Part shown: positions 1 to 64,000 of the stretch, one piece after another
Layout of the letters: each line of letters starts with the position of its first letter
Numbering within the stretch: the stretch's first letter is position 1
NCBI RefSeq assembly: GCF_009909615.1
Contig: NZ_WWNE01000002.1
Span: 877-64,876, forward strand
Length of the DNA: 64,000 bases
From: Acidiluteibacter ferrifornacis
GTDB taxonomy: Bacteria > Bacteroidota > Bacteroidia > Flavobacteriales_E > Vicingaceae
Reading direction: 5' to 3'
Position numbers and translations under genes: made by a program
Notes under the pieces: generated by a model
The model's input: the letters and a program-made list of their open reading frames with translations, nothing else
Databases searched by the model: none
Told to the model about the DNA's origin: nothing

Positions 1-143
1 TTTCCATTACTGACAACCGCATTGTAAAAAGCAGCTTCTTCTGCACATACTGTTGTTGGCCCGTGAACAACTTGTGTCCCTTGTGCAAATGTAATAATTG
101 AAATAATTGAAAATAAAAATAGTAAAACTGACAGCTTTTTCAT
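1..143 (-). CDS. N-terminus of a secreted protein (partial)
   Basis: The reading frame starts at the ATG whose complement lies at 141-143 and runs off the left edge, so only about 47 residues are visible. They begin with two lysines and a long Leu/Ile/Phe-rich core ending in TFAQG, which looks like a type I signal peptide cleaved after Ala. The mature part begins with a Gln/Gly-Thr stretch and contains one Cys. Such a start is common in type IX-secreted or outer-membrane proteins of Bacteroidota, but no domain can be assigned. The 275 bases between this start and the next gene hold no recognisable gene and no good -7 box. Confidence 0.55.
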   Translation of the reverse strand, partial: MKKLSVLLFLFSIISIITFAQGTQVVHGPTTVCAEEAAFYNAVVSNG

Positions 144-418
144 TTGACTTAAAATTAAGAGGTTAGTTGTTCTAAAATTAAATCAAACTTTAATACAAAG
201 CAAGACAGTTCTTTAAAAAAATAGATATTGTAATAGCATATCAATGAAACCCTTATGGGAATTGAAATTTCAATACATTATTTGTAATAATATTTGAAAA
301 ATTAGGCTAAAAATCGTCAAATTTGTTCTAACCTTTTCTCTTAGAATAATCTAAAAATGTCCTATTTTAGAAAAAGTCCATTTCACTTAGAAGTATTCTA
401 TGAATAATAATCCAAGAT

Positions 419-1414
419 CTACTTCTCACCATAAACCGTCGCCAAAACCACTTGACCAACAGCTTTTAGGGTATTCTTGTCTATCACCTCCATATTGTCG
501 TCATGGGTGTGCCAATGTGGGGCAAATGCACGAGTATTGGCGTCATATTGAATAATGTCTATGCTTGGAATTTTTGCCAATCTATTGACATACAAATGAT
601 CATCTTCTCCTACATGGGTGGTTTGCATAAAAGGAAAGTAGTTGCTGTAGCCCAATCGTGCCGCTACATTCCATACCTTGTCTACAATTTGTGGAGCATA
701 GTACATCGAAATGGATTCTTGAGTAAACACTGCATTGGCTGCGCCTACCATGTCTAAAAGAATGCCATATTTTGCGGTGTAACCCTTAATGTGCGGGTTT
801 CTTGCCCAGTACTGGCTACCCAAACACCAAGTAGCTTGTTTGGGGTTCATGGTGCCTGAAGGTTGACCATAATCCTCTGCATCAAAAAACACAATGTCTA
901 CACCAATTGTAGGATTCTTAATCTGAAACTGGCGAGCAACTTCCAATAAAACACCAACTCCACTACCTCCATCATTGGCACCAGCTATGGCTTTATTACG
1001 ATCTTTTTTATCTTGGTCGGCAAATGGGCGAGTATCCCAATGCGCCATTAGTAGCACCCGATTTACTTTTTCGGGATAATAACTACCAATAATGTTTTGA
1101 AAATTCAACTTCGTCCCATCAAAGGCTTCTACTACTCCTTTCTGAACGGTCAAAGTTGCTCCAAATTTGGTCAATTGATTTTTTAAATACTCAGCAGCTT
1201 TTCGGTGTGCTTCAGTATTTGGGACTCTGGGTCCAAAGGCTACCTGATCGGCAACAAATTGGTAGGCAGAGTCAGCATTAAAATCTGGCAAAGCCAATTT
1301 TTCCACAGGCGGCTTAGAAAGAGGTGACTTTTCAACTACTTTCTTGGTATCGTCTTCACCACAGGCAACTAAAAAGGTAACTGCAGCAAAAAATGCTAAG
1401 TATTTAGTTCTCAT
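419..1414 (-). CDS. M28-family lipoprotein, probable type II glutaminyl cyclase
   Basis: A 331-residue lipoprotein; residues 1-18 end in the lipobox FLVAC with Cys18 as the lipidated residue. The M28 fold is clear: MAHWDTRP (His125), GANDGGSG (Asp148), VFFDAED (Glu180/Asp181), LLDMVGA (Asp221) and WHTHDDN (His302). The FFD(A/G)E and WHT.DDN patterns match animal-type glutaminyl-peptide cyclotransferases, where the Asp/Glu/His set binds a single zinc. The likely reaction is cyclisation of N-terminal Gln on exported proteins to pyroglutamate, common in Bacteroidota because signal peptidase often leaves Gln at the N-terminus. A plain aminopeptidase cannot be excluded. Its start overlaps the end of cysS by 11 bases, so it is probably co-transcribed. 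Confidence 0.8.
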   Translation of the reverse strand: MRTKYLAFFAAVTFLVACGEDDTKKVVEKSPLSKPPVEKLALPDFNADSAYQFVADQVAFGPRVPNTEAHRKAAEYLKNQLTKFGATLTVQKGVVEAFDGTKLNFQNIIGSYYPEKVNRVLLMAHWDTRPFADQDKKDRNKAIAGANDGGSGVGVLLEVARQFQIKNPTIGVDIVFFDAEDYGQPSGTMNPKQATWCLGSQYWARNPHIKGYTAKYGILLDMVGAANAVFTQESISMYYAPQIVDKVWNVAARLGYSNYFPFMQTTHVGEDDHLYVNRLAKIPSIDIIQYDANTRAFAPHWHTHDDNMEVIDKNTLKAVGQVVLATVYGEK

Positions 1415-2891
1415 ATTCCCATTGGGCTCCTTCTTTCCCGTCTTTTATCTGAATGTTTAATGCCTTTAATCGATCACGAATCTGATCAGCCATTGCATAG
1501 TTTTTATTTTCTTTTGCACTTGCTCTGAATTCTAAAACCAAATCCATTAAGGCATTGGTTAGCGCATTGTTCCCACCCTCAACTTCGGCTGAAACTTCTT
1601 GTTTTAGCCCTAAAATATCAAAAACAAATAAATGAACCACCTTTTTAAACTGCTCTAAATCAGCTGCTGTCAGTTGCTCTTTTCCTTCTTTCAATAGGTT
1701 TATCCACTTCGCTGCGTCAAACAAATGAGCGATTGCAATGGGAGAATTAAAGTCGTCATCCATTGCAGCGTAAAGCTTTTCCTCTAATTCTTTTACATTC
1801 AAGGTAGAGGCATTTGACGGCTTTAAATCATTCAACAACCCAACAGCTTTCATTAAACGTCTCATCCCCTTTTCAGCAGCAGCAAGTGCCTCATTAGAAA
1901 AATCTAATGTGCTACGATAATGCGATTGTAAAATAAAAAATCGAATTGTCATTGGACTGTAGGGCTGGGTTAATTGGAAATTATCTCCAGAAAATAATTC
2001 ATGGCAGAAAATTCCATTACCTAAAGATTTTCCCATTTTTTGTCCATTAATGGTCACCATATTATTATGCAACCAATAGTTGGCAAATGGCTTATCTTTA
2101 TTCGCTTCTGCTTGGGCAATTTCGCACTCATGATGTGGGAATGCATTTTCCAAACCACCTCCGTGAATGTCAAAATTATCTCCCAAATATTTTTGACTCA
2201 TCACCGTACACTCAATATGCCAACCCGGATAACCCATTCCCCAAGGTGAATTCCACTGCATTAAATGGGTTTCGTCTGCCTTTTTCCACAGTGCAAAATC
2301 AAGCGGAGTACGCTTTTCAGATTGAGCATTTAGCGATCGGTTGGCAGCTCCATCCATCATTTCTTCTACTTTCCTTCCCGAAAGCTTCCCGTAGTTATGG
2401 TCTTTGTTGTATGTTGTGACATCAAAATACACCGAACCATTCACTTCATAAGCAAATCCCTTTTTGATCAATTCTTCTATAGCTTCAATCTGCTCTGGAA
2501 TATGACCTGAAGGTCGTGGAGAAATGTTTGGACGCAATACATTAAGGGCGTCCATGTCGCGAAAATAGTTATACATATACTTTTCTACGACAGCCATTGG
2601 ATCCACCTTCTCTAATCTGGATTGCTTAGCAATTTTATCGTCTCCTTCGTCAGCATCATCCGTTAAATGACCTACATCCGTAATATTTTGAACATATTTT
2701 ACTTGCGGAAATTTATGTTTGAGATATCGATAGATCAGATCAAAAGAAACATATGATTTCGCATGCCCTAGGTGGGCGTCACCATAAACGGTAGGGCCGC
2801 AAACATACAAGCCTATGCTATTCGGGTTAATGGGTTTAAAAACCTCTTTTTCTCGACTTAAGGTATTGTAAAGTTTGATTGGTGTAGACAT
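1404..2891 (-). CDS. cysS: Cysteinyl-tRNA synthetase
   Basis: A 495-residue class I aminoacyl-tRNA synthetase, normal length for CysRS. The N-terminal CGPTVYGDAHLGHA carries the zinc cysteine and the HIGH-type signature (HLGH). The WHIECT and FPHHECE stretches supply the other zinc ligands. QKMGKSLGN is the KMSKS loop. The C-terminal helical anticodon-binding region follows, with DFNSPIAIAHLFD. It charges tRNA-Cys in the cytoplasm and is essential. Its stop codon lies inside the start region of the downstream M28 lipoprotein. A -7-like box sits about 34 bases upstream. Confidence 0.97.
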   Translation of the reverse strand: MSTPIKLYNTLSREKEVFKPINPNSIGLYVCGPTVYGDAHLGHAKSYVSFDLIYRYLKHKFPQVKYVQNITDVGHLTDDADEGDDKIAKQSRLEKVDPMAVVEKYMYNYFRDMDALNVLRPNISPRPSGHIPEQIEAIEELIKKGFAYEVNGSVYFDVTTYNKDHNYGKLSGRKVEEMMDGAANRSLNAQSEKRTPLDFALWKKADETHLMQWNSPWGMGYPGWHIECTVMSQKYLGDNFDIHGGGLENAFPHHECEIAQAEANKDKPFANYWLHNNMVTINGQKMGKSLGNGIFCHELFSGDNFQLTQPYSPMTIRFFILQSHYRSTLDFSNEALAAAEKGMRRLMKAVGLLNDLKPSNASTLNVKELEEKLYAAMDDDFNSPIAIAHLFDAAKWINLLKEGKEQLTAADLEQFKKVVHLFVFDILGLKQEVSAEVEGGNNALTNALMDLVLEFRASAKENKNYAMADQIRDRLKALNIQIKDGKEGAQWEYEN

Positions 2892-2924
2892 GAGTGAAAT
2901 CGATTGTTATTGTTTAATTCTCTA

Positions 2925-2932
2925 CAAAAGTA
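2925..2932 (-). promoter_or_regulatory. Probable -7 box for cysS
   Basis: On the minus strand this reads TACTTTTG, a full match to the Bacteroidota -7 consensus TAnnTTTG, 34 bases upstream of the cysS ATG. The nearest TTG (complement at 2945-2947) is closer than the usual 17-23 bp spacing, so the -33 element is unconvincing. Confidence 0.45.
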
Positions 2933-2947
2933 GGAATGAAATAACAA

Positions 2948-3811
2948 TTATTTATCCTCGATAACACCATCTCCAATATAGCGACCGTTTTTAAAGATTT
3001 TGATTTTAACCAGCAAACCATTTTGGTCGTAATCATACATTTTACCATTGATGAATCGATAATCCTTGAATTCTCCATCCTTAGCAATTTGCATGTCCTT
3101 GTTATACAATTTATAATACCCATTACCTGTAAAACCACCTTGGTTAGGTTGTTCTTCCTTAGATGCTTTTACATTTACGTTTGGTGCTGCATCCAACTGT
3201 TTTTTTAATGGATCGGTCATTGGTTTTTTAGGAGCGTATTCAGCATAGTTTTCTCGATCGATTAAACCGCCCGCAAATACCTTTACTGATTTCAAGTCTC
3301 CATTATCGTAGTATTCCTTTAGCTCTCCGCTCTCTTGACCTGCAGCCCATGTTCCTTCAATCTGAAGCTGCCCATTTTCATGAAAATATTTTTGAACCCC
3401 TTCTCTTTTACCACTTGCTGTAAAATTAAAATCTTGAGCTATATTTCCATTGGTATGGTATCGTTTAAAAGAGCCTGTATTTTTAGTACTTGCCCAAGTT
3501 CCTTCTTCTTGTAGCACTCCGTTTTCGTAATATAACTTGTAAGGCCCCTTCGGTCGGCTCCCTACATAAGTAATCTCTGATTTTAATTTCCCATTATCAA
3601 AATAGGCTTTCCATAAACCTACTTTTCTGCCATCCGCATACTTCCCTTCTTCCTCTATCTTTCCTGATTTGTCTTTCACTATCCAATAACCTTGTCGCTT
3701 ATTGGCCACATCAGTCTTGTTTATGGTGTCTCCATTTAGCAACTCAAACGACTGTGAATTAGCAGAGTAGCCAAAAATACTTAAAACAATTATCAGGAAG
3801 AATCTCTTCAT
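2948..3811 (-). CDS. Secreted YwqK/MORN-repeat protein
   Basis: A 287-residue protein with an N-terminal signal peptide (MKRFFLIIVLSIFGYSANSQ, cleavage before SFELL). The body is built of about six repeats of the type G.WK.Y..NGKLKSEGTY, for example LWKAYFDNGKLKSE, YKLYYENGVLQEEGTW and QKYFHENGQLQIEGTW. This is the YwqK/MORN_2 repeat. Despite the database name 'antitoxin YwqK', such secreted forms in Bacteroidota have no shown toxin partner and their job is unknown. No toxin-like neighbour is seen here. It lies upstream of cysS in the same direction but is separated by a probable promoter. Confidence 0.75.
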   Translation of the reverse strand: MKRFFLIIVLSIFGYSANSQSFELLNGDTINKTDVANKRQGYWIVKDKSGKIEEEGKYADGRKVGLWKAYFDNGKLKSEITYVGSRPKGPYKLYYENGVLQEEGTWASTKNTGSFKRYHTNGNIAQDFNFTASGKREGVQKYFHENGQLQIEGTWAAGQESGELKEYYDNGDLKSVKVFAGGLIDRENYAEYAPKKPMTDPLKKQLDAAPNVNVKASKEEQPNQGGFTGNGYYKLYNKDMQIAKDGEFKDYRFINGKMYDYDQNGLLVKIKIFKNGRYIGDGVIEDK

Positions 3812-3883
3812 AATGTAGACGGTAGTTGAACGTTGTATCTAAATGAGTTTTTAAATGTATAAAAAAACCATTTAAAGAAAAAA

Positions 3884-4825
3884 TTAACTCAGCTTTGAAA
3901 GTTGTTTAATCATGTCTTCCGACATCTTTCTTAAATCGTACTCCATTTTCCAATCCCAATCATTCTGTGCAAATGAATCATCAATACTTGAAGGCCAACT
4001 CTCTGCAATTTTTTGACGAAAGTCAGGTTGATAAGTAATTTCAAATTCTGGAATAATTTTCTTGATTTCGGCAGCAATTTCTTTTGGATTAAAACTAATT
4101 CCACCTAAATTATAACTGCTTCTAATGGTTAGTCTACTGCCATCAGCCTCCATCAATTCAATGGTTGCCCGAATAGCGTCTTCCATATACATCATAGGCA
4201 ATGAAGCGTCCTCTTTTAAAAAGCACTCATATTTTCCTGACTTCAAAGCTTGGTGATAAATGTCTACCGCATAGTCGGTAGTTCCGCCGCCAGGCAAAGT
4301 CTTATAACCAATTAACCCTGGATAACGGATACTTCTTACATCTACACCAAATTTTTGATGGTAATATTCACACCATCTCTCTCCTGCTAGCTTACTGATT
4401 CCATAAACTGTAGTTGGATCAGTTGTGGTGTGTTGAGGAGTATTTTCTCTCGGAGTATTGGGACCAAATACAGCAATAGAGCTTGGCCAAAAAATTCGAT
4501 TGATATGCCCATCTTTGGCTAAATTCAACACATGAAACAAACTATTCATGTTTAGATCCCAAGCAAATTCAATCTGCTTTTCAGCGGTAGCCGAAAGCAA
4601 AGCGGCTAAATGATACACATCAGTAATTTTGTATTGTTGAACAATTTCAAAAAGACGTTCCTTGTCTAAAGCATTCAAAACTTCAAAAGGCCCTGCTTGA
4701 TCACCAAAATCTCTAATATCTGAAGAGACCACATTGTTGGCTCCATGTTTTTCCCTTAAATTAAAAACGAGTTCCTGTCCCACTTGTCCTCCTGCTCCAA
4801 TCACTAATATTCTTTTATCTTCCAT
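3884..4825 (-). CDS. SDR-type L-threonine 3-dehydrogenase
   Basis: A 313-residue extended SDR. The nucleotide-binding motif is GAGGQVGQE (residues 10-18), followed by SSDIRD, which selects NAD+. The catalytic pair is YGISK (Tyr141/Lys145) with PSSIAVFG supplying the Ser. The sequence follows the UDP-glucose-4-epimerase-like threonine dehydrogenases first described from Flavobacterium frigidimaris (NVxxSDIR, GATAEK-like loop, RYPGLI). It oxidises threonine to 2-amino-3-ketobutyrate, which KBL splits to glycine and acetyl-CoA. No kbl gene is adjacent. A -7-like box lies just upstream, suggesting a single-gene transcript. Confidence 0.88.
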   Translation of the reverse strand: MEDKRILVIGAGGQVGQELVFNLREKHGANNVVSSDIRDFGDQAGPFEVLNALDKERLFEIVQQYKITDVYHLAALLSATAEKQIEFAWDLNMNSLFHVLNLAKDGHINRIFWPSSIAVFGPNTPRENTPQHTTTDPTTVYGISKLAGERWCEYYHQKFGVDVRSIRYPGLIGYKTLPGGGTTDYAVDIYHQALKSGKYECFLKEDASLPMMYMEDAIRATIELMEADGSRLTIRSSYNLGGISFNPKEIAAEIKKIIPEFEITYQPDFRQKIAESWPSSIDDSFAQNDWDWKMEYDLRKMSEDMIKQLSKLS

Positions 4826-4844
4826 GATGTGTCAAATTTGGGGT

Positions 4845-4852
4845 CAAAAGTA
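4845..4852 (-). promoter_or_regulatory. Probable -7 box for threonine dehydrogenase
   Basis: On the minus strand this is TACTTTTG, a perfect TAnnTTTG match, 20 bases upstream of the start codon. No clear TTG at the -33 position was found. Confidence 0.45.
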
Positions 4853-5020
4853 TTAAATTAAACGTAGGATTTTAAGTAGGGAATGTTAGAAAACCAGAAA
4901 TGTCTCTTCCAAGCTCTATGAACTAATAGCGCACTCCAAAAGCATTGTGTTAGTGACCTATAATTGTTTAGATAAGTGTCAACTTAAATCTCCAAAAGGT
5001 AGAATCAAAGCACGCTTTTG

Positions 5021-5042
5021 TTCAATAAACTTGTTTATTGAA
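5021..5042. promoter_or_regulatory. 22-bp palindrome, operator-like, in the trhO promoter
   Basis: Two perfectly complementary 10-base arms (TTCAATAAAC and GTTTATTGAA) are separated by TT. The site ends 5 bases before the -7 box at 5048-5055, so it fills the space where the -33 element should lie. A factor bound here would block or contact RNA polymerase. It is too far upstream of the expected transcript start to be a terminator. The identity of the regulator is unknown. Confidence 0.55.
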
Positions 5043-5047
5043 TTTTG

Positions 5048-5055
5048 TACCTTTG
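5048..5055 (+). promoter_or_regulatory. -7 box for the trhO-hmgA-hpd unit
   Basis: TACCTTTG matches TAnnTTTG exactly and lies 18 bases before the trhO ATG, giving a very short leader. The region of the -33 element overlaps the palindrome at 5021-5042. Confidence 0.55.
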
Positions 5056-5073
5056 TAGGGCAAATTTTAGACT

Positions 5074-6120
5074 ATGCAGCTGTTTAATATCTATGACAAA
5101 AAGCTTTTAAAAGAAAAGCTAATGAACGAAACGTTTAAAAGAATCACGATTTCGTTTTATCGATACGTTATAATTGACCAACCTCATCAACTGCGTGATG
5201 AATTGTATGCCGAATGGGCCGCATTAAATGTATTTGGGAGAACTTATTTAGCCCAAGAAGGAATTAATGCCCAAATGAGTGTTCCTGAGCACCATTGGGA
5301 TGAATTTATGCTTCGATTACAGGCGAGAAAGTATTTTGAAAATATGCCTATAAAACGCGCCGTAGAAGATGATGGAAAATCTTTTTACAAGTTAAAAGTA
5401 AAAGTTCGAAACAAGATTGTAGCCGATGGATTGGATGATGGAACATTTGACGTAACTAATGTAGGTCGACATTTAACGGCTAGAGAATTTAATGAAGCAT
5501 TGGCTGATCCAAATACAATAGTGGTAGACATGCGTAATCATTACGAAAGTGAAATAGGTCATTTTGAGAATGCCATTTGCCCTGATGTCGATACCTTCAA
5601 GGAAGAATTGCCCGCGGTAGAAGATATGCTGAAAGGAAAAGAAGATAAAAAATTACTGCTTTATTGCACCGGTGGAATTCGTTGCGAAAAAGCCTCAGCT
5701 TATTTCAAACACAAGGGCTTTAAAGATGTGAATCAACTTCACGGTGGAATTATTGACTATGCACGACAAATTGAAGCCGAAGGATTAGAAAATAAATTTA
5801 AGGGTAAGAATTTTGTTTTTGACGAACGATTAGGAGAGTCTATTTCAGGCGAAATCATTTCTGAATGCCACCAGTGTGGAGCTCCGTGTGATACTCATAC
5901 TAACTGCGCTAATGACGATTGTCATCTATTATTTATTCAATGTGAGGCTTGCGCTACAAAAATGGATGGTTGTTGCACAGACGAGTGTAAAACTATCGCT
6001 AATTTGCCTATGGAAGAGCAAAGAGCCTTACGTAAAGGAAAGTTAAAAACAGATGCCCATTCTGTTTATAAAAGCCGTTTGAGACCGAATTTAAAAAATT
6101 TAAGAAATCAAAAAGTGTAG
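5074..6120 (+). CDS. trhO: tRNA uridine(34) hydroxylase (rhodanese family)
   Basis: A 348-residue protein collinear with E. coli TrhO (YceA). It has an N-terminal UPF0176-type domain ([26 protein letters not shown]), a rhodanese domain with [15 protein letters not shown] and the active-site loop [12 protein letters not shown] (Cys198), and a Cys-rich C-terminal tail ([20 protein letters not shown]). TrhO makes 5-hydroxyuridine at position 34 of certain tRNAs, using oxygen and no prephenate. The ATG at 5074 is preferred over the one at 5122 because the length before TISFY matches the E. coli protein. It is followed within 40 bases by hmgA in the same direction. Confidence 0.93.
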
Positions 6121-6157
6121 CATTTTTTGCCTACATTTTTACTTTAAAAAATAAATT

Positions 6158-7315
6158 ATGCCATTTTACAGAAAGCTTGGAAACATACCACACAAACGTC
6201 ACACAACTTTCAAAAAAGAAGACGGGAGTTTACATTATGAACAACTATTTGGTACTGTAGGGTTTGACGGAATGTCTACTTTAATGTACCACAAACATCG
6301 TCCTACTATGGTGAAAGAATACCTAGGATCCAAGGATGTAATGCCAAAGATTGCTGTAGAAAAAAACTTTAAATCAAGGCGGTTAATTGGATTTAATGTA
6401 AAGCCTGTTGATGACTATTTAGAAAGCAGAGAACCGATGCTTTGTAATTCAGATTTAATTGTTGCTTTAGCTGCTCCTAAGCAATCGATGAAGGAATATT
6501 TTTATAAGAATACCGATGCCGATGAAGTAATTTTTATACATAAAGGAAGTGGTAAGCTAAGAACATTCTTAGGGAATATTGACTTTAAATATGGAGATTA
6601 TTTAGTAATTCCAAGAGGGATGATTTATCAAATGGAATTTGATGATGAAAATAATCGGCATTTTGTTGTCGAATCCTTTAGCCCAATATACACGCCTAAG
6701 CGATACAGAAATTGGTTTGGCCAATTATTGGAACACTCCCCTTTCTGTGAGCGCGACATTAGAACCCCAGAGGACTTAGAAACCCATGACGAGATGGGTG
6801 ACTTCCTAATCAAAATTAAAAAAGAAGGTGTAATTCACGATTACATATATGCCTCTCATCCTTTCGATGTAGAAGGTTGGGATGGATACAACTATCCATA
6901 TGCCTTCTCTATTCACGACTTTGAACCAATTACAGGAAGAATACATTTACCACCTCCTATTCATCAAACATTTGAAGCTGCTGGCTTTGTGATTTGTTCT
7001 TTTGTTCCTAGATTATATGATTATCACCCAGACAGCATACCTGCACCATACAACCATAGCAATATTGACTCAGATGAAGTATTGTACTATGTAGACGGTG
7101 ACTTTATGAGTAGGAATGATATTGATCAAGGGCAAATTACTCTGCATCAAGCTGGAATCCCTCATGGTCCGCACCCAGGTGCTTATGAAAGAAGTATAGG
7201 TCAGAAGGAAACAGCAGAATTAGCGGTTATGGTGGACACTTTTAAGCCCCTGAAAATAACTGAGAATGCTATGAAATTAGATGATGGAAAATACTATAAG
7301 TCTTGGATACACTAA
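6158..7315 (+). CDS. hmgA: Homogentisate 1,2-dioxygenase
   Basis: A 385-residue cupin-type iron dioxygenase. The N-terminus (YRKLGNIPHKRH) and the C-terminal block with DEVLYYVDGDFMSR and GIPHGPHPGAYERS are characteristic; the last region carries iron-ligand histidines. It opens the ring of homogentisate to maleylacetoacetate in tyrosine and phenylalanine breakdown. Bacteroidota forms are shorter than the roughly 440-residue human enzyme, as here. It lies between trhO and hpd, but a 600-base stretch containing a broken four-helix-bundle gene now separates it from hpd. Confidence 0.95.
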   Translation: MPFYRKLGNIPHKRHTTFKKEDGSLHYEQLFGTVGFDGMSTLMYHKHRPTMVKEYLGSKDVMPKIAVEKNFKSRRLIGFNVKPVDDYLESREPMLCNSDLIVALAAPKQSMKEYFYKNTDADEVIFIHKGSGKLRTFLGNIDFKYGDYLVIPRGMIYQMEFDDENNRHFVVESFSPIYTPKRYRNWFGQLLEHSPFCERDIRTPEDLETHDEMGDFLIKIKKEGVIHDYIYASHPFDVEGWDGYNYPYAFSIHDFEPITGRIHLPPPIHQTFEAAGFVICSFVPRLYDYHPDSIPAPYNHSNIDSDEVLYYVDGDFMSRNDIDQGQITLHQAGIPHGPHPGAYERSIGQKETAELAVMVDTFKPLKITENAMKLDDGKYYKSWIH

Positions 7316-7400
7316 TGCACGATAAATTAGGAGCCCAAGCCAGAGCAATGTGGTAAGTACGGTTTATGGGTTTTAAAAGAGGAGGCTTGTATGTCTAAGA

Positions 7401-7490
7401 TTTTAGACCACGTCACTGTGAGAATTGAGATGTTAGATCGCTTCGCAGTTAGAAGCGAAAAGTTAGACCGCTTCGCAGTTAGGAAAAAGA
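7401..7490. repeat. Tandem 30-bp repeat upstream of the four-helix-bundle gene
   Basis: Three units of period 30 start at 7401, 7431 and 7461. The last two share GTTAGA(T/C)CGCTTCGCAGTTAG almost perfectly, and the first is diverged. The middle unit also contains a small hairpin, CGCTTC/GAAGCG. The regular 10-codon period explains a minus-strand reading frame here that I do not regard as a gene. Similar short repeats often precede four-helix-bundle genes in Bacteroidota. Confidence 0.6.
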
Positions 7491-7511
7491 CAAATGAGTA
7501 AAGAAATTTAG

Positions 7512-7874
7512 ATGGCAGAAAATAGAAAAAGACATAACTATAAAAACTTAAAAATATGGATTTTAGGTATGGACATGGTAAATGATGTTTTTGAACTATT
7601 GACTGAATTTCCTCAGGAAGAAAAATTTGGTTTAACTTCACAAATTAGTAAGTGTTCGGTTTCTATTCCTAGTAATATCGCAGAAAGCTCTTCGAGAACC
7701 GAAAAATCATTCTCACATTACATTGATGTCTCTTAGGGTTCCTCTTTTGAGCTTGAAACACAATTATTGATTGCATTAAAAAGAAATTATATACAAAAAG
7801 AAAAGTTTAAAGAAATAGAGAAGAAGCTAATTGAGTTCCAGAAAATGACAATGGAATTCCAAATGACTTTGTAG
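7512..7874 (+). pseudogene. Four-helix-bundle (S23/IVP-like) protein gene, interrupted by an in-frame stop
   Basis: The frame from ATG 7512 gives KIWILGMDMVNDVFELL, then SQISKCSVSIPSNIAESSSR.EKSF, the hallmark of the four-helix-bundle family related to proteins encoded by 23S rRNA intervening sequences. The frame stops at TAG 7734-7736, but reading on in the same frame gives GSSFELETQLLIALKRNYI and a further stop at 7872-7874. That is exactly the expected C-terminal helix (usually SLGSxxELETQL), and the total length of about 120 codons fits the family. A single base change from a Leu codon (TTG or TTA) to TAG explains the break. It lies as an insertion between hmgA and hpd. Confidence 0.85.
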
Positions 7875-7923
7875 AATTAGTCTGGCTTCTTGCATCTAAC
7901 TTCTTACTTCTAAAAAGAAAAAT

Positions 7924-9084
7924 ATGAAAAAAGAAATCAAATCAGTAGAATACGGTTTAGAGAAAATATTTGAAGGTGCTCAAGACTTCTTGCCATTGAT
8001 GGGTACAGATTACGTTGAGTTTTACGTTGGAAATGCCAAACAAGCAGCTCATTTTTACAAGACAGCCTTCGGCTTCCAATCCTATGCATACAAAGGATTA
8101 GAAACTGGAAGTAAAGATTCAGTTTCCTATGTGCTAAAGCAGGATAAAATTAGGTTGGTATTGACCACACCATTGAATTCAAAGAGCCCAATTAACGACC
8201 ATATTGTGAAACATGGTGACGGTGTGAAAGTGGTAGCTCTATGGGTAGAAGATGCAACTAAATCATGGGAAGAAACGACTTCTAGAGGAGCTAAATCCTA
8301 TATGGAGCCAACTGTTGAGAAAGATGAACACGGAGAAGTTGTAAGATCAGGAATCTATACTTATGGTGAAACAGTCCATATGTTTGTAGAGCGTAAAAAC
8401 TACAATGGACAATTTTTACCTGGTTTCCAAAAATGGGAATCTGACTACAATCCAGCTCCAACAGGATTGAAATACATCGATCATATGGTTGGAAATGTGG
8501 GTTGGAACGAGATGAATATTTGGGTAAAGTGGTATGAAGATGTTATGGGATTTGTGAACTTCTTATCATTCGATGACAAACAAATTCACACTGAATATTC
8601 TGCTTTGATGAGTAAGGTAATGAGTAATGGAAACGGCCGAATTAAGTTCCCTATTAATGAGCCCGCAGAAGGTAAAAAGCGTTCTCAAATTGAAGAGTAT
8701 TTAGATTTCTACGAGGGCCCTGGTGTTCAGCATATCGCTATTGCTACGGATGATATTTTGACGACAGTAGCTGACCTCAGATCTAGAGGAATTGAATTTT
8801 TATCGACTCCGCCGGACGAGTATTATAGAGCAGTACCTGGTCGTTTAGAAGAATTTAGCCACGAGCTCAAGGAGGATATTGAGAAATTAAAGAGCCTTGG
8901 TATAATGATCGACGCAGATGAGGAAGGTTACTTATTGCAAATCTTTACAAAGCCTGTTGAAGATCGACCAACTTTATTCTTTGAAATTATTCAGCGAATG
9001 GGAGCAAGAGGATTTGGAGCAGGTAATTTCAAAGCATTGTTTGAATCCATTGAAAGAGAGCAAATGAAGAGAGGTACGTTGTAA
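7924..9084 (+). CDS. hpd: 4-hydroxyphenylpyruvate dioxygenase
   Basis: A 386-residue non-haem iron dioxygenase made of two glyoxalase-type halves. The three iron ligands are visible: YIDHMVGNV (His187), GVQHIAIAT (His270) and LFFEIIQR (Glu354). The C-terminal RMGARGFGAGNFKALFE is the conserved lid helix. It converts 4-hydroxyphenylpyruvate to homogentisate, the substrate of the upstream hmgA. The reverse order (hmgA before hpd) is common in Bacteroidota. A strong hairpin follows its stop. Confidence 0.97.
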   Translation: MKKEIKSVEYGLEKIFEGAQDFLPLMGTDYVEFYVGNAKQAAHFYKTAFGFQSYAYKGLETGSKDSVSYVLKQDKIRLVLTTPLNSKSPINDHIVKHGDGVKVVALWVEDATKSWEETTSRGAKSYMEPTVEKDEHGEVVRSGIYTYGETVHMFVERKNYNGQFLPGFQKWESDYNPAPTGLKYIDHMVGNVGWNEMNIWVKWYEDVMGFVNFLSFDDKQIHTEYSALMSKVMSNGNGRIKFPINEPAEGKKRSQIEEYLDFYEGPGVQHIAIATDDILTTVADLRSRGIEFLSTPPDEYYRAVPGRLEEFSHELKEDIEKLKSLGIMIDADEEGYLLQIFTKPVEDRPTLFFEIIQRMGARGFGAGNFKALFESIEREQMKRGTL

Positions 9085-9100
9085 CATCGATTATTTTTAG

Positions 9101-9135
9101 TAAAGCCTTCTTAACAAATTGTTAGGAAGGCTTTA
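9101..9135 (+). terminator. Terminator after hpd
   Basis: A 10-base stem TAAAGCCTTC/GAAGGCTTTA is extended inward by TTAAC/GTTAG pairing. It lies 16 bases after the hpd stop and is followed by a T-rich stretch. It closes the tyrosine-degradation unit. Confidence 0.8.
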
Positions 9136-9236
9136 TTATTTCCTACCATTCGATGAATGGAATTATTGTTACTGCTATTTACTTTTAACCTACGTGGATG
9201 ACATGATACGGTCGATAAGCGGCGAATATTCTAGAA

Positions 9237-9264
9237 TTGAAAAGAGTTTTAGTGCCTAGTTTTG
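9237..9264 (+). promoter_or_regulatory. Promoter of the GIN-domain gene
   Basis: TTG at 9237-9239, a 17-base spacer, then TAGTTTTG at 9257-9264 together match the Bacteroidota TTG/TAnnTTTG promoter. The box ends 25 bases before the ATG at 9290. Confidence 0.6.
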
Positions 9265-9289
9265 TATTCTAAATTAGAAAACATACAAC

Positions 9290-10003
9290 ATGAGCACTCC
9301 AATTCGATTAACCATTTTTTCATTACTGCTTTTATTATTTCAACCCTTAATTTCGACTCCTATCGAGGACAATAAGTTTGATATTGAAAGAGAAATAAAT
9401 GTAGAAGTTTTTACCAAACTTTTCATTTATGGAAATGTAGAAGTTTTCATCACCGAATCACCAATTCAAAAGGTTACAATAGTAGGTCCCGAAGAAGTAG
9501 TTAAGGATGTAAGTTATAGCAATGAGGAGGGAGAGTTAAGACTAGTTCATGGCAATAAATACGATGGAAAAAATAGAATTCAACTACATATACAGTTACA
9601 AAAAATAGATGCCATTTTCGCTTCAGGTGCTGTAGATATAATTGGTGAGGGTTTGTTCTCTATGGAAAATGGTAAGTTAGAAGCCATCGGTAACAGTTCT
9701 ATACTAATGGAACTGGATGCTAAAAACATCGAGTTATTTTCAAAAGGCTACGGAAAAATAGGTTTAGCAGGAAAGGCCAATACATTAAACTTAAATATAG
9801 AGGATAAGGCAATGGTAGAAGCTGTTAATTTATTTGTAGAATACGCTTCTATCAATACTTCAAGCTCCCAAGATGTGTATATTGATGCTTTCCGTAAAAT
9901 AGATGTAACCATTTCTAGCAAAGGAGATGTAATATGTAAATCAAAGCCCATGATTAATACCATGAATAAATCTGGTAAAGGCAAATTCATCTATAGCTTA
10001 TAA
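9290..10003 (+). CDS. Secreted GIN-domain (DUF2807) protein
   Basis: A 237-residue protein with a signal peptide over about residues 1-22. It is followed by the head-GIN pattern: FTKLFIYGNVEVFITE.....VTIVGPEE near the start, then short beta-strand repeats (IDAIFASGAVDII, IELFSKGYGKIGL, IDVTISSKGDVIC) typical of a right-handed beta-helix. It is exported, probably to the cell surface or periplasm. The function of the family is not known; the name 'putative autotransporter adhesin' is not backed by a transporter domain. It is a single-gene unit, with its own promoter and a shared terminator. Confidence 0.78.
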   Translation: MSTPIRLTIFSLLLLLFQPLISTPIEDNKFDIEREINVEVFTKLFIYGNVEVFITESPIQKVTIVGPEEVVKDVSYSNEEGELRLVHGNKYDGKNRIQLHIQLQKIDAIFASGAVDIIGEGLFSMENGKLEAIGNSSILMELDAKNIELFSKGYGKIGLAGKANTLNLNIEDKAMVEAVNLFVEYASINTSSSQDVYIDAFRKIDVTISSKGDVICKSKPMINTMNKSGKGKFIYSL

Positions 10004-10010
10004 AATTCAG

Positions 10011-10055
10011 TGCAAAAAAAAATGCTTCACCAAATGGTGAAGCATTTTTTTTGCA
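10011..10055. terminator. Bidirectional terminator
   Basis: A near-perfect palindrome: poly-A then ATGCTTCACC, the loop AAAT, then GGTGAAGCAT and poly-T. T-runs occur on both strands. It sits between the convergent GIN-domain gene and the PurF-like gene and can serve both. Confidence 0.9.
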
Positions 10056-10068
10056 TTCTACAACTTTA

Positions 10069-11970
10069 TTAATAGGCTCTTTCGTTCTTACCTTCAATAT
10101 AATTGATGAAACTTTTGTTTACCACCTTGTTTCCCCCAGGGGTAGGATAATCTCCTGTAAAATACCAATCTCCTTTGTGGTTTGGAATTGCTTTATGCAA
10201 TCCTTCAATGGTTTGATAAATTACTTGCACTTCAGCTTTTATTCCTTCAGGACGTAACAATTGACTAATCTTAGCAGAAATCTCTTCCGCTGTAAATGGT
10301 GCATATATCTCCTTTACATAGTTGCGAATTTCTTCCTTTGGCAAGTTCACCTGAGCTTTACAACGTTTGTAAACGTCCGTAATAATGGCATCCTTCCCTT
10401 GTTCTTTCAACAAAGTAATCGCTGCTACAAAAGCAATAAAATCTCCCAATTTCGCCATGTCTATTCCGTAGCAATCTGGGTAACGAATCTGAGGTGCAGA
10501 AGAAACTATAACAATCTTTTTTGGTCCCAATCGATCCAAAATTCTAAAAATACTTTGCTTTAAAGTAGTACCTCTTACAATAGAGTCATCAATCACTACT
10601 AAGTTGTCTTTCCCCATTGCAATTGCGCCGTAAGTCACATCATAAACGTGGGCTACCAAATCATCTCGTCCACTATCTTGTGTAATAAATGTTCTTAGTT
10701 TCGCATCTTTGATGGCTATCTTTTCTGCTCTGGCTCGCTTAGAAAGCACTTCTGTCAATTGCTCATCTGTAGCATCAGGACCAAGCGCTCTAATTTCTTT
10801 CAGCTTGTTTTGATTGATGTAATCCTCCATCCCTTTCACCATTCCGTAGAAAGCAGTTTCTGCCGTATTTGGAATAAAAGAAAACACACTGTTGTCAACA
10901 TCGTAATCGATGCTTTTCAACACTTCTGGAGTAATTGAACGACCCAATTCTTTACGTTCTTTATAAATATCTGCATCGCTTCCTCTTGAGAAGTAAATCC
11001 GCTCAAACGAACATTGCTTTTCCTCTAAAGGCTCCCGAACCAATTGTTCTGAAACAGTTCCATCCCTTTTAATAATTAATGCATGTCCTGGCTTTATTTC
11101 TTTAATGGATTCCAACGGAACATTGAAAGCAGTTTGAATAGCTGGTCGCTCTGAAGTCACCACCACTACCTCATCATCTTGGTAATAATGTGCCGGACGA
11201 ATTCCAGAAGGGTCTCTCAACACAAAAGCATCTCCGTGCCCCATCAAACCTGCCATAGCATATCCGCCATCCCAATCTAGAGCCGCATTTTTTAGAATAG
11301 ATTGTACATCCATCTTCTTAGCTATCAATGATGATATCTCTTCATTGGAATAGCCCAATGTTTTATATTCCTTGAAAAGTTTATTATTCTCCTCGTCTAA
11401 AAAGTGCCCAATTTTTTCCAAAACAGTCACCGTATCAGACATTTCCTTCGGGTGCTGCCCAATATTTACCAACAAGTCAAATAGCTCATCTACGTTGGTC
11501 AAATTGAAGTTACCAGCTACTACTAAGTTTCTGGTCATCCAGTTATTCTGACGTAAAAATGGGTGACAATTTTCTATACTATTTCTTCCAAAAGTCCCAT
11601 ATCTCAAGTGACCTAGAAATAGTTCTCCAGTAAAACCTACATTCTTTTTTAACCAATCGGTGTCTTTCAACAACTCAGGATCTTTTTCATAAACCTCCTG
11701 GATAGCTCCATTTATCTTATCAAAAACGTCTTGTATAGGCTTGTTGCTATTGGAGCGGTGTCGACTAATATAACGCTCACCTGGTTGCATATCAAACTTT
11801 ATGTTGGCAACTCCTGCACCATCCTGACCTCGGTTGTGCTGTTTCTCCATTAATAGATAAAGCTTGTTGATTCCGTAGGTGGCTGTGCCGTATTTCTCTA
11901 GATAATAATCAAGAGGTTTTAGTAGTCGAACGAGGGCAATTCCGCACTCGTGTTTGATTGAATCACTCAT
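10069..11970 (-). CDS. PurF-like amidophosphoribosyltransferase, long Bacteroidota form
   Basis: A 633-residue protein with an N-terminal class II glutamine amidotransferase domain. Cys9 in HECGIAL becomes the catalytic N-terminal residue after trimming, and NRGQDGAG and HLRYGTFG are present. The C-terminal phosphoribosyltransferase domain has the PRPP loop VVIDDSIVRGTT and SSAPQIRYPDCYGID. It should transfer ammonia from Gln to PRPP, as in the first step of purine synthesis. It is about 130-150 residues longer than ordinary PurF. Many Bacteroidota carry such a long paralogue next to a normal PurF, so its exact role is open. It lies downstream of the kynurenine genes but behind a terminator. 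Confidence 0.85.
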   Translation of the reverse strand: MSDSIKHECGIALVRLLKPLDYYLEKYGTATYGINKLYLLMEKQHNRGQDGAGVANIKFDMQPGERYISRHRSNSNKPIQDVFDKINGAIQEVYEKDPELLKDTDWLKKNVGFTGELFLGHLRYGTFGRNSIENCHPFLRQNNWMTRNLVVAGNFNLTNVDELFDLLVNIGQHPKEMSDTVTVLEKIGHFLDEENNKLFKEYKTLGYSNEEISSLIAKKMDVQSILKNAALDWDGGYAMAGLMGHGDAFVLRDPSGIRPAHYYQDDEVVVVTSERPAIQTAFNVPLESIKEIKPGHALIIKRDGTVSEQLVREPLEEKQCSFERIYFSRGSDADIYKERKELGRSITPEVLKSIDYDVDNSVFSFIPNTAETAFYGMVKGMEDYINQNKLKEIRALGPDATDEQLTEVLSKRARAEKIAIKDAKLRTFITQDSGRDDLVAHVYDVTYGAIAMGKDNLVVIDDSIVRGTTLKQSIFRILDRLGPKKIVIVSSAPQIRYPDCYGIDMAKLGDFIAFVAAITLLKEQGKDAIITDVYKRCKAQVNLPKEEIRNYVKEIYAPFTAEEISAKISQLLRPEGIKAEVQVIYQTIEGLHKAIPNHKGDWYFTGDYPTPGGNKVVNKSFINYIEGKNERAY

Positions 11971-12007
11971 TAAAATTGCTTTTAAGCACCCTAAAAAATA
12001 TGAGGTG

Positions 12008-12015
12008 CAAATTTA
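12008..12015 (-). promoter_or_regulatory. Probable -7 box for the PurF-like gene
   Basis: The minus strand reads TAAATTTG, matching TAnnTTTG, 38 bases upstream of the start codon and downstream of the terminator at 12051-12090. No well-spaced TTG was seen. Confidence 0.4.
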
Positions 12016-12050
12016 GGATTAAATCCAATGTAAGGGAAACCTCCCTTCCA

Positions 12051-12090
12051 AAAATAAAGCGCACGTGAGTTCTCAAGTGCGCTTTATTTT
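12051..12090 (-). terminator. Terminator after the kynurenine genes
   Basis: A 14-base perfect stem, AAAATAAAGCGCAC/GTGCGCTTTATTTT, contains an inner TGAG/CTCA stem. It lies directly after the ACMSD stop codon. The AT-rich outer stem supplies the U-tract on either strand. Confidence 0.85.
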
Positions 12091-12091
12091 T

Positions 12092-13108
12092 TTATAAAAA
12101 CTGTGCTTTATTTAGGCCTAACCAATTAAGGGCGTTGTCTGACAACAACTTTCCTTTTAATTCATTGGAATAGGGCATGCTCTTTATTAATTTTCCTGGC
12201 TCCAATTCTCCTAAAGGAAAAGGGTAATCTGTTCCCAAAGCGACAAAATCTTCACCCATTGTTTTAATCACAAAATCCAAAGCATGGGGATCATGGACCA
12301 AGGAATCAATATAAAATTTCCCTAAATAATCTCTTGGGTTTACATTGTTATCAATCGCACATAAATCAGGACGAACATTAAATCCGTGTTCTACTCTACC
12401 TATAGTCGCAGGAAATGAGCCACCACCATGAGCAAAAGCCACTTTTAACTGAGGAAGCCTCTCGAATACGCCCCCAAAAATCATAGAACAAATGGCTAAA
12501 GAAGTTTCCGCTGGCATTCCAACTAACCAGGGCAACCAATAACGCTCCATTTTATCTTTACCCATCATGTCCCAAGGGTGCACAAAAATGGACATTTCTA
12601 AATCTTGTGCGGCCTCAAAAATGGGGAATAATTTTGGTGAACTCAAATTCCAGTCATTAACATGACTCCCTATTTGTATACCTTTTAAACCTATTTCTTT
12701 ACATCGTTTTAATTCTTCAATTGCTAGTTCAGCATCTTGCATTGGAACAGTTCCTAACCCTATGAAACGTTTCGGGTATCGAACGACTATATCTGCAATG
12801 TGGTCGTTCAAAAACTTAGAAACTTCTAAGCAGTCATAAGGTTTTGCCCAATAACTAAACATAACAGGAACAGTAGACAACACCTGAACATCTACATGTT
12901 GGTGTCCACATTCTTTAATGCGCGCTTCTGCCGACCAACAATTATCTTCGATCTCTCTAAAAAATTTATTGTCCATCATCATACGAGCGCAACAAGGCTT
13001 ATGATGATCGAGGTGGATAAACCCTCCATATCCAAACTTCTCTCGAAAGTTGGGAATGTTTTCAGGTAAAATGTGTGTGTGAATATCTATTGTGAGCAAT
13101 TCTGCCAT
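12092..13108 (-). CDS. nbaD: 2-amino-3-carboxymuconate-6-semialdehyde decarboxylase (ACMSD)
   Basis: A 338-residue amidohydrolase-superfamily decarboxylase. The metal and catalytic residues sit at almost the same positions as in Pseudomonas fluorescens ACMSD: DIHTHI (His10, His12), FVHPWDMMG (His177), FAHGGGSFP (His227) and GTDYPFPLG (Asp294). It removes CO2 from the ring-opened product of 3-hydroxyanthranilate and so directs kynurenine carbon to catabolism instead of NAD synthesis. It starts 3 bases after the stop of the 3-hydroxyanthranilate dioxygenase gene, forming an operon in pathway order. Confidence 0.95.
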   Translation of the reverse strand: MAELLTIDIHTHILPENIPNFREKFGYGGFIHLDHHKPCCARMMMDNKFFREIEDNCWSAEARIKECGHQHVDVQVLSTVPVMFSYWAKPYDCLEVSKFLNDHIADIVVRYPKRFIGLGTVPMQDAELAIEELKRCKEIGLKGIQIGSHVNDWNLSSPKLFPIFEAAQDLEMSIFVHPWDMMGKDKMERYWLPWLVGMPAETSLAICSMIFGGVFERLPQLKVAFAHGGGSFPATIGRVEHGFNVRPDLCAIDNNVNPRDYLGKFYIDSLVHDPHALDFVIKTMGEDFVALGTDYPFPLGELEPGKLIKSMPYSNELKGKLLSDNALNWLGLNKAQFL

Positions 13109-13111
13109 ATC

Positions 13112-13636
13112 TTATACAAACCTTTCATCTACTTCCATAACTGTCCCACATTCCTTGCAGGTTCTTAACTCTTCAGATCCGTAAAACTTACGGAATACAG
13201 GAATAAAATCTTTTTCTATGCTATTTAAAACAAAGTATTCATCAAATAGCTTAGTATTGCAATTATCGCAAAACCATAGCAATCCATCCTTTTCTCCATT
13301 GATTCGCTTTCGCTCAATAACCAATCCAATAGACCCTTCAGAACGAATTGGTGAATGAGGGACACGTGCTGGCAATAAGAATATTTCTCCTTCCTTAATT
13401 GGTACTTCTACTGCCTTTCCATCTTCTTGGATTTTTACAATAATATCTCCTTCCAACTGATAGAAAAACTCTTCCCCTTCTTCCCAATGATAATCTTTTC
13501 GAGCGTTTGGCCCACCAACTACCATCACTATAAATTCCGCATCTTCATACACCAATTTATTTCCTACGGGAGGCTTTAATAAATGACGGTGTTCGTCTAT
13601 CCATTTTTGAAAATTAAAAGGTCGTCTGATTGCCAT
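13112..13636 (-). CDS. nbaC: 3-hydroxyanthranilate 3,4-dioxygenase
   Basis: A 174-residue cupin dioxygenase of the bacterial type. The catalytic iron ligands are His50 and Glu56 (DYHWEEGEEFFYQLEG) and His94 (RVPHSPIR). The second, rubredoxin-like iron site is complete: CDNC (Cys123/126) and CKEC (Cys160/163). It opens the ring of 3-hydroxyanthranilate. The product is passed to ACMSD, encoded directly downstream. kmo and kynU are not in the window. Confidence 0.96.
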   Translation of the reverse strand: MAIRRPFNFQKWIDEHRHLLKPPVGNKLVYEDAEFIVMVVGGPNARKDYHWEEGEEFFYQLEGDIIVKIQEDGKAVEVPIKEGEIFLLPARVPHSPIRSEGSIGLVIERKRINGEKDGLLWFCDNCNTKLFDEYFVLNSIEKDFIPVFRKFYGSEELRTCKECGTVMEVDERFV

Positions 13637-13687
13637 GATTATTCTATTTTTAATGGTCTTCTAAGGTAATAAGTTTTTGAAGTTTTA

Positions 13688-13695
13688 CAAAGCTA
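13688..13695 (-). promoter_or_regulatory. Possible -7 box for nbaC-nbaD
   Basis: The minus strand reads TAGCTTTG, a TAnnTTTG match, 52 bases before the nbaC start. It lies in the 120-base divergent gap with the SDR gene. No clear -33 TTG was seen. Confidence 0.35.
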
Positions 13696-13756
13696 GCCAC
13701 AACTTTTGAGAATGCTATTTGGAATAGCTAATTTAGCAGCACTAAAAAGAAAGCAG

Positions 13757-14545
13757 ATGAATTTAGACTTAACAAATAGAAGAGCATTAGTTAGCGGAAG
13801 CACCGCAGGAATCGGAAAAGCCATTGCCATGGAATTAGCTAGCATGGGCGCAAGCGTTACTTTACTAGCTCGTAATGAAGACAAACTAAAAACAGTACTT
13901 TCTGAATTACCATCTAACACCAATCAAACTCACGAATACATTGTAGCCGACTTTAGCCAAACAGCTCAAGTTCGACAAGCGATAGAAAACTATTTGGCAG
14001 GTGGAAAAACAATAAATATCTTAATCAACAATACAGGTGGACCTCCTGCAGGGCCAATAGAAAATGCTTCAACAGAAGAATTTGAAGCGGCATTTTCAAT
14101 GCACTTGATCAACAACCATATATTAGCAACTGCTGTAAAACAAGGGATGATTGATTCTGGATACGGCCGAATAATCAACATCATTTCTACTTCAGTAAAA
14201 ATTCCTTTAACAGGCTTGGGCGTATCTAATACGGTTCGTGGAGCCGTAGGAAACTGGTCGAAAACTATGGCCAATGAATTGGGTAAATATGGCATTACGG
14301 TAAACAATGTATTACCTGGTGCTACTGCTACAGAGCGATTGAGTCAAATTGTAAGTAATAAAGCATCAAAAACAGGAAAAGCAGAAGCAGATGTTATGAA
14401 AGGTATGGAGGCTCAAGTTCCGATGAATAGAGTAGCACAACCAGAAGAAGTAGCCAATGCAGCTGCATTTTTAGCTTCACCAGCAGCTAGCTACATCAAT
14501 GGAATTAACATTCCTGTAGACGGTGGACGAACGGGTAGTTTGTAA
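13757..14545 (+). CDS. Short-chain dehydrogenase/reductase of the kynurenine cluster
   Basis: A classical SDR. The ATG at 13757 (MNLDLTNRRALV) is chosen over one 51 bases upstream because the Rossmann strand begins here and the purine-rich AAAGAAAG lies just before it; this gives 262 residues. Motifs: SGSTAGIGKAIA cofactor loop, NNTGG, and VDGGRTGSL at the end. At the usual YxxxK site the sequence is VSNTVRGAVGNW, so the Tyr and Lys are not in normal form and the catalytic set looks altered. It is divergent from nbaC-nbaD. An SDR often accompanies these genes in Flavobacteria, but its substrate is unknown. Confidence 0.75.
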   Translation: MNLDLTNRRALVSGSTAGIGKAIAMELASMGASVTLLARNEDKLKTVLSELPSNTNQTHEYIVADFSQTAQVRQAIENYLAGGKTINILINNTGGPPAGPIENASTEEFEAAFSMHLINNHILATAVKQGMIDSGYGRIINIISTSVKIPLTGLGVSNTVRGAVGNWSKTMANELGKYGITVNNVLPGATATERLSQIVSNKASKTGKAEADVMKGMEAQVPMNRVAQPEEVANAAAFLASPAASYINGINIPVDGGRTGSL

Positions 14546-14647
14546 ATGAATATAAATTAGCACATCAATATTATTGTCTACACTGAAAATATTTTGACCC
14601 AGCATATATCCGTATAATACCCTACATAAATTACTTTTTTTCACCGT

Positions 14648-14655
14648 TATATTTG
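14648..14655 (+). promoter_or_regulatory. -7 box for the first polysaccharide glycosyltransferase
   Basis: TATATTTG matches TAnnTTTG and lies 22 bases before the ATG at 14678. The upstream part is T-rich with no clear TTG. Confidence 0.45.
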
Positions 14656-14677
14656 TACCTATATTAGTTCAATTTGA

Positions 14678-15745
14678 ATGAATAAAAGCAAAACCATATA
14701 CATCAATGGCAGATTTTTAACTCAACCAGTTACGGGAGTTCAACGCTTTGCAATTGAGTTATGCGAAGAATTATTCAAACTCGATCTAAAGGTCAAGTTA
14801 GTTTCACCAAAAAATGTCCTTCATAAGGATTTATCTAAAAAGTTTAAAAACCAAACTATTGGCTCTTTAGAGGGGCATCTCTGGGAGCAAATTGAATTAC
14901 CCCGTTTTTTGAAACAAAAGGGAAATCCAATATTGCTTAATTTATGTAACACTTCACCCCTTTATTATTCAGAATCAGTAATTACATTACATGATCTGGC
15001 CTTTATAAAGCATCCTGAGTGGTTTTCATTTGCATTTAGAACCTTTTATAATTTTTTAATTCCAAAAACCATAAAGAAAGCAAAAATGATTTTAACAGTT
15101 AGCAATACTGTAAAATCAGATATTCAGAAGTATTTTAATCAGAATGGTGACAACATTCACGTAGTATATAATGGTCTTCCTCTCATATTTCAAAACGCTA
15201 AAAAAAATCGGAAAAAAGATGATAAACGTCCTTATTTTTTAGCAATGGGTGGAAAAAACCCTAGGAAAAATCTGAATAATGTTCTCGCTGCCATGCAATT
15301 GCTTGAAAACTCAGATTTTGATTTAAGAGTAATTGGTCGATCTGAAGCTAATTTTAATACCGTTAAAATTGATGCAAAAGAATACCGATTTAATCTCATC
15401 TTTCACACGGATATTGATGACGAAAAACTTCAAGAACTCTACAAGGGAGCCAAAGCACTTATCTACCCTTCATTCTACGAAGGTTTTGGGATTCCTCCTC
15501 TCGAAGCTCTTAATGCAAACTGCCCCATAATCCTATCCGATATTGAAGTTTTTAGAGAATTATATCATGACGTGGCAACCTTTGCTGACCCCAATAGTAT
15601 TGAGGATATCAAATCAGGTATTGAAAAAATAATAAACAATGAATATGAAGCTCTATCCATTGAAAAAATGAATGAGCTCAATGAAAAATATTCTTACTGG
15701 AATGCTGCAAAAATAGTAAGCGATCGTGTGGAGGCTTTAATTTAG
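14678..15745 (+). CDS. GT4-family glycosyltransferase
   Basis: A 355-residue GT-B fold enzyme. The N-terminal half has INGRFLTQPVTGVQRFA, typical of mannosyl/rhamnosyl-type GT4 enzymes, and VITLHDLAF. The C-terminal half has MGGKNPRKN and ALIYPSFYEGFGIPPLEAL, the EX7E-type nucleotide-sugar site. It is cytoplasmic and transfers a sugar from a nucleotide donor during surface-polysaccharide assembly. The exact sugar cannot be read from sequence. It is the first gene of the glycan locus and has its own -7 box. Confidence 0.87.
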   Translation: MNKSKTIYINGRFLTQPVTGVQRFAIELCEELFKLDLKVKLVSPKNVLHKDLSKKFKNQTIGSLEGHLWEQIELPRFLKQKGNPILLNLCNTSPLYYSESVITLHDLAFIKHPEWFSFAFRTFYNFLIPKTIKKAKMILTVSNTVKSDIQKYFNQNGDNIHVVYNGLPLIFQNAKKNRKKDDKRPYFLAMGGKNPRKNLNNVLAAMQLLENSDFDLRVIGRSEANFNTVKIDAKEYRFNLIFHTDIDDEKLQELYKGAKALIYPSFYEGFGIPPLEALNANCPIILSDIEVFRELYHDVATFADPNSIEDIKSGIEKIINNEYEALSIEKMNELNEKYSYWNAAKIVSDRVEALI

Positions 15746-15838
15746 ATTAATTCTAAAAGTGTAATCCATGACCAAATTCTTTGCTCAATTCTAACCAAAA
15801 ACATTAATTTGGAAGGCTGTACAACTACAAAATGTTAA

Positions 15839-16966
15839 ATGGAAAAAAAGTTAAAGGTTGCAATAGTTCATGATTGGTTCACAGTAGATGGTGGTGCAGA
15901 AAAAGTATGTCGAGAAATCATCAATATGTATCCTAGTGCAGACATATTTAGCCTTATTGACTTTTTATCCGATACAGATAGAGCAACCATTTTAAATGGT
16001 AAGAAAAGTAACACCTCTATAATTCAAAAATTTCCTTTTGCTAAGAAATATTACAGGTATTATCTTCCTTGGTTTCCCTATGCAATTGAACAGATAGACT
16101 TAACTCATTATGATTTAATTATATCTTCTTCCTACGCAGTAGCAAAAGGAGTGTTGACTCACTCTAACCAAATTCACGTATGTTATTGTCATAGTCCGAT
16201 GCGATATTTATGGGATTTGTATTTCAGCTACATCCCTAAAACAAAATGGTCCAATTTCCCTTTGGCTTATTTTATGCGCCATTACATCTCTAAGTTGAGA
16301 CAATGGGATGTCATTTCAAGCAATAGGGTAGATACATTTGTTGCAAATTCGGAAAATATTGCCAAAAGGATTAAAAAAGTATACAGAAGAGATTCCATAG
16401 TCGTATATCCACCATTATTTACTGACAAATTTAAGTTAGTCACTCAAAAAGAGGATTATTATGTATCTGCATCACGTTTGGTTCCCTATAAAAAAGTTGA
16501 ACTCGCAATACAAGCTTTTAAAAAGCTTCCCGGTAAAAGACTTAAAGTAATTGGTGACGGTCCTGAACTAGTGAAATTAAAACAGCTAGCTAAAGGATCT
16601 AAGAATATTGAAATTTTAGGTTACCTTGAGCAAGCCGACTTTTCAAGAGTTTTAGGAAATGCTAAGGCATTTATTAATTCCTCCTACGAAGATTTTGGAA
16701 TTGCCCCGGTAGAGGCTCAAGCTTGTGGCACACCTGTGATAGCTTATGCAAAAGGAGGAGTTTTAGAAACTACACTAGAAAACAAAACAGCCATATACTT
16801 TTACGAGCAAACACCTGAAGCTATTATAAAAGCTATCGATCAATTTGAGCTAACTAATTTATGGGCACCTGAAGCAATTCATAAATATGCTACTTCATTT
16901 AATAATGAGCGATTTGCTCGTGAATTCACTAAAGTTATAAATCAGTGCTTAAAAGATCACTCCTAA
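15839..16966 (+). CDS. GT4-family glycosyltransferase, WbaZ-like
   Basis: A 375-residue GT-B enzyme. The N-terminus VAIVHDWFTVDGGAEKVCREI and CYCHSPMRYLWD match WbaZ/MtfB-type mannosyltransferases. The donor site is SSYEDFGIAPVEAQACGTPVIAY, preceded by SRLVPYKKVELAI. It probably adds mannose or a related sugar to the O-polysaccharide. Its 3' end overlaps the next gene by 22 bases, so the two are translationally linked. Confidence 0.87.
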   Translation: MEKKLKVAIVHDWFTVDGGAEKVCREIINMYPSADIFSLIDFLSDTDRATILNGKKSNTSIIQKFPFAKKYYRYYLPWFPYAIEQIDLTHYDLIISSSYAVAKGVLTHSNQIHVCYCHSPMRYLWDLYFSYIPKTKWSNFPLAYFMRHYISKLRQWDVISSNRVDTFVANSENIAKRIKKVYRRDSIVVYPPLFTDKFKLVTQKEDYYVSASRLVPYKKVELAIQAFKKLPGKRLKVIGDGPELVKLKQLAKGSKNIEILGYLEQADFSRVLGNAKAFINSSYEDFGIAPVEAQACGTPVIAYAKGGVLETTLENKTAIYFYEQTPEAIIKAIDQFELTNLWAPEAIHKYATSFNNERFAREFTKVINQCLKDHS

Positions 16967-18201
16967 AAAACAATCTTTTTTTGATTACAACCATTGCTTT
17001 GATGTTCGCTTTGGTTTTGGATAGAAAAGCTACTACTTACTTTATTGGCTTTTGGTTTATCAGTGCTATATATGAAGCTTTTCAAAATAATGAACACCCT
17101 TTTAAACAAAATTTAAAGTGGTGCATTATTATCGCTTCAATGTTTGTCCTATATACCATAGGTTATTTGTTTTCAGAATTCAGTAGAGAGGCTTCTGCTG
17201 CACTTGAAATTAAACTATCCTTTTTCATTTTTCCACTCGGTTTCTTTTTAAGGCGTAAACCGATCTCTGCCAAAGAGATAAAAATAGCTCTACTTGCCTT
17301 TCAATTAGCTTGTTTAATATCTGCTCTTTATCTGGCAGCGCAATTAATTCCTGCTGTAATAAAAAACTCTAATTTAATTACCACAGAATCATTTACCTAC
17401 GCCGTTCGGACTTTTACAGAGAAGACGTTAGGCGTTCATTCAACTTACTTAAGTATCTTTTATCTATTTTCTATCTACATTGAGCTAAAGGGATATGGAT
17501 TAAGAATCATTTTAAAAAACAAGAAAATCAAGGTCGTAATTCAAGCTTTTCAAATTTTAACACTCTCTGTAATCGTTTTATTACTAGTAGCACGAGCACC
17601 TATTATTGCCTTTTTTGTAGGTGTTATAATTGTCGAAATATTAAAAAACTGGAAAAGAGGAACCCTAATTCTTCTTTCATGTTTAGCGATACTTTTAGCT
17701 GCAATCTTTTTTATTCCAGGCGTTGGAAACCGATTTGAAGAAGCGATAAACTCACATGAAATTACGGAAAATGAAAGTTCAGTAAACTCATCTAATCTTA
17801 GAAGAAGCATTCTAGTTTGTTCGAATAAACTAGTTTCTGAAAACTGGCTAAGAGGAGTTGGATTAGACCACATCCAATATAGTTTAAACAGTTGTTACGA
17901 TTCATTCAATAATAAAGAACTTTCGGAGACCGGATATAACACACACAATCAATATTTTGACATAATACTTGGCCTAGGTATTCTCGGACTCATTATGTTT
18001 ATTATAATTCTTATCTACCCTTCTCAACACCTTATTAAACCTCAATTTGCGCTTCTTCTATTTTTTAAATTGTTTATTGCTATTTGCTTACTAACTGAGA
18101 ATCTACTTAATCGACAACACGGCGTGGTTTTCTTTGTTTTTTTTAACTGTCTATTCGTTTCTCATTATCTATGGATAAATAAACAGAAGAAGTTAGAATG
18201 A
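16945..18201 (+). CDS. O-antigen ligase-like (Wzy/WaaL) membrane protein
   Basis: A 418-residue protein with about ten hydrophobic segments. A periplasmic loop near residues 265-330 holds SNLRRSILVCSNKLVSENWLRGVGLDHIQ and then GYNTHNQYFDIILGLG; the G(V)G and HNQY pieces are typical of the Wzy_C/O-antigen ligase family. It would polymerise or transfer glycan at the periplasmic face. With an ABC exporter next door, a ligase role fits best. The start is a GTG inside the previous gene. Starting at the next internal Met would remove most of the first transmembrane segment. Confidence 0.75.
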   Translation: MLKRSLLKNNLFLITTIALMFALVLDRKATTYFIGFWFISAIYEAFQNNEHPFKQNLKWCIIIASMFVLYTIGYLFSEFSREASAALEIKLSFFIFPLGFFLRRKPISAKEIKIALLAFQLACLISALYLAAQLIPAVIKNSNLITTESFTYAVRTFTEKTLGVHSTYLSIFYLFSIYIELKGYGLRIILKNKKIKVVIQAFQILTLSVIVLLLVARAPIIAFFVGVIIVEILKNWKRGTLILLSCLAILLAAIFFIPGVGNRFEEAINSHEITENESSVNSSNLRRSILVCSNKLVSENWLRGVGLDHIQYSLNSCYDSFNNKELSETGYNTHNQYFDIILGLGILGLIMFIIILIYPSQHLIKPQFALLLFFKLFIAICLLTENLLNRQHGVVFFVFFNCLFVSHYLWINKQKKLE

Positions 18202-18255
18202 AAGTACTTTTTAATCAATCGTTAAGACAGGCTTTCAGCTTCTACAGAATATCAA

Positions 18256-18263
18256 TAACTTTG
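18256..18263 (+). promoter_or_regulatory. Possible -7 box for the Wzm/Wzt-like pair
   Basis: TAACTTTG matches TAnnTTTG, 22 bases before the TTG start at 18286, in the only gap larger than 80 bases within this part of the locus. No clear -33 TTG. Confidence 0.4.
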
Positions 18264-18285
18264 CATACTTTCTAGATTTAAAAAT

Positions 18286-19071
18286 TTGAAAACTTCTTAT
18301 ATATCAAACACATCTAAAATCTCACACTTTACGAACTTAGTTTGGATACTTTCATTAAAAAATCTGAAACTAAGGTATAAGAATTCTATACTTGGTTTTA
18401 TGTGGAGCCTGCTAACTCCGTTACTTTATTTAGCCATTTTCACATTTATCTTTAGTAAGGCATTCCCTGATTTAGAAAATTATCCACTTTATGCCCTAAC
18501 TGGCTTAATATTTTGGAATTTTTACAGTAACGCCACCACAACTGCCATTAACTCTGTAATAAATAGTAGAGGAGTTCTCAAGTCTCTTAAAGTAGAAACA
18601 ATTGCTTTACCAATTTCTGAGGTTGTTACCTCCATCATCAATTTACTTTTCTCCTTTATTCCTTTTGGTATACTGATGGTTGTTTTTGATGCTTCTATTG
18701 GATTTGAAACTCTGTTCATCTTTTTCGCGATGCTTTTATTTGCACTTTTTACCCTAGGAATTGGTCTATTTGTATGTGCGTTTAATGTGTACTTTAGAGA
18801 TGTTGGTCTTTTATACACCTCATTAACTCCTGCATTGTTTTACTTCACACCTATCGCTTATTCTACTAAACTAGTTCCAGAACAGTTCCAGCTTTTAATT
18901 AAGTTAAATCCACTATATCATTTCATGGAGTTATTTAGAACTATTTTGTATTATAACCAAATCCCTGATTTATATCAATGGAGCTTAGTTATTTGTATTA
19001 CGGCCTTCTTTTTTGGTGTGGGATTACTTGTCTTTAAAAAACTAGAAAAAGGATTTATTTCTAATTACTAA
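18286..19071 (+). CDS. Polysaccharide ABC exporter permease (Wzm-like)
   Basis: A 261-residue ABC-2 permease with six predicted membrane segments. Characteristic pieces are LKLRYKNSILGFMWSLLTPLLYLAIFTFIFS near the start, NVYFRDVGLLYTSLTPALFYFTPI, and LNPLYHFMELFR near the end. It pairs with the ATPase that follows to export lipid-linked glycan across the inner membrane. The start is a TTG. The next in-frame ATG (in GFMWSLL) would delete the conserved amphipathic start. Confidence 0.9.
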   Translation: MKTSYISNTSKISHFTNLVWILSLKNLKLRYKNSILGFMWSLLTPLLYLAIFTFIFSKAFPDLENYPLYALTGLIFWNFYSNATTTAINSVINSRGVLKSLKVETIALPISEVVTSIINLLFSFIPFGILMVVFDASIGFETLFIFFAMLLFALFTLGIGLFVCAFNVYFRDVGLLYTSLTPALFYFTPIAYSTKLVPEQFQLLIKLNPLYHFMELFRTILYYNQIPDLYQWSLVICITAFFFGVGLLVFKKLEKGFISNY

Positions 19072-19074
19072 TTG

Positions 19075-19842
19075 ATGGAAGCAGACAATCAGAATAAAGA
19101 AGTTATTATTGAAGCTAAAAATCTATCCGTTGGTTTTTTAGTGACGAAGCATGGAATTAATAATTTTAAGGACTTCTTACTAACCATGGGAATTAGAAAA
19201 TTGTTTGAAAACAAAGAAGTTTTAAATGACTTCAGCTTAACCATATATAAAGGAGAATGTTTTGGAATAATGGGGCGAAACGGATCAGGGAAAAGTACTT
19301 TTTTAAGGGCAATCTCAGGAATAATGAAACCCAATAAAGGAACCTTAACTGTAAATGGAAAAGTTGCTCCAATGATGGCTTTAGGTGTTGGCTTAGAGCC
19401 AGAATTAACAGGCTTAGAAAACATTAAACTTCTAGGAACTTTAATGGGATTAACTCAAAAAGAAATCAAACAATCCCTACAAGACATCATAGCGTTTTCT
19501 GAGTTAAGCGAATATGACATAAACTCTCAAGTGAAGAGATACTCACAAGGTATGCTTGCGCGTCTGGCTTTTTCGATAACCGTTGCTAAAGACCCTGAAA
19601 TTTTAATTGTTGATGAAGCTCTTACAGTTGGAGATTTGGGGTTTAAACAAAAATGTGCACAACGAATTGAAGAAATTAGAAAAAATGGGAGCACTATTAT
19701 TTATGTTTCTCACCACCTAGAAGATATCAAAAGTATCTGTAAAAGAGCTTGCTTCATAAAGGATGGTAAAGTATTAAAGGTAGGGTCAATTGAAGAAATT
19801 TCTGATCTGTATGAATTAGAAATGGCAAGAAAGAAAAACTAA
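19075..19842 (+). CDS. Polysaccharide ABC exporter ATPase (Wzt-like, short form)
   Basis: A 255-residue ABC ATPase: Walker A GRNGSGKST, signature YSQGMLARLA, Walker B EILIVDEAL and the switch VSHHLED. The ATG at 19075 follows the permease stop by 3 bases. It lacks the extra C-terminal carbohydrate-binding domain of O8/O9a Wzt (these are over 400 residues), so chain-end recognition of that type is not expected. It resembles the short KpsT/TagH class. It energises export with the adjacent permease. Confidence 0.93.
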   Translation: MEADNQNKEVIIEAKNLSVGFLVTKHGINNFKDFLLTMGIRKLFENKEVLNDFSLTIYKGECFGIMGRNGSGKSTFLRAISGIMKPNKGTLTVNGKVAPMMALGVGLEPELTGLENIKLLGTLMGLTQKEIKQSLQDIIAFSELSEYDINSQVKRYSQGMLARLAFSITVAKDPEILIVDEALTVGDLGFKQKCAQRIEEIRKNGSTIIYVSHHLEDIKSICKRACFIKDGKVLKVGSIEEISDLYELEMARKKN

Positions 19843-19863
19843 TACATCTAAAAATAAAGTCTT

Positions 19864-21750
19864 TTGGGAATAGTAAGCAAAGTTCGAGAGGTAGTCGGAA
19901 GACAAACCTTTATGCAATCTCATGAAAAGTGGAGTTTTCATCGTTTTGTAGTATTTTTTTTCTCAGTAGATGGATTCAAAAAAATGATCCGTTTTGCAGG
20001 AAAAGTCTTTCGCTACATATGGCGAAAATATTTTGGAGGACCTCAAACAGAAGATTTAGTTTATGCTAAATGGAGAAGAAAAAACATGCCCAAAAAAAAG
20101 GATTTCGAAGCATTTGAAAAAAAGGAAAAACAATTTACTCATCAGCCAAAATTTTCGATTGTTATTCCTGTATTCCGATCCAACTTAAATCATTTTAAAC
20201 AAGCCATAGAATCAATAAATAATCAACTATACTCTAATTGGGAGGTATGCATTGCCGACGACAATTCTAAAGAAGAAGGTTTACTTTCCTATTTGCGTGA
20301 GCTAGAAAAAAATCCAAAATTTAAAGTGATTTATAGAACTGAAAATGGACATATTTCTGCTTGTAGCAATTCAGCCTTAGAGTTAGCAACAGGAGACTTT
20401 ATCTGCTTTATGGATCATGATGACTTATTGACAAAAGATGCGTTGTTTCAATTCGCAGATGCACTAAATTTAGATTCCTCTTTAGATATTATTTATTCAG
20501 ATGAAGATAAAATAACAGAAAAAGGTAGGTATACACAGCCCAACTTTAAACCCAGTTGGAGCCCAGACACCTTTTTATCTAGAAATTATATCGGCCATTT
20601 TGTAGGTATAAAAAAGTCGATTGTAGACCAACTGAACGGCTTCCGACTTGGTTTCGAAGGGAGCCAGGACTACGATCTTTTACTCCGGGCTACAGAGATT
20701 TCACAACAAATACACAGAATACCAAAAATTCTTTATCATTGGCGAATGCATGACAAGAGTACTGCAATGAATGAAGAGGCAAAAGACTACTCTTTTTTAA
20801 GTGGTGTAAAGGCTTTAAACGAAGCACTGCAGAGGAGAAATATAAATGGTATCGCTAGCCTCCAGAGTGGAAAGCCTGGATTTTATAGAATCAGTTATGC
20901 CCTAGAAAATACACCGAAAGTGAGTATAATCATACCAACATATAACAACTCTGAGGTTTTAACCACTTGCATCCATTCCATTTTTGAAAAGACGTCATAT
21001 CAGAATTTTGAAATAATTTTGATTAACAACAACAGTAACGAAAAGGCTTTATTTGATTGTTTTAAACTCTGGAAGTCTAAGTATGGTGAACAATTTCAAT
21101 TATTGGACTGTCCCTACCCTTTCAACTACTCAAAATTAATGAATGATGGAGTGGCTCATGCCAGTGGTGATTTTATACTATTGCTCAATAACGACACTGA
21201 AGTTATCCAGAATGACTGGATAGAACAAATGATTCATCATGCTCAAAGAAAATCCATAGGAGCCGTAGGAGTGAAACTACTATATCCTAACGATACAGTT
21301 CAGCATGGAGGCGTGGTATTGGGAATTGGAGGAGTTGCAGGGCACACCTTTATAGGAGCAAAAAAAGATGATCCAGGATATTTTTACTATTTAACTTCTG
21401 TCACCAATTATAGTGCGGTAACTGCTGCTTGCTTAATGGTAGAGAAGAGCAAATACCTTGCTGTTGGTGGTTTTGATGAACAACTGGCTGTTGAGTATAA
21501 TGATGTGGACTTTTGCTTAAAATTAATTGAAAAAGGATATTACAATCTTTTTAATCCAGATGTAGTATTATACCATTACGAATCTTTGACACGAGGTCAT
21601 CCTTATGCGACCAAGGAGTCCTATAAACGTCATTTAAGCGAAGTAAAATACTTTAAAAAGAAGTGGCAGAGTTATATTGATAATGACCCATTTTACAACC
21701 CGAATTTATCTCTGATTACCACACACTTTGAGCCTGACGTTGTTCTATAA
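19864..21750 (+). CDS. Two-domain GT2 glycosyltransferase
   Basis: A 628-residue protein with two GT-A domains in tandem. The first spans about residues 95-300 (FSIVIPVFRSN, IADDNS, GDFICFMDHDD, SEDEDK-type loop, GSQDYDLLLR). The second spans about residues 350-590 (VSIIIPTYNNS, LINNNS, DFILLLNNDTE, and the acceptor-site VEYNDVDFCLK). Both keep a DxD-type metal motif, so both may be active, as in bifunctional rhamnan or chain-extension enzymes. The start is a TTG at 19864. It is the last gene of the plus-strand glycan block and converges on the O-acetylation operon with 5 bases between stops. Confidence 0.88.
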   Translation: MGIVSKVREVVGRQTFMQSHEKWSFHRFVVFFFSVDGFKKMIRFAGKVFRYIWRKYFGGPQTEDLVYAKWRRKNMPKKKDFEAFEKKEKQFTHQPKFSIVIPVFRSNLNHFKQAIESINNQLYSNWEVCIADDNSKEEGLLSYLRELEKNPKFKVIYRTENGHISACSNSALELATGDFICFMDHDDLLTKDALFQFADALNLDSSLDIIYSDEDKITEKGRYTQPNFKPSWSPDTFLSRNYIGHFVGIKKSIVDQLNGFRLGFEGSQDYDLLLRATEISQQIHRIPKILYHWRMHDKSTAMNEEAKDYSFLSGVKALNEALQRRNINGIASLQSGKPGFYRISYALENTPKVSIIIPTYNNSEVLTTCIHSIFEKTSYQNFEIILINNNSNEKALFDCFKLWKSKYGEQFQLLDCPYPFNYSKLMNDGVAHASGDFILLLNNDTEVIQNDWIEQMIHHAQRKSIGAVGVKLLYPNDTVQHGGVVLGIGGVAGHTFIGAKKDDPGYFYYLTSVTNYSAVTAACLMVEKSKYLAVGGFDEQLAVEYNDVDFCLKLIEKGYYNLFNPDVVLYHYESLTRGHPYATKESYKRHLSEVKYFKKKWQSYIDNDPFYNPNLSLITTHFEPDVVL

Positions 21751-21755
21751 TATAC

Positions 21756-23441
21756 TTACTCCACTAGTAAGTCATCTATAAAGCGTTCCATCATCTCATG
21801 AATGATTATGTCTGGTTTTTCTTGGAGAATTCTTTTATCGTTTAAACGATTACCCCAAACTATACCAGAATAACTAAAGTGTTCAGCTAGATGGCTGCGC
21901 AAATACTCACTATATGAATCTCTATACAGTAACATCCTAGGTTGATTCTTGTTTTCATGTATGTAATACATAAAGTTTGATTCTCCTTCCATATTTACTC
22001 CTATATTTAATAATACATGCTCTGAACTATTTTTAGGAGTTAGATAATAAGTGGTTCGAGCAAAAGTATTCTTCATATCAATTAATCCCACCAAGTCTCC
22101 TGAAGAATCAACTTTAGTTTCCACAATAAAATCCTGAATCGATAATGTTGGTGAAATTTGAGGAAAGTCTTCTCGGATACGATTAATGATTAATTGATAA
22201 ACGTAAAACGCACCCAGCCTATTCCAGTGAGTATCAGTTTGATAATACACTATGTGGTCTTTTTTGAGATGCACTAATGTTTCATAGGGATCAATTAGTC
22301 GAATAAAAGAGTTTTCCTTTAGATAATTTATTAATTGTTTCCATTTTGTTGTATTGGAAACTTGTTTCAAGCTGTTTGGCAAATATTCAGGATAAACTCT
22401 ATGTTTCATTGGTGGAATAACCAGGTAATATGCAATTCCATATTGTTCTAATAAAGTAGCCTTTGCTTCTAAACTGCTTTTTATTTTATCTAATTGATCA
22501 TTACTATAGAGCACTGCTCCCCGATTTAATTGAACAACATCCTCTGCAGCGTTAAAGAGCCAACCTTCTTTTCCTATCCTTACTACATCAGGCTTTGGAC
22601 TCATATTAAAAGCATGAAATTTAACATAATTCCCAATGAACCTTAATTCATTTCTAAACGGAAAATGATCATTATAATATTTATCAAAATTTTTCGGAAT
22701 TCTCCAAATGTTAACATTTAAATCAGGGAAAGAGGCCAATTCTCTATTCTCTCGTGATCTATTATCTTTTGGAGTAATTAATGGAGTGAAAAGGAAGGTT
22801 ATAAAAGTTAAACAAAAATTAGCATTGTATTTTATGTTTAATGATAGTTTACCTAAAAAATATAAAGTTAGTAACACAATAAAAACGAGCAATGCAGCAA
22901 TAATAGCAATGAATTTTTGCCAATAAAACAAATGAAAGTCCAAATTTCTAAATATGGTATTCTTTATAGTAAAAGTGGTCATTTGATTATTTAATGAGAC
23001 AAGAATTCCTTCCTCAATGTATTTAGCTGGAGTAGGATTAGTCAAGTCTGATTTAGAAATTCTAATAGCAGAAAATAACTTTTCTTTTGGAATAGTAATC
23101 GTGCCAAATAAACCCTCTAATTCAAACCCCTTTACAACAATATCTAACTCGTCTTCAAATAATATATTTAATGATAAAACCTCTTTATCTGATGGTCTAG
23201 GAATAACCAGTCTATTCAACCCTACTTGAAGGGGTTTCTCTGAAACGAGCGCACCTATTTGACCAGGAGCTATATTAATAGAATGCTTTATAGTCGCTTG
23301 TTTTGACACATCCATGATTAATTGGTAATTAATCTTGGTCTTCGATACCGTTGACGTATAAAGAATATAGAAAACTGTAGAATAACATAACCATGCTACC
23401 ATCAACAAAAAAATAATTCTATGTATCCAATCTCTCATCAT
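21756..23441 (-). CDS. AlgJ/AlgX-like SGNH O-acetylation protein
   Basis: A 561-residue protein with a membrane segment at about residues 9-30 and another at about 175-200. A C-terminal SGNH-like domain follows, with DHFPFRNEL, RIGKEGWLFN, YQTDTHWNRLGAF (the DxHW-type motif) and LYRDSYSEYL (the Ser motif). This is the ALGX/SGNH-like family that moves acetyl groups to polysaccharide outside the inner membrane, fed by an MBOAT partner. It is the last gene of a four-gene operon, 3 bases after its MBOAT. Its long N-terminal periplasmic region (about residues 35-170) is unlike AlgJ and has no clear match. Confidence 0.8.
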   Translation of the reverse strand: MMRDWIHRIIFLLMVAWLCYSTVFYILYTSTVSKTKINYQLIMDVSKQATIKHSINIAPGQIGALVSEKPLQVGLNRLVIPRPSDKEVLSLNILFEDELDIVVKGFELEGLFGTITIPKEKLFSAIRISKSDLTNPTPAKYIEEGILVSLNNQMTTFTIKNTIFRNLDFHLFYWQKFIAIIAALLVFIVLLTLYFLGKLSLNIKYNANFCLTFITFLFTPLITPKDNRSRENRELASFPDLNVNIWRIPKNFDKYYNDHFPFRNELRFIGNYVKFHAFNMSPKPDVVRIGKEGWLFNAAEDVVQLNRGAVLYSNDQLDKIKSSLEAKATLLEQYGIAYYLVIPPMKHRVYPEYLPNSLKQVSNTTKWKQLINYLKENSFIRLIDPYETLVHLKKDHIVYYQTDTHWNRLGAFYVYQLIINRIREDFPQISPTLSIQDFIVETKVDSSGDLVGLIDMKNTFARTTYYLTPKNSSEHVLLNIGVNMEGESNFMYYIHENKNQPRMLLYRDSYSEYLRSHLAEHFSYSGIVWGNRLNDKRILQEKPDIIIHEMMERFIDDLLVE

Positions 23442-23444
23442 CTA

Positions 23445-24854
23445 TCAAAACCTAAAGTAAATAAATGGGCTATAAGTATTGCTAACCATTTCAACCACAG
23501 AAAATATAAATACCAATATTATCAATGCGCTCTCCCAATACTTTGTCCAGGGGTAAAATTGAAGTCTTTGTAACAGTTTATGCATCGGAATACATAATAC
23601 TAAAGCAGCAAATAGAGTTAACCAATAATAGCTATTCATAAAATAACTTATCTCATATTGACTCTCTACCAAATTCATTCCCAGCATTGTTTTCTGAATT
23701 TGTAGTGCATCAGTCCAATTTTCAATTCTAAACAATACCCAACCAAAAACAACAATTAATAACATATACATGTGTTGTATGATAGCAGGCATTCGTTTCA
23801 ATATTTTGTCGAAACCAGCTCGCTCAATTAACATAAATATTCCATGAAAAAGACCCCATATCACAAAGCTCCAACTAGCTCCATGCCACAAACCAGTGAT
23901 AAAAAAGACTATAATCAAATTTCGCATTGTCAGAAGAGTGGATCCTCTACTTCCTCCTAAAGGAATATACAAATAATCTCTAAACCATATGGATAGTGAT
24001 ATATGCCAACGTGTCCAAAACTCACGAATTGATTTAGAAATATAGGGAAAATTAAAGTTTTCAGCTATATCAAACCCAAACATTTTACCTAATCCTATGG
24101 CCATATCTGAGTATCCTGAGAAATCATAATAAATTTGTAAAGAATAAGCTAATACAGCTAACCATGCCATAGGTGTTGAAATATCATTGACAGGCAACAT
24201 GTAGATTTCATCCGCTATATAGGCCATTGGATTAGCAATCAACATCTTCTTGCCCAATCCTATTACAAAGCGTCGGATTCCTTCATTAAATTTGATTAAA
24301 TTTTGTGTTCGTTGTAATAATTGCTCAGCAATCTCATTATACCTAACGATTGGACCGGCTACCAATTGGGGGAAAAGTGCAACATACAACCCTAAATTTA
24401 AAAAGTTCCGTTGAGCTTTTACCTCTTTACGGTATACATCAACCAGATAAGAAATACTTTGGAATGTATAAAAAGAAATACCCAAAGGAAGGCGTTCATA
24501 TTTGATTCCATCAATAATTGGAATACTTAAGACGCTCAGAAGCTGATTAATATTCTCTACGATGAATTGAGAATACTTGAAATAGACCAAGACTCCTAGG
24601 TTTACAACAATACCTACTATCAGTGCTACAACTTTACTCCGTCCCTCTTTATTCTCAATCCATTTACCTATAAAAAAATTAAGTAATATGGAAGCAAGCA
24701 TTACAAATACTTTCTCTCTTTCTCCCCAAGCATAGAAATATAAAGAAGCAATAAACAATAAAGTATTTTGCCATTTTATATTTCTCCAAACATAATTTCC
24801 AATCAGAATGAAAGGTAGAAAGGAGAACAAGAAAAGTAAAGAACTAAAAATCAT
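23445..24854 (-). CDS. MBOAT O-acyltransferase (AlgI-like), copy 2
   Basis: A 469-residue protein with about eleven membrane segments. Signature pieces are LGISFYTFQSISYLVDVYR, PQLVAGPIVRYNEI, YYDFSGYSDMAIGLG, FWTRWHISLS and GLWHGASWSFVIWGLFHG, which holds the MBOAT His. It passes acetyl groups from the cytoplasm to periplasmic partners. It overlaps the upstream SGNH gene by 4 bases (ATGA) and is followed closely by the AlgJ-like gene, its likely partner. Confidence 0.93.
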   Translation of the reverse strand: MIFSSLLFLFSFLPFILIGNYVWRNIKWQNTLLFIASLYFYAWGEREKVFVMLASILLNFFIGKWIENKEGRSKVVALIVGIVVNLGVLVYFKYSQFIVENINQLLSVLSIPIIDGIKYERLPLGISFYTFQSISYLVDVYRKEVKAQRNFLNLGLYVALFPQLVAGPIVRYNEIAEQLLQRTQNLIKFNEGIRRFVIGLGKKMLIANPMAYIADEIYMLPVNDISTPMAWLAVLAYSLQIYYDFSGYSDMAIGLGKMFGFDIAENFNFPYISKSIREFWTRWHISLSIWFRDYLYIPLGGSRGSTLLTMRNLIIVFFITGLWHGASWSFVIWGLFHGIFMLIERAGFDKILKRMPAIIQHMYMLLIVVFGWVLFRIENWTDALQIQKTMLGMNLVESQYEISYFMNSYYWLTLFAALVLCIPMHKLLQRLQFYPWTKYWESALIILVFIFSVVEMVSNTYSPFIYFRF

Positions 24855-25768
24855 GGATTCAACTTTTTAGATATTAAACTAGCTACACTTTTTGCTCCAT
24901 TTGCATTTAAATGACCATTGTCAAAATGGTATTTTCTATCTTGCAACTCATTGGAGAAATCCAAAATTGGTACATTTTTTCCCACTATTTCAACTAGTCG
25001 ATCATTAAATCCAACTAATTTAGCTTTGTATGATGGCAATCTAACCAAATACAAATCAATCCCCATTGTTTCACTCTCGTTTACAATCGCGATAAGAGAC
25101 TCGATAAATGTTTTTTGTTCCTTCTGAGGGGAATAATCTATACTTAAATTTCGATCGACCAACTTGTTTAGGTGTTTATCTTCATTTGAAAGGGGAATAA
25201 ACCCAAACTCATTTACATTTGTTGTTTCATCAGGCTCAAGTCTACCTTTAAAAACCCAATTTATTGCTTCAAACATGTTTTGGTTTTCTCTGTATAACCA
25301 ACTCACTTTTGAAGGTAAGTAACTCTTGGAGGAATTTTTTACGATTTCATTCAGTACGGGCTCGTATTGAATAAAGGGAAACAGCTTGTCCTTTCTATAA
25401 ATGGCCTTTTCATTTACTTTAAAAGCATCATCATCATCAACTACAAGAAGGATTGTTTTGGGTTGATAGACTTGTGTAATAATATTAAAGATACTTTCGT
25501 GAAAGTTAAGATTTGACCCTGAAAAGCCAAAATTATACGCCGTTTGATTATTGAGATTTTTCTCTAGTTCTCCTGTATCAATTCCATTTAAGGACCTAGA
25601 AGACCCAATGATAACAACATCACTTCTCACCTTACCTTTCATTAGCAACTCAATCCGTTGGTCATATTGTCGATTTATAATCCCTTTAGAAATAGAAAAA
25701 CCAATCGGTTTATCCACAAGGAAAATAATGAATACAAACAAGGCTATTTTAACAATTAATTGTTTCAT
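24851..25768 (-). CDS. SGNH/GDSL-like acetylation protein
   Basis: A 305-residue protein with an N-terminal membrane anchor or signal (about residues 5-24). Block I is VVIIGSSRSLNGI with the nucleophile Ser. A mid-region NFGFSGSNLNFHESI resembles blocks II/III. The end has FDNGHLNANGAKSV, giving the Asp and His. It probably handles acetyl groups in the periplasm together with the MBOAT encoded just before it. It overlaps both neighbours (1 base with the MBOAT upstream, 4 with the one downstream), showing tight coupling. Confidence 0.8.
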   Translation of the reverse strand: MKQLIVKIALFVFIIFLVDKPIGFSISKGIINRQYDQRIELLMKGKVRSDVVIIGSSRSLNGIDTGELEKNLNNQTAYNFGFSGSNLNFHESIFNIITQVYQPKTILLVVDDDDAFKVNEKAIYRKDKLFPFIQYEPVLNEIVKNSSKSYLPSKVSWLYRENQNMFEAINWVFKGRLEPDETTNVNEFGFIPLSNEDKHLNKLVDRNLSIDYSPQKEQKTFIESLIAIVNESETMGIDLYLVRLPSYKAKLVGFNDRLVEIVGKNVPILDFSNELQDRKYHFDNGHLNANGAKSVASLISKKLNP

Positions 25769-27252
25769 TAAAACTGAAAATAGATAAAAGGAATTTCTTG
25801 ATCAAATGAGTAAGCCATTATAAGAAGCGTAATGCCAATATATAAAGTCCACCTAAAGAATACTGATTTAGTAGCTAAAATCTCTCTAACACTGCCTTTA
25901 TACTCTTGAATATAATGAACATACTCAAGCACCATAATCCCGATAAGCAATGCAATGAAACGAATTGAATCATGTCCTAGATATAATATATGCGCTCTAC
26001 TATTGCCTTCATTGCTTATTATTCCCATTATATCATTTGACCAACCTTTGAATAACGATTTGCCCAACACTTGAGCAGCATACAAATCAGAAGTATAAAA
26101 TAGTATCCCTAAAACTGCAAAAATTAAATAGGTTTTAACTCTTAAAAACCGTCTATACCAAACAGATTTTCTAAAAGAGCCCAACTTCTTATTCGCTTCT
26201 GACTTTAATTTAGTGAATCGTAAAGTCAAAACAATAACCAACCCATTCAAAATACCCCAAATCAAAAAGTTATAGCTTGCTCCATGCCATAACCCTGAGA
26301 CCAAAAAAACAATCATTACGTTACGATAAGCCTTCCGACGTCCTTTCTTACTCCCACCTAAAGGAGAGAAAATATACTCCTGAAACCAGTTAATTAAGGA
26401 AATATGCCATCTATTCCACAATTCTGACAAACTCTTTGCGAAAAAGGGCCTTCTAAAATTCTCCATCAGTCTTACTCCCATAACTTGAGCACCTCCAATT
26501 GCGATATCAGAATATGCTGAGAAATCACAATAAATCTGATATATAAATAGACAAGAACAAAGAAGCACTGAGAACCCATTAAATTGTTCTGGGTTATCAG
26601 TCACGTATTTTATCATGGGTGAAATCTGATCCGCAATCACTACCTTTTTAAAAAAACCCCATGTCATCAACTTTAATCCATCTGTTACCCTTTTATATTC
26701 AACAAATTGCTTAACCTTAAATTGAGGCAACAAATTAGATGATTTTTCAATTGGACCAGCCACTAATTGAGGGAAATAAGTTACATATAAAGCAAAATAT
26801 CCTAAATGATGCTCTGCTTTAATCTTTCCTTTATAAACATCAATGGAATAACCCATAGTTTGAAAAGTATAAAACGAAATTCCAACAGGAAGAATGATAC
26901 TTAAAGATGGAATTAAGTATGGAATATTCAATAATTCAAATAAACTGGCAAAGGAATCATTAAAAAAATTGTAGTATTTAAAGAGGCATAGGATCCCTAA
27001 GTTACTAATTAAGCTAATAATTAAAAAAGGCCTACGACCTTTCTTAGTCAGCTTTTCATCCATTTTGATTCCCGCTATATAATCAATCAAGGTGGAAATA
27101 AGGATTAAAAACAAAAACCACCCATTTGCTAACCCATAAAAGAAATAACTCGCCAACAATAAAAAAAACCATCGGAAGCGGAATGGAAGGATAAAATAGA
27201 TCCCAACAACTATAGGAAAGAAGTATAAAAATTCAATAGAATTGAAAAGCAT
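25768..27252 (-). CDS. MBOAT O-acyltransferase (AlgI-like), copy 1
   Basis: A 494-residue multi-pass protein and the first gene of the acetylation operon. Motifs: LPVGISFYTFQTMGYSIDVYK, PQLVAGPIEKSSNLLPQ, IYCDFSAYSDIAIGGA, LWNRWHISLINWF and SGLWHGASYNFLIWGILNG with the MBOAT His. It is clearly homologous to copy 2 in the same operon but well diverged, so the two probably serve different SGNH partners or positions on the glycan. A -7 box lies about 60 bases upstream. Confidence 0.93.
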   Translation of the reverse strand: MLFNSIEFLYFFPIVVGIYFILPFRFRWFFLLLASYFFYGLANGWFLFLILISTLIDYIAGIKMDEKLTKKGRRPFLIISLISNLGILCLFKYYNFFNDSFASLFELLNIPYLIPSLSIILPVGISFYTFQTMGYSIDVYKGKIKAEHHLGYFALYVTYFPQLVAGPIEKSSNLLPQFKVKQFVEYKRVTDGLKLMTWGFFKKVVIADQISPMIKYVTDNPEQFNGFSVLLCSCLFIYQIYCDFSAYSDIAIGGAQVMGVRLMENFRRPFFAKSLSELWNRWHISLINWFQEYIFSPLGGSKKGRRKAYRNVMIVFLVSGLWHGASYNFLIWGILNGLVIVLTLRFTKLKSEANKKLGSFRKSVWYRRFLRVKTYLIFAVLGILFYTSDLYAAQVLGKSLFKGWSNDIMGIISNEGNSRAHILYLGHDSIRFIALLIGIMVLEYVHYIQEYKGSVREILATKSVFFRWTLYIGITLLIMAYSFDQEIPFIYFQF

Positions 27253-27313
27253 TGAACTCTTTAAAAATAATTACAGTAACAATTAACTACTTCTTTTTGG
27301 GGAAAAAGCGTTG

Positions 27314-27333
27314 CAAAACTAAGTATATATTTG
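27314..27333. promoter_or_regulatory. Back-to-back -7 boxes of a divergent promoter
   Basis: On the minus strand 27314-27321 reads TAGTTTTG (for the MBOAT operon). On the plus strand 27326-27333 reads TATATTTG (for the sulfotransferase). Both match TAnnTTTG and they are only 4 bases apart, so polymerase binding at the two should be mutually exclusive. Confidence 0.5.
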
Positions 27334-27430
27334 CAGACATATTGATATACCTTTAACAGTTTTTAAGACAATCATCAATCCGTATTACGATTCAATATTG
27401 TGCGGCTTTGGAATTACATTCTATTTAAAT

Positions 27431-28039
27431 ATGATAACACCTAATAGACAAATGGGCTTTATGCACGTCCCCAGAACAGCTGGTGGGTCAATCGTCAATG
27501 AATTAATGAAAACAAACTGGGTAATTCTTGGGCATGATGTTACATCTCCTCATTACATGCACCTTTCTAAATTCAGAAAAATTCACCCTCTCAAAGAAGC
27601 ATATTTTATAGGAGCTGTAAGAAACCCATATGATCGATTAGTAAGCGCTTATCATTTTTTAAAGGCTGGTGGTGATAACGAAATGGACAAAAAAGATGCT
27701 GAAAAATTCATTAATCAATTTGATTCATTCGAGACATTTGTATTGAAGCAATTTTCCTGGTTAAAAAGTAGGAGCACATTAAAACAAATCCACTTAAAAC
27801 CACAATACTACTGGATTACCAAATCAAATAAACTTTTAATTGACCAGCTCTTTAAATTTGAACAATTGGATAAACTATTTGACTTTGTTGTGGCTCACAG
27901 TGAAATTAAACATGAAATGATAAGTCATGTGCATGCCAGTAAGCATTCGAATTATCAGGACTATTATTCCACTTCCATGAAAAAGTTGGTTCAAAGAGCT
28001 TATTACTTAGACTTTAAACTTTTTAATTATAAGGTTTAA
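27431..28039 (+). CDS. Sulfotransferase, family 2
   Basis: The ATG at 27431 gives 202 residues. FMHVPRTAGGSIVNEL is the 5'-phosphosulfate loop for PAPS, and AVRNPYDRLVSAYHFL is the 3'-phosphate-binding site. It would sulfate a sugar of the surface glycan. An earlier TTG in frame (27398) is less likely because the P-loop strand begins near the chosen ATG. It is divergent from the acetylation operon. Its 3' end overlaps the convergent membrane-protein gene by 17 bases. No PAPS synthesis genes are in the window. Confidence 0.87.
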   Translation: MITPNRQMGFMHVPRTAGGSIVNELMKTNWVILGHDVTSPHYMHLSKFRKIHPLKEAYFIGAVRNPYDRLVSAYHFLKAGGDNEMDKKDAEKFINQFDSFETFVLKQFSWLKSRSTLKQIHLKPQYYWITKSNKLLIDQLFKFEQLDKLFDFVVAHSEIKHEMISHVHASKHSNYQDYYSTSMKKLVQRAYYLDFKLFNYKV

Positions 28040-30323
28040 TCGACTTAAATAGTTTAAAATTATTCCAATTGAATTGATTGTCTAAGTTTTGAAAAACTTC
28101 AACATTTAATGGACGAATTAAGACCTCATCAAAATATACCGAATCTGAATACTCCATACTACCCTGTGAACATAGCATTATATATTCTGATGTCGAATTC
28201 AATTGAAAACTGATTTCGTTAAATGACCATTTGCCATCATAAACATTACTTAATGAAGGATTAATATATTCTGTCCGTATAATGTCACCACTTTCATTTT
28301 TTACTTCTAGCCAAACCGTATTAAAATATTGATCGTACAGATTATTATAAGCCCAGAAACTTAATTGATACAATTTATTAGGATCTAATTTTATCGACTG
28401 CCCGTTTAAAAGTATTCCAAATTCACTCTTTCTTTTCTTCAAAGCTCCTTCTCCTCGATATTGAAAGTCTGTTGGCAAATCGTCAAAAGATACATACGCT
28501 ATTCTTGAACTATCAGACTTGTAGAATCCCCACAATGAGTCGTACAAATAATGCTCTGCCTTTTCTTCTAACCCTAGAATAATCTCTTCTGAGTTATCAG
28601 TAAACAAATTGATTAAGTCGATTTGATACCATTCGAATTCTTCATTGGAATACAGAAGTTTAGCTCGGCTCAGGAACTCCTTTTCTAATGGCAACACCTC
28701 ACTTTTTGAGAAAACAACAAGTAAGGGTTTGTCATTCAAATAGTTTTGTATTGGCTTCTTGATAAAAACTGGGGTTAATAATTGTACTATACTTTGAGCC
28801 TCCGCTACTGAATTTCTTGATAGCATAGCACTCATTAGCGGCAATCCTGTTTTGATCGATAACTGCATCGATAGTCTTTTAGACTTTTCATCATCCTGTA
28901 AGGCATTTAATCCAGTATACTCATGATAAAAAGGAACCGGAAAAATCGCTTGAAAATCATCGAAATCAATATCGGATTGCATGGCATCATCAAAAATTTG
29001 ATTCTGAAATGGAGATTTGTGAATACTGATAACTTCGCTTAGGTGACGGTGAACAGCCATTCCCTCTATAAGCAATAATAATCCTGCCACAGTTAAGATA
29101 ATACTTCTATACTTCAAAAGAGTAAAAGTGTTTAAGGCAACCAATGAAAAGGTGGTGATGACAAAATAGAATGCCCATGCAAATCGGCCAAGACCAACAA
29201 ACTGCTTAATAATTGAAGGCAATAAAAAGTCCAACCCATACCTAAAAGGGAAAGCAAATGAAAACATTAATAAACAAAAAGCTGATAGAAGAAATACCCA
29301 CCAATGTTGATTTAATCCTGCAAAAAACAACTTAACCTTTCCAACTACCAACCCATAAATTAAATAAATGAAGGCCATAAATAGAATAACTATGGTTGAT
29401 AACCCAATATAGTTACCCACCCTTGACCATGGCTCAGCATTGAGGTGGGAAAAATCAAACAGCAATTCAAAAATGGGCTTAAATGGAGAAACTAAAGGCA
29501 ACAAAATAGAATGTAATGACGCTCGATGCTGGAAAAGATATGGCATCTCAATTCTACCAGAATGTTGATCTAAAGTCTTAATTAGCAACACAACTATTAT
29601 TGTTGGTATTGACACCTGAACCAAGAAATGCAGCCAAACATCTATTTTTTTCTTATCGGTAAAAATCAACCAATGAAATAACCATACAAATGCGGTGAAT
29701 GCTAAAAGTATAAATCCAAGATAATTATGTGAATAAAACCAAAATAGGGTATTCAAACCAATCAAACTGCTGTACATCCAATCTTTAGAACCCTCAAGAT
29801 ACTTGATTATTAAAAACCAACCCATCGGAAAAAAACAAACATATGACAAAGAGTAATGACCGTGTTGCCATAAGATGGCTGTTGAGCATAAAAATGAAAT
29901 TCCTAGTGCTGCAATTATTGCAGTTATTCTTGGACATTTATAATAATCAAGAATTAAGAACAAAAACACAGCTGCGATTGGGATAGAAAAAAGCATACAA
30001 AAGTTCAAAATTCCAACACCATAATCACTTATATCCCAAAAGTAGGTACAAAAGAATTTCAAAAAATTGGCGAAAAAAGGGTGAATATCAACGAGAAAAA
30101 TCAGTTCTCCATATGGATAATTCATCCCATCAAATGAAAGATAATTAGGATCATGCTTTATATGATACAAGTAATTATAATAGTTCTTAAAACCATCTCC
30201 TCCGTTACAAAACAGAACTTCGTTAAGGTTTAATATTATGTCTGAATATACCCCAAAAAGTAGTCCAACTGCTATGCAGAAAACCAGAAGTAATGAATTG
30301 TTTTTACTGAACAATACCTTCAT
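28023..30323 (-). CDS. Large GT-C-like membrane protein with C-terminal extracellular domain
   Basis: A 766-residue protein with about eleven hydrophobic segments in the first 430 residues. An N-terminal loop CNGGDGFKNYYNYLYHIKHD resembles acidic first-loop motifs of GT-C glycosyltransferases. A soluble region of about 330 residues follows. Its last part (LYQLSFWAYNN...YFNTVWLEVKNESG...SVYFDEVLIRPL) looks like a carbohydrate-binding jelly-roll. I infer a lipid-linked sugar transferase or glycan-modifying membrane enzyme at the edge of the polysaccharide locus. The family name is not certain. It lies 40 bases downstream of the barrel-like lipoprotein gene. Confidence 0.6.
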   Translation of the reverse strand: MKVLFSKNNSLLLVFCIAVGLLFGVYSDIILNLNEVLFCNGGDGFKNYYNYLYHIKHDPNYLSFDGMNYPYGELIFLVDIHPFFANFLKFFCTYFWDISDYGVGILNFCMLFSIPIAAVFLFLILDYYKCPRITAIIAALGISFLCSTAILWQHGHYSLSYVCFFPMGWFLIIKYLEGSKDWMYSSLIGLNTLFWFYSHNYLGFILLAFTAFVWLFHWLIFTDKKKIDVWLHFLVQVSIPTIIVVLLIKTLDQHSGRIEMPYLFQHRASLHSILLPLVSPFKPIFELLFDFSHLNAEPWSRVGNYIGLSTIVILFMAFIYLIYGLVVGKVKLFFAGLNQHWWVFLLSAFCLLMFSFAFPFRYGLDFLLPSIIKQFVGLGRFAWAFYFVITTFSLVALNTFTLLKYRSIILTVAGLLLLIEGMAVHRHLSEVISIHKSPFQNQIFDDAMQSDIDFDDFQAIFPVPFYHEYTGLNALQDDEKSKRLSMQLSIKTGLPLMSAMLSRNSVAEAQSIVQLLTPVFIKKPIQNYLNDKPLLVVFSKSEVLPLEKEFLSRAKLLYSNEEFEWYQIDLINLFTDNSEEIILGLEEKAEHYLYDSLWGFYKSDSSRIAYVSFDDLPTDFQYRGEGALKKRKSEFGILLNGQSIKLDPNKLYQLSFWAYNNLYDQYFNTVWLEVKNESGDIIRTEYINPSLSNVYDGKWSFNEISFQLNSTSEYIMLCSQGSMEYSDSVYFDEVLIRPLNVEVFQNLDNQFNWNNFKLFKSIKPYN

Positions 30324-30363
30324 TTTTAATTGTTGAAACGAATCTTAAAAAATAAACTATTTT

Positions 30364-31116
30364 TTAGTTTTTACTCTTAATGGTCTTTCTTAACCGATTA
30401 ATATTAATACCAAAGCTAATAGAGGTATTCAACCATCTATTCGTATAAAAACCATCTTCAGGGGAAATGTAGAACCCAATTTGCCAAGTGAAATCAAAAA
30501 TATCTTCTTTCTTTAATAGTGTCATGGTAGGTTGAGCAGAAGTAAAGGTTTTTCTAAAAAAGTAATCTTTTGATTGTGGGTAATAAGGCGAATTATTGAT
30601 ATCGTAAAATGTAATTGCTGCTAACTTCGCTGAAAAACGCACAGAGGTAGTTTTATTAATCTCATATGCAAAAGTAGGCTGAATAAAAATGTGTTCATGC
30701 ATGGCTTCAAGAGAAACTTGAGTGCGTAAAAATAAGTCATTCGAAGTTCCTACTATTCCTGACTCACCAATTCCATAGCCAGCATAAATTTCGAAATAAT
30801 GTAAAGTGTCAATTCTTAAATAGTAGCCCAACCCAAATTCATACTGCTGATTATTATAAGTATTGACAATTGAAGAGTTTGGGCTTCCCTCATTTCTTCG
30901 CTCCACATTTTGAAATCCATTGGTATAGTTGGCAATAATTCCTAGGTGATTTATTGGACTATAAGCTGCTTCTACCCCATAATTCCGACCTAAACTAACC
31001 GATAAATTTCCATCATTTTTCCCTTCTAACACTGGAACATTTGCTCTTCCAGGCTTATACAAATTGCAACTGGCAAGTAAAACAGCTGATATAATACAAA
31101 CGAATAGTGACTTCAT
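30364..31116 (-). CDS. Beta-barrel-like lipoprotein, unknown function
   Basis: A 250-residue protein with the lipobox LLASC (Cys17). The rest is made of alternating hydrophobic strands with aromatic ends (YGVEAAYSPINHLGIIANY, YEFGLGYYLRI, YFEIYAGYGIGES, FDFTWQIGFYISPE, TSISFGININ), like a small outer-membrane barrel. It is probably lipidated and sits in or on the outer membrane. Its start overlaps the end of the upstream lipoprotein gene by 4 bases. I do not recognise the family. Confidence 0.6.
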   Translation of the reverse strand: MKSLFVCIISAVLLASCNLYKPGRANVPVLEGKNDGNLSVSLGRNYGVEAAYSPINHLGIIANYTNGFQNVERRNEGSPNSSIVNTYNNQQYEFGLGYYLRIDTLHYFEIYAGYGIGESGIVGTSNDLFLRTQVSLEAMHEHIFIQPTFAYEINKTTSVRFSAKLAAITFYDINNSPYYPQSKDYFFRKTFTSAQPTMTLLKKEDIFDFTWQIGFYISPEDGFYTNRWLNTSISFGININRLRKTIKSKN

Positions 31117-31826
31117 TGAATAAGCGAATGATTTAGGTCAATGAATACATTTAACCGATTGCAATAAGGAATCACTTCACTTATGAAACCAAAGTTGCCT
31201 GGGTGGCAATTCACATTTCTTTTTCCGTAAAAGCAACTGTCAGCGATATACCATTCTATTTCAAAAGGGTAAAAACTTTGAAAGTCGCGTACGATTATAT
31301 CTAACGATTGACCATCTGTAAATGGTCCTACGAAATCTTTACTATAATTACTATTAGAATAAGAAACCTCTTTAATAAAAAGGGTATCGCTTCTGGTCAG
31401 TTGGTTGACTCCGGTGGTAAAAATAGAAATGGTATCTTTTAGCTGTTTGATTAATTCAACATGCAATTCGTTTTGCCACGGAAGTCGATTAGAAATTAGC
31501 GTTTCTTTCCCAGATGATTCGTCGTAACTATAAAGTCGCAAATCATTTGAATTAAACTTAAAAGAAGTTGTTTCTAAAATGTATTTAATAAAAAACTCCC
31601 CATTTAAATTTGTACTCGTTTGTGCAAGAAGTTTATTATCATGAAATGCTGAAACAGCATATAGCCTTATAGCTACATCATTCATTGGAGTACCTTGGCA
31701 ATTTTTTAAATAAACACCCGATAGGGTATATTCTTCAAAATTTAATTGATATTTAGTTTCTTCACGATCTAAACATGAAGAAAGGATTAATGCTAGAACT
31801 AAAAAATTGATATTTCTCCTAATCAT
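31113..31826 (-). CDS. Lipoprotein of unknown function
   Basis: A 237-residue lipoprotein (MIRRNINFLVLALILSSC, Cys18). The region YTLSGVYLKNCQGTPMNDVAIRLY..... LNGEFFIKYILE looks like a carboxypeptidase-regulatory/CnaB-type beta-sandwich at about residues 33-100. The rest has no known match; it contains several Cys (CFYGKRNVNC) and reads as beta-rich. It is coupled by a 4-base overlap to the barrel-like lipoprotein downstream. Confidence 0.6.
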   Translation of the reverse strand: MIRRNINFLVLALILSSCLDREETKYQLNFEEYTLSGVYLKNCQGTPMNDVAIRLYAVSAFHDNKLLAQTSTNLNGEFFIKYILETTSFKFNSNDLRLYSYDESSGKETLISNRLPWQNELHVELIKQLKDTISIFTTGVNQLTRSDTLFIKEVSYSNSNYSKDFVGPFTDGQSLDIIVRDFQSFYPFEIEWYIADSCFYGKRNVNCHPGNFGFISEVIPYCNRLNVFIDLNHSLIQ

Positions 31827-31993
31827 AACGATTATTTAGCTAGCAACTAAGTTATATAAATACTTCCATAGATATTAAATTCCTGACATTATTTCTATAG
31901 AAGGATAAAAACACCTTACACGACAATCAAATGATCATGTAGACTAATTGCAATCCACTAATTTATTTTTAATCAGAGCGCTATATTAAATAT

Positions 31994-32416
31994 CTATCTT
32001 ATTGTTCTAAAAGTAAAAATGTAAGGGTAAGTATACTCTCTCGTTTCCTTTTTATAAAGCATAATTTTGTATTCACTCTCTTCATCACATTTAGCTGCTG
32101 CCCATTGATTATTATAATCTGAAACGACAATCATCTTACCAAAAGGGTCTTCAAACCTTACTTGGTAATCATCAATGTTATCTTTTATCTTATCCGGTAA
32201 AATATCCTCTTGAATTTCTACTTCAAATTTGATCGTTGTACAGTCTATCTGACTAATATTTTTTGCAATCACATATTGCTCCTTACTGATGTTAGACACT
32301 TTTTGCGTTAAATAAATATCCTCCAAATCGTTATCTTTTTTACATCCTCCAAACATAAAAAGCAATATCATGGAGTAATAGAGGAGAGTATTCTTTTCGA
32401 AATTAAGTAGACTCAT
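31994..32416 (-). CDS. Small lipoprotein, tandem paralogue 1
   Basis: A 140-residue lipoprotein; the hydrophobic stretch ends in MFGGCKK, giving a lipid Cys. The mature part shares a clear pattern with the neighbouring 128-residue gene: (D/S)C..I.F.V....D.(L/I)PD.I......V.(F)EDP(F/Y)GK......N(N/E)Q.A.A.CD.....Y.I..Y.......P(Y).F.F.T. This is a small beta-sandwich-like unit. It matches no family I know. The two genes are 12 bases apart. Confidence 0.6.
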   Translation of the reverse strand: MSLLNFEKNTLLYYSMILLFMFGGCKKDNDLEDIYLTQKVSNISKEQYVIAKNISQIDCTTIKFEVEIQEDILPDKIKDNIDDYQVRFEDPFGKMIVVSDYNNQWAAAKCDEESEYKIMLYKKETREYTYPYIFTFRTIR

Positions 32417-32428
32417 GATTCAATAGAG

Positions 32429-32815
32429 TTATTTTTTTGTTTCAAATTTAAAGTAGTAAGGTTTCGACTCATTGCTGTGATAAGAGGTATATATAGAAAT
32501 GCGATAAGTGTTAACCGTATCACATATAGCTGATGCGTATTGCTCATTTCTAGTACCGGCATAAAATATCTTTCCGTATGGATCCTCCACTTTTATATGA
32601 TAAGGTCCAATGTCATCGGGTATACTATCTAAATCAACATCTACATAAAACCCTATTCTATCACAACTAACCTGCCTCACATCTCTAACCGATACACAGC
32701 AGAGATAAGGGTCTTCGTATATCGAAGGAGTAATTGAGACACCTTCTAGCAAGTCCTCCCTTTCACAAGATGTAATGAGAAATATAAAAAAGAAACAAAA
32801 TGTTATCGATCGCAT
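32429..32815 (-). CDS. Small lipoprotein, tandem paralogue 2
   Basis: A 128-residue lipoprotein with lipobox FLITSC (Cys17). It is homologous to the adjacent 140-residue gene over its whole mature length, including the EDP(Y)GK and CD....Y.I..Y motifs. It carries an extra CC pair (PYLCCVSV). The adjacent placement and residual identity point to an old tandem duplication. It follows the PEGA-like gene with 4 bases between and is probably co-transcribed with it. Confidence 0.6.
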   Translation of the reverse strand: MRSITFCFFFIFLITSCEREDLLEGVSITPSIYEDPYLCCVSVRDVRQVSCDRIGFYVDVDLDSIPDDIGPYHIKVEDPYGKIFYAGTRNEQYASAICDTVNTYRISIYTSYHSNESKPYYFKFETKK

Positions 32816-32819
32816 AATA

Positions 32820-33557
32820 CTAAAACTGAAATTTTATATACAACCCAGTTGATTGAACAGTAAGTGTTGGGATAATATCTAAGCGAGCTAATTTAGGTTC
32901 TTCACTAAATTCAGGTCTTTTCAATTTTTTACTGAGTTTCCAGGTTACAAAATTTAATACCACGGCAGCTCCTGCTCCGTAAATTATAAATTCACTATTT
33001 TTATTAATTTGATTCACTGCATTGGTATACTTATCCTTCGTATTGTCAAATTTAGTCCTATTGGATAATAAATCGAGCTCCCAAAAAGAATCTTCATATG
33101 CTTGCTTATGCATTAAAGCTTCTTGTTCATAACGGTCTGCATCTGCGTTTAGATTAGAGTTTTGAATTAGCTTACTTCCTGCTATTATACCATAGGCCAG
33201 TATTGGACCATAGCGCATACTAAACCTTGAAAAATTGTATGCATGTAATTTCAATCTATACGACTTGTACTCTTTAGTAGGTTGCAACTCCACTGATACT
33301 GTTTTATAAAAACCATTCCCAATTTTCACTTGCTTAGTTACTAATTCCCGAGTAGGAGCCCAAATTTTCACCTCATATGTTCCGGTATCAAGCTCAATCG
33401 GCTTTCCTGACTCATAGGTGGCAGTACCGATTTGAATTATAGCATTTTGCGGGATCGTATATACTTTTAAAATTCCACTGTTTTGACTTACTAGCAGTGT
33501 GCTAAAGAAAAGTGCCAATAATAACAAAGTGGAGCCTCTAGATTTCAATGGATTCAT
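32820..33557 (-). CDS. PEGA-like membrane protein
   Basis: A 245-residue protein with a signal or anchor at about residues 9-24. A PEGA-type beta domain follows (GILKVYTIPQNAIIQIG, PIELDTGTYEVKIWAP). The second half has two hydrophobic helices (YGPILAYGIIAGSK and FIIYGAGAAVVLNFVTW) flanking a charged helical stretch. PEGA domains usually bind surface or cell-wall partners. It is the first gene of the minus-strand lipoprotein group. The function is unknown. Confidence 0.55.
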   Translation of the reverse strand: MNPLKSRGSTLLLLALFFSTLLVSQNSGILKVYTIPQNAIIQIGTATYESGKPIELDTGTYEVKIWAPTRELVTKQVKIGNGFYKTVSVELQPTKEYKSYRLKLHAYNFSRFSMRYGPILAYGIIAGSKLIQNSNLNADADRYEQEALMHKQAYEDSFWELDLLSNRTKFDNTKDKYTNAVNQINKNSEFIIYGAGAAVVLNFVTWKLSKKLKRPEFSEEPKLARLDIIPTLTVQSTGLYIKFQF

Positions 33558-33633
33558 CTCTAATTTTGTAGGTTTTAATTCTTTGGAAATAACTAATTTC
33601 TGGAAAAATAGAGAAAATAATTAAGTACAAAAC

Positions 33634-33671
33634 AAAAAAGGAGAATATTTTTACAAATCTTCTCCTTTTAT
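33634..33671 (-). terminator. Terminator after the OmpA-family gene
   Basis: A 10-base stem (AAAAGGAGAA at 33636-33645 with TTCTCCTTTT at 33660-33669) with a 14-base loop. On the minus strand a run of T follows. It lies 27 bases after the stop of the OmpA lipoprotein gene. Confidence 0.75.
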
Positions 33672-33697
33672 TAAATTCTAAACCAAGTTTTTATAGG

Positions 33698-34699
33698 CTA
33701 ATTTCCCAGAATCTCCAACAACTCGTCCAACTTTGGAGTTAAAATAATTTCGGTTCTTCTATTCTCGGTTCTTCCCTCTTTGGTAGTGTTTGGAGCCACT
33801 GGCACATATTCGCCTCTTCCAGCAGCAGTTAACCTCGTAGGATTTACCTTACTGTTTTCTACAATAATTTTAACCACCGATGTTGCACGCTTAACGCTTA
33901 AGTCCCAGTTGTCAGCAATTGGGCCGGAACCTTTTAGAGGTACATTATCTGTATGACCTTCAACTAAGACATTTATGTCTTGATTTTGTTCCAATACTTT
34001 TGCCAACTTCTTCAAAACATCTACTCCTTTTGGGTCAATCACATAGCTTCCTGATTTATAGAGTAAACTCTCGTCTAACGAAACGTATACTTTCCCATTC
34101 TTCGTTTCAATTTTCAAACCATCATTTTCAAAGCCCAATAATGCATCTTGAACCTTCATTCTTAACGCATTCACAACAGAGTCCTTCTCATTCAATATAG
34201 ATTGTAACTCCTTCACTTTTGCTTCTCTCTCTTCCAAGTCCCCATTTAAAATAGATAAACGCTCTTCTTTTGCATTTAAATCAGCTTCTAGTCTTTGTAA
34301 AGCATCACGCTGTTTTTGCAATTCAGACTCAGCTTCTTGTAGACTTCCAAATAAACGTTTGTTGTCAGCAGCATTTCCCGCCAATAAGTCTCTATTTTTT
34401 TCTAATAGCAAGTCATAAGTTTCATTCAACTTATCATAGTTTTTAGTCAAGGTTCTCAATGACTTTCCTTGCACAGTAGTATCTGCTTGTAGCCCTTTTA
34501 ATCTTCGTTCAAAATCTTCAAACTTAGACTGAACTTCAGTTAGCTGCTCATCCAATTCTCGGGTTCTCTCTTTAAGCGCATTATTTTGCTCTTCACACGC
34601 CATTCGACGTTCTTTCATCTCTTCGTATTTCCGTGCAGGAACGCAAGCAAACAGTAAGCTACTCAATAAGATTGAAAAGGTTATTCTTTTTAATTTCAT
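33698..34699 (-). CDS. OmpA-family lipoprotein with coiled coil
   Basis: A 333-residue lipoprotein (lipobox SLLFAC, Cys19). Residues about 25-195 form a long Glu/Lys/Leu-rich coiled coil. The C-terminal OmpA domain has VLVEGHTDNVP, NWDLSVKRATSVVK and GRGEYVPVAPN......NRRTEI, which bind peptidoglycan. It probably ties the outer membrane to the cell wall, the coiled coil acting as a spacer. It has a terminator behind it and stands alone. Confidence 0.88.
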   Translation of the reverse strand: MKLKRITFSILLSSLLFACVPARKYEEMKERRMACEEQNNALKERTRELDEQLTEVQSKFEDFERRLKGLQADTTVQGKSLRTLTKNYDKLNETYDLLLEKNRDLLAGNAADNKRLFGSLQEAESELQKQRDALQRLEADLNAKEERLSILNGDLEEREAKVKELQSILNEKDSVVNALRMKVQDALLGFENDGLKIETKNGKVYVSLDESLLYKSGSYVIDPKGVDVLKKLAKVLEQNQDINVLVEGHTDNVPLKGSGPIADNWDLSVKRATSVVKIIVENSKVNPTRLTAAGRGEYVPVAPNTTKEGRTENRRTEIILTPKLDELLEILGN

Positions 34700-34796
34700 T
34701 TTGAATCCATTTTTAAACTATTACAAATATTGTTCTTTTCCATACAGCACGAATGATGCCGTAAAATAGTTTTAAACACTTCGTTTTTAATTGGCA

Positions 34797-35564
34797 TTAA
34801 AAGTCTATTTCCACTAAAACAGGACAGTGATCGGAATGCTTTGCTTCTGGTAGAATCGCCGCTCTTGTTAACTTTTCGCTTAGCGAATTACTTACCATAT
34901 GGTAATCAATTCGCCACCCTAAGTTTTTACCTCTTGCGCCTGCTCGATAGGTCCACCATGAATAATTGTGTGGCTCCTTATTAAATACTCTAAAAGAATC
35001 AATAAATCCACTATCTATGAACTGAGTTACCCACTCTCTTTCTTCAGGTAAAAACCCTGAAGTGTTGGCGTTTCGCGTCGGGTTGTGGATGTCTATCGCA
35101 GTATGACAAATGTTATAATCTCCACATATTATCAGGTCTGGTATGGTCTTTTTCAATTCATTGATGTACTCTTGAAAATCCGCCAACCACTCCATTTTAA
35201 ATGCTTGACGTTCATCACCTGAACTTCCGGAAGGCATATAAACGCACAACACAGAATATCCATTATAATCAGCTCTTATTACTCGACCCTCAAAATCATA
35301 TTTTTCAACCCCCATTCCGTACTCTACATGTAATGGTGTTTCCTTTGTAAAAATTGCCACTCCACTATAGCCTTTTTTTTCAGCTGAAAACCAATACGTC
35401 TCATATCCCAATTCTTCGATTTGATCCATTTCAACTTGGTCTTTATGGGCTTTAGTTTCTTGTAAACACAATATATCAGGCTGTGCGGCTTGCATCCATT
35501 CTACCAATCCTTTTTTCATGGCTGCTCTTATTCCGTTTACATTGTATGATATAATTCTTTTCAT
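34797..35564 (-). CDS. xth: Exodeoxyribonuclease III / AP endonuclease
   Basis: A 255-residue EEP-fold enzyme. SYNVNGIRAA and CLQETKAH carry the Asn and catalytic Glu. ICGDYNICHTAIDIHNP, NTSGFLPEERE and WRIDYHM are diagnostic of the XthA family. SDHCPVLVEI ends the domain with the catalytic Asp-His. It removes abasic sites and 3' blocks in base-excision repair. It is a single gene, divergent from the large outer-membrane protein. Confidence 0.94.
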   Translation of the reverse strand: MKRIISYNVNGIRAAMKKGLVEWMQAAQPDILCLQETKAHKDQVEMDQIEELGYETYWFSAEKKGYSGVAIFTKETPLHVEYGMGVEKYDFEGRVIRADYNGYSVLCVYMPSGSSGDERQAFKMEWLADFQEYINELKKTIPDLIICGDYNICHTAIDIHNPTRNANTSGFLPEEREWVTQFIDSGFIDSFRVFNKEPHNYSWWTYRAGARGKNLGWRIDYHMVSNSLSEKLTRAAILPEAKHSDHCPVLVEIDF

Positions 35565-35694
35565 GATCTATTACTTGAAATTTCTAAAATGTGAAATTCT
35601 GAAATAAATTCCGTAGTTAAAACTTTCTCCAACTTCTCTACTCACTAAAACGCTTAATTTTCCGTTAATTTACGGTCATCAAAGGCAGTGATTA

Positions 35695-38600
35695 TTGAAT
35701 ACTCTCCGAATCCTTTTTGTTTTACTTATCCTCTCCTTTTTGGATCTTCAAGCCCAAGAAGGCTCTACCTATAGAGAAAAGGCCATCCAAGTTGAATCTG
35801 ATACGATAATTTTAGACACTTTCGCTATCGCAATAGGAACGGAATTAGTCTTATTCGACAACCAAAAACTCGATAGCACTTTCTATACTATTGATTATGC
35901 TAGGTCTTTATTCCTTCTAAATGATTCCTCATTATTTAACAAAGAAATCAAGATTTCCTATCGAATTATAGACTACGATTTTGATAAAAAGTATTATCAT
36001 AAAGATCTATCAGAAATTGAAAAAGCAGACCCTGGCCTACCTAATTTTTATACCATTCGTCCTAGTGATAATCAAGAAAATGTATTCGATTTAGGTGGAC
36101 TCAACAAGAGTGGCAGTATTTCTAGAGGTATTGCATTTGGTAATAATCAAGATTTATCTGTTAACTCCAATTTAGATCTTCAATTATCCGGAAAATTATC
36201 CGACAATATCAACATTCGAGCGGCTATATCGGATGATAACATACCTATACAGGCTGAAGGAAACACTCAACAACTAAGAGAGTTTGATCAAGTATTCATC
36301 CAATTGTATAACGACGATTTTGAGCTAACTGCAGGTGACTTCAGATTAAATCGACCGAAAAGCTACTTCATGAATTTTGATAAAAAAGTGCAAGGAGGAA
36401 GCATAAAAACTCATCTATTTTTAGATAAAAAAATTGATCAAGAAAAGAAGAATAGAGCTGTATTGCATTCCCAATTGAGTATTGCGGTTTCTCGTGGAAA
36501 ATTTGCGCGGAATGTTTTAAGTAGTGGTGCTCCAAACGGGGGAATTGGAGTAGAGGGCAACCAAGGTCCCTACCGACTAAGTGGAGCTGAAAACGAAGCG
36601 TTTATTATAATTCTATCCGGAACGGAGAAGGTGTTTTTGAATGGGAAACTATTAAAACGTGGTCAAGAATTTGACTATGTAATTGATTACAACACAGGCG
36701 AAATAACCTTTACGCCCAATCAGTTAATCACAAAAGACTCTAGGATAATTGTTGAATTTCAATACTCTGAACGCAATTATGCGCGATCTTTAATCTACAC
36801 CAATCAAACTTTTCAAAAAAAGAACTTAGAACTTCGACTTAATATTTACTCCGAACAAGACAATAAAAAACAACCCTTACTTCAAGAATTAAGCGATTCT
36901 GATAAGTTACTATTGTCACAAATTGGTGATAGTTTAAATCAAGCATTGGTTTCCGGAGCGGATACGGTGGAAGAGTTTATTAATGACCAAATTTTATATA
37001 AAAAGATAGATACTCTTGGGTATGCAGATGTTTATGTTTATTCCATCAATCCCGATAGTGCAAAATACCGTGTTCAATTTTCTCAAGTTCCTCTTGGACA
37101 AGGAGATTACATTCGAATACAAAGCGCAGGAAATGGGAAGGTGTATAAGTGGATAGCTCCGGTTAATGGAGCCTCTCAAGGTAATTTTATTCCTTTTGTG
37201 CAGCTGATTACACCAAAGAAAACCCAGATGGCCACCTTTGGAGGAACCTATAAAATAAGGGAAACGACCACCATTAATTTTGAAGGAGCAATTACTCAAC
37301 GTGACCTCAACACATTTTCGACGGAAGACAGTGGTGATGATAATGGTTATGGGTTTGAAGTAGAGCTCGACCATAAATCTCCATTGAAGAAAGTGGAAGA
37401 AAAAACAACTGTGCAGCTTTTAGGAGGGTTTCATTTTGAACAAAGAGGAGCTAACTTTAACCCAATAGAACGGTATAGGGATATTGAATTTGAGCGGGAT
37501 TGGAACATAAATGCTTTGAGCCTCACTGGTGACCAATCTTTAGGCAATGCCTATGCCGGATTAGATTTCGGTAGAAGAGGAAAGGTAATTTACAACCTAG
37601 GAATATTTGAAAATGGAACAGACTACAACGGAATCAAACACAGCTATCAAGGAAATTTCCAACAAAAGGGATATCAAGTAAAATCGAATGGTAGTTACCT
37701 TACCACCAACGGATTGGTCAACTCTACTTTCTTACGTCATTATACCACATTAAGTAAAGACATAAGCTCATTTACTTTTGGTGTTTATGGAGATCAAGAA
37801 AAAGCCATTTTTAATTTAGACAGAAACCAAATCGGATTAAACAGCAACAATAAGCTAGAATGGAAAGTTTTCGTGAAAACTAGGGATACGACTGCCAATA
37901 GCAATAAGTATGAGTTGAGTTATGGACAGCGATTTGACTACCTACCTCGACCAACAGAATTGGGCTTAGCAAATAAAGCAGAAGATTTTAATGCTTCATT
38001 TTTATTAGCCAAAAACCCAAGTAATCGACTAAAAGGTCAGGCAACTTATAGACGATTAAAAACCGTAGATAATGAATTAAGTAATTTAGAGGCAGAAAAC
38101 ACGCTGATCGGAAGGCTAGAGCACGACTTTAAAATTCTAAAAGGTTTCATTAGCACCAATACCTTCTATGAAATTAGTTCAGGGTTAGAATATAAAAGAG
38201 AATTCTCTTACATAAAAGTCACCGATGGGCAGGGGATTTATCTTTGGAATGACTACAACTCCAATGGCATAAAAGAGTTAAACGAATTTGAAGTAGCTGG
38301 AACAAACAACGCGTTTCAGGCCAATTACATCCGAATTTTTACTCCAACTACCGAAACGATAAAAGTTTATAGTAATCAATTTAATGAAGTTCTTTTTATC
38401 CGGCCGGAAGTGGTGTTAGTGAATAAAAAAGGAATTTTGAACCTCCTTTCTAAGTTGTCAAACAAAACAGCATATCGCGCTGAAAGAAAGACCTCCAGAA
38501 GCGACGATATTTACAACCCCTTTAGTTCTCCAATTGAAGATTCTACTCTAATTTCAGTTAGCTCAACGGTGTCGAACACTTTCTATATTAATAGACTAGG

Positions 38601-39198
38601 TACTAAATTTGGGACAGATTTATTCTACCAGAACACAAAAAGTAAAAGCTTGTTGACCAATGGATTTGAGAGTAGAACTTCTACTACGAGAGAACTTAGA
38701 AGTAGGTATAATGCATCCAACACTATCACTGTAAACACCGTATTCTCCTTTAATGAAAAGTCGAATATTTCAGATTTCTTTGATGATAGAAACTACGAAA
38801 TTGTTAGTTATATCGCTCAACCAAAGGTAAGCTATCAACCCGGCGTTCAATTCAGACTTAGCCTATTTGGAGAGTATGGTGACAAGGATAATCGACTTGG
38901 AAATGAGCGTGCATTCAACCGCACAGTTGGCACAGAAATACAATATAGCAAGGCTGGAAAGGGGAATTTAACTGTAGAGATTAGATACATCGACATCACT
39001 TTCAACAGCGGTTCAAATAGCGCTCTTGCTTTTGAAATGTTAGATGGATTGCAAGCCGGAGGCAACAGCACTTGGACCGTGAATCTGCAGAAAAACCTTT
39101 CCAAATCATTACAATTAAGTATCAACTATAATGGTAGAAAGTCTGAAGACCTTGATACCATCCACTCTGGCGGGATGCAATTGCGTGCTTTCTTCTAA
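35695..39198 (+). CDS. Very large outer-membrane beta-barrel protein, Bacteroidota-specific
   Basis: A 1167-residue protein with a signal peptide directly after the TTG start (residues 1-20, ending LQAQ). The N-terminal third has GTEKVFLNGKLLKRGQEFDYVIDYNTGEITF, a beta-sandwich motif also seen in SprA-like proteins. It also has the conserved block SGSISRGIAFGNNQDLSVNS and IRAAISDDNIPIQAEGNTQQL. The long C-terminal part is beta-rich and ends in LRAFF, a typical C-terminal Phe barrel signal. It is far shorter than SprA (about 2400). Its function is not established. Its stop is one base from the convergent coiled-coil gene. Confidence 0.7.
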   Translation: MNTLRILFVLLILSFLDLQAQEGSTYREKAIQVESDTIILDTFAIAIGTELVLFDNQKLDSTFYTIDYARSLFLLNDSSLFNKEIKISYRIIDYDFDKKYYHKDLSEIEKADPGLPNFYTIRPSDNQENVFDLGGLNKSGSISRGIAFGNNQDLSVNSNLDLQLSGKLSDNINIRAAISDDNIPIQAEGNTQQLREFDQVFIQLYNDDFELTAGDFRLNRPKSYFMNFDKKVQGGSIKTHLFLDKKIDQEKKNRAVLHSQLSIAVSRGKFARNVLSSGAPNGGIGVEGNQGPYRLSGAENEAFIIILSGTEKVFLNGKLLKRGQEFDYVIDYNTGEITFTPNQLITKDSRIIVEFQYSERNYARSLIYTNQTFQKKNLELRLNIYSEQDNKKQPLLQELSDSDKLLLSQIGDSLNQALVSGADTVEEFINDQILYKKIDTLGYADVYVYSINPDSAKYRVQFSQVPLGQGDYIRIQSAGNGKVYKWIAPVNGASQGNFIPFVQLITPKKTQMATFGGTYKIRETTTINFEGAITQRDLNTFSTEDSGDDNGYGFEVELDHKSPLKKVEEKTTVQLLGGFHFEQRGANFNPIERYRDIEFERDWNINALSLTGDQSLGNAYAGLDFGRRGKVIYNLGIFENGTDYNGIKHSYQGNFQQKGYQVKSNGSYLTTNGLVNSTFLRHYTTLSKDISSFTFGVYGDQEKAIFNLDRNQIGLNSNNKLEWKVFVKTRDTTANSNKYELSYGQRFDYLPRPTELGLANKAEDFNASFLLAKNPSNRLKGQATYRRLKTVDNELSNLEAENTLIGRLEHDFKILKGFISTNTFYEISSGLEYKREFSYIKVTDGQGIYLWNDYNSNGIKELNEFEVAGTNNAFQANYIRIFTPTTETIKVYSNQFNEVLFIRPEVVLVNKKGILNLLSKLSNKTAYRAERKTSRSDDIYNPFSSPIEDSTLISVSSTVSNTFYINRLGTKFGTDLFYQNTKSKSLLTNGFESRTSTTRELRSRYNASNTITVNTVFSFNEKSNISDFFDDRNYEIVSYIAQPKVSYQPGVQFRLSLFGEYGDKDNRLGNERAFNRTVGTEIQYSKAGKGNLTVEIRYIDITFNSGSNSALAFEMLDGLQAGGNSTWTVNLQKNLSKSLQLSINYNGRKSEDLDTIHSGGMQLRAFF

Positions 39199-39199
39199 A

Positions 39200-40126
39200 T
39201 TATTTTAACTCCAGCTCAGCTGTTCCTATTTCGTAATCTTCCGCATAAATGGTAATAAAATATTCTCCTGCTAAAAATTCAACCTCTTCACTAGCTCTTG
39301 AAAAATCCAAACAAGCATTTGAAGCTGAGTTATTATAATCAATTGTCAATTTATCTGAGAAGACACCCTTTTGACCTTCAAATTCAAATCGGTAATCATC
39401 ACCTAATCCTTCGGATAAAATCTGACCATCAGGAGCGATTATTCGAATGTATAATGATTTCTTACCTGCTGGAGTAATCTTATTTTCGTCAATGTCAAAG
39501 CACACTCTAATTTTATCTGTTCTATTCGCTCGATCCGTATCTTTCCCTGTCATGTCCCGTTTTACACGAACTCCGTAGGCACTAATATTTCTTGCTTGTA
39601 ACCTTGAAGCCAAAGCCACTTTACTGCTCAATCCTTCATTTTTTTCTTGCAAAGATTGATTGGTTCTTTTCTCAGAAGTTAAACGCTCTTTTACTGCAGA
39701 GTTTTCCTGACGTAAACCTACATTCAACGTATTCAAAGAATCAATAGTCACCACATAACCTCTCATAATAGTTCTTAAGGTTTTGGTCTCTTTTCTCAAC
39801 TTGTAAATTGCAAAGTCTTTGTCTTTAACTTTTGCTAGCAAATCCTCAATTTCATTTCTTCTGTTGGTTAATTCAGCGCGCATGGAATCGTTATCCGTTT
39901 CCATATCTTCAAAATCTTCCAACATTTCTTCTAGTTCTGATTGCAGTTCAGTTCGTTCATCATTCAGGACTTCTATTTCTGACCCTTTGTTGGAATTTTG
40001 ACTTCTTAGGTCAAAATATTGCCATAACAAGACCCCACAAAATACGGCTAGTAAAATTACTAGAACTATCAGAAAATTATTTATCTTGTTGTTATTATTA
40101 CTATTAGGTGTTATATCTTCTGCCAT
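39200..40126 (-). CDS. Membrane-anchored coiled-coil protein
   Basis: A 308-residue protein with an Asn-rich cytoplasmic start, one membrane segment (FLIVLVILLAVFCGVLLW, about residues 18-35) and a long coiled coil to about residue 175. A compact C-terminal beta domain follows (KIRVCFDIDENKI, YIRIIAPDGQILSEG, EYFITIYAEDYEIG). It probably faces the periplasm. The beta domain recurs in many Bacteroidota proteins of this design, but I know of no assigned function. It is divergent from comF. Confidence 0.6.
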   Translation of the reverse strand: MAEDITPNSNNNNKINNFLIVLVILLAVFCGVLLWQYFDLRSQNSNKGSEIEVLNDERTELQSELEEMLEDFEDMETDNDSMRAELTNRRNEIEDLLAKVKDKDFAIYKLRKETKTLRTIMRGYVVTIDSLNTLNVGLRQENSAVKERLTSEKRTNQSLQEKNEGLSSKVALASRLQARNISAYGVRVKRDMTGKDTDRANRTDKIRVCFDIDENKITPAGKKSLYIRIIAPDGQILSEGLGDDYRFEFEGQKGVFSDKLTIDYNNSASNACLDFSRASEEVEFLAGEYFITIYAEDYEIGTAELELK

Positions 40127-40194
40127 CAGGACTAATTATTGAATTGAGAACTCAAATGTAATTTTATTTTGAAACCTACAAAAACTTAACCAAA

Positions 40195-40884
40195 TTGGAT
40201 ATACTAAAAAGAGGAATAAATATGCTATTTTTCCCCAAACACTGCTGCGCTTGCGGCAGAGCTTTGCTTAAAAAAGAAAATCATATTTGTCTGCCATGCA
40301 TCTCTAGTCTACCTTATACCAACACTCATTTAGAGAAAGATAACGCCGTGGAGCGAATATTTTGGGGACGCTTAAAGTTAGAGCAAGCCTTCTCTATGCT
40401 TTACTTTCAGAAAAAAGGAAAAGTGCAGAATTTAATGCACGAATTAAAATACAATGGCAAAAAAGAATTAGGAATTGTATTGGGTGACTTATATGGCTCC
40501 CATTTACTTAACCACTCTGAATTCAAACACATTGACTTAATTATTCCGGTACCCATACATTCTAAAAAAAAATTATTGAGAGGGTATAATCAAAGTGACT
40601 TTATCGCTCAAGGATTGTCAGAGCGGTTAAAAATTCCCACAACTCCTACTTCTGTGGAGAAAAGAATACACACTGAAAGTCAAACCAACAAAAATAGATT
40701 TGAACGTTGGGAAAATGTGGACTCTACTTTTAAGGTGATAGAAAAGGAATCGATAATGAATAAACACATTTTATTAGTTGATGATGTTTTAACTACCGGT
40801 TCTACCCTAGAAGCCTGTGGTAAAGAAATTCTTAATCTGTCTGGAACAAAACTTTCAATTGCTACTATAGCAGTGGGAATATAA
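40195..40884 (+). CDS. comF: ComF-family phosphoribosyltransferase
   Basis: A 229-residue protein. An N-terminal zinc finger (CCACG......CLPC) is followed by the PRTase fold with IPVPIHSKKKLLRGYNQS and the PRPP loop HILLVDDVLTTGSTLEAC. In competent bacteria ComF takes part in DNA uptake. In Bacteroidota its role is not shown. The start is taken as TTG 40195, since the ATG at 40222 would leave only four residues before the zinc finger. Confidence 0.88.
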   Translation: MDILKRGINMLFFPKHCCACGRALLKKENHICLPCISSLPYTNTHLEKDNAVERIFWGRLKLEQAFSMLYFQKKGKVQNLMHELKYNGKKELGIVLGDLYGSHLLNHSEFKHIDLIIPVPIHSKKKLLRGYNQSDFIAQGLSERLKIPTTPTSVEKRIHTESQTNKNRFERWENVDSTFKVIEKESIMNKHILLVDDVLTTGSTLEACGKEILNLSGTKLSIATIAVGI

Positions 40885-40918
40885 TTACATTTGATTCAGA
40901 AACATTAGCATTTTCCCA

Positions 40919-41986
40919 TTGGCTGAATACTTCATTATAGCACTTAGAGTTGTTGTCCTCTTACTTATTGTAATGACAGTTATACCTCTCATTCGTCATG
41001 ACTTTTGGACGTTTCGAATCTTTGAATTTGCGCGTGCTCAGAAATTAGTACTCAATATCCTATTTCTTCTTTTTTATAGCTTCTTCATTCTACAATTTAA
41101 GACAATAGACTATATTATTTATGCAACTTTCATTCTGAACTTAATCTATCTGATTTATCAAGTATTTCCATATTTACCCATCGCTAAAAAGCAAATAAAA
41201 TCAGCAAATCAATCAGCAACCCCTTCCATCAGACTTTTAGTAGCCAATGTTTATCAAAAAAATCGAGAGTTTCATCAATTAAATGATCAAATTTTAGCAG
41301 AGAACCCAGATATTGTTCTTTTGGTAGAAACGGATCAATGGTGGAAAAATCAATGTCTTGAAAATTTTGCTAAACAATTTCCAGAACAAGTTTTACGTGA
41401 CAAAGAGAACACATACGGAATGTTGTTATTTTCAAAGTTGATTTTATCTGATACCGAAGTACGCTATTTAATTGATGAAGAAATTCCATCCATAACTACC
41501 AACGTACAACTTAAAAATGGTGATTTGATCAAACTTTTTGCGTTGCACCCAGTACCGCCAGTTCCTACACAAAATTTATATTCAACAGATCGAGATGCTG
41601 AAATTCTACTCATAGGGAAAGAAGCTAAGAAAGAAAATTTACCAGTCATTGTAGCAGGCGATTTGAACGATGTAGCTTGGAGCTACACCACCAATTTGTT
41701 CCAAAAAATAAGTGGATTGCTCGACCCAAGAAGAGGAAGAGGATTTTATAGTACTTTTCACGCCCAAAAGCCTTTGTTTCGTTGGCCATTGGATCATATT
41801 TTTTGTTCGACTCAATTTAGGCTTCAAGCTATGAAGCGCCTGAATGACATTGGCTCGGATCACTTTCCTATTTTAGTGCAATTACACCTCGCTTCTACCA
41901 AAGACCAATCAGATCAACTAAGTGCAAGCAAAGAGGAAAAGAAAGATGCTGCAGAGAAAATTGAAAATGGGAAAAACAATCATTAG
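40919..41986 (+). CDS. Membrane-bound endonuclease/exonuclease/phosphatase-family protein
   Basis: A 355-residue protein with three membrane segments in the first 85 residues, then an EEP domain. LVANVYQKNREF, ILLVETDQ (catalytic Glu), IVAGDLND, PLDHIFCS and SDHFPILVQL give the full catalytic set. The last 30 residues are charged and probably disordered. The active domain probably faces the periplasm. The substrate is unknown; phospholipid or nucleic acid are both possible for the family. The start is a TTG. Confidence 0.8.
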   Translation: MAEYFIIALRVVVLLLIVMTVIPLIRHDFWTFRIFEFARAQKLVLNILFLLFYSFFILQFKTIDYIIYATFILNLIYLIYQVFPYLPIAKKQIKSANQSATPSIRLLVANVYQKNREFHQLNDQILAENPDIVLLVETDQWWKNQCLENFAKQFPEQVLRDKENTYGMLLFSKLILSDTEVRYLIDEEIPSITTNVQLKNGDLIKLFALHPVPPVPTQNLYSTDRDAEILLIGKEAKKENLPVIVAGDLNDVAWSYTTNLFQKISGLLDPRRGRGFYSTFHAQKPLFRWPLDHIFCSTQFRLQAMKRLNDIGSDHFPILVQLHLASTKDQSDQLSASKEEKKDAAEKIENGKNNH

Positions 41987-42042
41987 TTTACAATCACAAA
42001 ACTTCTTCTACATTCTGAAATCTATATGCAACCCATAATGTT

Positions 42043-42050
42043 TACTTTTG
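42043..42050 (+). promoter_or_regulatory. Possible -7 box for msrC
   Basis: TACTTTTG matches TAnnTTTG and ends 23 bases before the ATG at 42074. No clear TTG at the -33 position. Confidence 0.4.
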
Positions 42051-42073
42051 TCCTTTCGATTTAAACACCCACA

Positions 42074-42556
42074 ATGAGCGAAGATTTAAAACTCGATTAC
42101 AATTTAAGCAGAGCAGAAATGTATCAAGCAATTATTCCTCAAATCAAAGGACTAATTTCTGGTGAAAGCGATCACATTGCAAATATTTCGAACATCATCG
42201 CAGTTTTAAAAGAAGCATTTCAATTCTTCTGGGTAGGGGTATATTTCGTTAAAGGTGATACATTAGTATTGGGGCCATTCCAAGGACCAGTGGCCTGCAC
42301 TCGTATTAAAAAAGGTCAGGGAGTTTGCGGTGCTACTTGGGAAAAAGGACAAACAATAGTTGTTGAAAATGTGGATGAATTTCCAGGTCACATTGCTTGT
42401 AGTTCTCTGTCTAAATCAGAAATAGTTTTACCGGCTTTTAAAAATAGTGAAGTAGCATTAGTGCTGGATATTGACAGTAATCAATTGGCAGACTTTGATC
42501 ATGTCGATCAACACTACTTGGAAGAAATTATCAAACTAATCGAGGAGGTCATTTAA
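42074..42556 (+). CDS. msrC: Free methionine-(R)-sulfoxide reductase (GAF domain)
   Basis: A 160-residue single GAF domain. FFWVGVYFV, GPVACTRIKKGQGVCG and EFPGHIACSSLSKSEIVLP match E. coli MsrC (YebR), and the three Cys positions needed for catalysis are all present. It reduces free Met-R-sulfoxide in the cytoplasm using thioredoxin. Its stop is followed immediately by the TTG of the Ig-like lipoprotein gene, so they are coupled. Confidence 0.92.
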   Translation: MSEDLKLDYNLSRAEMYQAIIPQIKGLISGESDHIANISNIIAVLKEAFQFFWVGVYFVKGDTLVLGPFQGPVACTRIKKGQGVCGATWEKGQTIVVENVDEFPGHIACSSLSKSEIVLPAFKNSEVALVLDIDSNQLADFDHVDQHYLEEIIKLIEEVI

Positions 42557-44164
42557 TTGAAAAATCAATCGATTTTATACACTTTTTTTATAGCAATCCT
42601 TTTAACGGCATGTGCTCAAGTGGTGTCCCCAACAGGTGGCGAAAAAGACATTCTGCCACCAAAGGTTACCAATGCCAAACCTGAGAACGGAAGCACTAAT
42701 TTCAACGCTAAAGAAATTGTTATCACCTTCGATGAATACATTCAATTGGGGACTATTAGTGAAGAATTAAACATTTCTCCACCTCTAAACAAGAAACCAG
42801 ACATCACCATTAAAGGAAAAAGCTTATCCATTAAAATTTCCGACACACTGAGTGAAAATACAACTTACACTTTTAGCTTCGGAAGTTCCATTAAGGACAA
42901 TAACGAAGGAAATATTTTAGAAAACTATACCTACGCTTTTTCTACAGGAGCAGTAATCGACTCTCTATCTGCAAGTGGAATAGTATTAGATGCCTTCACT
43001 ATTGAACCCAAAGAAAAGTTCCTAGTGATGCTTTATGAAAACCTGGGAGATTCCGTTCCTTATAAAGAATTACCAAGATACATTACTCGTACCAATAAAA
43101 GTGGTGAATATAAGTTTCAAAACCTCAAAGAAGGCACGTATCGTTTATTTGCGCTAGAAGATAAAAACAGAAACAGTAAGTTTGATCAAGCCAATGAAAC
43201 CATTGCCTTTCAAGAGGAATCGTTAAAATTAAATAGAGATACTTCAGGATTAAAACTATTTAGTTTTTTAGAAGATAAAACGCGTCAATTTTTAGTAAAA
43301 AACAGCTACAGTAAGGGAAAATTGACACTGATCTACAATAGACCAACACAACAAGTTGACCTGCAACCGCTAGATGCAACCTTCCAAAACCAATGGTTCA
43401 TTAAAGAACAATCCAAAGAAGGCGACACGGTTTCCTATCTATTCCTTATTCCTGACAGCACTTCGTTTAAAGCAGAAATTAAAGCAGACACTGCGGCTCC
43501 CGACACCATAGAATTGAAAATAAATACCAAAAAAGAGCTAGACTCTATTTTGAAACCAACTACTTCTGTACCATCGGGTAGTTTTAACATCAGTAAGTCG
43601 TTGCGATTAATGTTTCCCACACCTATTAAAGTTTGGGATCCACTGCTAGTTTCATTGATGAAAGACTCTGTTCCTGTCCCATTTGAAGTTGAACTAACAG
43701 ACTCATTGGCAAAAACTGCGCTCATCAAGGCTGATTTAAAAGAGGCCACAACTTATCAAATCAATATATTGCCGAAAGCATTTGTAGACGTTTATGCCAG
43801 AACTACAGATACATTGAGTTCCAATTTTACCACTACTGAATTGAAAGATTACGGTAATTTATCAGTAACCATCAATTCAATGGACAGCGCCAATTTAGAT
43901 GTTCCGATGATTCTTCAATTGATTAATGCGCAAAAGAAAATTATCAACGAAAAACGAATCACCAATGGGTCGTCCGTTCAATTCAGATACTTGGATGCCG
44001 GCAACTATTCCTTAAAAGTTATCTTCGATAAAAACCGAAACGGAAAGTGGGATACTGGAAATTTCATCTTAAAACAGTTACCTGAAAAAACGGCCCTTTA
44101 TGAAGGAGAAATCATCATTCGATCCAACTGGGACAAGAAAATTGCTTGGAAGATTAAACGCTAA
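42557..44164 (+). CDS. Ig-like-domain lipoprotein
   Basis: A 535-residue lipoprotein (lipobox LLTAC, Cys19). It starts with a bacterial Ig-like (SbsA/Big_5) domain: PPKVTNAKPENGSTNFNAKEIVITFDEYI and NTTYTFSFGSSIKDNNEGN. A later carboxypeptidase-regulatory-type unit (ITRTNKSGEYKFQNLKEGTYRLFALEDKNRN) recurs near the C-terminus (YSLKVIFDKNRNGKWD). It is widespread in Bacteroidota with unknown function. The start TTG directly abuts the msrC stop, with GAGGAGG 10 bases before. Confidence 0.8.
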   Translation: MKNQSILYTFFIAILLTACAQVVSPTGGEKDILPPKVTNAKPENGSTNFNAKEIVITFDEYIQLGTISEELNISPPLNKKPDITIKGKSLSIKISDTLSENTTYTFSFGSSIKDNNEGNILENYTYAFSTGAVIDSLSASGIVLDAFTIEPKEKFLVMLYENLGDSVPYKELPRYITRTNKSGEYKFQNLKEGTYRLFALEDKNRNSKFDQANETIAFQEESLKLNRDTSGLKLFSFLEDKTRQFLVKNSYSKGKLTLIYNRPTQQVDLQPLDATFQNQWFIKEQSKEGDTVSYLFLIPDSTSFKAEIKADTAAPDTIELKINTKKELDSILKPTTSVPSGSFNISKSLRLMFPTPIKVWDPLLVSLMKDSVPVPFEVELTDSLAKTALIKADLKEATTYQINILPKAFVDVYARTTDTLSSNFTTTELKDYGNLSVTINSMDSANLDVPMILQLINAQKKIINEKRITNGSSVQFRYLDAGNYSLKVIFDKNRNGKWDTGNFILKQLPEKTALYEGEIIIRSNWDKKIAWKIKR

Positions 44165-44168
44165 CCCC

Positions 44169-44202
44169 TTGTTTTAATTCCGAATTGTTAGCTGTATATT
44201 TG
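44169..44202 (+). promoter_or_regulatory. Promoter of the M2 peptidase gene
   Basis: TTG at 44169-44171, a 23-base spacer, and TATATTTG at 44195-44202. The box ends 24 bases before the chosen ATG at 44227, which supports that start over the one at 44185. Confidence 0.55.
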
Positions 44203-44226
44203 GTCAACTCAATCAACTGTACAACT

Positions 44227-46050
44227 ATGCGAATCAAAATTATTTCAACAGCAGTAATAGCTGCAGCACTATTTGCTTGTAACTCCACACAACCAGTAGA
44301 AACCAATCCAAACGAAAAGATCATTGCGCAAGCGGACTCTTTCCTGTCGGAATACAATCAGAAATACCAAGAACTTTATTACCAATCAGCAGAAGCGGCA
44401 TGGACGCTGAACACCCACATTGTAGAAGGTGATACCATAACTGCAAAGTTGGCAGAGCAAGCGGATAGCATGTATGCAGCATTTACTGGCTCCGAGTCAA
44501 ACATCAAAGCTTGCCAGTATTTCTTGGCGGAGAAGGAGGCCCTTTCTCCACTACAAGTGAAACAATTGGAAACCATTTTATACAATGCTGGAAGCAATCC
44601 TGCGATAGCCGGAGATTTGGTACAGCAACGCATTAAAGCAGAAACCAAGCAAACGGAATTGTTGTTTGGATTCGAAACGTTGTTGAATGGCAAACCAGTA
44701 AGTGGAAATGAAATAGACGGCATTCTAGCGAATTCGAATAATTTAAAAGACAGACAACAAGCTTGGGAAGCCAGCAAAGAAGTAGGTAAAAACCTGAAAG
44801 ATGGATTGAACAATTTGCAGCAGTTGAGAAATCAAACCGTGCAAGCATTGGGATATGAAGATTACTTCGATTATCAAGTGTCGGCTTACGGAATGACCAA
44901 GCAAGAACTGATGGATGTGTGCAAGGACATGGTGGCGGAAATGTGGCCACTTTACCGTGAATTACACACTTGGGCACGATATACATTGGCCCAAAAATAC
45001 AAACAAGAAGTTCCTGAAATGCTTCCTGCGCACTGGCTACCCAACCGATGGGGACAAGAATGGAGTGGTTTGATAGAAATAGAAGGCGCTGATTTGGATA
45101 AAACGCTTGAACCTAAAGGTGCAGAATGGATTATGCAGCAAGGAGAAGAGTTTTACAAAAGCTTAGGTTTTGATGCCTTGCCTCCTAGTTTTTACGAAAA
45201 ATCGAGTTTGTATCCTGCGCCTAAAGATGCTGATTACAAAAAGAATTCTCATGCTTCAGCTTGGCATTTAGACTTGGATAAGGATGTTCGTTCGTTGATG
45301 AGTGTAGAGCCAAATACTAGATGGTGGGGAACCGTTTTACACGAATTAGGTCACATTTACTACTACATGGAGTATTCGAATCCTGAAGTTCCGATGGTTT
45401 TGAGAGAAGGCGCCAACAGAGCATACCATGAAGCAATGGGAAGTTTGATTGGCTTGGCAGCGATGCAGAAACCATTTTTGGTAGACAGAGGATTAATGAG
45501 TGCCGATGTAGAAACGGACGCCACTCAAGCGTTGATGGCTGAAGCCTTAGATTTTGTGGTTTTGATTCCTTGGGGGGCCGGTGTAATGACCGAATTTGAG
45601 CACGATTTATATGCCAAGAATTTACCGAAAGATCAGTACAATCAAAAGTGGTGGGAACTGAAAAAGAAGTATCAAGGAATTGTGCCTCCAACAGAAAGAG
45701 GAGAAGAATACTGTGATGCCGCTTCTAAAACACACATCAATAACGATGCGGCACAATACTACGATTACTCCATGAGTAACATTTTGTTGTTCCAATTTCA
45801 TGAGCACATCGCCACTAAAATCTTAAAGCAAGACCCACATGCGACTAACTATTATGGAAACAAAGAAGTGGGCGCTTTCTTGAAAAAGTTGATGCATCCG
45901 GGCGCTACAGTTGATTGGAGAACCCACCTAAAAGATAATTTAGGAGAAGACATGTCGGCTAAAGCGATGTTGAACTACTTTGCTCCTTTGATGGATCATT
46001 TGAAAAAAGTGAACGAAGGCAGAACGCATACATTGCCGGAGAGTATTTGA
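44227..46050 (+). CDS. M2-family (ACE-like) metallopeptidase, lipoprotein
   Basis: The ATG at 44227 gives 607 residues starting with a lipoprotein signal (AALFAC, Cys18). The zinc motif HELGH lies at residues 372-376, followed by VPMVLREGANRAYHEAMGSLIGLA, which contains the third zinc ligand Glu and matches angiotensin-converting enzymes. The size equals one ACE catalytic domain. It is a peptidyl-dipeptidase, probably in the periplasm or on the cell surface, used for peptide feeding. An upstream ATG at 44185 would spoil the signal peptide and overlap the promoter. Confidence 0.93.
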   Translation: MRIKIISTAVIAAALFACNSTQPVETNPNEKIIAQADSFLSEYNQKYQELYYQSAEAAWTLNTHIVEGDTITAKLAEQADSMYAAFTGSESNIKACQYFLAEKEALSPLQVKQLETILYNAGSNPAIAGDLVQQRIKAETKQTELLFGFETLLNGKPVSGNEIDGILANSNNLKDRQQAWEASKEVGKNLKDGLNNLQQLRNQTVQALGYEDYFDYQVSAYGMTKQELMDVCKDMVAEMWPLYRELHTWARYTLAQKYKQEVPEMLPAHWLPNRWGQEWSGLIEIEGADLDKTLEPKGAEWIMQQGEEFYKSLGFDALPPSFYEKSSLYPAPKDADYKKNSHASAWHLDLDKDVRSLMSVEPNTRWWGTVLHELGHIYYYMEYSNPEVPMVLREGANRAYHEAMGSLIGLAAMQKPFLVDRGLMSADVETDATQALMAEALDFVVLIPWGAGVMTEFEHDLYAKNLPKDQYNQKWWELKKKYQGIVPPTERGEEYCDAASKTHINNDAAQYYDYSMSNILLFQFHEHIATKILKQDPHATNYYGNKEVGAFLKKLMHPGATVDWRTHLKDNLGEDMSAKAMLNYFAPLMDHLKKVNEGRTHTLPESI

Positions 46051-46107
46051 TTGGGGGAATGGGGATTGCAAAAATAATTGAATTACAGTATTTAATATAA
46101 AACATGA

Positions 46108-46132
46108 ATATGACGCACTTTGTGCGTCATAT
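46108..46132. repeat. Perfect hairpin heading cassette A
   Basis: Two 11-base arms, ATATGACGCAC and GTGCGTCATAT, with loop TTT. They are followed by CCACTTGTTGGC. The same layout, with small changes, occurs at 48819-48845 before cassette C; even the bases before it (TAAAAYATGR) agree. It resembles the loop end of an integron attC or a leader. It is not a normal terminator, since no T-run follows. Confidence 0.75.
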
Positions 46133-46138
46133 CCACTT

Positions 46139-47068
46139 GTTGGCATTAATTAAAATGAAAAGACTATTAACCATAATTTCGACATTCCTTTTATTCAGTT
46201 GCACTAATCAGAACACAACGAATGAGAAGAGCAATTCAGATGAAATTAAGACAACTAAGCAGTTCGAGTTTCCAGCTGACTTTTTAGGAGCGTATATAAG
46301 TTCCGAGTATCTAAAAGAATTGGAAAATCACGGTTCGACAAAGAAAGCTCAAGAAAAAGCCATAATGAGCACGGCAGGACTTTATTCTGAAGATGGAAAT
46401 ATTATACTTTCTAATACATGGAATTTTCATGAAGGTGGAGGAGCTGACTATGTTAAAATGGTTTCTGAGTCCAAAGCAATTGTAATTGGTGAGCTATCAA
46501 AAGACACCATTTACTCTATTGTCTTCTCAAGAAAAGGAGAGATAATAATTAAAGACGAGAAAGCCTCGTATAGATTAACTCAGTTCTCAACTGACTATAA
46601 GAATCGTGACTATTCGAAAATTGTTAATGAACACATTTTACCAAATGATTTGCTGCTTAATGGAAATGTAGTAAAATTCAAACCAAACGGAGAAATAACA
46701 GGACTTGACTCAATTATTAGCTATTCATTTAATGAAGACTATTTTGACGCAGGAATGCAAGTAGACATGATATACCTGAGTTATGTTGACAAACGACCTG
46801 AAGAAACATTTGGTTACAGCTTGACGGATAGTACATTTATTATTTCCAAACTGAACTGTTTAGAGAAAGATGAAGAATATGATTATTGTCTTGTAAGAGA
46901 ATTAGGAGAACCGTATTTAAAATTTAAAAGAAAAAACTAATGCCAACAGCACCTAAGAAAACATGGGGCGGTCAGTAGTTTCCGCTAAGTTCGTTCTTCG
47001 TGGCTGTATTTGTCACGGGCGGACAGGAAATTACTTCGAAAAACCCCACGTCTCTTAGCTGCGATACG
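46139..47068 (+). mobile_element. Integron-like gene cassette A
   Basis: The cassette opens with GTTGGCATTA (46139-46148) and its only gene ends in TAATGCCAAC (46938-46947), the exact reverse complement; with one more base on each side the match is 11 bases. This is the R'/R'' relationship expected of a cassette that circularises through an attC site, with cleavage between G and TT. After R'' comes a long imperfect palindrome ending at the next GTT (47068). No integrase is in the window. The assignment is by structure only. Confidence 0.65.
46155..46940 (+). CDS. Lipoprotein of unknown function (cassette A)
   Basis: The ATG at 46155 gives 261 residues with lipobox LLFSC (Cys14). An in-frame ATG at 46104 lies before the hairpin and would put the hairpin inside the coding sequence, so it is rejected. 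The mature part is hydrophilic and mixed alpha/beta (DFLGAYISSEYLKELENHGSTKKAQEKA, SNTWNFHEGGGADYVKM). No family is recognised. It is the only gene of its cassette. Its stop codon forms part of the closing R'' box. Confidence 0.65.
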   Translation: MKRLLTIISTFLLFSCTNQNTTNEKSNSDEIKTTKQFEFPADFLGAYISSEYLKELENHGSTKKAQEKAIMSTAGLYSEDGNIILSNTWNFHEGGGADYVKMVSESKAIVIGELSKDTIYSIVFSRKGEIIIKDEKASYRLTQFSTDYKNRDYSKIVNEHILPNDLLLNGNVVKFKPNGEITGLDSIISYSFNEDYFDAGMQVDMIYLSYVDKRPEETFGYSLTDSTFIISKLNCLEKDEEYDYCLVRELGEPYLKFKRKN

Positions 47069-47074
47069 TTACCT
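46938..47074. repeat. attC-like site of cassette A
   Basis: R''-like GCCAAC (46942-46947) begins a palindromic stretch that closes at GTTACC (47068-47073). The outer arms are 46949-46968 (GCACCTAAGAAAACATGGGG) and 47044-47062 (CCCCACGTCTCTTAGCTGC), which pair with a few mismatches. An inner stem pairs AGTAGTTTCC with GGAAATTACT. The total of about 130 bases is within the range of long attC sites. The layout closely resembles the site at 50387-50520. Confidence 0.65.
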
Positions 47075-47992
47075 TCCATTAAATAAAAATGCTAACTTCT
47101 ATTAGATATAGTGATAATAAAAAGGTTTTAGGTGCTGAAATTATAAAAGATAAAAGTGCCAAATACTCTTGCGAATATTGTAAAAAAGAAACTATTCATC
47201 ATAAGTCAGAAAGTCAAGTTAGAATAGGCCATTTTAAGCATAAACAAGGTGCTTCACATTGTCCAAATCAGACAAAAGAAACTCAATGGCATTTTAAAAC
47301 CAAATATGACATTTTAGCTTACATAACTAATGGATGGGGCAACAAATTAAAACATATTGAGGTTGAAAAATGGATTTGTAATAACTCAATCCGCTCTGAC
47401 TTATACATTGAGACCTCAAAAAATAAGATAGCAATTGAAGTACAAGCTTCAATTTTAACTGCTTCAGAAATAAAAAGACGGACTGATAAATACTACAAGA
47501 ATGGTATTGCTGTAATGTGGATTTTGCCATATGACTATGACAGAATATTTGAACCAAAATATTTAGGTTCTCATTATTCTGATGAGGATAACAATAGAAT
47601 GTGGAAACGGGAGAAAGTTAAACTAAAAGAAATGGAAATTTGGCTCTATTGGGCTAATTATAAAAAGCTAATTTTTTGGGACTTAGAACATCAACATAGT
47701 GATGGATTTACGGTTGTAGAGTTCTCTGAATATAAGAGTGAAAGCGTAGATTTTAGAAAAGATGGAATGGATCATTATTATGAAGGTAAAACTTCAAAAA
47801 CGATAAAGACAGTAAGTAAAGTCACTAATAACATACCCTTTGACAAATTGAAAATCTCTTTTTGCAAAGAGTTTAATGCTCCATACAGAAGTTATACAAT
47901 CCCAAAACGTAAGATATTTACTTATGATGATGGAGAATGGAAAAATAAAAACGGAAGGTAACATAGTATAAAATTAATTAGGCATCAGTAGG
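47069..47992 (+). mobile_element. Integron-like gene cassette B
   Basis: It opens with GTTACCTTCC (47068-47077; the G belongs to the site before) and closes with GGAAGGTAAC (47953-47962), a perfect 10-base reverse complement containing the stop codon of the gene. The site after it (GGTAAC....AGTAGGTTACGAC) is only about 40 bases and poorly palindromic, so its attC looks shortened or decayed. The right end at GTT 47992 is therefore uncertain. Confidence 0.5.
47089..47961 (+). CDS. CoiA-like nuclease (cassette B)
   Basis: A 290-residue protein. The N-terminal zinc-binding-like segment YSCEYCKKETIHHK...RIGHFKHKQGASHC resembles the start of competence protein CoiA. The nuclease core follows: RSDLYIETSKNKIAIEVQASILTASEIKRRTDKY, with the D...E-x-Q-x-S pattern of the CoiA/restriction-endonuclease-like fold, then GIAVMWIL. 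The C-terminal 100 residues match nothing I know. CoiA acts in recombination of incoming DNA in Gram-positives. Here the gene stands alone on a mobile cassette, so a defence-type nuclease is also possible. Confidence 0.75.
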   Translation: MLTSIRYSDNKKVLGAEIIKDKSAKYSCEYCKKETIHHKSESQVRIGHFKHKQGASHCPNQTKETQWHFKTKYDILAYITNGWGNKLKHIEVEKWICNNSIRSDLYIETSKNKIAIEVQASILTASEIKRRTDKYYKNGIAVMWILPYDYDRIFEPKYLGSHYSDEDNNRMWKREKVKLKEMEIWLYWANYKKLIFWDLEHQHSDGFTVVEFSEYKSESVDFRKDGMDHYYEGKTSKTIKTVSKVTNNIPFDKLKISFCKEFNAPYRSYTIPKRKIFTYDDGEWKNKNGR

Positions 47993-47998
47993 TTACGA
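47953..47998. repeat. Short, decayed attC-like site of cassette B
   Basis: The closing box GGAAGGTAAC is followed after about 29 bases by AGGTTACGAC. GTAAC and GTTAC can pair, but the middle has no long stem. It may be a truncated site. Confidence 0.35.
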
Positions 47999-48024
47999 CA
48001 TTTTAGCTTTCTTTTGAAACATCC

Positions 48025-48203
48025 GTTCGCGCGGACTTGCAGTCCGTGAAAATAAGCGTGAAGGAAGAGAGGCCTTTTAGTTCGATTAGAGAATAAACCA
48101 TAGAAAAATCTTTATTTCAGCTTGATGTCAATCAAGTACAGATAGTTTTGTAATTTGTGTGTTGTAAGTTAAGTTACATCACGGACTGCAAGTCCGCGCG
48201 AAC
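48025..48203. repeat. REP/MITE-like element with perfect 24-bp inverted ends
   Basis: The left end 48025-48048 (GTTCGCGCGGACTTGCAGTC then CGTG) is exactly repeated in reverse complement at 48180-48203. Each end is itself a hairpin (CGGACT-TGC-AGTCCG). The 131-base interior has no coding capacity. The first 109 bases recur as a direct repeat at 48613-48723. This looks like a pair of REP palindromes of the type mobilised by Y1 (RAYT) transposases. No transposase is in the window. With flanking sequence, this fills the 310 gene-free bases between the CoiA-like and antitoxin-like genes. Confidence 0.75.
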
Positions 48204-48272
48204 AGAATAAAGAACTTCCTATATGATAACTAAATTTGTTTCGAAATAATTAACTTTACTTAAAATGAAATT

Positions 48273-48512
48273 ATGGCAACTGTTGACCAAATAAAAAATG
48301 GTTTAATCGATAAGATTCTAAATATTCAGAACAAGGAATTTTTAAATGCACTTGATAAAATAATTTCTGCCTCTTTTTCAGTTAATCAAACTGAACTTTC
48401 TGACTCACAAAAAGCGATGCTTGAAATGAGTAATGATGATATTATTCATGGAAGAACAATTTCTCAAGAGGCAATGAATAAAAGAAATCTCGAGTGGCTA
48501 AACGGACAATAA
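48273..48512 (+). CDS. Antitoxin-like protein of a ParE/RelE-type pair
   Basis: A 79-residue acidic helical protein (ELSDSQKAMLEMSNDDIIHGRTISQEAMNKRNLEWLNGQ). The C-terminal ...G.(T/I)IS.EA...R...WL pattern is common in antitoxins paired with ParE/RelE toxins in Bacteroidota. It overlaps the truncated toxin frame by 19 bases, the usual layout of such operons. With no intact toxin, it may now be an orphan. Confidence 0.65.
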   Translation: MATVDQIKNGLIDKILNIQNKEFLNALDKIISASFSVNQTELSDSQKAMLEMSNDDIIHGRTISQEAMNKRNLEWLNGQ

Positions 48513-48601
48513 TTTGGACCAAAACTGCAGATATTCAATTTGTAGGAATTCTTGAATATTGGTTAAATCGAAATAAATCTAATAGTTATCCTAAAAACTA
48601 A
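48494..48601 (+). pseudogene. ParE/RelE-type toxin, truncated
   Basis: The frame from GTG 48494 reads AKRTIIWTKTADIQFVGILE, then YWLNRNKSNSYPKN and a stop at 48599-48601. The start is a good match to plasmid-stabilisation (ParE/RelE) toxins, which run to about 95-100 residues; only 35 codons remain. The frame ends 11 bases before the REP-like repeat at 48613, so the 3' two-thirds seem to have been lost at that junction. No remnant of the missing part is seen on the other side. Confidence 0.7.
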
Positions 48602-48612
48602 TTAAATTATTA

Positions 48613-48723
48613 GTTCGCGCGGACTTGCAGTCCGTGAAAATAGGCGTGAAAGAAGAGAGGCCTTTTAGTCCGTTTTGAGAATAAACAATAGAAATAATCT
48701 TTATTTTAGCTTGATGTCAATCC
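48613..48723. repeat. Second, left-half copy of the REP/MITE-like element
   Basis: It begins with the same 24-base palindromic end as 48025 and stays similar (roughly nine of ten bases) through ...CTTGATGTCAATC, then diverges at about 48723. The right inverted end is missing, so the copy is partial. It lies in the same direction as the first copy, and the two bracket the toxin-antitoxin pair. Confidence 0.7.
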
Positions 48724-48818
48724 ACTGGAATTGGACTCACACCCATATTACTGTAAATCATAATCATAAAATTAAAAATCCAATAGATTTAATTAATTTA
48801 GGCTAAATTTAAAATATG

Positions 48819-48845
48819 GATATGACGCACAGAGTGAGTCATATC
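48819..48845. repeat. Hairpin heading cassette C
   Basis: Arms GATATGACGCAC and GTGAGTCATATC with loop AGA (one mismatch), followed by TGCTTGTTGGGC. It is the counterpart of the hairpin at 46108-46132, and both stand directly before a cassette-opening GTTGG box. Confidence 0.7.
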
Positions 48846-48876
48846 TGCTTGTTGGGCGTAATGCAAAAACTAAAAA

Positions 48877-49632
48877 ATGACAGGTGAACAATACTTAAAA
48901 AATGTAATTGAAAAGCACAAGGCTCCAAATTTGTCATTCTATGACACTAGACTTACGAATGTAAAAAATGAAATTCGAAGTTGGGCAGGAAAACAGCTTT
49001 CCGATATAAAACTGTCAGGTTCTTGTGTTAAGAAAACAGCATTAAAAGGAAAGGCTGACTGTGATTTGTTCATTTCCTTAAAATCAGACACTTCTAACTC
49101 TCTATCAGAAATATACACTTTGCTTGATTCTCATTTTAGTAATGCAGGATACAATACACGACAACAAAATGTTTCGATAGGAATCAAGACAAATGGATTG
49201 GATATAGATTTAGTGCCAGGAAAAATTCATTCGGGATATAAAAATTATCATAGTCTTTATTTGAGTAAAAAAAATAGTTGGACACAGACCAATATTGACT
49301 TACATATTCAAAATGTAACTAACTCAGGTCGCCAAGATGAAATAATGTTAACGAAGACTTGGAAGGACTGTCACAATCTCAAATTTCCTTCGATATATAT
49401 AGAATTGGTAGTAATACAAGCCTTGAAATACAAAACCAAAGGTCAACTAGAAAAGAACTTTATTTCTGTCCTTGAGTACCTGAGAGATTCTTTTGTAGGC
49501 ACAAAATTTACAGACCCAGCCAACACTAATAATGTAATATCAGATATGATATTTAAATATCAGCAAGAAAACATTAAGAAAGCGGCTAAATCAAGTCTCG
49601 ATGAACAGTATTGGGGACAAATAATTTGGTAA
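48877..49632 (+). CDS. OAS/CD-NTase-like nucleotidyltransferase (cassette C)
   Basis: A 251-residue Pol-beta-type nucleotidyltransferase. KLSGSCVKKTALKGKADCDLF gives the GS helix start (Gly48-Ser49) and the first two metal Asp (61 and 63). GLDIDLVPGKI gives the third (Asp111). The GS..K.TALKG.(A/S)D.DLF pattern is close to 2'-5'-oligoadenylate synthetase and archaeal CCA enzymes, and fits the CD-NTases of CBASS antiphage systems. It is shorter than most CD-NTases. It is followed after 2 bases by a nuclease-like gene, which suggests a signal maker plus effector. The product nucleotide cannot be predicted. Confidence 0.75.
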   Translation: MTGEQYLKNVIEKHKAPNLSFYDTRLTNVKNEIRSWAGKQLSDIKLSGSCVKKTALKGKADCDLFISLKSDTSNSLSEIYTLLDSHFSNAGYNTRQQNVSIGIKTNGLDIDLVPGKIHSGYKNYHSLYLSKKNSWTQTNIDLHIQNVTNSGRQDEIMLTKTWKDCHNLKFPSIYIELVVIQALKYKTKGQLEKNFISVLEYLRDSFVGTKFTDPANTNNVISDMIFKYQQENIKKAAKSSLDEQYWGQIIW

Positions 49633-49634
49633 TT

Positions 49635-50375
49635 ATGACAAAGACACCCACATTAAAAGAAATCTTTTACAACCTTCAGAATCAGATGATTCAAAAGCTT
49701 TCTACAGACAGGAAAATAATATTTCATTCACCTACTAAAGGTGGCGCAACAGAACTTAATTGGATAGATTGGCTAAAAAAATACCTTCCTAATAGATATC
49801 AAGTTGATCAAGCCTTCATTGTAGATAGTAATGGACGTTTCAGTGAGCAAATGGACTTAGTTATATATGACCAACAATACTCTCCATTTGTATTTAATCA
49901 AGACGGTGCTATTTTCATTCCAGCAGAAAGTGTTTACGCAGTATTCGAAATTAAACAAGACTTGGACAAAGCCAATTTTGAATATGCTTCCGACAAGATT
50001 AAAAGTGTAAGGCTTTTAAATAGAACTTCTGCTCCAATTGTTCTCGCTTCGGGTAGAATTGATAATCCTAAAAAACCATTTCAAATATTAGGCGGCATTT
50101 TAACCCTGACCACAACTTGGCAAGACGTATTTGGCGAGCCTTTTCAAAAAGCAATTTCTGAAACGGATAAAATCTCAAGAATTGATATGGGTTGCTGTTT
50201 AGAAAAAGGCTCTTTTTTAATAAAATATGAGAGCGATACTTATTCTTTCGAGACTAGTTCGGATGATGAATCATTGATATATTTCTTTTTAAAGCTACTG
50301 TCTAAACTTCAAGAATTAGGAACAGTACCTGCACTTGACATAAACGCATATGGACGAGCTTTGGATAGTATTTAA
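49635..50375 (+). CDS. PD-(D/E)XK nuclease-like protein, DUF6602-like (cassette C)
   Basis: The ATG at 49635 (2 bases after the upstream stop) gives 246 residues. The catalytic set fits a restriction-endonuclease-like fold: Glu40 (TKGGATE), Asp74 (FSEQMDLVIYD) and Glu105-x-Lys107 (VYAVFEIKQ). The flow KG..E....L...LP.RY.V..(A/G)FI.DS.G..S.Q.D.VIYD and IPAESVYAV(F/I)E.K recalls the DUF6602 family. An in-frame TTG at 49611 would overlap the previous gene and is less likely. I infer a nuclease effector partnered with the nucleotidyltransferase. Confidence 0.7.
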   Translation: MTKTPTLKEIFYNLQNQMIQKLSTDRKIIFHSPTKGGATELNWIDWLKKYLPNRYQVDQAFIVDSNGRFSEQMDLVIYDQQYSPFVFNQDGAIFIPAESVYAVFEIKQDLDKANFEYASDKIKSVRLLNRTSAPIVLASGRIDNPKKPFQILGGILTLTTTWQDVFGEPFQKAISETDKISRIDMGCCLEKGSFLIKYESDTYSFETSSDDESLIYFFLKLLSKLQELGTVPALDINAYGRALDSI

Positions 50376-50386
50376 CAAAAAGCACA

Positions 50387-50520
50387 TACGCCCAACAATG
50401 GGTATAAAACATAGGGCGGACAGTGGTTTCCGCAAGTTTTCGGCACTTAATAAACTCAGTTTCGGGTGGACAATTAAGTGCTTTGAAATGCCCTACGTTT
50501 CATACCCGAGACCGTTCCCC
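50387..50520. repeat. attC-like site of cassette C
   Basis: The R''-like box GCCCAAC (50390-50396) is followed by arm 50400-50417 (GGGTATAAAACATAGGGC), which pairs with 50490-50507 (GCCCTACGTTTCATACCC) at 16 of 18 positions. Inner bases pair CACTTAAT with ATTAAGTG. The site closes at CCGTT (50512-50516). The 30 or so bases at 50550-50580 contain broken pieces (CAGTGGTTTCC, GGCGGTCAGG) resembling the left half of the cassette A and C sites, perhaps a remnant of another site. Confidence 0.65.
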
Positions 50521-50580
50521 CCGGATGTTCTATAAATCATAATATGTTCCCCAGTGGTTTCCTCCTAGCGGCGGTCAGGT

Positions 50581-50946
50581 TCAACCCTTAGGTATAATAC
50601 CAACCTTCCCCCGAAACCACCAAAACCAGCACCCTCCAATAAATATTGCTAAAGCATCAAAAGGATCAGCAACAAATTCGGAGGAGAGAAATGGCAACAG
50701 CCACTCTGAAGCAAGCATCAAAACAAGGAGAAGAATGACAAATTCTATTTTGGCAAAGTGGGTTTGCTTAAACAGCCACTCCCGTTCTATTAACAACAGT
50801 GGAGGAACTAAAGCACCCAAACAAAAGGGGTCCAAATAATCATCAATGAAAGAGAGATTGATCGCAACTCCTTTTTGCAAGATTTGGTGTACAACAAATA
50901 AAGCAGCAGGAATCCAAAAACTGAAATGCAACAATCGCTTTATCAT
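50581..50946 (-). CDS. Small multi-pass membrane protein
   Basis: A 121-residue protein with about four hydrophobic segments (FWIPAALFVVHQIL, LGALVPPLLLI, FVILLLVLMLASEWLLPF, ALAIFIGGCWFWWF). Conserved Asp and Pro (SYLDPF-type SFIDDYLDPFCLG) lie in the first loop. Homologues in Bacteroidota are sometimes labelled 'magnesium citrate secondary transporter', which such a short protein does not support. VanZ-like topology is another reading. It overlaps the next upstream gene by 4 bases. Confidence 0.6.
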   Translation of the reverse strand: MIKRLLHFSFWIPAALFVVHQILQKGVAINLSFIDDYLDPFCLGALVPPLLLIEREWLFKQTHFAKIEFVILLLVLMLASEWLLPFLSSEFVADPFDALAIFIGGCWFWWFRGKVGIIPKG

Positions 50947-51170
50947 AATGTAAAAGCCATTGCAAACAGGAAGATGATCAACAACGCAGGACTTAAAATT
51001 ATCAAGAGAATTATTCCCAATATTCGGATAGTCAATTTCCCTAGAATCGTTTTCAAGGAATCTCCAGGCTCTATTCTAGAACGAGTTCTCCATTGATCAA
51101 ACCACTCTGAGGGACCAGTATTGGTAGATTTTACTTCTTGCTGTTTGATGTCGTTTCCCTTTTCCTCCAT
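50943..51170 (-). CDS. Small single-pass membrane protein
   Basis: A 75-residue protein. Residues 1-45 are hydrophilic (QQEVKSTNTGPSEWFDQW), followed by one membrane segment at the C-terminus (ILGIILLIILSPALLIIFLFAMAF). It is coupled by a 4-base overlap to the downstream four-segment protein, so the two may work together. No family is recognised. Confidence 0.5.
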   Translation of the reverse strand: MEEKGNDIKQQEVKSTNTGPSEWFDQWRTRSRIEPGDSLKTILGKLTIRILGIILLIILSPALLIIFLFAMAFTL

Positions 51171-51654
51171 TTCTATCTATTCTAATACATCATTCCAAAC
51201 AACCACATTTCCGTACCGACCAATTTAAAACAGTTTCCATGGTGGAGAGAATTTAGGAGAAACTAGCAATTGTGCCATTTCAATGTAGCAAATATACCTC
51301 ATTTTGTCATGTCCAAATTGAAAAATAGGCACATTTTGAAATATCAAGATTACACTTTTGACATTTTAAACCTTTACACCAATCCAAAATACTGATAAAA
51401 ACAGATTGAAACATTAATTCAAAACAACTTTTGGCCAACCACTATTCAATATTAGCTTTCTAACCTCCTCCATAAGAGAATAAATTCAAGGTCTTGTTAA
51501 ATATATCTTGCAAAAAATTCAAATTATGTCATGTCAATATTGCATTATTATCAAAAAGTGTAAATCTCAGTTTGCAAAACTGCACAACTGTAGTCAGAAG
51601 CCATTTTCTAACTATCGGTATCATTTCCTAATTTAGCGCATTGAAAAAAAGAGA
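51171..51654. other. 484-base gap without a gene
   Basis: AT-rich sequence with no plausible reading frame on either strand and no long repeat. It contains a good promoter for the two small minus-strand membrane genes (51289-51316). I see no clear -7 box for the HAD gene that starts at 51655. Confidence 0.5.
51289..51316 (-). promoter_or_regulatory. Promoter of the small membrane-protein pair
   Basis: On the minus strand TTG (complement of 51314-51316), a 17-base spacer and TATATTTG (complement of 51289-51296) make a full match to the Bacteroidota promoter. The leader to the start codon at 51170 would be about 110 bases. Confidence 0.5.
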
Positions 51655-52284
51655 ATGAATCCATTAATAAAAGAAGCAAAAAACATCATTTTTGACCTCG
51701 GAGCTGTGATTATCAACATTACTCCAGAAGCGGTTGTCAATGCTTTTAAATCGGCCTACAAAGGAGATTTTGAAACAACTTACAAGGAACTAGTCGCAAC
51801 AGGAATTTTTGAGGACTATGAAATCGAAAAAGTCAATTCTACTCAGTTTTTAGCTGCGATATACCACGCATTGGATGGACAAATCAGTCTTCAGGAAATA
51901 GAAGTCATATGGAACAAAATGCTGTTGGACATTCCTCCAAAGCGAATTAAAATACTACAAGAACAGAAGCAGCTTAAGAACTCCTATTTGTGCAGCAACA
52001 CCAATGAGATTCACATTGATGTGATCAATCAATACATTAAAGAAGAATTCAATGTGGATGGATTAGCCCCACTTTTTCACCAGGTTTATTTATCTTATAA
52101 ATTAGGGATTCGAAAACCCAATCCAGCAATTTTTGAATTAATTTTGAACGAACATCAATTGATTCCTTCGGAAACGGTATTTATAGATGATAGTGCTGAG
52201 CACATCGCTACGGCGAATAAATTAGGAATTCAAACCATCCACCTAACTGGTGATTTAACATTAGAAAAAATCTTCAACGCATGA
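51655..52284 (+). CDS. HAD-family phosphatase (YihX-like)
   Basis: A 209-residue HAD-IA hydrolase. IIFDLGAVII is motif I, with the second acidic residue replaced by Gly as in YihX-type phosphatases. SNTNE is motif II, KLGIRKPNPAIF carries the motif III Lys, and FIDDSAEHI is motif IV. It removes phosphate from a small sugar phosphate. It overlaps mtnA by 4 bases, so it should act in the same path, perhaps on a methylthio- or deoxy-sugar phosphate. Confidence 0.85.
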   Translation: MNPLIKEAKNIIFDLGAVIINITPEAVVNAFKSAYKGDFETTYKELVATGIFEDYEIEKVNSTQFLAAIYHALDGQISLQEIEVIWNKMLLDIPPKRIKILQEQKQLKNSYLCSNTNEIHIDVINQYIKEEFNVDGLAPLFHQVYLSYKLGIRKPNPAIFELILNEHQLIPSETVFIDDSAEHIATANKLGIQTIHLTGDLTLEKIFNA

Positions 52285-53387
52285 TAATTAAAGGCGAACA
52301 TAAACGAACCATTTGGGTAGATAAGAACAACAGTCAATTGATACAAACTTTTGATCAACGGCTGTTTCCACATGAAGTAAAAATCGTTGACATCACTACC
52401 TCAGCAGAAGCTGGAGTTGCCATTAAAGACATGATCGTTAGAGGTGCGCCACTTATTGGAGCCATGGCAGCTTACGGTATTTATTTGGCTGCAGTAGAAT
52501 ACAAAGGTGATGACGTTCTCGCCTATTTAAATGAACGTAAAGACTACCTCAACGAAACTCGACCAACAGCAATCAACTTAGCGTGGGCGTTGAATGAGCA
52601 GTTTAAAAATATAGATGGATTAACCGATCAATCAGAGATGATAGCGGCTTTGTTCAAAGGTGCCAATAAAATCGTGGAAGATGATGTGGAAACTTGCCGA
52701 ATGATTGGTGAGCATGGTTTACAAATTATAGAAGAAATTGCAGCGAGCAAACCAGGAGAAACGATCAATATTTTGACGCATTGCAATGCAGGTTGGTTGG
52801 CTTGTATTGATTGGGGAACAGCGACTTCACCGATTTATCAGGCGCATCAAAAAGGAATAAAAGTACACGTTTGGGTGGACGAAACACGACCACGAAGCCA
52901 AGGCGCTAACCTGACCTCTTTTGAGTTGAACGAGCAAGGTGTTCCGCATACATTAATCACTGACAATACAGGTGGACATTTGATGCAACACCACATGGTG
53001 GACATGGTGATCGTAGGAACAGACAGAACGACAAGAAGTGGTGATGTAGCAAATAAGATTGGAACCTATCTGAAAGCATTGGCAGCTAATGACAACCATG
53101 TTCCGTTTTATGTGGCACTTCCTTCCTCTACCATCGATTGGGAAATCAACGATGGAGTAAAGGAGATTCCAATTGAAATGCGTTCGGAAGACGAGGTAAA
53201 ATATGTGTATGGAAAAGGAAAAAACGGAATGGAATCGGTGTTAATCTGCCCGAAAACTACACCAGCAGCCAACTATGGCTTTGATGTCACTCCCGCTCGT
53301 TTAGTAACTGGATTAATTACTGAAAGAGGAATTTGTGAAGCCAGTGAAGAAGGGTTAACCAATCAATTTCCTGAGCAAAAAAGATAA
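52281..53387 (+). CDS. mtnA: S-methyl-5-thioribose-1-phosphate isomerase or 5-deoxyribose-1-P isomerase
   Basis: A 368-residue member of the eIF2B/MtnA family. MIVRGAPLIGAMAAYG, ILTHCNAGWLACIDWGTATSPIY (catalytic Cys) and VGTDRTTRSGDVANKIGTY (catalytic Asp) are clear. In place of the usual GADR(I/V) it has GTDRTT, a small shift that may reflect another substrate. It converts an aldose-1-phosphate to the ketose form. The neighbours (HAD phosphatase, class II aldolase) are those of a salvage shunt and not of the full MtnKBCD pathway. Confidence 0.88.
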   Translation: MIIKGEHKRTIWVDKNNSQLIQTFDQRLFPHEVKIVDITTSAEAGVAIKDMIVRGAPLIGAMAAYGIYLAAVEYKGDDVLAYLNERKDYLNETRPTAINLAWALNEQFKNIDGLTDQSEMIAALFKGANKIVEDDVETCRMIGEHGLQIIEEIAASKPGETINILTHCNAGWLACIDWGTATSPIYQAHQKGIKVHVWVDETRPRSQGANLTSFELNEQGVPHTLITDNTGGHLMQHHMVDMVIVGTDRTTRSGDVANKIGTYLKALAANDNHVPFYVALPSSTIDWEINDGVKEIPIEMRSEDEVKYVYGKGKNGMESVLICPKTTPAANYGFDVTPARLVTGLITERGICEASEEGLTNQFPEQKR

Positions 53388-53390
53388 GCT

Positions 53391-53999
53391 ATGATTGACG
53401 AAGGTTATATAAAATTTGAGCTCTTTTGGGAGCAACAACCGAATGATTTTAAATTCGATATCAGCAACTTAATGCATTGGAGAGACAAAATGCATGAGTT
53501 GAATTTGATTGGGAATTATCCAGACTTAGGCATCGGCTTTGGAAACATCAGTCAGAAATTTGAGAAAGGCAATGAGTTTGTGATTTCAGGAACTCAAACA
53601 GGTGATATTTATCCCATTGCTGAAAAGCATTTTACTACAGTTACCAATTATGATTTAGCTGCTAACTCTGTTTGGTGCCGAGGACCACTAAAAGCTTCTT
53701 CGGAATCAATGACCCATGCTGCTATTTATGAATTTGATGAATCCATAAAAGCTGTGATACATGTTCACCACATGGAACTGTGGAAACAATTATTAGATAG
53801 AGTACCGACTTCAAAAGCTGATGTACCTTATGGCACACCAGAAATGGGCATGGAGATCAAACGGTTATTTGACGAAGAAAATTTAGCCACTGAGCGCATT
53901 ATGGCAATGGCTGGCCATGACGAGGGCATTATTACTTTCGGAGCCACTCTAGAAGAAGCTGAGGCCGTTTTAATGGACTATTATAATCAGTTGGATTAA
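53391..53999 (+). CDS. Class II aldolase/adducin-family enzyme
   Basis: A 202-residue zinc aldolase-like protein. GNISQKFE and the GTQTG loop come early, SSESMTHAAIYE carries the acid residue, VIHVHHMELW holds the zinc His pair, and MAGHDEGIITFG the third His. It could be a 5-(methylthio/deoxy)ribulose-1-phosphate aldolase (yielding DHAP and an aldehyde) or an MtnB-type dehydratase. Its place directly after mtnA supports either. The aldolase reading fits better, since no mtnC or acireductone dioxygenase gene is near. Its end overlaps mce by 4 bases on opposite strands. Confidence 0.75.
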   Translation: MIDEGYIKFELFWEQQPNDFKFDISNLMHWRDKMHELNLIGNYPDLGIGFGNISQKFEKGNEFVISGTQTGDIYPIAEKHFTTVTNYDLAANSVWCRGPLKASSESMTHAAIYEFDESIKAVIHVHHMELWKQLLDRVPTSKADVPYGTPEMGMEIKRLFDEENLATERIMAMAGHDEGIITFGATLEEAEAVLMDYYNQLD

Positions 54000-54397
54000 G
54001 GTTTCTCTTGGCACAATTCAACTAACAAACCACCTGTAGATTTAGGGTGTAAGAAAGCTATTAGTTTATTGTCTGCTCCATTTTTGGGAGTTTGATGAAT
54101 CAACTGAAAACCTTCATTCGTAAGGCGCTCTATTTCAGCTTCAATATCATCTACATCAAAAGCGATGTGGTGTGTTCCTTCGCCTCTTTTCTCAATAAAC
54201 TTAGCAATTGGACTATCAGGAGATGTTGCTTCCAAGAGCTCTATCTTACTTTGACCAATACGCATGAAAGCCGTTTTTACACCTTCACTTTCCACTGCCT
54301 CTGTTTTATAGATATCAGTATTCAGTAGCGTTTCATATACCTTCGCTGATTCTTCAATGCTTTTTACGGCTATCCCAATGTGTTCAATCTTTCTCAT
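53996..54397 (-). CDS. mce: Methylmalonyl-CoA epimerase
   Basis: A 133-residue vicinal-oxygen-chelate protein. IEHIGIAVKSIEES gives the first metal His, KIELLEATSPDSPIAKFIEKRGEGTHHIAFDVDDI the middle ligands, and GGLLVELCQ the final Glu. It interconverts R- and S-methylmalonyl-CoA between mutase and carboxylase. A short single-domain length is normal. It converges on the aldolase gene, with a 4-base overlap. Confidence 0.93.
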   Translation of the reverse strand: MRKIEHIGIAVKSIEESAKVYETLLNTDIYKTEAVESEGVKTAFMRIGQSKIELLEATSPDSPIAKFIEKRGEGTHHIAFDVDDIEAEIERLTNEGFQLIHQTPKNGADNKLIAFLHPKSTGGLLVELCQEKP

Positions 54398-54407
54398 TGC
54401 ATTTCAT

Positions 54408-54441
54408 AAAAAAGCCCTCTTCAAAAAATGAAGAAGGCCCT
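54408..54441 (-). terminator. Terminator after the sorting-tail-like gene
   Basis: On the minus strand the stem GGC.TCTTCA/TGAAGA.GCC (one mismatch) has a loop of T, followed by a run of seven T. It lies 20 bases after the stop at 54462. Confidence 0.75.
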
Positions 54442-54461
54442 AATTTATATTTTCCAATCAA

Positions 54462-55256
54462 TTATCTAATTGTAATTGTTTCAGTTTTATTATCGTAACT
54501 CAAGTAATAAATCCCTTTTTCTAAAGTAGAAATATTGGCTTTAGAACCAAAACCTCGCTTTACTATATTTCCGTACTTGTCGTAAATTTCATACAAAGTC
54601 TCACCGTTTGAAAAAGCAATTTCATCTTTAAACTTAGTCTTCCCTTCTAAAGAAATTTCTGGAACAGAAGAAGTAAACTCAGCAGCTGGAGAATATCGAG
54701 GTTTTCCAGTGTAATCCACTTGTTTTACTCTAGCCTTGTTTGCTCCAGAGTGAGGAGTCACTTTAAACGAGTATTTGTGAGCTCCAGGCACACCTTTTCC
54801 TTTTACTTCACCAACTTTTACCCACTTGTTCCATCTGAATTGTTCTACGATGTAGTCCATTTCACCGGTTTCGTTATTAGTTGTCCAATTTAAAACTCCG
54901 TTTTTATCAAATGAAATTTGACTGGTATTAAAAGTAGATTTTGGTTTCAACACATCAGGATTTAATACCTGAACATCACAATCATCTTTGTGTTTAATGT
55001 TAACAATAATAGGGTCTCCCAGTTTTAATTTAAAATTATTGAAATCGATTTCAAATGCACTTGAATTGATTTCATCTGTAGATAATTCTCCATTCACTGT
55101 CACTTCAAAAACACAGAAACCAACACCAGAACCTCCAAAAGAGTTTTTGACAAACAAGTTTTTTCCTTGGTAGTGACCTTCTAAAATAAGAATCCCTGCG
55201 TTAGCAGTTACCGCAAACAACAAGCATAAGACACTAATAACAAGACTTTTCTTCAT
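54462..55256 (-). CDS. Secreted protein with type A sorting-like C-terminus
   Basis: A 264-residue protein with a signal peptide (cleavage after VTANA, residue 20). The middle is beta-rich, with a fibronectin-like stretch at about residues 115-195 (VLNWTTNNETGEMDYIVEQFR). The last 65 residues (LYEIYDKYGNIVKRGFGSKANISTLEKGIYYLSY......ETITIR) have the G..(V/I).G......I..L..G.YYL....ET..I(R/V) pattern of type IX secretion type A tails. It is probably exported by T9SS and kept on the surface. It is one gene with its own terminator. Confidence 0.75.
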   Translation of the reverse strand: MKKSLVISVLCLLFAVTANAGILILEGHYQGKNLFVKNSFGGSGVGFCVFEVTVNGELSTDEINSSAFEIDFNNFKLKLGDPIIVNIKHKDDCDVQVLNPDVLKPKSTFNTSQISFDKNGVLNWTTNNETGEMDYIVEQFRWNKWVKVGEVKGKGVPGAHKYSFKVTPHSGANKARVKQVDYTGKPRYSPAAEFTSSVPEISLEGKTKFKDEIAFSNGETLYEIYDKYGNIVKRGFGSKANISTLEKGIYYLSYDNKTETITIR

Positions 55257-55402
55257 AATTAACCGTTTCTAATGAGGATGGTATTCTCAACTACAATAAT
55301 AAAGTGTTTCCGTCCAATATCAAAATAATTCTGGATAAATATCGGACTACTAATTTAGTAAAAATTCAACATTTCGCTAACTAAATATTAATTCTCGACG
55401 AA

Positions 55403-58400
55403 TCAACCATTCTTCTCATATTTTTTCAATACTTCCTTTAACTCAATAATTCTTTTTTGTTTTTCAGGATCTCTTCTGCTCTTGGCCGATTTTGTAAAGT
55501 ACTTGTGCATAGTCAAAAATTTCACTTGCAAATGATCCCAATCCTCCGCTGACTTGAGCTTCCCAAATTTCATCAACTCTTGTTTCAACGTTTCCGCTTT
55601 TGGGTAAAAATCATTTCTTCCCAAATAATCCAAATCTGCATCACACATCAATTCTTCCAAATGAGATTGGGGGTTATGTGGAACCTTGGTGGCCTCTATC
55701 AGTGTAATCACTAATTCTATTTGTTCTTCCGTGTATCCAAAGCTCGGCAGCATTTCTTTTGCCATCTGTGCTCCAATCGGTTCGTTACTCTCATACGATT
55801 CAATGAAACCTGCATCATGAAACAAAGCAGCAGTTTTTAGCAAGTATAATTCTTCTCCTCTAACTCCTTCCCAAATAGCCAATCTTTCAACACTTTCACA
55901 TACATCTTTGGTATGATGTATTCCATGATAATAGAGTCCTTCAGGCAACTCATCCCCTAATCGTTTAATAATGTATTTTTCTGCATTTCTATAATTTATA
56001 TTACTGTAAAGCTTAAGGTTCACATAATGCTCAAATGCTTCATTTGGAGTTATTCCATCTTCATTTTCAGATAGCTCTGGTTTCACTCCATGCACATAAT
56101 ACATGTCAATTTCGCCTTTATTTTTTGCCGGAATTTTGCCTCTGTACTCACATTCAAAAAACTCTGCAACAGCTTCGTATGTCGTTCCAGATATGTTGAT
56201 CATACCGACTTCGCAAGCAGTTTCTAGTCGGCTAGCAATATTTACCGTATCCCCCCAAATATCATAAGCAAAACGCTTGATACCTACAACTCCGGCGATT
56301 AAATCTCCTGTGTGAATACCAATTCTTAACTCCCAAGGCTCCTCACCTTTCGCCTCCATCTTTGCGGCTTCTTCCCGCATGCACTTTCTAATATTCAATG
56401 CGGCTAAAACGGTATCTATAGGGTTACTTTTATTTCGAATTGGAAGTCCTCCTGCACATAGGTAGGCATCTCCAACAGTCTTAATTTTTTCTACGTCAAA
56501 CTCAGCGGTGATCTCATCAAATTTGATAAAAAAGCTATCTAATTTAGCCACTAAATCTTGCGGCTTATAATTCTCCGCTATTTGGGTAAACCCTGCAAAA
56601 TCAGTAAACATTACCGTTGCTCGCTTGTAGTTCCGGGCTTTGGCTCGTCCCCTATTTTTGAGTTCTTCAGCCGTTTCTTTTGGTAAAACGTTCAGCAGTA
56701 ATTTCTCGGTTTTTTCCTTTTCTTCTTCTACTAATCTTTTTTGTACCTCAACCTCTTCTTTTTGCTTAATGATTTCAATGGTTCGATGTTTAACTTGAGC
56801 TTCCAGAATTTTTTTCTGCTGCTTTACACGCTTTAATCGACTTCGATAATAGAAAAATATTAAACTCAAAACAGACAATATTACCAATGTTCTAAACCAC
56901 CAAGTGGCCCAAATTGGGGGATGAATGGTCAAGGTTATTTTTACTGGCTCGCTCCAGATGTCATCACTATTACTTCCTTTAACTTTAAAGGTATAGGTCT
57001 TAGCATTTAGATTGGTATAGGTAGCGACCCTTGAGTTATCTATATACACCCAATCGTCATCAAATCCTTCTAACATATAGGCATGTTGATTCTTTTTTGG
57101 ATTGGAATAATGCAAGGAAGCGAATTCAAAGGCTATTACTTTTTGGTCATAATCTAAATCAATGTGTTTCGTTTCTGAGATACTCTGCTGAAGAATACCA
57201 TCTTCAGTAATTGGCACCTTTTGATTGAATAGGTTAAACCCTGTTATTACCATCTCTGGTGGGTTCCTATTGATTGCTATTTGGTTGGGAGTAAAAACAT
57301 TAAATCCATCTATTCCACCAAAAAACAACTCAGAATTAGCCGACTTAAATCCCGCTCCAGAATTAAATTCGTTGTTTTGTAACCCATCGGTTTCACTAAA
57401 ATTGGTAATTAAACCAGATTTAATATTATATCGGCTAAGTCCCTTATTAGTACTAATCCACAGGTTGTCATTATCATCACCAATAATGGAATTAATGGCA
57501 TTATTGGACAAGCCTTCATTCTCTGAAACATTCCTGATCTTTCTAGTAATAAGATTATACCCGTACATTCCTGCAGAGGTATTACCAATCCAAAGCTCCT
57601 CCTTTTCCATCCATAAGGAGGTAATGAAATCATCTTTTATTTGTGGTTTAGCAATTCGATAGCGAAATGGGTTGATTCGTAATGTATGAAAACTAACAAC
57701 TCCTTCCTCTGTACCTAACCATAAAGTGTCTCCTTCCTTAGTGGTAATGGAACGAACTACATTGGCTTTTACCCGATCTTTAATACCATCTGACTGGTCA
57801 AAAAAGTGATCAATTTTACCTGAAGTGTTTATTCTTAACAGACCTTGCCTATTACCTATATAAACTTCACCATTATCCATCACCTTAATGGCATATGTTC
57901 TACTTTTATTCTTTGGGTGATAATAATCTTCAAATGTTTTCTTAATTGTATCGAATCTCTTGAATCCGTCCTCTGTTCCTACCCAAAAACCATTTTTGGT
58001 TGGTGCGATCGAAAAGATGCCAGCTCCTTTATTAATATTCGGCTGATAGGTAGCAATTTCATTGGTGAGAATATTGTATTTAGATAATCCATTATCACCA
58101 CCAATCCATACAATTGGCAACTCTTTGGAGTAAATTGTCCAGACTTTACTATTGTCTATCTGATCGTTACCGGCTATGATTTGATAATGGTTGAAATTTT
58201 GTCTCTCACTATCGAATTTATTAATCCCAAACCGTGTTCCAACCCACAAAATACCTGTTTTATCAGTAGTTAAACTTAAAACAGTATTGGAACTAATCGA
58301 AGTAGACATATTGGAAGAGTGAGTAGATCGATCTAACTTTGAAGTCTTTAAATTATATCGAAACAACCCCGAGTTTGGTGTTCCAATCCACATTGATGCT

Positions 58401-59203
58401 TTGCGATCTACATGAACTACAGATATTTCAGCATTGGAAGCCTTAAACTCTTCACTAAAATCACGGTACAATGCAAAGATTAATTTTTCATTTAGATTAT
58501 AGATACCTGTTGAAGTGTAAGAGTAAAGTACTTGTTGATATTGCTTAAAACCAATAACTTTTTGATTTTCGGGAATCCCTGAAACACTAGTAAAGTTGGC
58601 TTCTTGCACAGATTTAGACCTCAAAACGCCTTTATCTGTAGCCAAATAAATGGTCGAATTAAAAAGTTCTACTCCATTTATTTGGTAGTTGACTGACTCC
58701 CAAAACAATGAAAACGTAGAAGTAGAAATATTTAGTTTAAATAATTTATTATTCGCAATAACTAACAAATGCGCTGAGTCCAACTCGAGTAGACTTTGAA
58801 CACTTAGCAGTTTATCTTTTAAAACGGAGTAATTCTTAAATTTTAAGGTATGGGGTGAATAGGAGGAAACCCCTTTGTCTGTGGCAATCCATATTAACCC
58901 ATCGGCCGCTTGAATAATTTGATTGATGTTATTACCCTCAATAGAGTTTGAGTCATTCAGATTATTGATGTAATTGGTAAATTCATACCCATCATAACGG
59001 TTAAGACCGTTTTGAGTGCCAAACCACATGAAACCACTTTGATCTTGTAGTATCGTTTTTACCGTACTTTGGGAAAGTCCATCGGAGGTTGTAAGACTTT
59101 GAAATTTAATAGTAGTCCCTTCAGAAGAAATGCCAACCACAATTGATAAAATCAATAATAGCAACTTGCTGTACCAATGTTTCTCTTTCAAATTGTACAT
59201 CAT
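55403..59203 (-). CDS. Reg_prop sensor fused to adenylate cyclase and HD domain
   Basis: A 1266-residue protein. A signal/anchor is followed by two Reg_prop beta-propellers (about residues 30-690, repeats such as GLSQSTVKTILQDQSGFMWFGT) and a Y_Y_Y domain. A membrane segment near 780 and a coiled coil to about 850 come next. The class III cyclase follows: metal Asp868 and Asp912, Lys908 and Asp981 selecting ATP, and catalytic Asn988 and Arg992. Last is an HD-type domain: His1093, His1096/1097, HD at 1129-1130, Asp1188/1190. It should make cAMP in response to a periplasmic signal, and the HD end may hydrolyse a nucleotide. It overlaps the PorE-like gene by 4 bases. Reg_prop normally precedes a histidine kinase. 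Confidence 0.88.
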   Translation of the reverse strand: MMYNLKEKHWYSKLLLLILSIVVGISSEGTTIKFQSLTTSDGLSQSTVKTILQDQSGFMWFGTQNGLNRYDGYEFTNYINNLNDSNSIEGNNINQIIQAADGLIWIATDKGVSSYSPHTLKFKNYSVLKDKLLSVQSLLELDSAHLLVIANNKLFKLNISTSTFSLFWESVNYQINGVELFNSTIYLATDKGVLRSKSVQEANFTSVSGIPENQKVIGFKQYQQVLYSYTSTGIYNLNEKLIFALYRDFSEEFKASNAEISVVHVDRKASMWIGTPNSGLFRYNLKTSKLDRSTHSSNMSTSISSNTVLSLTTDKTGILWVGTRFGINKFDSERQNFNHYQIIAGNDQIDNSKVWTIYSKELPIVWIGGDNGLSKYNILTNEIATYQPNINKGAGIFSIAPTKNGFWVGTEDGFKRFDTIKKTFEDYYHPKNKSRTYAIKVMDNGEVYIGNRQGLLRINTSGKIDHFFDQSDGIKDRVKANVVRSITTKEGDTLWLGTEEGVVSFHTLRINPFRYRIAKPQIKDDFITSLWMEKEELWIGNTSAGMYGYNLITRKIRNVSENEGLSNNAINSIIGDDNDNLWISTNKGLSRYNIKSGLITNFSETDGLQNNEFNSGAGFKSANSELFFGGIDGFNVFTPNQIAINRNPPEMVITGFNLFNQKVPITEDGILQQSISETKHIDLDYDQKVIAFEFASLHYSNPKKNQHAYMLEGFDDDWVYIDNSRVATYTNLNAKTYTFKVKGSNSDDIWSEPVKITLTIHPPIWATWWFRTLVILSVLSLIFFYYRSRLKRVKQQKKILEAQVKHRTIEIIKQKEEVEVQKRLVEEEKEKTEKLLLNVLPKETAEELKNRGRAKARNYKRATVMFTDFAGFTQIAENYKPQDLVAKLDSFFIKFDEITAEFDVEKIKTVGDAYLCAGGLPIRNKSNPIDTVLAALNIRKCMREEAAKMEAKGEEPWELRIGIHTGDLIAGVVGIKRFAYDIWGDTVNIASRLETACEVGMINISGTTYEAVAEFFECEYRGKIPAKNKGEIDMYYVHGVKPELSENEDGITPNEAFEHYVNLKLYSNINYRNAEKYIIKRLGDELPEGLYYHGIHHTKDVCESVERLAIWEGVRGEELYLLKTAALFHDAGFIESYESNEPIGAQMAKEMLPSFGYTEEQIELVITLIEATKVPHNPQSHLEELMCDADLDYLGRNDFYPKAETLKQELMKFGKLKSAEDWDHLQVKFLTMHKYFTKSAKSRRDPEKQKRIIELKEVLKKYEKNG

Positions 59204-62200
59204 TTAAAGTATATTTTAAATTCTGTTCGTCGATTGATTCTATTTTCTTCTTTTGTTAAAGGCACATTCAATATATCTTGAATTAGCAACAAATTAACTT
59301 CTCCTTTGGCCACTCCTTTTAGCCTACTCTTTTTAATTCCTGCATCTGTTAAATAATCAATCACTGAATTTGTCCTTTTTTTTGATAATTTCTCATTGTA
59401 TTTTTCAGGTCCCATGGGATCAGCATATGAAATTACCTCCAATTCTATCTCATCCTGTATCAACAATTTAGCTATTAAGTCATTGAGTTTATGTACTTCT
59501 GAAGAGTCAATTTTGTAGCTATCAAAGTCATAATATACAACATATTGATTTAAAAAATCAAAATAAGTGGTATCTATAGGAAGTGAACGCAGCGTATCCA
59601 CCTCATTTTTGAACGCAAGGAAAATATCGCTATCCTCCAGTTTTTCAACAGGTATTATTGCCTGATCTAGATCAAGCTTTGTATACTTGAAGTTTCCTCT
59701 TCCCAATTTGGCCGCGCTTGCTATTACCTCATCATTTATATCATAAAGCACCATGTTAAGGTCAAGCGTTTCATCACCGACTTTGAATGAATAGTTTGCA
59801 TCTGGATCTAAGGTTTCAAATTTAAATCGACCATATTTATCGGAAAGAACTACATCGATGATGTTGCCATTCTCATCGAGTAAGTATACTTTAACAATCT
59901 GATTGTAATCGTTGGGTAATTTTCTGTATACCTGTCCAAACAATGCAAACCGGTCTATTGGCATAATGTCCGTCACGTCCTCCTCTTGAATTTCTTCCAA
60001 TATTGCAACCTCGGAAGTTAGTTTCGTGTATTCAAATTTTCCGGCACCAGTTTTAATTGTATTACTTAAAAATTCATTGGTTTCATTCTGCAATGAAATG
60101 GATAAGTCATCGTCAATGGCCTCTGGAATTAGGAACGTATATCGCTTATCTGGATCTAGCTTTGTAAATTTAAATAAGCCAGTAGAGTCAGTATACGTTT
60201 TACCTACTATATTTCCCTCATCATCAAGAATTAAGACTTCAATTCCTTTTGAATAATCCCCAGGAAGCTTTTTGTAAACTTGTCCAAAAAAGCTAATTGC
60301 CTTATCCTCTAAAAGTATAGGTTGTACATTATATTCATCAAACGGAAGAGCTTGAAAGGTATAATCTCCATTTTTAAGTCGATTTAATAGATACAATTTT
60401 TCACTGTCCATATTAAGTGCAAAAAGTCGGATATTATCCTCCTCTCCATCTATTCTTACCAAGTAATTTTCATTCAGTTCTAACTGATTAAATTCAAACT
60501 CCCCTTTATGATTAGTGTAGGTGGTTCTCAAAGTGTCACCAGATACTGAAAGCATATAAATAAGAAGATTACTAATTGGAACACCATCTTTCTCAGCCAG
60601 CCCAATAATAGCTGTATGGTCGGATTTATGAGATTTTAGATAATGATAGTTAACCGTTCGTGATTTATCTATGGCAAATTTATTGTCATTGTCTTTGGAA
60701 GGAAGGTCAACAATTCGTTCATAATTGTTGATTAGTGCAAAGTCAATTCCTGGATTAGATTCTTTTAGCATTACCAAATAGTCTTTGTCGAAGGGTAAGT
60801 TTCTAAATGACAACCTTCCATTTTCATCAGCGAAGGTAGAATCAACAATATTTCCAGCATCATCATATAAATACACCATCATTCCTTCAGAAAAATCTCC
60901 AGGTAACTTATCGAATAACTGTCCAAAAATCATGAATTCATTTAAGGTGACGTCTTCAGCCTTCAGCAAGGCCATTTGCTTGATTTCATCCAACTTAAGA
61001 GTGTTGAACTTAAAAGAACCATCTGCCAATCGATCTACTAAAAGCATTTTTTCACCCGAGTCGTCCGTTATGAAAATTTTAGCATTAGGATAAGACTCCT
61101 CATCCTTGGCATCTATAGTAACGATATAATTTTCATCAACTGGCAGTTTACTGAATTTAAATCGACCATTCTTATCCGTATAAACTACTTCAATCACGTC
61201 TCCGTTTTCATCCAACAAATTAAGCTTTACACCTTCAGTAGGCAATCCATCAAATTCAAATAATCCAGCAATCGCAATAGAATCAACAGAAGTAGAATCT
61301 CTAAGTTGAAAATAATAAACATCGTCACTCCCTTTTCCACCTTCTCTATTGGAAGAAAAGAACCCTTCGTTATCTGAGATAAAGCTTATTCCAAAGTCAT
61401 CAGTTGTAGAATTAATGGGTCCTTTTAAATTATTCGGCTCAGTATGATCTAGCGTTGTAATAATAGATTCAAACAAATCTAAACCACCATAACCACTAAG
61501 TCCATTGGAAGCAAAATACAATTTATTCCCTTTACAATAGGGAAACAACTCATTCGCCGCAGTATTAATCAATCGTCCCAAATTGATTGGTTTACTCCAA
61601 TCGTCGCCTGCCTTATTAACGTAATACAAATCCATTCCTCCAAAACCTCCAGGCATGTCAGAACTAAAATAAAGCCGACTTCTATCGTGTGAGAAATACG
61701 CATGACCAATAGAGTAATCATCGGAATTAAATGGAAATTCCTTTTCATCTCCCCATTTTTTCCCATCCCAAGTGGAGTAATATACTTTCATTCGATTGAC
61801 AAACTTTCGTCCCTTTTCTTTGTTTTCGACTCTTGTGTAAAATGCGGTAGTTTGTGCAGAGTCGAATGATATAGGCCCATCGTGATAAAGCGTATTAATT
61901 GCTGAAGAGAATTCTTTAACTTGAGAAAAATGTTTTTTATCAGCAGACATATCAGCCTGATAAATGGACAAAAAAGGCCTTTCCGTCCAATCAAAAGTCA
62001 CATCATTTTGGTGGTCAATTCCTCGATCAGAAACAAATACGATTGAATTGTTATATCCTACTGGAGAAAATTCCGCAAAATTGGTATTTAATCCACTTAC
62101 GGTATCAATAATGAAGGCCTGAAATGCTTGCCTCCATACCTCAACATCTTCAATAGACCTCACAGCTAGTTTTGCTATAAAACTCTCCGGGTTTTTATTG

Positions 62201-62589
62201 GCGAATTCTTTAAACTGAGCTTGCGCTTTCAACAGTTCTTTATTGGCTAAAAGCACCTGACCATATGACAAGTGTGCTTGACTAGGTATATTTTCAAAAG
62301 AACTAATCTTTGAAAACACTTTAGCTGAATTATGATAATCATCAATCTTTTTGTAACTCTCAGCTAGCTTGTATAATATACGATTGTTGGAACTATCCTT
62401 CAATAAAGCCTTCTCATAAGCTACTATGGCTTTTGGAAATTGAAATTTATCGAAAAGCCGATCACCTTTATCTTTCTGAGCAAACAAAAATATAGAAGAA
62501 TAAAAAAGGAAACAAAACACCAACAACTTCTTAATAACATGAAGACGAAATTGTTGAGTTAGAAATATATGTTGAAAAATATCGGTCAT
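59200..62589 (-). CDS. PorE-like type IX secretion/gliding OmpA protein with five regulatory-like repeats
   Basis: A 1129-residue secreted protein with the PorE order of parts: TPR helices (about residues 40-140), a PD40 beta-propeller (about 165-430), carboxypeptidase-regulatory-like domains, and a C-terminal OmpA domain (YYDFDSYKID, ISYADPMGPEKYNEKLSKKRT, NRINRRTEFKIYF). PorE itself is about 670 residues with one regulatory domain. Here there are five related repeats, three starting FGQ(V/L)(Y/F).KLP.D(Y/F) and all holding (D/N).(N/K)G.F.F..L. The OmpA end should bind cell wall. It follows PorP by 18 bases and overlaps the cyclase gene. Confidence 0.85.
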   Translation of the reverse strand: MTDIFQHIFLTQQFRLHVIKKLLVFCFLFYSSIFLFAQKDKGDRLFDKFQFPKAIVAYEKALLKDSSNNRILYKLAESYKKIDDYHNSAKVFSKISSFENIPSQAHLSYGQVLLANKELLKAQAQFKEFANKNPESFIAKLAVRSIEDVEVWRQAFQAFIIDTVSGLNTNFAEFSPVGYNNSIVFVSDRGIDHQNDVTFDWTERPFLSIYQADMSADKKHFSQVKEFSSAINTLYHDGPISFDSAQTTAFYTRVENKEKGRKFVNRMKVYYSTWDGKKWGDEKEFPFNSDDYSIGHAYFSHDRSRLYFSSDMPGGFGGMDLYYVNKAGDDWSKPINLGRLINTAANELFPYCKGNKLYFASNGLSGYGGLDLFESIITTLDHTEPNNLKGPINSTTDDFGISFISDNEGFFSSNREGGKGSDDVYYFQLRDSTSVDSIAIAGLFEFDGLPTEGVKLNLLDENGDVIEVVYTDKNGRFKFSKLPVDENYIVTIDAKDEESYPNAKIFITDDSGEKMLLVDRLADGSFKFNTLKLDEIKQMALLKAEDVTLNEFMIFGQLFDKLPGDFSEGMMVYLYDDAGNIVDSTFADENGRLSFRNLPFDKDYLVMLKESNPGIDFALINNYERIVDLPSKDNDNKFAIDKSRTVNYHYLKSHKSDHTAIIGLAEKDGVPISNLLIYMLSVSGDTLRTTYTNHKGEFEFNQLELNENYLVRIDGEEDNIRLFALNMDSEKLYLLNRLKNGDYTFQALPFDEYNVQPILLEDKAISFFGQVYKKLPGDYSKGIEVLILDDEGNIVGKTYTDSTGLFKFTKLDPDKRYTFLIPEAIDDDLSISLQNETNEFLSNTIKTGAGKFEYTKLTSEVAILEEIQEEDVTDIMPIDRFALFGQVYRKLPNDYNQIVKVYLLDENGNIIDVVLSDKYGRFKFETLDPDANYSFKVGDETLDLNMVLYDINDEVIASAAKLGRGNFKYTKLDLDQAIIPVEKLEDSDIFLAFKNEVDTLRSLPIDTTYFDFLNQYVVYYDFDSYKIDSSEVHKLNDLIAKLLIQDEIELEVISYADPMGPEKYNEKLSKKRTNSVIDYLTDAGIKKSRLKGVAKGEVNLLLIQDILNVPLTKEENRINRRTEFKIYFK

Positions 62590-62607
62590 TAAACTATATT
62601 CAGGATA

Positions 62608-63540
62608 TTAAAAGTAACGAGGTGAAATTAATTTAGACTTAAAAATATCAAAATCAAACCCCACAAAAATCTCATGAGAACCGCCATTTCCAGTTTTCAA
62701 AGTATTGAATGGGTAATCATAGGAATAACCTACCCTCAACTCTTTTGTTAGATAGTACTCAATAAGTGCAGCCATTCCATACCGTTTTCTGTATGATAAA
62801 CCCAGCCACAAGGTTTGCTTAAAGAAAATACTTGCATTAATATCTAGTAACAAAGGGGAATTTACCATTCCTCTGGCCAATATGGAAGGTTTAAATACAA
62901 GGTCCTTTTGAATGACAAAAGCACGACCTGCAGTTAATGTCAGATGAGCATTCTGTTCAATTGTATTGGTTTTATTGATGTTTTCATCAGTGATTCCTAT
63001 TCTATCCTCTGAAAGGTGAGAGGCTTCAATTCCGATATAGTTTTTCTTATCACTATAGTACATTCCAAAATCAAATGAAGGCATAAAATAACTTTCGCGC
63101 CCTAAGTTATAGGAAGCTTCTCTAGTGTCTTTATAGTTTATTTTACTCCAATCAAATTTATAGTTGTACAAACTAGCCCTAATTCCAAATCCTAACTTAC
63201 CGCTGAAAAGTTTAATCTTATAGGCATAATCTCCAGAAATTGCGAGTGTATTCTTGGGGCCAATATTATCATTCATTACCTGAAATCCCACCCCCATATT
63301 TTTACCCCTAAAAGGTGCATGTATAGCTAGATTTTGCGTAGTTGGGGCCCCTTTAAACCCTACCCATTGAGAGCGATGAATTAGCGCAACACTCAAAGCA
63401 TCTCTGCTTCCTGCATATGCAGGGTTCACAGACAAAGGGTTAAACATATACATATTGTATTGTGGATCTTGCTGAGCTAGAGCAGGAGCCATCCATAGCA
63501 ATGTCGAAAATATACCGAGAATCTTCAAATACTTTTTCAT
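62608..63540 (-). CDS. PorP/SprF-family type IX secretion outer-membrane protein
   Basis: The start is taken at 63540 (MKKYLKILGIF) because a signal peptide begins there; an in-frame ATG 24 bases upstream adds only polar residues. It has 310 residues. The mature start QQDPQYNMYMFNPLSVNPAYAGSRD and SQWVGFKGAPTTQNLAIHAPF are the family signature. The rest is an outer-membrane barrel with a C-terminal aromatic end (SPRYF). SprF-type proteins are needed to export or anchor the adhesin encoded directly before them, here the type B-sorted protein 2 bases upstream. Confidence 0.95.
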   Translation of the reverse strand: MKKYLKILGIFSTLLWMAPALAQQDPQYNMYMFNPLSVNPAYAGSRDALSVALIHRSQWVGFKGAPTTQNLAIHAPFRGKNMGVGFQVMNDNIGPKNTLAISGDYAYKIKLFSGKLGFGIRASLYNYKFDWSKINYKDTREASYNLGRESYFMPSFDFGMYYSDKKNYIGIEASHLSEDRIGITDENINKTNTIEQNAHLTLTAGRAFVIQKDLVFKPSILARGMVNSPLLLDINASIFFKQTLWLGLSYRKRYGMAALIEYYLTKELRVGYSYDYPFNTLKTGNGGSHEIFVGFDFDIFKSKLISPRYF

Positions 63541-63542
63541 CT

Positions 63543-64000
63543 CTATTTTGTTAATTCTACCCACCCTTTTTTAATTTGATTACCAGATTCTAAAACATAA
63601 AAATAGGTGGCTCCTGGAAGCAATTTATCATTTAAATTACTACCATCCCACACTACAGTTGAATTATCATAATTTTTGAACTGATTTACTTTTTCGCCAT
63701 ATCTGTTATAGATAGTTAAAGTATTCTCTGGGTAATTAGTGATATTATCTATTAACCATAAGTCGTTCACATTATCCCCATTTGGAGTAAAGCCTGAATA
63801 AAAAACAAGGTCGCAAAAACCGAGAGGTTCAGTACCAATCTCAAATGACTTTGTTAAACTACATCCATTAAACCCAATAACTGTGACTTGATGAATACCA
63901 GCTAATAACCCAGTTTGAGTAGAATCAACAGATCCATCTGAAAAAATAATTTGGTAAGGAGCGATACACCCGTTAATATTTGATACAATGGCAGACCCAT
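63543..64000 (-). CDS. SprB-like adhesin, C-terminal part (T9SS type B sorting domain), partial
   Basis: The frame is open to the right edge, so only the last 152 residues are seen. They contain one SprB-type repeat (AIVSNINGCIAPYQIIFSDG, then TGLLAGIHQVTVIGFNGCS) and the gliding-motility C-terminal domain: GFTPNGDNVNDLWLIDNI, then LTIYNRYGEKV and WDGSNLNDKLLPGATYFYVL. Such proteins are large surface adhesins moved or exported by the type IX system. A GTG inside the PNGD motif (63770) is not a real start. It is upstream of its PorP/SprF partner. Confidence 0.92.
   Translation of the reverse strand, partial: GSAIVSNINGCIAPYQIIFSDGSVDSTQTGLLAGIHQVTVIGFNGCSLTKSFEIGTEPLGFCDLVFYSGFTPNGDNVNDLWLIDNITNYPENTLTIYNRYGEKVNQFKNYDNSTVVWDGSNLNDKLLPGATYFYVLESGNQIKKGWVELTK

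Follow-up and report, generated by a model that had tools for sequence, protein, structure and literature searches.

Reg_prop sensor, class III adenylate cyclase and HD domain in one protein of Acidiluteibacter ferrifornacis: a candidate single-chain cAMP module

The window analysed here is a stretch of 64,000 nt from contig NZ_WWNE01000002.1 of Acidiluteibacter ferrifornacis. It carries a gene for a large multidomain protein whose output region combines a cyclase and an HD domain. The features of this protein and of its neighbours are as follows.

63543..63998, reverse strand: T9SS type B (CHU_C) cargo protein, of which the C-terminal end lies in the window
62608..63564, reverse strand: PorP/SprF family T9SS outer-membrane protein (Pfam/NCBIfam), upstream on the same strand and 18 nt from the OmpA-family gene
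59200..62589, reverse strand: OmpA-family, PorE/CHU_0125-like protein of 1129 aa, upstream (NCBIfam matches under their cut-offs)
55403..59203, reverse strand: Reg_prop/Y_Y_Y, transmembrane, coiled coil, class III adenylate cyclase and HD fusion protein of 1266 aa, ATG start
59108..59170, reverse strand: hydrophobic N-terminal segment, residues 12-32, putative signal peptide or anchor (hydropathy)
57284..59107, reverse strand: predicted periplasmic beta-propeller sensor with Reg_prop repeats (Pfam), about residues 33-640, limits and location predicted
56921..57109, reverse strand: Y_Y_Y domain, residues 699-761 (Pfam)
56846..56899, reverse strand: predicted transmembrane helix, about residues 769-786 (sequence)
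56639..56845, reverse strand: predicted charged helix or coiled coil (signalling helix), residues 787-855 (sequence)
56087..56638, reverse strand: class III adenylate cyclase domain, residues 856-1039 (Pfam and residue alignment)
55406..56056, reverse strand: HD domain, residues 1050-1266 (Pfam, alignment and structure model)
54462..55256, reverse strand: protein of 264 aa whose T9SS sorting tail is weak (sub-cutoff)

The sequence-only reading had placed a Reg_prop sensor, an adenylate cyclase and an HD domain in one open reading frame, and the boundaries given above for the fusion protein agree with it exactly. In the Pfam scan, the sensor region matches Reg_prop (E 1.8e-20) and Y_Y_Y (E 2.4e-14), while no histidine kinase or receiver match is obtained at 0.01. 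The cyclase-HD fusion is not a chance arrangement, since relatives with as little as 46% identity carry the same order in one ORF. The TGA of the OmpA-family gene overlaps the ATG of the cyclase gene by 4 nt (ATGA) and the two genes therefore probably form one operon. A relative of the 264-aa protein lies directly downstream in the related loci L011-L015, L017 and L018.

The cyclase domain is a strong match to Guanylate_cyc (PF00211; residues 856-1039, E 2.6e-47, 161.2 bits against a cut-off of 21.9). The Lys908/Asp981 pair, put forward earlier as ATP-selecting, was confirmed at both positions, which fall on EKIKTIG and YDIWG in the alignment to mammalian AC8 (2.7e-69). Residues D868, K908, D912, D981 and N988 are identical in all 79 aligned cyclases and R992 in 76, with H replacing it in three fused members. 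We take D868 and D912 to be the metal-binding aspartates, K908 and D981 the adenine-selecting pair and N988 and R992 the transition-state residues. Judged from this alignment, the catalytic residues are intact and of the adenine-selecting type, and the domain is predicted to make cAMP as a dimer. In a structure model of the cyclase and HD domains, the cyclase stretch near D981 (residues 966-985) is predicted with low confidence (pLDDT ~56). The cyclase domain is also matched by the PADLOC PycC models (4.5e-14) and a sister clade of the HD domain is joined to PycTM (see below), as might be expected if the product of the cyclase, and the substrate of the HD domain, were not cAMP but cGMP or, as in Pycsar, cCMP/cUMP. 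This is very improbable given the K/D pair in 79/79 sequences. Moreover, PycC is a class III cyclase too, so its models would match in either case, and PycTM was not found in the genome of A. ferrifornacis at 0.01.

The HD domain scores 20.6 bits (residues 1096-1190), under the cut-off of 22, in the full-length Pfam scan and 25.6 bits, over it, in a scan restricted to residues 1050-1266 (PF01966). This profile matches 50/50 HD family members at E<=10. Residues of note are Y1092, H1093, H1097, H1129, D1130, E1141, D1188, D1190, Q1226, F1229 and H1233. Among them H1093, H1097, H1129, D1130, D1188 and D1190 (H...HD...D), the presumed metal ligands, are invariant in the 50 aligned HD sequences, in agreement with the plausible metal site proposed earlier. 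F1229 is equally invariant and Q1226 occurs in 43/50, their equivalence to the Q-x-x-F purine clamp of phosphodiesterases (PDEs) being by motif only. The Pfam profile of class I PDEs, PDEase_I (PF00233), does not match the fusion protein and matches 3/50 HD members weakly (best 9e-4). When the HD alignment was compared as a profile with a PDE4D sequence, YHxxxHxxDV was all that aligned, and the match was not significant. A scan of viral contigs returned no relative of the domain.

The structure model of the HD domain is confident (pLDDT 93.7). As to a metal site in the model, what stands is this fold together with the invariant ligand residues, which were checked at the sequence level. The top VIA-align rows are PDE10A (Z 17.9, 2.9 Å, 198 residues) and PDE7A (Z 17.2, 2.7 Å, 197 residues), and PDE9A, PDE2A and the RhoPDE phosphodiesterase domain reach Z 16.8 or more. 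Z ranges from 16.7 to 17.9 in the 50 listed rows, in a comparison that included no unrelated HD model as control. The bacterial HD hydrolase 2pq7 is tied with the PDEs (Z 16.9). The model thus fits a eukaryotic class I PDE-like fold, with a Z tied with that of one bacterial HD hydrolase.

Other searches point in a different direction. The best Foldseek rows are the bacterial HD hydrolases 2pq7 and YpgQ, with PDEs ranking lower, and the best sequence matches among solved structures are 2pq7 (6e-6) and YedJ, with no PDE among the best. This would suit a phosphohydrolase that is active on another nucleotide, be it NTP/dNTP (as a pyrophosphohydrolase of the YpgQ kind), a 2',3'-cyclic nucleotide or ppGpp, and that adjusts the pools of substrate or alarmone beside the cyclase. 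According to a passage of PMC8431786, YpgQ-like HD proteins act on several nucleotides, and a title cited there names YpgQ a nucleotide pyrophosphohydrolase. However, the PDEs align over about 198 residues at 2.7-2.9 Å, against 171 residues at 4.4 Å for 2pq7, and such an activity would leave unexplained the tie of the HD clade to class III cyclases described below. We regard this alternative as unlikely.

The search for the same fusion suggested by the sequence-only reading was productive. Among 80 related loci, the cyclase and HD domains are fused in 37 and the HD domain is the next ORF in 11, where its match begins 1-124 nt past the cyclase stop. In 9 of these 11 loci the HD domain is in the same frame, an arrangement that the search favours. 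Stop-codon readthrough in L043-L054 was considered and rejected, in view of this search bias and of the further stops that intervene in L045 and L048. In a sample of 395 genomes of the phylum, 14 of the 24 fetched loci of the same clade as the fusion HD (clade A) have a class III cyclase, either in the same protein or no more than about 4 kb away, while 10 have none in the fetched flanks. The corresponding count for the sister clade is 0/76 (4/76 at a loose threshold). At the genome level, a class III cyclase is present in 21/21 clade A genomes and in 22/59 genomes of the same class with other HD hits, a contrast valid within the class only, because 51/64 fetched genomes lacking a clade A HD still carry such a cyclase phylum-wide. 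On the HD tree, fused members occupy three positions. Repeated independent fusion was weakened as a firm claim, since of the three changes on the tree the strongly supported branches force only one; these branches may be compatible with a single origin.

The cyclase-HD model has a pTM of 0.80 and a confident linker, in which N1054 and F1057 are invariant in 34 aligned fused proteins. The HD domain could thus act as a regulatory receptor: on binding cAMP/AMP or metal it would feed back on the cyclase, with hydrolysis playing no significant part. We find this improbable: the presumed metal ligands are kept in 50/50 sequences, and separate HD genes adjoin cyclases, whereas a purely intramolecular regulator would need none.

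The sister HD clade was unexpectedly found fused to PycTM, the Pycsar effector, in 46/76 loci, and also occurs beside it. Position 1226 is mostly Q in clade A and mostly N, S or T in the sister clade. The whole family might, tentatively, represent unrecognised bacterial cyclic-mononucleotide PDEs with a class I-like fold, clade A forming self-resetting cAMP sensors with adenylate cyclases and the sister clade providing, on PycTM, a built-in off-switch of cyclic-pyrimidine immune signalling; overall this seems doubtful. If true, some Pycsar effectors would bear their own messenger-destroying domain. The idea that residue 1226 proves specificity for purines over pyrimidines, or the reverse, was rejected for three reasons. 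The two clades are parted by a single branch, hence one event; seven cyclase-fused members have N there; and, in an excerpt of PMC8115329, the PDEs of plant CAPE carry N or T at the matching position and the Marchantia CAPE-PDE is described as cAMP-specific.

The fusion protein is the only PF00211 match detected in its own genome (99.93% complete), where no PDEase_I was found at 1e-5 and no PDEase_II or PycTM (PF18967) at 0.01. Eight proteins with a cNMP_binding domain (PF00027) are candidate receptors. PDEase_I was likewise found in 0/395 genomes of the phylum at 1e-5, a count that is not proof of absence, as control genomes were silent too. The earlier remark that little is known of cAMP signalling in Bacteroidota stands in part: a 2005 census found no adenylate cyclases in four genomes (PMC1183210), but class III cyclase domains occur in 203/395 genomes of the phylum sample. 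No account of how Bacteroidota switch cAMP off, and no description of the cyclase-HD fusion or of the HD family, was found in the open-licence PMC literature among the matches listed (titles and abstract openings). With its conservation and its tie to class III cyclases, the HD clade offers a concrete candidate for this off-switch.

The protein is probably a single-chain, self-limiting cAMP module, in which a sensor-driven cyclase is combined with an HD domain hydrolysing its own product. The periplasmic propeller (Reg_prop/Y_Y_Y) would sense an outside ligand, if the predicted topology is correct. The transmembrane helix and coiled coil would join two cyclase domains as a homodimer that converts ATP to cAMP. 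The C-terminal HD domain, a putative metal-dependent phosphohydrolase with a class I PDE-like fold, would hydrolyse cAMP, and the two enzymes may regulate each other. The cAMP level would then report the state of the sensor, with a reset built in. That one protein might make and break a nucleotide messenger, as first suggested, is the reading best supported by the intact cyclase, the intact HD site, the PDE-like fold and the recurrent fusion or adjacency; hydrolysis, and cAMP as the HD substrate, are the parts that we infer.

Several known systems share parts of this architecture. Hybrid two-component systems (HTCS) carry Reg_prop/Y_Y_Y, and have a sensor region and transmembrane helix of the same kind; the output here is cyclase-HD, with no kinase or receiver. 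Pycsar (PycC and PycTM) has a class III cyclase in common, but the present genome is without a PycTM match. The HD domain belongs to the same superfamily as 2pq7 and YpgQ, 2pq7 being its best sequence match among solved structures. With eukaryotic class I PDEs (PDE10A, PDE7A, PDE9A, RhoPDE) it has the fold in common, about 196-207 residues being aligned in the PDE rows listed. Its motifs YHxxxHxxDV, HD, DADL and QxxF resemble YHNxxHAxDV, HD, CADL and QxxF of PDE4D, although the PDE4D stretch HDxxHPGxxN is absent. Class I PDEs are also longer, 278 residues of PDE10A spanning 207 of the HD model. A further parallel is CAPE (combined adenylyl cyclase with phosphodiesterase) of liverworts and other streptophytes, which, as an excerpt of PMC8115329 describes it, likewise has a class III cyclase and a class I cAMP phosphodiesterase in one chain. 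Class I PDEs fall within the HD superfamily. The HD domain of the fusion protein is not called PDEase_I by Pfam. In CAPE the PDE comes first and the cyclase last, whereas here the cyclase precedes the HD domain and a Reg_prop sensor stands in front. The fusion protein is most likely a bacterial counterpart of plant CAPE in reversed order, its HD domain hydrolysing the cyclase's own cAMP. Bacterial cAMP-PDEs are placed in class III in the same excerpt. If the HD domain does hydrolyse cAMP, a class I-like phosphodiesterase would be added to bacteria, together with a one-polypeptide messenger loop like that of plant CAPE.

The window gene encodes a membrane-anchored protein (TM helix and topology predicted from the amino acid sequence) whose parts, with the genes preceding it, are:

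59200-63998 (-): CHU_C, PorP/SprF and OmpA genes leading into the cyclase gene
55403-59203 (-): sensor-cyclase-HD ORF, 1266 aa
Protein start, ahead of the Reg_prop region: N-terminal hydrophobic segment
Between this segment and Y_Y_Y: Reg_prop propeller region (Pfam)
Residues 699-761: Y_Y_Y (Pfam)
Residues about 769-786: one TM helix, read from sequence
Between TM helix and Guanylate_cyc: charged helix
Residues 856-1039: Guanylate_cyc (Pfam)
Residues 1096-1190: HD (Pfam match)

Most likely, an outside cue would elicit cAMP synthesis by the predicted cyclase domain, and the HD domain would hydrolyse the cAMP made by the same protein, a putative activity suggested by motif, fold and repeated gene linkage. 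K908 and D981, proposed in the sequence-only reading as the ATP-selecting pair, were correctly placed; in an alignment to mammalian AC8, they match positions of its second catalytic domain. All 79 aligned cyclases are identical at D868, K908, D912, D981 and N988, while R992 is kept in 76 and replaced by H in 3. Another cyclic nucleotide as the cyclase product is a less likely alternative to cAMP.

For the cyclase-HD part, the closest named relatives come from two Vicingaceae records, at 91% and 86% identity. HD lies inside the cyclase ORF in 37 of 80 related loci (two of them, L057 and L058, are cut by a contig edge and begin within the cyclase) and is the next ORF in 11, where the match begins 1-124 nt past the cyclase stop and the search is biased to in-frame neighbours; no HD was detected within the locus in 32. 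Among 34 fused proteins scanned, 25 match Reg_prop and 26 Y_Y_Y. Seven (L013-L018 and L034) carry only about 100 residues ahead of the cyclase, and the N-terminus of L039 is different. Fourteen HD positions are invariant across 50 aligned rows (window, 37 fused, 11 adjacent and one extra copy in L031): Y1092, H1093, H1097, V1101, H1129, D1130, G1132, E1141, D1188, D1190, Y1193, W1222, F1229 and H1233. A regulatory, non-catalytic HD would be the less probable reading of this domain.

The HD model (pLDDT 93.7, pTM 0.87) has PDE10A (Z 17.9, 2.9 A, 198 residues) and PDE7A (Z 17.2, 2.7 A, 197 residues) as its top VIA-align rows, with PDE9A, PDE2A and RhoPDE next; the bacterial HD 2pq7 scores Z 16.9 (4.4 A, 171 residues), and rows at most 1 Z apart count as tied. 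Foldseek ranks bacterial HDs on top and PDEs below. By sequence, 2pq7 is best (6e-6), the first class I PDEs appear at 0.03-0.04, limited to the YHxxxH...HD stretch, and hhalign gave no significant match to PDE4D. The domain is therefore PDE-like by fold and motif and no PF00233 member by profile. Cyclase and HD modelled as one chain reach pLDDT 89.7 and pTM 0.80; confidence is low in the part near D981.

In the 3.5 Mb genome (22 contigs, 99.93% complete), this gene is the sole match to PF00211 (class III cyclase) and holds the single window-type HD at E<=0.01, one of six HD-superfamily matches. Eight cNMP_binding matches occur; profile searches found no PycTM, no PDEase_II and, at 1e-5, no PDEase_I. 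Elsewhere in the window, a CD-NTase (48877-49632, +; PADLOC oligonucleotide-cyclase 8e-86) and an overlapping NucC-type endonuclease effector (49611-50375, +; 2e-97) form a two-gene CBASS-like pair, with a CoiA nuclease-like protein upstream (47089-47961, +; Pfam 1.8e-14).

The cyclase gene is preceded, in the same orientation, by the end of a T9SS type B cargo gene, by PorP/SprF and by a PorE-like OmpA gene; the stop of this last gene has a 4-nt overlap with the ATG of the cyclase. By tblastn, this order recurs in L013, L014, L017, L034 and L031, and PorP is upstream in L028, L030 and L037 (Pfam confirms PorP for L013, L030 and L037). It is a tendency and no rule, since tblastn found it neither in L011 and L012, which are the nearest relatives, nor in the majority of loci farther away; L011 retains a short OmpA-like stretch. 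These recurring neighbours hint at a link between the cAMP module and T9SS surface proteins.

Among 395 Bacteroidota genomes, 137 have HD profile matches and 203 PF00211 matches. We fetched 100 HD loci, mostly best-scoring rather than all matches, with flanks of about 4 kb where the contig allows. In the HD tree (133 rows, 17 near-copies dropped from 150), one branch with SH-aLRT 100 splits the family into two clades. Besides the HD of the window, clade A contains 24 of the 100 loci; these come from 21 genomes, every one of the window's class. A strongly matching class III cyclase is fused (2) or nearby (12) in 14 of these 24, the nearest at 11, 14 and 40 nt; in the sister clade P, 0 of 76 loci are cyclase-linked at the strong threshold and 4 at the loose one. 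PF00211 cyclases occur in 21/21 clade-A genomes versus 22/59 same-class genomes with other HD matches (Fisher p 1.7e-7, optimistic because the genomes share ancestry; those with unfetched HD matches are scored as non-A). Across the phylum, however, 51 of 64 fetched non-A genomes have such a cyclase and 13 have no match. Placing the 26 fused rows on the tree takes three changes (in the main group, in L042 and in L149), but the strongly supported branches force just one, so the fusion may have a single origin. Clade-A HDs are also fused to TPR repeats (L134) and to a YitT-family (YitT/DUF2179) membrane protein (L138, Pfam-confirmed). L138, the one of its group scanned with Pfam, and L140, L143 and L145 all encode 485-486 aa proteins with a clade-A HD and have a class III cyclase inside the fetched flanks, that of L145 bearing a response-regulator domain.

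In 46 of the 76 clade-P loci (within L153-L223), HD is fused to a domain recognised by a local model, for which five of these fusion proteins were used; the domain is the Pycsar effector PycTM (PF18967, 5e-34) in the one protein scanned with Pfam. Separate PycTM genes, both Pfam-confirmed, adjoin HD in L218 and L227, the latter with an operon-like row (L227:1277-4600) of a class III cyclase-TPR gene, then PycTM and separate HD genes. In class I PDEs, the Gln that would correspond to position 1226 by its motif reads the purine. This position is Q in 43 and N in 7 of the 50 aligned HDs, Q in 56 and N in 7 of 63 cyclase-linked HDs, and Q in 0 of 46 PycTM-fused HDs. For the HD of the window protein, another nucleotide as substrate is less likely than cAMP.

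A literature search found no published description of a cyclase-HD fusion among the matches listed. The closest known system is CAPE, the plant combined adenylyl cyclase with phosphodiesterase, whose domain order is reversed relative to the window protein. Plant CAPE carries N or T at the position matching 1226 (PMC8115329), and nucleotide specificity is therefore not read from Q1226.
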